From: Microcaldota archaeon
GTDB taxonomy: Archaea; Micrarchaeota; Micrarchaeia; Micrarchaeales; Micrarchaeaceae
Direction: 5' to 3'
NCBI GenBank assembly: GCA_021828345.1
Contig: JAJZJI010000023.1
Span: 1-14,923 of the forward strand
DNA: 14,923 bases
The notes under the pieces are model-generated. The model had not been told where the DNA came from, ran no database searches, and worked only from the letters and a program-made list of their open reading frames with translations. Below, piece by piece: positions 1 to 14,923 of the stretch. The translations under genes and the position numbers were made by a program. Positions within the stretch are counted from its first letter, which is position 1; the number at the start of each line of letters is the position of its first letter.

Positions 1-692
1 GATCTTAATATTGCATTATGAACGCGTTTTATCATACTACTTCCAACAAAAATATTCGGCAATGATGTAAGTGTATTTAGCAATGGAAAAATTCCGTTTG
101 CCTTTTTTATTTCATTTTCTGGCAGGTCTAATCGTTCATCTTTTATTAAAAAGTATGCAAGCAATATAGCAATTACATTCAACCCTAATAATATATAGAG
201 ATATATAAATGGGTTTTTTTCTGATGTTAAAATTCCAAATCCAAATGCTGTTATGGACCCTATTAAATTAAATATCGCATATCTGCTAAAGTACCTTGGA
301 AGACTTCTGCTTCTTTTTGTACCCATTACAAGTATATTTATAGCTGGAGATGCAGCTGTGGCAATTACTGCATATAATGAGTAATATATGTATGAATTAT
401 ATAATCCTTGAAATAAAATGAAACCTAATAATACAGGGAGTGTTAAAAGTAGGGAAAGCATTATGAATGGTTTATTTTTTTTGTAATTGTCCGTCAATCT
501 GCCCCATATTATTGATGATGGTATACTAACTAAGTTGTATAAAGCAAATGCAATGCCAACATCAAAAACATTTCCGTTAAGGTATATTATATAAAGCGGT
601 ATAAATATGCCAAGACCTCCGCTTATTGCGGATATAGGTACGAGCGTTGTCATCCATTTATAATGCTGTTTTCCATGAGGCAAACATACCAC
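1..692 (-). CDS. MFS transporter, N-terminal part (runs off left edge)
   Basis: This open frame on the minus strand is cut by the left edge, so only the N-terminal half of a 12-helix permease is present. From the internal Met at 653, it reads a hydrophobic helix (ISAISGGLGIFIPLYIIYL), then NGNVFDVGIAFALYN, then the MFS loop 2-3 signature GRLTDNYKKNKPF. Further helices follow, and after the sixth comes a charged stretch (IKDERLDLPENEIKKANG) that fits the central cytoplasmic loop. The start is uncertain. GTG at 690-692 lies 3 nt after the M20 stop codon and gives a leader ending HYKWM before the first helix; archaeal relatives often have a K-W pair there. ATG at 651-653 is the alternative. No clear ribosome site precedes either. 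It is probably co-transcribed with the M20 enzyme. The substrate cannot be predicted; drug, sugar or peptide export or uptake are all possible. Confidence 0.8.
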   Translation of the reverse strand, partial: MVCLPHGKQHYKWMTTLVPISAISGGLGIFIPLYIIYLNGNVFDVGIAFALYNLVSIPSSIIWGRLTDNYKKNKPFIMLSLLLTLPVLLGFILFQGLYNSYIYYSLYAVIATAASPAINILVMGTKRSRSLPRYFSRYAIFNLIGSITAFGFGILTSEKNPFIYLYILLGLNVIAILLAYFLIKDERLDLPENEIKKANGIFPLLNTLTSLPNIFVGSSMIKRVHNAILR

Positions 693-695
693 TTT

Positions 696-1895
696 TTATT
701 GTTTGGATGCCATAAAATAAAATACCTTAGCATCGGTCAATATGTCATTTATTATTGCATATTCATCTATAATATGGGGTATGTCTGGTTTTTTGCTCCA
801 TACTACTGCATCAATGCCCTGTCTTCTGAAGAAACTTGCAAATGTTCCGCCGCCAATGCCTATAGCCTTAGGATTTATTCCAATCACGTTTTTGATTGCA
901 TTTGAAGTTAATTTCACAATTTCAGAATCTGGGGATGTTTGGCCAGCAGAATCCTCCCTCACGAATGTTTCAACTTTAATAGTTTGTGTATCATCTGAAC
1001 TTTTATTTGCTATCTCAATTACATCATTTAAAATATCATCCACCTTATAAATTGGTAAAATTCTACAGTCGATGTAAAATATTTCCGTTCCAGGAATCAT
1101 ATTTATACTATCTTGATTTTTTTCATGTTTGGTCATTTCAAATGTCGATTTATTAGGAGAAAAATTCTCATCTGTTAGATTATATTTTTCATGCAGACGT
1201 ACATCAACTAGATTTAAGAATTTTATCATTGCGCGCAGCGCATTGCTTCCTAATTCTGGCGTACTTGCATGTACCTGTTTTCCAGTGGCCGTTATTTTAA
1301 GCCACAACAAGCTTTTTTCAGCTATTTCTATTTCATCCCCACTAGCACTTCCCCCATCAGGAACTAATATAATATCCTCAGCTTTGAATATATTTTCGTT
1401 AAGTAATTTTCTTATTCCGTATGCACTGCCTAATTCTTCATCAGCAACAAGGGCAAGTCCATAATTATAATTTAATTCAACTTTTGTGTCTATTATCGCT
1501 TTAAGTGCAAAAATGGCAGCAATAACATCTTGTCCATCATCATTTGTGCCTCTTCCATAAATTTTATCGTCGACAATTGTCCCTTTAAATGGATCATACT
1601 TCCACATATTTATGTCTCCTTCGGAAACAGTATCAATATGTGCAATAACCCACAATGTTTTTTTGCAATTGCCAATTTTTGTTATTATGCTAGGGCGTTT
1701 TATATTGTTATTATCAATATATTCATAACGTGTTGTATGCAGTCCCATATTTTTTAGTATACCTTCAAGAAAATTAGCGCGTTCAGACTCCCCAGCCCCG
1801 CCACTTTGCGGCGAAATAGATTTTATCTCTATCATATTTTGCATGGCTCTTATAATCTCATCTCTATAACTATCTATTATTGATATATCTTTCAT
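696..1895 (-). CDS. M20 family zinc metallohydrolase (ArgE/DapE/carboxypeptidase type)
   Basis: This is a 399-residue cytosolic M20/M28-clan hydrolase that cleaves an amide bond in a small peptide or N-acyl amino acid. Numbered from the ATG at 1895, the co-catalytic zinc site is complete: H86-x-D88 in AHIDTV, bridging D119 in GTNDD, general base E153 and ligand E154 in ADEELGS, D180 in VPDGG, and H384 in PHIIDE. H209 (VHASTPELGSNA) lies in the dimerisation lid. The frame could extend to a TTG at 1904. However, a TATA-like box on the minus strand is centred near 1922, about 27 nt before the ATG, which predicts a leaderless mRNA starting at the ATG. The exact substrate (acetylornithine, succinyl-diaminopimelate, dipeptide) is not decidable, since no arginine or lysine genes are nearby. 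It sits just upstream of the MFS permease, so a peptide or amino-acid uptake and cleavage pair is possible. Confidence 0.88.
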   Translation of the reverse strand: MKDISIIDSYRDEIIRAMQNMIEIKSISPQSGGAGESERANFLEGILKNMGLHTTRYEYIDNNNIKRPSIITKIGNCKKTLWVIAHIDTVSEGDINMWKYDPFKGTIVDDKIYGRGTNDDGQDVIAAIFALKAIIDTKVELNYNYGLALVADEELGSAYGIRKLLNENIFKAEDIILVPDGGSASGDEIEIAEKSLLWLKITATGKQVHASTPELGSNALRAMIKFLNLVDVRLHEKYNLTDENFSPNKSTFEMTKHEKNQDSINMIPGTEIFYIDCRILPIYKVDDILNDVIEIANKSSDDTQTIKVETFVREDSAGQTSPDSEIVKLTSNAIKNVIGINPKAIGIGGGTFASFFRRQGIDAVVWSKKPDIPHIIDEYAIINDILTDAKVFYFMASKQ

Positions 1896-1917
1896 AATAA
1901 GCAAAGCACAATTAAAC

Positions 1918-1926
1918 TATATTATA
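1918..1926 (-). promoter_or_regulatory. TATA-like box for the M20 hydrolase gene
   Basis: The minus strand reads AGTATAATATAG here. The centre is about 27 nt before the ATG at 1895 and only about 18 nt before the alternative TTG at 1904. Archaeal TATA boxes lie about 26 nt before transcription start, so this spacing predicts a leaderless transcript and supports the ATG. It lies in the 36-45 nt gap after the glycosyltransferase gene. Confidence 0.5.
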
Positions 1927-1940
1927 CTTTTGTACGGTTT

Positions 1941-3152
1941 TTATCGCTCCCACTTTTCGCTCCAGAACGTCAAAAATCCATATACGGACACAAAGAATAA
2001 CATCGCCATATATATTCCTCCTAATGTAAATGTCCTTATCTTTTTGCTCCTTATAGTTCTTGATAGTTTATAAACGTAAAAAATTGTTATGATATAACTG
2101 AATACTTCTAAAATCAGTATAAATATGTATGTTGTATGTGATCCATTGAATATATTTATGGTCCTACTAATACTAAGAAAAATTTCATTTATCCCTCTGT
2201 TTATATAAATAGAACTTCTTAAAATTATAAGTAAGGCACCAAGTATTGGAAGTATATACATATATGTCATTTGGAATGAATAAAAAAGTGGCCTTCTGTT
2301 TAAATATGTACCATCTAAAAGTTCTTTGAAAAAATATAAGTAACCTGCTCTAGACCATCGTATTGCTTGGTTTAAAACTTTTTTTACACTTTTCGGTGCC
2401 TCTGTTATAGCTATAGCGCCTTCAGCCCTTATGGCTTTATATCCAAGATCTAATATGTGTGCAGTAAGTTGTCTATCATCTGCGTATGCTGTATTCTTAC
2501 CAAATACTCTGCCGTCAATGTACTCCTGTGATTGCATATATTTTTTAACCAATTCTGTTCTATACATTACGCATTCACCATCTAGTACCATTGGCATACC
2601 AAGGCTCTCAATTTTAGAAAAACCAAACTCTTTAAGTCGTTGGAAAAATTCTAGTGCGTACGGTATATTTTTATTATTATAAATACGCATTTTTATTTGT
2701 GCACCTACCCCACCTATACCATCTTTAAATGTGTTGAGCATTCGTTTAGCCGTATTCTTACAAAGTATAGTATCACTATCGACGAAAAGAATATATTTGG
2801 ATGTCACCATTGCAGCTCCATTTGCCAGTGCATTGCGTTTTCCACAATGTTTATTTTTATATATAAATAACCCACCATATTTTTTTGTTATAGTATCATA
2901 CGGGTGTAACGCGTTATCTCCTACAACTATAAATTTTATATGTGAATTATACAAAGAGCAAATAGTTCGTTCAAATATTTTTGGATGTTCCATATATATG
3001 GGCACTACTGCTGTTATTTCATTTATATTACGTTTATTCTTACTAATCACATGCGCCTTTTTTTTCGTGCTAAGATTGAAAATATAATAAGATATTGAAA
3101 GTAGACTAAGAAATGTAGAAATTAAAAATATAAAAATAAATATTAATTGCAT
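1941..3152 (-). CDS. Membrane-bound family 2 glycosyltransferase (hyaluronan-synthase-like)
   Basis: This 403-residue inverting glycosyltransferase of family GT2 would transfer a sugar from a nucleotide-sugar on the cytoplasmic face of the membrane. An N-terminal membrane helix (about 2-26) is followed by the catalytic domain: VPIYMEHP (50-57), GKRNALANGA (104-113), the DSD metal/UDP motif at 125-127, the acceptor-site region around DGEC (191-194), the catalytic ADDRQ (224-228), and QAIRW (262-266). The last matches the QxxRW signature of processive synthases. Three or four membrane helices follow (about 291-312, 341-361, 376-396). This layout matches hyaluronan, cellulose and chitin-synthase-like enzymes, so a surface polysaccharide or glycolipid product is plausible for a wall-less cell; this is inference. 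ATG at 3152 has AGGT 6 nt upstream. It ends 45 nt before the M20 start and may share its transcript. Confidence 0.87.
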   Translation of the reverse strand: MQLIFIFIFLISTFLSLLSISYYIFNLSTKKKAHVISKNKRNINEITAVVPIYMEHPKIFERTICSLYNSHIKFIVVGDNALHPYDTITKKYGGLFIYKNKHCGKRNALANGAAMVTSKYILFVDSDTILCKNTAKRMLNTFKDGIGGVGAQIKMRIYNNKNIPYALEFFQRLKEFGFSKIESLGMPMVLDGECVMYRTELVKKYMQSQEYIDGRVFGKNTAYADDRQLTAHILDLGYKAIRAEGAIAITEAPKSVKKVLNQAIRWSRAGYLYFFKELLDGTYLNRRPLFYSFQMTYMYILPILGALLIILRSSIYINRGINEIFLSISRTINIFNGSHTTYIFILILEVFSYIITIFYVYKLSRTIRSKKIRTFTLGGIYMAMLFFVSVYGFLTFWSEKWER

Positions 3153-3158
3153 TAACTT

Positions 3159-3162
3159 ACCT
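3159..3162 (-). promoter_or_regulatory. Ribosome binding site for the GT2 gene
   Basis: On the minus strand AGGT sits 6 nt before the ATG at 3152. It matches the archaeal 16S tail (complement of ACCTCC) and indicates a leadered message, unlike the divergent gene on the other side. Confidence 0.45.
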
Positions 3163-3181
3163 GTCTAATATAAATTGAATG

Positions 3182-3194
3182 TGTTAAATATATC
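3182..3194 (-). promoter_or_regulatory. Candidate TATA box for the GT2 gene
   Basis: The minus strand reads GATATATTTAACA, centred near 3188. Transcription about 26 nt downstream would begin near 3162, just at the AGGT ribosome site. A second AT-rich box at 3166-3175 (ATTTATATTA) looks better by sequence but is only about 19 nt from the ATG, too close for a normal start. The choice between them is uncertain. Confidence 0.35.
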
Positions 3195-3238
3195 AGTTTT
3201 GTTTGATTGCGCTTTTCATATATTCTAAGAATTACACA

Positions 3239-3248
3239 TTTATATTAA
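3239..3248 (+). promoter_or_regulatory. TATA box for the thioredoxin-NHL gene (leaderless)
   Basis: TTTATATTAA is a near-consensus archaeal TATA box centred about 25 nt before ATG 3268 and about 28 nt before ATG 3271. No AGGT-type site lies between, so the mRNA is predicted to start at or beside the start codon. The whole divergent region 3153-3267 holds this box, the opposing box for the GT2 gene, and nothing else I can recognise. Confidence 0.6.
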
Positions 3249-3267
3249 GTTTAGTATCTATAGTTTT

Positions 3268-4782
3268 ATGATGTTAGATAAACCTACCTTTATGGATAAA
3301 AAAATAAGGGAATTTCCAAAGTCCTTTAAATGGCTAAATACTAAAAAACAAATAGATATAGGTATGCTTAAAGGGCAGATTGTTATATTAGATTTTTGGA
3401 CGTATTGCTGTATAAATTGTGTTCATATGGCTCAAACACTAAATTATGTGGATGAGCGTTATAAGAACAAACCTGTTGTTATAATAGGCATTCATTCGGC
3501 AAAGTATGCTAATGAAAAAAATCCATCAAATATTGCGGATGCAATAAATAGATATGGCATTGTGCATCCTGTGATAGTTGATGAAAACATGCATTTATGG
3601 AAGGAATATGGTATACATGCTTGGCCTACGCTTGTTTTCTTAGGGCCAGATGGCACAATACTACATAAGGCTGCTGGAGAAATTTCAAATGAATCTTTAT
3701 CTGAAATAATAGATGATCTTTTAGATAGGTATACAAATGAAAAACTTCTTTCAAAAAAACGTGCTGATATATATCTTCAATATAAAAGCGATGATGAAGA
3801 GAAAAATCAATTAAGGTACCCTGGAAAAATAGCTATATCTGAAAATGGGAAACTTATTGCCATTAGTGATACTTCAAACAATAGGGTGCTTATTTTAGAT
3901 CGCAGTGATAATCGCGTTATGGATACAATAGGGTGTGGGTATGGTGGATTTTTAGATGGCAATTTTGATAATTCACGACTTTTAAAACCTCAAGGTGTAT
4001 TTTTTAGAAAAAATATTTTGTATATAGCTGATACGGGTAATCATTCCATAAGAGCAGCAGATATGAGAAATAGGCGCATTATCACAATCGCAGGTGACGG
4101 AGAGCGAGGCGTTCATATGAGCTTTAATAATAAATATATAGCAAAAGAGACATCATTATTATCCCCTTGGGATTTATCAATAAATGGTAAATTTCTATAT
4201 ATCGCAATGGCCGGCTTAAATCAAATATGGCGTTATGATTTTGATGATGAGACTATAATGCCTTTTGCTGGGGCAGGATATGAAAACATAGTGGACGGAG
4301 AATTAGAAAAAGCCTTGATGGCTCAGCCTAGCGGATTATTTTACGATAACGATTACATATATGTTGTAGATAGTGAGACCTCATCTGTGCGTTCAATAAA
4401 TATATCCAAAAATTTTATAAGTACAATAATAGGTGCAGGGCTTTTCATATATGGCGATAATGATGGTAAATTTAATGTAGGCAGGCTTCAGCATCCGCTT
4501 GGGATAACAAAAGCAAAAGATAAAATCTATGTGGCAGATACATATAATAATTCTATACGTTTGATAGATCTCTCTACAAAAAATATTACAACTCTAATAA
4601 AAAAAGACTCCGAGTCGCAGTGCAGATTTGAGGATAAGAATTGTGATACGCTTGGTCTTTATGAGCCATCCGATGTTAAAATATATAAGGAAATATTATA
4701 TATTGCAGATACAAATAATCATCTTATTAGGACATTTGACTTAAACAAAAGAATTTTAAATACTATTAAAATTTATTGGTGA
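3268..4782 (+). CDS. NHLRC2-like protein: thioredoxin-fold domain plus NHL-repeat beta-propeller
   Basis: This 504-residue protein has no signal peptide or membrane helix and so is predicted cytosolic. Residues about 10-155 form a thioredoxin-like domain of the TlpA/AhpC type. It includes LDFWTYCCINC (C48xxC51, with an extra C47), then VVIIGIHSAKYANEK, and WPTLVFLGPDGT with the cis-Pro. From about 180 to the end come six NHL-type blades, each with a variant of L..P.g......lyIADT.N..IR: examples are near 188-212 (ISDTSNNRV), 253-266 (YIADTGNHSIR), 415-428 (YVADTYNNSIR) and 480-493 (YIADTNNHLIR). Human NHLRC2 has the same order and the same CCINC site; its precise biochemical function is not established. 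The start is either of two adjacent ATGs (3268 or 3271), set by the leaderless promoter. The stop overlaps the ribosome site of the next gene, so the two are translationally coupled. Confidence 0.88.
   Translation: MMLDKPTFMDKKIREFPKSFKWLNTKKQIDIGMLKGQIVILDFWTYCCINCVHMAQTLNYVDERYKNKPVVIIGIHSAKYANEKNPSNIADAINRYGIVHPVIVDENMHLWKEYGIHAWPTLVFLGPDGTILHKAAGEISNESLSEIIDDLLDRYTNEKLLSKKRADIYLQYKSDDEEKNQLRYPGKIAISENGKLIAISDTSNNRVLILDRSDNRVMDTIGCGYGGFLDGNFDNSRLLKPQGVFFRKNILYIADTGNHSIRAADMRNRRIITIAGDGERGVHMSFNNKYIAKETSLLSPWDLSINGKFLYIAMAGLNQIWRYDFDDETIMPFAGAGYENIVDGELEKALMAQPSGLFYDNDYIYVVDSETSSVRSINISKNFISTIIGAGLFIYGDNDGKFNVGRLQHPLGITKAKDKIYVADTYNNSIRLIDLSTKNITTLIKKDSESQCRFEDKNCDTLGLYEPSDVKIYKEILYIADTNNHLIRTFDLNKRILNTIKIYW
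4778..4782 (+). promoter_or_regulatory. Ribosome binding site that decides the TTG start of the DUF255 gene
   Basis: GGTGA overlaps the TGA stop of the preceding gene and lies 4 nt before TTG 4787. It is 19 nt before the first in-frame ATG (4802), too far to serve that codon. This favours the TTG. Confidence 0.55.
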
Positions 4783-4786
4783 ATCA

Positions 4787-6856
4787 TTGCCAAATAAAAA
4801 TATGCTTTATAAATCAAAAAGTCCATATTTACTAGAGCATGCTAATGATCCTGTGAACTGGGGGGAATGGTCAAGCCAAACATTACTCGAAGCAAAAAAA
4901 GAGAATAAACTAATATTTATTTCTATAGGCTATTCTACGTGTCATTGGTGCCATGTAATGCAAAAAGAATCCTTTAAGGATGATGAAGTTGCAAATATAT
5001 TGAATAAATATTTTATATCTATAAAAATAGACAAGGAGGAGCGTCCTGATATAAATAATTATTACATGTCCTTATGCCAGAAACTTAACGGACATGGTGG
5101 CTGGCCGCTTACAATCATATTGCTTCCAAATCTTAGCCCACTTTTAATTACTACGTATATGCCAAAATTGAGCAATTTCCAATCTGTTGGGATGCTGTCA
5201 TATATTAAAGAGCTTTCTGATGAATGGGTTAAAAGTCCAAATAAACTTGAGAATGATGCGTATATGCTCTCAGAGCGTATATCCGCGGATTTGTCTTTAA
5301 ATACGAAAAAATCAGAAAATATAAACAAAAAAACTCTAGATACAATATACGGGTATCTTTCAGAAATGTTTGATTATGATTATGGTGGATTCGGTAACAA
5401 TATGAAATTTCCAATGCCACACTATCTTGGCTTTTTATTGCGCTACTATGATTATTCTAATGATTATGATGCGTTAAATATGGTGAAGCAGACACTATTA
5501 TATTTGCGATTTAGTGGTACGTATGATCAAATTGGTTTTGGAGTGCATCGATATTCAACAGCAAGGGATTGGCATTTGCCACACTTTGAAAAAATGCTTT
5601 ACGATCAGGCGTTAATTGGTATGATATATATTGAAACTTATCAAATTACCAAAGAACAAATTTTTTTAAATGTGGCAGAGGAGATAGCATCATGCATGTT
5701 AAATCAATTTCTTTCTGATTATGGCGCTTTTTATACTGCAATTGATGCTGATAGTGGTGGAATTGAAGGAAAATATTATACAATAACATATGATCAATTA
5801 TGTTCTGTTTTATTTGGGCAGGAGCTTGAAATATTTTCCGATGCATTTGGCGTAGAGCGCGATGGTAATTATACTAAAAGAAATGATATGCTGCCAAAAG
5901 GGAATATATTATACCAAAATATGAGTCATAAAGAACTTTCCGAGCGCTATAATCTTAAAATAACTGAAATAGTAAAAATTTTAAATGACTCAATAGTAAA
6001 GGTAAGGAGCATGCGCAATAATAATTCAACGTTGAAAATCGATAATAAGATACTATCAGATTTAAATGGACTTGCCATATCTTTTATGTCTAAATTATAT
6101 GCAGCAACGCTGAATAAAAAATATTTATCAATTGCAAGGCACAATGCCGATTTCATAATAAAAAATATGTATGATAAAGGAAATTTATTTCATGCGTACG
6201 TCGGTGAGGGATATATCGATGGATTTTTGGATGATTATGCGTTTACAATAAATGGATTTATTGATTTATACGAATCTTCCATTGATGAAAAATATCTAAG
6301 ATATGCAATAAACCTATCTGAAATTATGGTAGAAAAATTTTATGATAAAGTGGAAAATGTTTTTTATTTCAATAAAAATTTTAATGAACAGAATAAGAAA
6401 GAAAAAATATTATCTGATATTGCAACTCCTGCTGGTAATTCAATTGCTATATATGATTTGGCAAAAATATCGAGGATAACTGGAAATATAAAATATATGC
6501 AAATGGCAAATTTAGGCTTGGAATCTATAATTGGTGCTGGTAATAATTTGTTAAATTATACTGTGTTAATGAATGTGCTATTTTATCAGTTTGGCAAAAG
6601 TTATGAATTTGTAATAGCTGCAGAGAACGATGCCTTAAATAATGATGTTTATGAGGTAATAAACTGTATTAATAAAAATTTTATTCCGAATAAAATAATA
6701 CTTTTAAAGAGTAAGTATACAAATGATATCGCGGATTATATAAAAAATATGCCAACTAACTCAAATTTATCACTTTATGTCTGTAAAAATAATATGTGTG
6801 GGAAACCTGTTATTGGTATAAAGGCAATAAAGCAATATATAAACGATCTGAAATAA
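4787..6856 (+). CDS. DUF255 thioredoxin-like / alpha-toroid protein (YyaL/SPATA20 family)
   Basis: This 689-residue protein carries all the landmarks of the YyaL/SPATA20 family. They are SPYLLEHANDPVNW (12-25), the thioredoxin-like active site STCHWCHVM (C52, C55), ERPDINNYYM, GGWPLTIILLP, KFPMPHYL, the signature DQIGFGVHRYS...HLPHFEKMLYDQAL near 246-275, DADSGGIEGKYY, DGFLDDYAFTINGF, ATPAGNS, and a C-terminal YVCKNNMCGKPV. The second part should fold as an (alpha/alpha)6 toroid like glycosyl hydrolases or N-acylglucosamine epimerases. The true reaction is not established for the family. The TTG start at 4787 is favoured by the GGTGA site and gives MPNKNML, resembling the family's usual M-x-N-x-L opening; ATG 4802 would remove it. 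The gene lies 4 nt after the NHLRC2-like gene. The one departure seen is ITTYMP where relatives usually have GTYFP. Confidence 0.9.
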   Translation: MPNKNMLYKSKSPYLLEHANDPVNWGEWSSQTLLEAKKENKLIFISIGYSTCHWCHVMQKESFKDDEVANILNKYFISIKIDKEERPDINNYYMSLCQKLNGHGGWPLTIILLPNLSPLLITTYMPKLSNFQSVGMLSYIKELSDEWVKSPNKLENDAYMLSERISADLSLNTKKSENINKKTLDTIYGYLSEMFDYDYGGFGNNMKFPMPHYLGFLLRYYDYSNDYDALNMVKQTLLYLRFSGTYDQIGFGVHRYSTARDWHLPHFEKMLYDQALIGMIYIETYQITKEQIFLNVAEEIASCMLNQFLSDYGAFYTAIDADSGGIEGKYYTITYDQLCSVLFGQELEIFSDAFGVERDGNYTKRNDMLPKGNILYQNMSHKELSERYNLKITEIVKILNDSIVKVRSMRNNNSTLKIDNKILSDLNGLAISFMSKLYAATLNKKYLSIARHNADFIIKNMYDKGNLFHAYVGEGYIDGFLDDYAFTINGFIDLYESSIDEKYLRYAINLSEIMVEKFYDKVENVFYFNKNFNEQNKKEKILSDIATPAGNSIAIYDLAKISRITGNIKYMQMANLGLESIIGAGNNLLNYTVLMNVLFYQFGKSYEFVIAAENDALNNDVYEVINCINKNFIPNKIILLKSKYTNDIADYIKNMPTNSNLSLYVCKNNMCGKPVIGIKAIKQYINDLK

Positions 6857-6867
6857 AACTAAATTCA

Positions 6868-6878
6868 TTTAATATTTA
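6868..6878 (+). promoter_or_regulatory. Candidate TATA box for the 2-oxoacid dehydrogenase operon
   Basis: TTTAATATTTA lies in the 48-nt gap after the DUF255 gene, centred about 32 nt before ATG 6905. Transcription would start near 6899, giving a leader of only about 5 nt. No AGGT-type site precedes the ATG, which fits near-leaderless translation. Confidence 0.45.
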
Positions 6879-6904
6879 CCTGTGTTATTGAATTGTGTGT
6901 TCTT

Positions 6905-7972
6905 ATGCAAAAAAAAGTTTTTGAGTGTTCTATTGATTACATACAGGTTATGGATGAAAATGGTAATATAGATGCTAATTTGATGCCTAAAGATGTTGAT
7001 GATAATAAAATAGTTGAGATGTATAAGTATATGCTTTTTGCAAGGAATTTAGATTCTAAAACATTAAGTTTGCAAAGGCAGGGGCGCGCAGATACGTTCG
7101 CGCCGCTTTTAGGAGAAGAGGCATCACAAATAGGCGTTGCATTTGCGATGCGCAAGGATGATTATCTTATTCCTGCCTTTAGGCAGCATGGCATTTATCT
7201 TGCGCGCGGTCTTCCAATAAAAAGCTATTTTTTATATTGGAAGGGTTATGAGGAGGGTAATGCCACTGCTAAAAGTATAAACGCGCTGCCAATAATAGTG
7301 CCAGTTGCAACACAGATGCCACATGGTGCAGGGGTTGCATTCACCCAAAAATACTTAGGGCGTGATGCTGTTGCAGTTGCCTATGTGGGAGATGGAGGTA
7401 CATCCGAAGGCGATTTTTATGAAGCGATAAACTTTGCAGGGGTAAATAAGCTTCCGTTTATAGCAATAATTGAGAATAATCAATGGGCAATATCGATACC
7501 TAGAAATAAACAGACAGCAGCAGAAACATTGGCACAAAAAGCTGTTGCGGTGGGCATAAAGGGCATACAGGTGGACGGCAACGATGTTATAGGTGTATAC
7601 AAAGTGGTGAAAGACGCAATCGATAATTCGAAAAATGGGCCTACTGTAATAGAGTGTGTGACATATAGGATGAGCATGCATACAACTGCTGATGATCCTA
7701 CAAAATATCGTTCTGATTCGGAAGTGAAAGCGTGGGCAGAGAAGGATCCATTAAAAAGGGTTAGGGCATATCTTGTAAAGAAAGGATTATGGAATGATGA
7801 TTTAGAGAAAAAGACAACAGAGGAGCAGCTTGCTCAAATAGATAAGGCTGTGGAGGAGGCCGAAACATTTAAGGCTGATCCTAAAAGCATGTTCGAGAAT
7901 ATATATAGTTTTATGCCAGAGGTATTGAAGGATGAGGAAGATAGCGCAGTAGCCGCTAATTTCTGGCAGTAG
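6905..7972 (+). CDS. pdhA: 2-oxoacid dehydrogenase complex E1 component, alpha subunit
   Basis: This is the alpha half of the thiamine-diphosphate-dependent E1 decarboxylase of a pyruvate/branched-chain 2-oxoacid dehydrogenase complex (355 residues, usual length). The cofactor motif is complete: V-GDG at 162-164, then 26 residues to the N191-N192 pair (IIENNQWAIS). Other family landmarks are RQGRADTFAPLLGEEA (58-73), FRQHG (92-96), PHGAGVAF (139-146), and the loop YRMSMHTTADDPTKYR (254-269). That loop matches the branched-chain type (HxTxDD) better than the pyruvate type. The frame extends to a TTG at 6893 but ATG 6905 is preferred as the only ATG near the family start. The related Thermoplasma acidophilum complex has been reported active on branched-chain 2-oxoacids; the symbol is a family label, not a substrate claim. 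It is first in an eight-gene run, and E1beta begins 8 nt downstream. Confidence 0.93.
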   Translation: MQKKVFECSIDYIQVMDENGNIDANLMPKDVDDNKIVEMYKYMLFARNLDSKTLSLQRQGRADTFAPLLGEEASQIGVAFAMRKDDYLIPAFRQHGIYLARGLPIKSYFLYWKGYEEGNATAKSINALPIIVPVATQMPHGAGVAFTQKYLGRDAVAVAYVGDGGTSEGDFYEAINFAGVNKLPFIAIIENNQWAISIPRNKQTAAETLAQKAVAVGIKGIQVDGNDVIGVYKVVKDAIDNSKNGPTVIECVTYRMSMHTTADDPTKYRSDSEVKAWAEKDPLKRVRAYLVKKGLWNDDLEKKTTEEQLAQIDKAVEEAETFKADPKSMFENIYSFMPEVLKDEEDSAVAANFWQ

Positions 7973-7975
7973 GTG
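7971..7975 (+). promoter_or_regulatory. Ribosome binding site for E1beta
   Basis: AGGTG overlaps the TAG stop of E1alpha and lies 5 nt before ATG 7981, so termination on E1alpha can feed directly into E1beta. This suits two subunits needed in equal amounts. Confidence 0.6.
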
Positions 7976-7980
7976 TTTTT

Positions 7981-8946
7981 ATGAACGTTAATATGGTATC
8001 TGCATTGAATAATGCATTAGAACTAAGTATGAGGGCTGATGATAAGATAGTGCTTCTAGGCGAGGACATAGCAAAAGACGGAGGCGTGTTTAGGGTAACA
8101 GATGGACTACTAGATAAATTTGGAGAAAAACGTGTTTTAGATACGCCACTTGCAGAATCGAGCATAATAGGCACTTCAATAGGTATGGCAATATCTGGTT
8201 TAAGGCCAGTTCCAGAGATACAATTTGCGGGTTTTATGCTGTTAGGTTTTAGTCAACTATTAAATCACGCTGCCAGATTTAGAAGCAGAACACGTTCAAC
8301 AATGAATGTGCCTATGGTTGTTAGAACTCCGGTCAGTGGCGGTGTTAAAACATTGGAGCATCATTCAGATAGCCCAGAGGCTTATTACTCGCACATAGGT
8401 GGACTTATTGTAGTTGAGCCATCAAATCCGTATGATGCAAAGGGTCTTATGATGAAGGCATTAAAAATGCAGGATCCTGTTATATTTTTGGAGCCTACAA
8501 AATTATACAGACTATTTAAGCAGGAGATACCAGAGGGTGCATATGAGGTGCCTATTGGCAAAGCCAATTATTTAAAGAAGGGCGATAATCTAACGATAAT
8601 AACATATGGCACAATGGTACCAATAGTAAATAGTGTTGTCGAAAAGAAGAATTTATCTGCAGATGTGATAGATTTGCGTACAATAAATCCTATAGATGAG
8701 ACAACTATATTAGAGAGCGCAAAGAAAACGGGAAAGGTGTTAATAGTGCATGAAGCATCGCTTAGTTTTGGGGTAGGCGCTGAGATAGCCGCGCGCATAG
8801 CAGAAAAAGCAATGTTCGAACTATCCGCTCCTATAATGCGCGTGGGTTCAGCAAGTCTTCCATATCCAATGCCTGGATATGAAAAATATTATATACCAAA
8901 CGAGAGAAAGGTTTCTGATGCTATAGATAAGCTCTTATCTGCATAG
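7981..8946 (+). CDS. pdhB: 2-oxoacid dehydrogenase complex E1 component, beta subunit
   Basis: This is the beta half of the E1 heterotetramer (321 residues), completing the thiamine-diphosphate site at the alpha/beta interface. The N-terminal pyrimidine-binding domain contains LLGEDIAKDGGVFRVT (25-40) and DTPLAESSIIGTSIGMA (54-70), where E59 is the family's cofactor-activating glutamate. RTPVSGG (115-121) and LEHHSDSPEAYYSHIGGL (125-142) follow, with the conserved active-site histidines 127/128. The C-terminal transketolase-like domain (about 190-321) includes TIITYGTMV, DLRTINPID, VHEA and PYPMPGYEKYYIPN. The domain order and length are normal. The start is the first ATG and has a well-placed AGGTG. 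E2 follows after 8 nt (or overlaps by one base if its GTG were used). Confidence 0.94.
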   Translation: MNVNMVSALNNALELSMRADDKIVLLGEDIAKDGGVFRVTDGLLDKFGEKRVLDTPLAESSIIGTSIGMAISGLRPVPEIQFAGFMLLGFSQLLNHAARFRSRTRSTMNVPMVVRTPVSGGVKTLEHHSDSPEAYYSHIGGLIVVEPSNPYDAKGLMMKALKMQDPVIFLEPTKLYRLFKQEIPEGAYEVPIGKANYLKKGDNLTIITYGTMVPIVNSVVEKKNLSADVIDLRTINPIDETTILESAKKTGKVLIVHEASLSFGVGAEIAARIAEKAMFELSAPIMRVGSASLPYPMPGYEKYYIPNERKVSDAIDKLLSA

Positions 8947-8954
8947 TGGTAGGG

Positions 8955-10193
8955 ATGAAAGAATTAAAATTTGTGGATGTCGGAGAAGGAATAACGGAGG
9001 GTAACATACATAAATGGCTAGTTAAAGATAATGATGATGTAAAAGAGGATCAGCCAGTTGTAGAAATCGAGACTGATAAGGCTGTAGTGAATATACCCGC
9101 TCCAATATCTGGAAAGATAAAAATAATTTCAAAACCGGGTCCAGTGAAGGTTGGAGATATGCTTGCATATTTTGGAACGGAAGAGGAGTTAAAAGGTGCT
9201 ATAAAATTAGGTGCATCAAATATAAGTGTAAGAGATGATCAGAAGAATAAATTAACAGTGCCTGCAAAAGTTGCCACTATAGAACCAAAGCATAATGAAC
9301 TTACAAAGGAAGTGCTTGCAACACCTTCGGTGCGTAAATTGGCACATGAACTTAATATTGATTTGAATACCGTTTTAGGTACAGGGCCTAATGGTAGGAT
9401 CATGGAGAATGATGTAAGGGCGCATGCGCGAAGCAGTGCTCCAATCCATACAGTACCTATATATTCTGAGGCTAAGGAGGAATCTCATAAGGATCGAATT
9501 GAGCGTGTTTCCATGTCACAGGTGAGAAAGGCAATAGCAAAGAATATGGAGCTCTCATGGACCATACCTACAGCGGTGCATATGGATAAGATAGACGCTA
9601 CATATCTTGCAAAAGTATTGGAAAAGGAAAAGCCCAAATTTGCAAAGAAGAATGTTAAGCTAACATTTTTGCCATTTATAATAAAGGCAGTAGTAGATGC
9701 TTTAAAAGAGAATGAGCGCTTCAATTCCAGTTATGATAAGGAGAAACAGGAGATAATATTAAAACGCTACTACAACATAGGACTTGCAGTAGAGGCTGAT
9801 GATGGACTTCGCGTTGCGGTCATAAAGGATGCGGATAAAAAAAGTATTACAAAGATAGCAAAGGAGATAGTGGAGCTTGCTGAAAAGGTGCGCAATAAAA
9901 CTATAAGTATAGACGAGATGAGCGATAGTACGTTTACAATAACTAATATAGGTAGCTTAGGTGGAGGATATCTATCTGTACCTATGATAAATTATCCGGA
10001 TGTGGCAATACTTGGAATACATCTTATAAAGGATGTGCCAATGGTTAAGGATAATCAGATAGTTATAGGAAAAGAACTGCCTTTCTCATTGACATTCGAT
10101 CATAGAGTTGTGGATGGTGCAGAAGCTGTGAGATTTGGTAATCTTATAAAGGAGTATATTGAAGATCCTGAATTTTTGGAGCTCTCAGATTGA
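8955..10193 (+). CDS. pdhC: 2-oxoacid dehydrogenase complex E2, dihydrolipoyl acyltransferase
   Basis: This is the core acyltransferase (412 residues from ATG 8955), which carries the acyl group on a lipoyl arm and passes it to CoA. One lipoyl domain spans about 1-76, with the lipoylated lysine K42 in ETDKAVVNIPAP. A peripheral-subunit-binding domain lies at about 121-157 (ATPSVRKLAHELNIDL, GTGPNGRIMENDV). The catalytic domain runs from about 183 to 412, with the FDHRVVDGA motif placing catalytic H383 and D387. The linkers are short and charged rather than Ala/Pro-rich as in many bacterial E2s. A GTG at 8946 would add three residues (MVG), but the family normally opens with the lipoyl strand KELKFVDVGEG, so the ATG is chosen. 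Lipoylation needs a ligase that is not encoded in this window. The gene ends 5 nt before the Cys-rich peptide. Confidence 0.94.
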   Translation: MKELKFVDVGEGITEGNIHKWLVKDNDDVKEDQPVVEIETDKAVVNIPAPISGKIKIISKPGPVKVGDMLAYFGTEEELKGAIKLGASNISVRDDQKNKLTVPAKVATIEPKHNELTKEVLATPSVRKLAHELNIDLNTVLGTGPNGRIMENDVRAHARSSAPIHTVPIYSEAKEESHKDRIERVSMSQVRKAIAKNMELSWTIPTAVHMDKIDATYLAKVLEKEKPKFAKKNVKLTFLPFIIKAVVDALKENERFNSSYDKEKQEIILKRYYNIGLAVEADDGLRVAVIKDADKKSITKIAKEIVELAEKVRNKTISIDEMSDSTFTITNIGSLGGGYLSVPMINYPDVAILGIHLIKDVPMVKDNQIVIGKELPFSLTFDHRVVDGAEAVRFGNLIKEYIEDPEFLELSD

Positions 10194-10198
10194 TTTTT

Positions 10199-10354
10199 AT
10201 GGCTAATCAAGGTGCAGGTCAAGGGTGCGAATGCGGCGGTGGATGCATTTGCGGATGCAGAAATGGATGCAATTGCGCTGTTCATTGCAAATGCGGCTGC
10301 ACGTGCGCCGAGCGGAGAATGCAAACAAATAATGAAGATGATGATTTAAAATAA
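10199..10354 (+). CDS. Metallothionein-like Cys-rich peptide (51 aa) inside the dehydrogenase operon
   Basis: This short gene lies in the gap between E2 and E3. The frame starts at ATG 10199, 5 nt after the E2 stop, and ends with TAA 17 nt before E3. The product has 51 residues with 11 cysteines at 10, 12, 16, 18, 20, 24, 26, 30, 32, 34 and 36, plus H29, and no long hydrophobic stretch. The order is CxCx3CxCxCx3CxCx3CxCxCxC, followed by a charged tail (CAERRMQTNNEDDDLK). CxC-dense peptides of this size bind clusters of Zn, Cd, Cu(I) or As(III) through thiolates, as metallothioneins do; I cannot place it in a named family. All cysteine codons are TGC, and the gene is visibly richer in G+C than its neighbours. 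A role as metal or arsenite buffer, or metal chaperone, for the operon is inference. It could instead be a small structural Zn or Fe protein. No strong ribosome site is seen (TGAT just upstream at most). Confidence 0.78.
   Translation: MANQGAGQGCECGGGCICGCRNGCNCAVHCKCGCTCAERRMQTNNEDDDLK
10241..10276 (+). repeat. Three imperfect 12-nt tandem units coding the CxC core
   Basis: Units at 10241-10252, 10253-10264 and 10265-10276 all begin GGATGCA (second half ttTGC-, gaaat-, atTGC-like) and encode G-C-I-C, G-C-R-N and G-C-N-C. The register matches the reading frame. This suggests the Cys-rich core grew by duplication of a four-residue unit, with one copy having lost its second Cys. Confidence 0.6.
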
Positions 10355-10360
10355 AATAAT

Positions 10361-10364
10361 AGGT
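10361..10364 (+). promoter_or_regulatory. Ribosome binding site for E3
   Basis: AGGT lies 7 nt before ATG 10372 and 13 nt before the second in-frame ATG (10378). This favours 10372. The AT-rich run at 10346-10360 could also act as an internal promoter, but its spacing is poor. Confidence 0.45.
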
Positions 10365-10371
10365 TGTATAT

Positions 10372-11745
10372 ATGGTTATGGGTTCTATACCTGAGAATGT
10401 TGACGTTGCTATAATAGGAGGCGGTGTGGGGGGCTATATAGCTGCGATACGCGCAGCACAGCTTGGTAAGAGCGTTGCTTTAATAGAAAAGCACAAATTG
10501 GGAGGTCACTGTTTAAATTATGCATGTATACCCTCAAAGACGTTAATACACATATCTGACATATATGATAGTATAAAAGAGTCTTCAAAATTTGGAATAA
10601 GTGTAAATGGTCTTGCAATAGACGCCAAAAAAATGTATGAATGGCGCGTTTTTGTTTCAAAGAAGTTGGAGCAGGGCGTTGCGTTTCTATGCAAATCAAA
10701 TAATATTGATGTATTTAGTGCTGAAGCAACATTTTTATCATCAAATAAACTGCAGTTAACTGATGGGATTGAAATAGATTTTAAAAAAGCAATAATTGCA
10801 ACAGGTTCAGAGCCAATATCATTAAAGGGGTTTGAGTATTCAGATAAAATAATAGACTACAAAAAAGCATTGTTATTAGATTACATACCGAAAAATATGG
10901 CAATTATAGGTGCGGGATATGTTGCGGTTGAGATCGGAATAATGTATGCAAAATTAGGTTCAAACGTCTCAATAATTGCACGCTCTGATATACTCTCGCG
11001 ATTTGACCCAGAAGCTGTTGCGTATGTAAAGAAAAGAATGGAATCTTTAAATATAAAAATATACAAAAAATCAAATCCTCTTAGTTTTGATGCAAATATT
11101 TTAAAGCTTGATAGCAATGAAAATATATTGGCTGACATACTTGTTGTTGCAGTAGGTTTATCGCCATATACAAGTGGTTTAGGGCTCTCTAATACACATA
11201 TAAAGTTGGATGATAAGGGATTTATAATTACAGATAAAACAATGCTCACAAGCGATGAAAATATATACGCAATAGGCGATGTTGCTGGAGAGCCAATGCT
11301 TGCTCATAAGGCAATGCGTCAGGGCGTGGTTGCAGGTGAAGCTGCGTCTGGCATCTCATCTAGCTATGAGAATATTGTCGTGCCTGCCGTAATATTTTCT
11401 GATCCCGAGATAGCAATAGCTGGGAGGCTTGATGGTGATGGAATAATGACTACAAAATTTCCACTTAGTGCTCTAGGCAGGGCAATTGCACTTGATAGTA
11501 CTAATGGGTTTGTTAAAATAGCATATACCAAGGATAAAATAGTAAAGGGAGTGGAGATAGTTTCAAGAGATGCGAATGCTATGATAAGTGAGGCGGCACT
11601 TGCTATTGAGATGGGAGCTACGCTTGAGGATATCGCAGATACGATTCATCCGCATCCTACATTTAGCGAATCTATAATGGAGGCTGCAGAAAGCGCTCTG
11701 GGTCGCGGTATACACTTTTTTGATTCAACAAAAGTCAAAAAATGA
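10372..11745 (+). CDS. lpdA: Dihydrolipoyl dehydrogenase (E3)
   Basis: This FAD/NAD disulfide oxidoreductase (457 residues) re-oxidises the dihydrolipoyl arm of E2 and makes NADH. Sequence marks are the FAD Rossmann motif AIIGGGVGGYIAA (13-25), the redox disulfide in GGHCLNYACIPSK (C44 and C49, four residues apart as usual), ATGSEP (144-149), and the NAD-binding motif IGAGYVAVEIG (179-189). The second FAD motif is YAIGDVAGEPMLAHKA (near 301-316), and the C-terminal active-site pair from the partner subunit is HPHPTFSE (near 431-438). All parts of a working class I oxidoreductase are present, so it should be active as a homodimer. It follows the Cys-rich peptide gene. Mercuric reductase is a related alternative, but the dehydrogenase context and lack of a metal-binding N-terminal domain argue for E3. 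Confidence 0.93.
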   Translation: MVMGSIPENVDVAIIGGGVGGYIAAIRAAQLGKSVALIEKHKLGGHCLNYACIPSKTLIHISDIYDSIKESSKFGISVNGLAIDAKKMYEWRVFVSKKLEQGVAFLCKSNNIDVFSAEATFLSSNKLQLTDGIEIDFKKAIIATGSEPISLKGFEYSDKIIDYKKALLLDYIPKNMAIIGAGYVAVEIGIMYAKLGSNVSIIARSDILSRFDPEAVAYVKKRMESLNIKIYKKSNPLSFDANILKLDSNENILADILVVAVGLSPYTSGLGLSNTHIKLDDKGFIITDKTMLTSDENIYAIGDVAGEPMLAHKAMRQGVVAGEAASGISSSYENIVVPAVIFSDPEIAIAGRLDGDGIMTTKFPLSALGRAIALDSTNGFVKIAYTKDKIVKGVEIVSRDANAMISEAALAIEMGATLEDIADTIHPHPTFSESIMEAAESALGRGIHFFDSTKVKK

Positions 11746-11760
11746 GGCAAATGGATAAAT

Positions 11761-12501
11761 ATGGAATACAATCTTTTCAAAAATGATAAATTAAAGACCT
11801 CCTATGGAAATATAAATATGATAAACAATAGCGTTGAGGATGGTCCGCTGTTATTACTTTTGCATGGTCTTGGGGCTACATATTCAGTATGGTCAAAAAT
11901 GGTACCACTCATAAACGAGAACATACACATATGCGCTATAGATCTGTTGGGACATGGGGATTCGGATAGGCCTAATATAAAATATGATATAATAATTCAG
12001 TCTAACATTGTCTCAGAAGTGATTAAGAGTATAAGGGATACGTACGATACAAAATCTAATTTTTTGATGGGTAATTCTTATGGTGCATGGGTTGCTGCGT
12101 ATAATGCAATGTCAAATAATCTAAGCGGTATAATACTTGAGGATATGGCAGGTTTTGCAGGATTTTTTTCTGATAAAAGCCAATCTGAACTTAAGGCATA
12201 TAAAGACGCGCTTTTAGGCAGCGTACTCTTGATGAATAGCAATTCCGAGAATGTTATAAGTAGTATAATAAATTCTGATATTCCATCAAATATATTGGAT
12301 TGTACTGCACTCTCAAAAATTAATTCGAAAGTTGAGATAATCTGGGGCAGGGAAGATAAGATACTTAATTGTAAATATGCACATATGATTTCAGAATGCA
12401 TAAATGGATCGCATGTTGATATTATAGAAAACGCTGGGCATGCGCCTCATTACTCAAAAGCTCACGAGGTCTCTAGTATTGTAAATAAATTTATATCTTA
12501 A
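11761..12501 (+). CDS. Alpha/beta hydrolase, substrate unknown
   Basis: This 246-residue soluble alpha/beta-fold hydrolase is of the small esterase/thioesterase/MhpC-BioH kind. The oxyanion-hole motif HGLG (35-38) follows strand LLLLL. The nucleophile is S106 in GNSYG (the GxSxG elbow), the acid is D199 in WGRED, and the base is H227 in AGHAPH. DLLGHGDSDRP (61-71) is also typical. It begins 15 nt after E3 and ends 14 nt before NAD kinase, so it is very likely co-transcribed with the dehydrogenase. A thioesterase for acyl-CoA products, or an esterase or amidase linked to the lipoyl group, would suit the context, but nothing in the protein proves either. ATG 11761 is used; GAGG lies about 12 nt upstream, rather distant. 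The overlapping ATG at 11751 is in another frame and closes after 11 codons. Confidence 0.85.
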   Translation: MEYNLFKNDKLKTSYGNINMINNSVEDGPLLLLLHGLGATYSVWSKMVPLINENIHICAIDLLGHGDSDRPNIKYDIIIQSNIVSEVIKSIRDTYDTKSNFLMGNSYGAWVAAYNAMSNNLSGIILEDMAGFAGFFSDKSQSELKAYKDALLGSVLLMNSNSENVISSIINSDIPSNILDCTALSKINSKVEIIWGREDKILNCKYAHMISECINGSHVDIIENAGHAPHYSKAHEVSSIVNKFIS

Positions 12502-12515
12502 TATATGTTGATCTT

Positions 12516-13286
12516 ATGCGAATAAAAATAGTATCAAAAAAAGCTTATAAAGAAATCCGTCTGCTGGAAGATTCTTTTAATATCGTTAAGAAAAACCCAG
12601 ATATTTGCATTGCGATAGGTGGTGATGGCACTTTTATGAATGCTGCAAAGGAATGCGACTGCCCAATATTGCCAATAAGGACCAATGAGGTGGGTAGCTT
12701 AGGGTATTACGCGGACATTTCCTTAAATGATATAAATAAAGCAGTGGTTATGCTCAAATCGCATAAATATAATATAGAGCCATTATCAAAAAAGCTTGTA
12801 GTGCATTATAAGAATAATAGTCATTATGCAATAAATGAGATACTTCTAAAGAATGTATCTGAAGAGATATATTTTAGCATAAAGGAGATAGATGGAAGAA
12901 GGAAAATAAAAATATCTCCATTTATAATAGCGGGGGATGGCATGCTTATAACAAGTGTTATGGGATCTACTGCGTATAATAGATCAGCAAGGGGTCCTAT
13001 AATAACAAGCCCTAAGGTAATGTGCATAACATTTATTAATCCTGATGGGCCATATACTAGTCCGATAATAATAGATGAATCGTCATTGCTTGAGATAACG
13101 GTTGAGAAATATCAGGGGAACCTTAGGGCTGATACAGAAGATATAGGGTGTTTGCATGTGGGTGACTCTTTTAGAGTAAGCCTATCAGATAAGACATTAA
13201 ATGTCATTCGGTTTCCATCAATGCGTGAATCATTTAGCAACAAATTAAAACGTATGACCTTAAATAAGTTTATAGAAAAAATATAA
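12516..13286 (+). CDS. nadK: NAD kinase
   Basis: This 256-residue protein makes NADP by ATP-dependent phosphorylation of NAD. The diagnostic GGDGT lies at 35-39 (catalytic D37), the NE pair at 107-108 (AINEILLK), and the second region reads GDGMLIT...GSTAYNRSARGPI (140-162). Both the length and the order of motifs fit short archaeal NAD kinases. The second loop differs from the common (S/T)TPTGSTAYxLSAGGP: here SVM replaces TPT and RSARG replaces LSAGG. The core GSTAY and the DG pair are kept, so I expect activity, perhaps with altered substrate preference. Its position, 14 nt after the hydrolase and 14 nt before an NADPH-type reductase, ties it to redox cofactor supply. A TGATC just before ATG 12516 may help initiation. 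Confidence 0.9.
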   Translation: MRIKIVSKKAYKEIRLLEDSFNIVKKNPDICIAIGGDGTFMNAAKECDCPILPIRTNEVGSLGYYADISLNDINKAVVMLKSHKYNIEPLSKKLVVHYKNNSHYAINEILLKNVSEEIYFSIKEIDGRRKIKISPFIIAGDGMLITSVMGSTAYNRSARGPIITSPKVMCITFINPDGPYTSPIIIDESSLLEITVEKYQGNLRADTEDIGCLHVGDSFRVSLSDKTLNVIRFPSMRESFSNKLKRMTLNKFIEKI

Positions 13287-13290
13287 TATA

Positions 13291-13294
13291 AGGT
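13291..13294 (+). promoter_or_regulatory. Ribosome binding site for the FNR-like gene
   Basis: AGGT lies 6 nt before ATG 13301, in the 14-nt gap after the NAD kinase stop. The spacing matches that of the GT2 and E3 sites. Confidence 0.5.
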
Positions 13295-13300
13295 AATATA

Positions 13301-14038
13301 ATGGCAGCTACACCGCATAATATATCAATAAATCAGAAACCGTATGTGATAAATGACATAATACAAGCAACACCAGACGTTACTGTATTTAAATTTAAAG
13401 CGGAGGATAATACTACATTAAATTTTGATCCAGGCATGTTTGTGATGCTTACATATGTAGATAAAAGTAATAATGAAAAGATAACAAGGGCATTTTCAAT
13501 TGCGTCAGAGCCTAATGGTCAAACGGTTGATTTTTATATACATATGGTACATGGCAAATTAACTTCAAAAATGGAGAGTGCTGCTATAGGCGATAGATAT
13601 TTTATGACTGGTCCATATGGGCAGTTTAGATTTATACCCGATGAGGATAAGAAGGTAATGTTTATAGCTGGTGGGACCGGCCTTGCTCCATTCATGTCGA
13701 TGCTTAAGAAGATCGAGAAAGAGTCGCTTAGTACTGATGTTGTTTTATTATATAGCATACGTTTTCCTTCAGAAGTTATAATGGGCGATGAGTTAAAGGA
13801 AATAGAAAAAAAGATACATATGAAGACTATAATAACGGTGACGCGGCCAGAATCTACGGATAATTGGGATGGCGAAAAAGGGCACATAAATGCTGATATG
13901 ATTAAAAAGTATGCCCCAGATTTTATGGAGAGAACTGCATACATTTGCGGACCGTTAAATTTTGTAAAGGCAATGAAAGAGTCCTTAGAAGCATTGAATG
14001 TTCCAAATATAAAAATAAAAGCGGATGTTTGGGGATAG
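13301..14038 (+). CDS. Ferredoxin-NADP reductase-like flavoprotein
   Basis: This 245-residue two-domain oxidoreductase moves electrons between NAD(P)H and a one-electron carrier. The FAD-binding barrel (about 12-110) shows RAFSIAS at 63-69 (RxYS type), HMVHGKLTSKM near 81-91, and GPYGQFRF near 104-111. The nucleotide-binding domain (about 117-245) shows FIAGGTGLAPFMS (121-133), LLYSIRFPSEVIMGDEL, and CGP at 216-218. It has no 2Fe-2S domain and no membrane helix, so the partner (ferredoxin, flavodoxin or an oxygenase) must be separate and is not in the window. The C-terminus ends DVWG, an aromatic near the tail as in many relatives. Whether it uses NADH or NADPH cannot be read directly; NAD kinase next door hints at NADPH. 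It is the last gene of the plus-strand run and faces the regulator gene. Confidence 0.87.
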   Translation: MAATPHNISINQKPYVINDIIQATPDVTVFKFKAEDNTTLNFDPGMFVMLTYVDKSNNEKITRAFSIASEPNGQTVDFYIHMVHGKLTSKMESAAIGDRYFMTGPYGQFRFIPDEDKKVMFIAGGTGLAPFMSMLKKIEKESLSTDVVLLYSIRFPSEVIMGDELKEIEKKIHMKTIITVTRPESTDNWDGEKGHINADMIKKYAPDFMERTAYICGPLNFVKAMKESLEALNVPNIKIKADVWG

Positions 14039-14069
14039 AGCAATTAAGATAATTTGTTACTAATTAAAA

Positions 14070-14096
14070 AATAAGAAGGAGCATGCGCCTCTTATT
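14070..14096. terminator. Inverted repeat between convergent genes, possible bidirectional terminator
   Basis: AATAAGA pairs with TCTTATT over 7 bp, and after a one-base bulge GG pairs with CC, around a loop containing the palindrome GCATGC. An A-rich run precedes it (14064-14072, a T-run for the minus strand). It lies in the 61-nt gap between the FNR-like stop and the regulator stop. Archaeal termination relies mostly on T-runs, so the role is uncertain; the symmetry itself is seen directly. Confidence 0.45.
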
Positions 14097-14099
14097 AAT

Positions 14100-14795
14100 C
14101 TATACCTTATCAAGTCTTTGTTTTATCTCATCTATACTTAGTTTTGTAGCAATTAGCGGTATTTTTTCCATTTGTGCAAGTTTTATTGCAAGTCTGTCTA
14201 TACTTGTCAATCCTTGTATAACGACAACTTTTGGCTTTATAGGAGCAACTCTTATAACTACCATTGGCGATCTTCCGGTTGATACATTCTCAAATATAAA
14301 TGCGCGTTCTGTAGTACTTCCAAATAATTTAGGATACTCCTGCGGCGATATTTCAAGTATGACTCTGAGGCTATCTATTGTAGTGTAGCCAAAAAGGTTT
14401 GTAGAATTAAGATAATTTAGATTCGCTATAATTTTGCCCTCTATTATTCTATTGAAATCTATGCCGCTAAGTGGTGTTGAAAAATCTTTGATATTATAAA
14501 ATGGTACGTTTGGATCGGGCTTCTCCATTGACATATTTGCAAGTCCGCGTATCACATTACTACCCCTACTCTCATCTATTGTGAATAATGCCTCAATAAA
14601 GCGCTTTATTACTCCAACGCCCGGGCTTAGTCTCCTATTACTCTCATAATCGCTAATTGTTGAGGTTGTTATCCGTATGCTCTTGGCCAATTCCACCTGT
14701 GATATACCAAATAGCTCCCTCCATTTTTTCATAGCACTGCCAGGGCTATCAGAAAGCGCTATTTCTCCTGCAATTCTCTCTTTTAAATCTTCCAT
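14100..14795 (-). CDS. XRE-type HTH transcriptional regulator with C-terminal ligand-like domain
   Basis: This 231-residue protein starts with a Cro/C1-type helix-turn-helix at about 18-75: MKKWRELFGISQVELAKSI, then ITTSTISDYESNRRLSPGV, with the classic SxxxYExxRR recognition-helix pattern. Residues about 95-231 form a second domain, including FGYTTIDSLRVILEIS, GRSPMVVIRVAPIKPKVVVIQ, and LAIKLAQMEKIPLIATK near 203-219. The last part recalls DRTGG-like domains (strand, D..A..LA....IPLI.T), which bind small molecules. This two-domain plan resembles the archaeal predicted regulators grouped as COG1709, whose targets are not generally known. ATG 14795 is the natural start. An AT-rich TATTTAT-type box on the minus strand near 14812-14820 is only 21-22 nt upstream, slightly short. 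No ribosome site is clear. It ends facing the FNR-like gene, so it is not part of that operon; control of it would be speculation. Confidence 0.83.
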   Translation of the reverse strand: MEDLKERIAGEIALSDSPGSAMKKWRELFGISQVELAKSIRITTSTISDYESNRRLSPGVGVIKRFIEALFTIDESRGSNVIRGLANMSMEKPDPNVPFYNIKDFSTPLSGIDFNRIIEGKIIANLNYLNSTNLFGYTTIDSLRVILEISPQEYPKLFGSTTERAFIFENVSTGRSPMVVIRVAPIKPKVVVIQGLTSIDRLAIKLAQMEKIPLIATKLSIDEIKQRLDKV

Positions 14796-14812
14796 AGTCT
14801 ACACTTTATGTT

Positions 14813-14923
14813 TTATTTATGTACCTGTTTTGCTCTTTTTTTACTTTGGCCTTTAGGTTTATGTGTGCTTTTATACGTTGAATCATTATTGGAATTGCTT
14901 TTTGGGCTTTTTATTTTACTGTA
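14813..14923 (-). CDS. C-terminal tail of a Lys-rich protein (runs off right edge)
   Basis: Only one minus-strand frame stays open from the right edge to a TAA at 14813-14815, giving 36 residues. They are very basic and hydrophilic, rich in Lys, Ser and Asn, and end in KGQSKKRAKQVHK. There is no cysteine, no membrane helix and no recognisable domain. Such tails are common at the C-termini of nucleic-acid-binding proteins, but the body of the protein is outside the window and I cannot name it. If real, it ends 17 nt before the regulator start, and the two could form one transcript. Low complexity makes chance openness possible. Confidence 0.4.
   Translation of the reverse strand, partial: YSKIKSPKSNSNNDSTYKSTHKPKGQSKKRAKQVHK

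Follow-up and report, generated by a model that had tools for sequence, protein, structure and literature searches.

A conserved eleven-cysteine, metallothionein-like peptide family in one order of Micrarchaeota

The peptide gene and its surroundings in the window

The window, by which we mean the whole 14,923-nucleotide stretch of DNA that was analysed, carries a 2-oxoacid dehydrogenase operon in which a small cysteine-rich frame lies between the E2 and E3 genes. The relevant features are as follows.

6893..7972, plus strand: E1-alpha component (Pfam domains)
7981..8946, plus strand: E1-beta component (Pfam domains Transket_pyr and Transketolase_C)
8946..10193, plus strand: E2, lipoyl/acyltransferase component (Pfam domains; the listed frame starts with GTG)
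10199..10354, plus strand: peptide of 51 residues with 11 cysteines in a CxC array, from a Micrarchaeota family without a name (frame list, translation and family alignment)
10372..11745, plus strand: E3, dihydrolipoyl dehydrogenase-type flavoprotein (Pfam domains)

An earlier note, made from the sequence alone, had described this 51-codon frame, and translation and frame coordinates confirm it: 51 residues and a stop codon, with 11 cysteines in CxC units, begin 5 nt after the end of E2 (10193) and end 17 nt before the start of E3 (10372). Cysteine accounts for 22% of the residues, and phenylalanine, tryptophan and tyrosine are absent. Neither the 11-cysteine pattern nor any open frame with at least 11 cysteines per 40 residues occurred in 300 versions of the window simulated under a first-order Markov model. 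Rfam matched no structured RNA in the window at gathering thresholds. The genome from which the window derives (77% complete) contains one match to the peptide.

Upstream of E1, and on the same strand, positions 3268-4782 and 4787-6856 encode two thioredoxin-fold proteins, which Pfam resolves into a thioredoxin-like protein with NHL repeats and Thioredox_DsbH. A relative of the NHL-repeat protein also adjoins E1-alpha in genome G123.

Members, distribution and conservation of the family

Profile searches identified a core family of 39 loci (E <= 5.4e-18) in 37 of the 164 genomes in the window's order, many of which are incomplete drafts. A search of the same 164 genomes gave matches in 54 at E <= 1. 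When a profile of 33 members was run against 301 genomes of the phylum, 44 genomes were matched at E <= 0.01, and every strong match fell inside the order. Seven weak matches (E 3.8e-4 to 0.0078), of which three come from genomes beyond the order, were attributed to chance. A species-wide scan (84,980 genomes, one per species) found 11 loci in 10 MAGs; the titles of nine read Micrarchaeota, and those of the other two, both in one MAG, read 'bacterium'. The relatives that carry a name are thus Micrarchaeota, and not the Thermoplasmatales in which the earlier note had proposed to look, and the window itself very probably derives from a Micrarchaeon. Two profile searches of 5.8 billion proteins yielded eight clusters at E <= 1 and nine at E <= 10. 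Eight of the nine are of the 11-cysteine type and the ninth (P0010) belongs to a 12-cysteine side group; an organism name is attached to one of them, and it is Micrarchaeota.

The consensus of the 33-sequence alignment is MANQGAGGGCECGGxCxCGCxxGCxCKxxCxCGCTCGERR. All 11 cysteine columns are invariant, and the CxC arrays are conserved across relatives, while the spacer residues between the cysteines vary. Further invariant residues are N3, Q4, G7, E11, G13, G14, G19 and R39; the latter follows the last cysteine and is itself adjacent to a residue that is mostly Arg or Lys. Neither a conserved histidine nor CC or CxxC pairs are present in the array. Some relatives contain aromatic residues, either F or Y between cysteines, or Y or W in the tail. 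At the DNA level, 11 of 11 cysteine codons are TGC or TGT in 39 of 39 loci; the script used for this count searched for the cysteine pattern itself, matched all 39 loci, and left out the diverged L069 and L070.

No named metallothionein family was matched above curated cut-offs when the 33 members were compared with Pfam and NCBIfam. In Pfam, seven of the 33 touch Metallothio_5 (best E 0.97), and the best NCBIfam value (E 3.7) is to a bacteriocin precursor model. The PDB holds no significant relative: its only match is a conotoxin, at E 0.27 in the profile search and at 7.3 when the peptide was used by itself. A virus-encoded origin was also considered and found no support: the 33 members matched no PHROGs family at E up to 1, and none of 113 stretches fitting the pattern in a scan of viral contigs codes for a relative. 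Two members are diverged, those of G123 (E 8.7e-6 in the phylum profile search) and G013 (E 0.001 in the order search, unlisted in the phylum search).

Selection and codon usage

The ratio of non-synonymous to synonymous change was estimated by NG86 on 16 chosen pairs over 40 codons. Values of dN/dS were at most 0.12 in 11 pairs and 0.14, 0.19 and 0.20 in three others, and two pairs gave no dS estimate; dN ranged from 0 to 0.23 and dS from 0.04 to 2.9. In 15 of the 16 pairs, synonymous codon differences are the more numerous; the exception is L050-L049, with 9 synonymous versus 11 non-synonymous. The peptide is under purifying selection. Such a comparison, with attention to the cysteine positions, had been proposed in the earlier note. 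On the grounds of invariant cysteines, codon conservation, dN/dS and the Markov simulations, a chance frame was rejected; the peptide frame is a real gene of a conserved family.

Family-wide, 380 of 429 cysteine codons are TGC, where codon usage in other frames of these loci would predict about 333; a Fisher test on the pooled counts, which ignores kinship among the sequences, gives a p of 1e-7. The peptide of the window uses TGC for all 11 cysteines, versus 16 of 37 in neighbouring frames of at least 200 residues. A TGC preference above the local level may hint at strong translation, and so at an abundant protein. The non-cysteine third positions of the window's peptide are AT-rich (GC3 0.225), as is the window, and the gene therefore does not have the look of a recent GC-rich import.

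Survey of E2-E3 junctions

E3 was found in 133 of the 164 genomes at E <= 1e-60. The DNA upstream was read for 130 of the 136 matches listed, those excluded being G076 (contig start), G026, G126, G104 and G151 (N-terminally partial) and the second fragment of G084. At 74 of the 130 loci, E2 and E3 are separated by at most 35 nt without a peptide, and at six by 36-200 nt, again without a peptide. Gaps larger than 200 nt, with other frames inside, were found at 29 loci, and at 16 E2 is absent from the stretch read, which in some cases is ended by a contig end. The peptide lies beside E3 at five distinct loci (six rows, since L053 and L106 represent one locus, which is counted once). Three of these, in the window, G006 and G007, have the order E2-peptide-E3. 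The peptide of G143 is separated from E3 by a frame that by eye looks deacetylase-like, and the one in G034 is oriented divergently to E3. Subtracting from the 130 loci the 16 without E2, as well as G143 and G034, in which the peptide is beside E3 and no E2 is upstream, leaves 112 junctions. The peptide is present in three, 80 have a gap of at most 200 nt without it, and 29 have a larger gap.

The gaps of relatives had been named in the earlier note as the place to look for the peptide, and absence of the frame from close relatives that retain the gap as evidence against its proposal. This refuting outcome was found: G008, a congener of G006 and G007, has an E2-E3 gap of 14 nt and no peptide. 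Retention of the gene with E2 and E3 in relatives, as expected of a component of the complex, was seen at only three of the 112 junctions. The window's genus includes one further genome, G105 (55% complete), in which neither the peptide nor E3 was matched and which counts for neither side.

Frames in the large gaps were named by eye and include a HAD hydrolase, a short-chain dehydrogenase, a pyridoxamine-oxidase-like protein, a deaminase, a YdjC-like protein and others; examples are L083, L091, L100, L129 and L191. With other frames in 29 of 112 junctions and the peptide in three, the E2-E3 junction looks like a permissive place for gene insertion.

Genomic placement of the peptide gene

Flanks of up to about 7.5 kb per side, less at contig ends, were read around the peptide. 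E1, E2 and E3 are absent from the flanks of 33 of the 39 core loci, and operon genes occur near the peptide in six, the window included. When the remaining 12 protein genes of the window were compared with 40 stretches (L031-L070), E1, E2 or E3 were present in six: L049, L053, L043, L061, L050 and L070, the last of which holds a diverged member. The peptide of G010 lies 2 kb after E2, and the diverged member of G123 about 7.7 kb from a piece of E1-alpha. By an informal estimate, six of 39 placements near 2-oxoacid dehydrogenase genes exceed random expectation in genomes of about 0.9 Mb. Since three further loci lie near E1, E2 or E3, a weak association with the operon persists.

These placements are not all independent, as indicated by a common peptide tail and by the grouping of E3. 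The tail RGKxxWE is shared by the peptides of G006, G007, G010 (contig 22) and G143. A tree built from 32 of the 130 E3 loci, and viewed without branch support, groups the E3 of G143 with those of G006 and G007, though G143 is filed in another family, which suggests gene transfer or mis-binning. The E3 of the window groups away from these three genomes, so that its peptide placement looks separate. The tree departs from the two families of the order in another respect: the E3 sequences of G006, G007 and G075 (f2) fall among f1 sequences, suggesting gene transfer or mis-binning.

The peptide gene has no fixed neighbourhood and its placement is scattered. Loci linked automatically through flanking proteins up to 2.5 kb away fell into 11 groups, a lower bound in which 21 loci are chained through common protein families; about 16 were distinguished by hand. 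According to mechanical gene calls, 20 of the 39 copies follow a same-strand frame of 100 or more residues at a distance of at most 40 nt. The placement counts, like the codon counts, exclude the diverged L069 and L070.

Twenty-five chosen flanking proteins were run against Pfam (E <= 1e-5). The names obtained were SIMPL, phosphodiesterase, Rieske, MscL, eRF1 domains, HD, EamA, UbiA, PheS-type synthetase, HAD, TFIIB, parvulin-type rotamase, HerA domain, trypsin-PDZ, amidohydrolase, isocitrate dehydrogenase, PD-(D/E)XK nuclease, alpha/beta hydrolase and DUF3830, and six proteins had no match. No known family of metal regulators or metal efflux proteins was found by Pfam among the 25. One frame was called aconitase-like by eye. 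An LplA-like identity assigned by eye to the frame that precedes the peptide in L043 was dropped, as Pfam gave no match. For the Micrarchaeon Mia14, a published description (PMC5498576) places genes for E1 subunits of 2-oxoacid dehydrogenase in a genomic island, which fits a variable, gene-collecting region.

Metal-handling genes in the order

Two common metal-handling families are rare in the order. The HMA domain was found in one of 164 genomes, versus 13 of 14 controls, and Cation_efflux in 10 of 164, versus 14 of 14 controls. Metal export is not absent, since P-type ATPases (PF00122) occur in 124 of the 164 genomes. Metallochaperones of TRASH/YHS-like type are reported from the relative Mia14 (PMC5498576), and a habitat of metal-rich acid is adopted here from PMC8407392.

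Function of the peptide

The window's peptide fits the usual description of a metallothionein: it is small, cysteine-rich (51 residues, 22%) and free of aromatic residues. The cysteine content of metallothioneins is about 15-35%. The thiol array, the lack of a conserved histidine and the lack of CxxC finger spacing point to thiolate binding of a d10 metal or As(III). We consider that the peptide is probably a stand-alone metallothionein-like protein of one Micrarchaeota order, predicted to act as a cytosolic thiolate buffer. With its 11 thiols in C-x-C units it would enclose soft metal ions, be they Cu(I), Zn, Cd, Hg or As(III), within a thiolate cluster. Such a cluster would buffer metal in the cytosol, and the host cells probably inhabit acidic waters rich in metals. 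Roughly half of the copies, being directly behind a same-strand gene, are probably co-transcribed with it, and the others stand apart. The copy of the window would ride on the 2-oxoacid dehydrogenase operon, at a junction that holds other genes in many relatives. From the invariance of the cysteines beside variable spacers, the low dN/dS, the cysteine content, the scattered placement, the rarity of HMA and Cation_efflux in the order and the TGC preference we infer a buffering role. Several observations run against it. N3, Q4, G7 and R39 are as invariant as the cysteines, and a plain metal sponge needs none of them; the peptide is found in only 37 of 164 genomes, many of them incomplete drafts; the 25 flanking proteins include no known metal regulator or efflux family; P-type ATPases are widespread in the order and Mia14 is reported to have metallochaperones of another type; and the matches to Metallothio_5 and to the conotoxin are not significant.

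The earlier note had suggested that the peptide may shield the E2 arm or E3. Its conserved, metallothionein-like gene stands, and the role in the complex is not supported. If the peptide were devoted to the 2-oxoacid dehydrogenase, as an accessory or shield that captures As(III), Cd or Cu close to the lipoyl arm or to E3, this would account for the tight spacing in the window, for the same gene order in G006 and G007 and for the near-operon copies in G143, G034, G010 and, in diverged form, G123. We regard such a role as very improbable, given that the peptide occupies three of 112 junctions (80 gaps of at most 200 nt lack it and 29 hold other frames), that E3 is present in 133 genomes versus 37 for the peptide, that 33 of 39 loci have no E1, E2 or E3 in the flanks read, and that G008 keeps its 14-nt gap without the peptide in the very genus of G006 and G007. 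The E2-E3 survey led us to reject membership in the complex as the general reading; a function tied to the operon finds no support as a rule across the family. A metallochaperone that would dock to a partner, be it a P-type ATPase or some metalloenzyme, through its M-x-N-Q-x-x-G head and arginine, and pass Cu(I) or Zn on to it, with the thiols as carrier and not as store, is unlikely, and yet has more to recommend it. Buffering does not explain the invariant head and arginine, which lends this reading some weight; the conserved non-cysteine residues are at both ends of the peptide, and with P-type ATPases in 124 of 164 genomes and HMA almost absent, delivery would need another carrier. Against it, 11 thiols exceed the need of a one-ion carrier, no fixed partner gene adjoins the peptide, and the ATPase is found in 124 genomes versus 37.

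The arginine after the last cysteine, mostly followed by Arg or Lys, might also belong to a regulator or structural zinc protein that is folded by metal and binds nucleic acid or protein through a basic tail. Such a protein is hardly to be expected here, as zinc-ribbon or finger spacing of the CxxC type is missing and Pfam, NCBIfam and the PDB gave no significant relative. Besides the stand-alone buffer, a broader reading is possible, if rather doubtful: a hitherto undescribed archaeal metallothionein family that both stores and delivers soft metal, docks a partner through its conserved ends and serves genome-reduced hosts of metal-rich acid that are largely without HMA and Cation_efflux. By moving between operons, the gene would stay expressed without a regulator of its own.

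Comparison with known systems

Like vertebrate, yeast, plant and cyanobacterial metallothioneins, the peptide of the window is small and cysteine-rich (22%), has CxC arrays and lacks aromatic residues. The alpha domain of mammalian metallothionein has 11 cysteines, as does the peptide. PMC11273490 gives this domain four metal sites. In contrast to metallothioneins, the peptide is archaeal, carries the invariant N3, Q4, G7 and R39, has no CC or CxxC pairs, and shows no significant sequence match to them (best Metallothio_5, E 0.97). Bacterial SmtA/NmtA metallothioneins, of about 50-60 residues, are similarly prokaryotic, thiol-rich and close in size. However, the 33 members matched none of the prokaryotic metallothionein models in Pfam or NCBIfam at E up to 10, the peptide has no conserved histidine, and no SmtB/ArsR-type match was found among the 25 chosen neighbours.

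The copper fitness islands of Thermoplasmatales and Micrarchaeon Mia14 resemble the present case in comprising metal genes in the same kind of organism, and are described as a highly mobile gene set (PMC5498576). In that description their metallochaperone is TRASH/YHS-like and adjoins a P-type ATPase, whereas the peptide has no significant Pfam match and no P-type ATPase is among the 25 neighbours tested.

Among the openly licensed papers listed in our searches, none dealt with the peptide family or with a characterised archaeal metallothionein. Thermococcus gammatolerans is said to have no genes for such chelators (PMC3407056). The family is real, conserved and metallothionein-like in make, and has no description in the literature searched, within which an 11-cysteine family conserved in mostly uncultivated acidophilic archaea would extend the metallothionein kind to archaea. 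The peptide is small and easy to make, and so open to direct testing. The case also illustrates that a tight operon position read from a single genome can mislead on function.

Atypical copies

The 12-cysteine side group consists of G013 and P0010. These proteins (L069:7797-7979, minus strand, and P0010) have the head MVxDEANxECEC and an acidic tail. The copy of G049 (L056:7314-7451, minus strand) has ATA at the start position, versus ATG, GTG or TTG at the other 38 loci, and is otherwise identical to that of G051 over the first 45 residues; its start is either non-standard or lost. In G033 (L040:2363-2509), an in-frame TAA lies between two cysteines of the array, and the copy is either decaying or the product of an assembly error. 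Two peptide copies each are present in G030 (L057, L063) and G010 (L044, L050). Those of G010 have different surroundings; those of G030 have like surroundings and are possibly two strains in one bin. L064 and L065 come from genomes filed in two genera (G025 and G057), and yet their two closest flanking proteins share 97-99% identity, which reflects either transfer or mis-binning.
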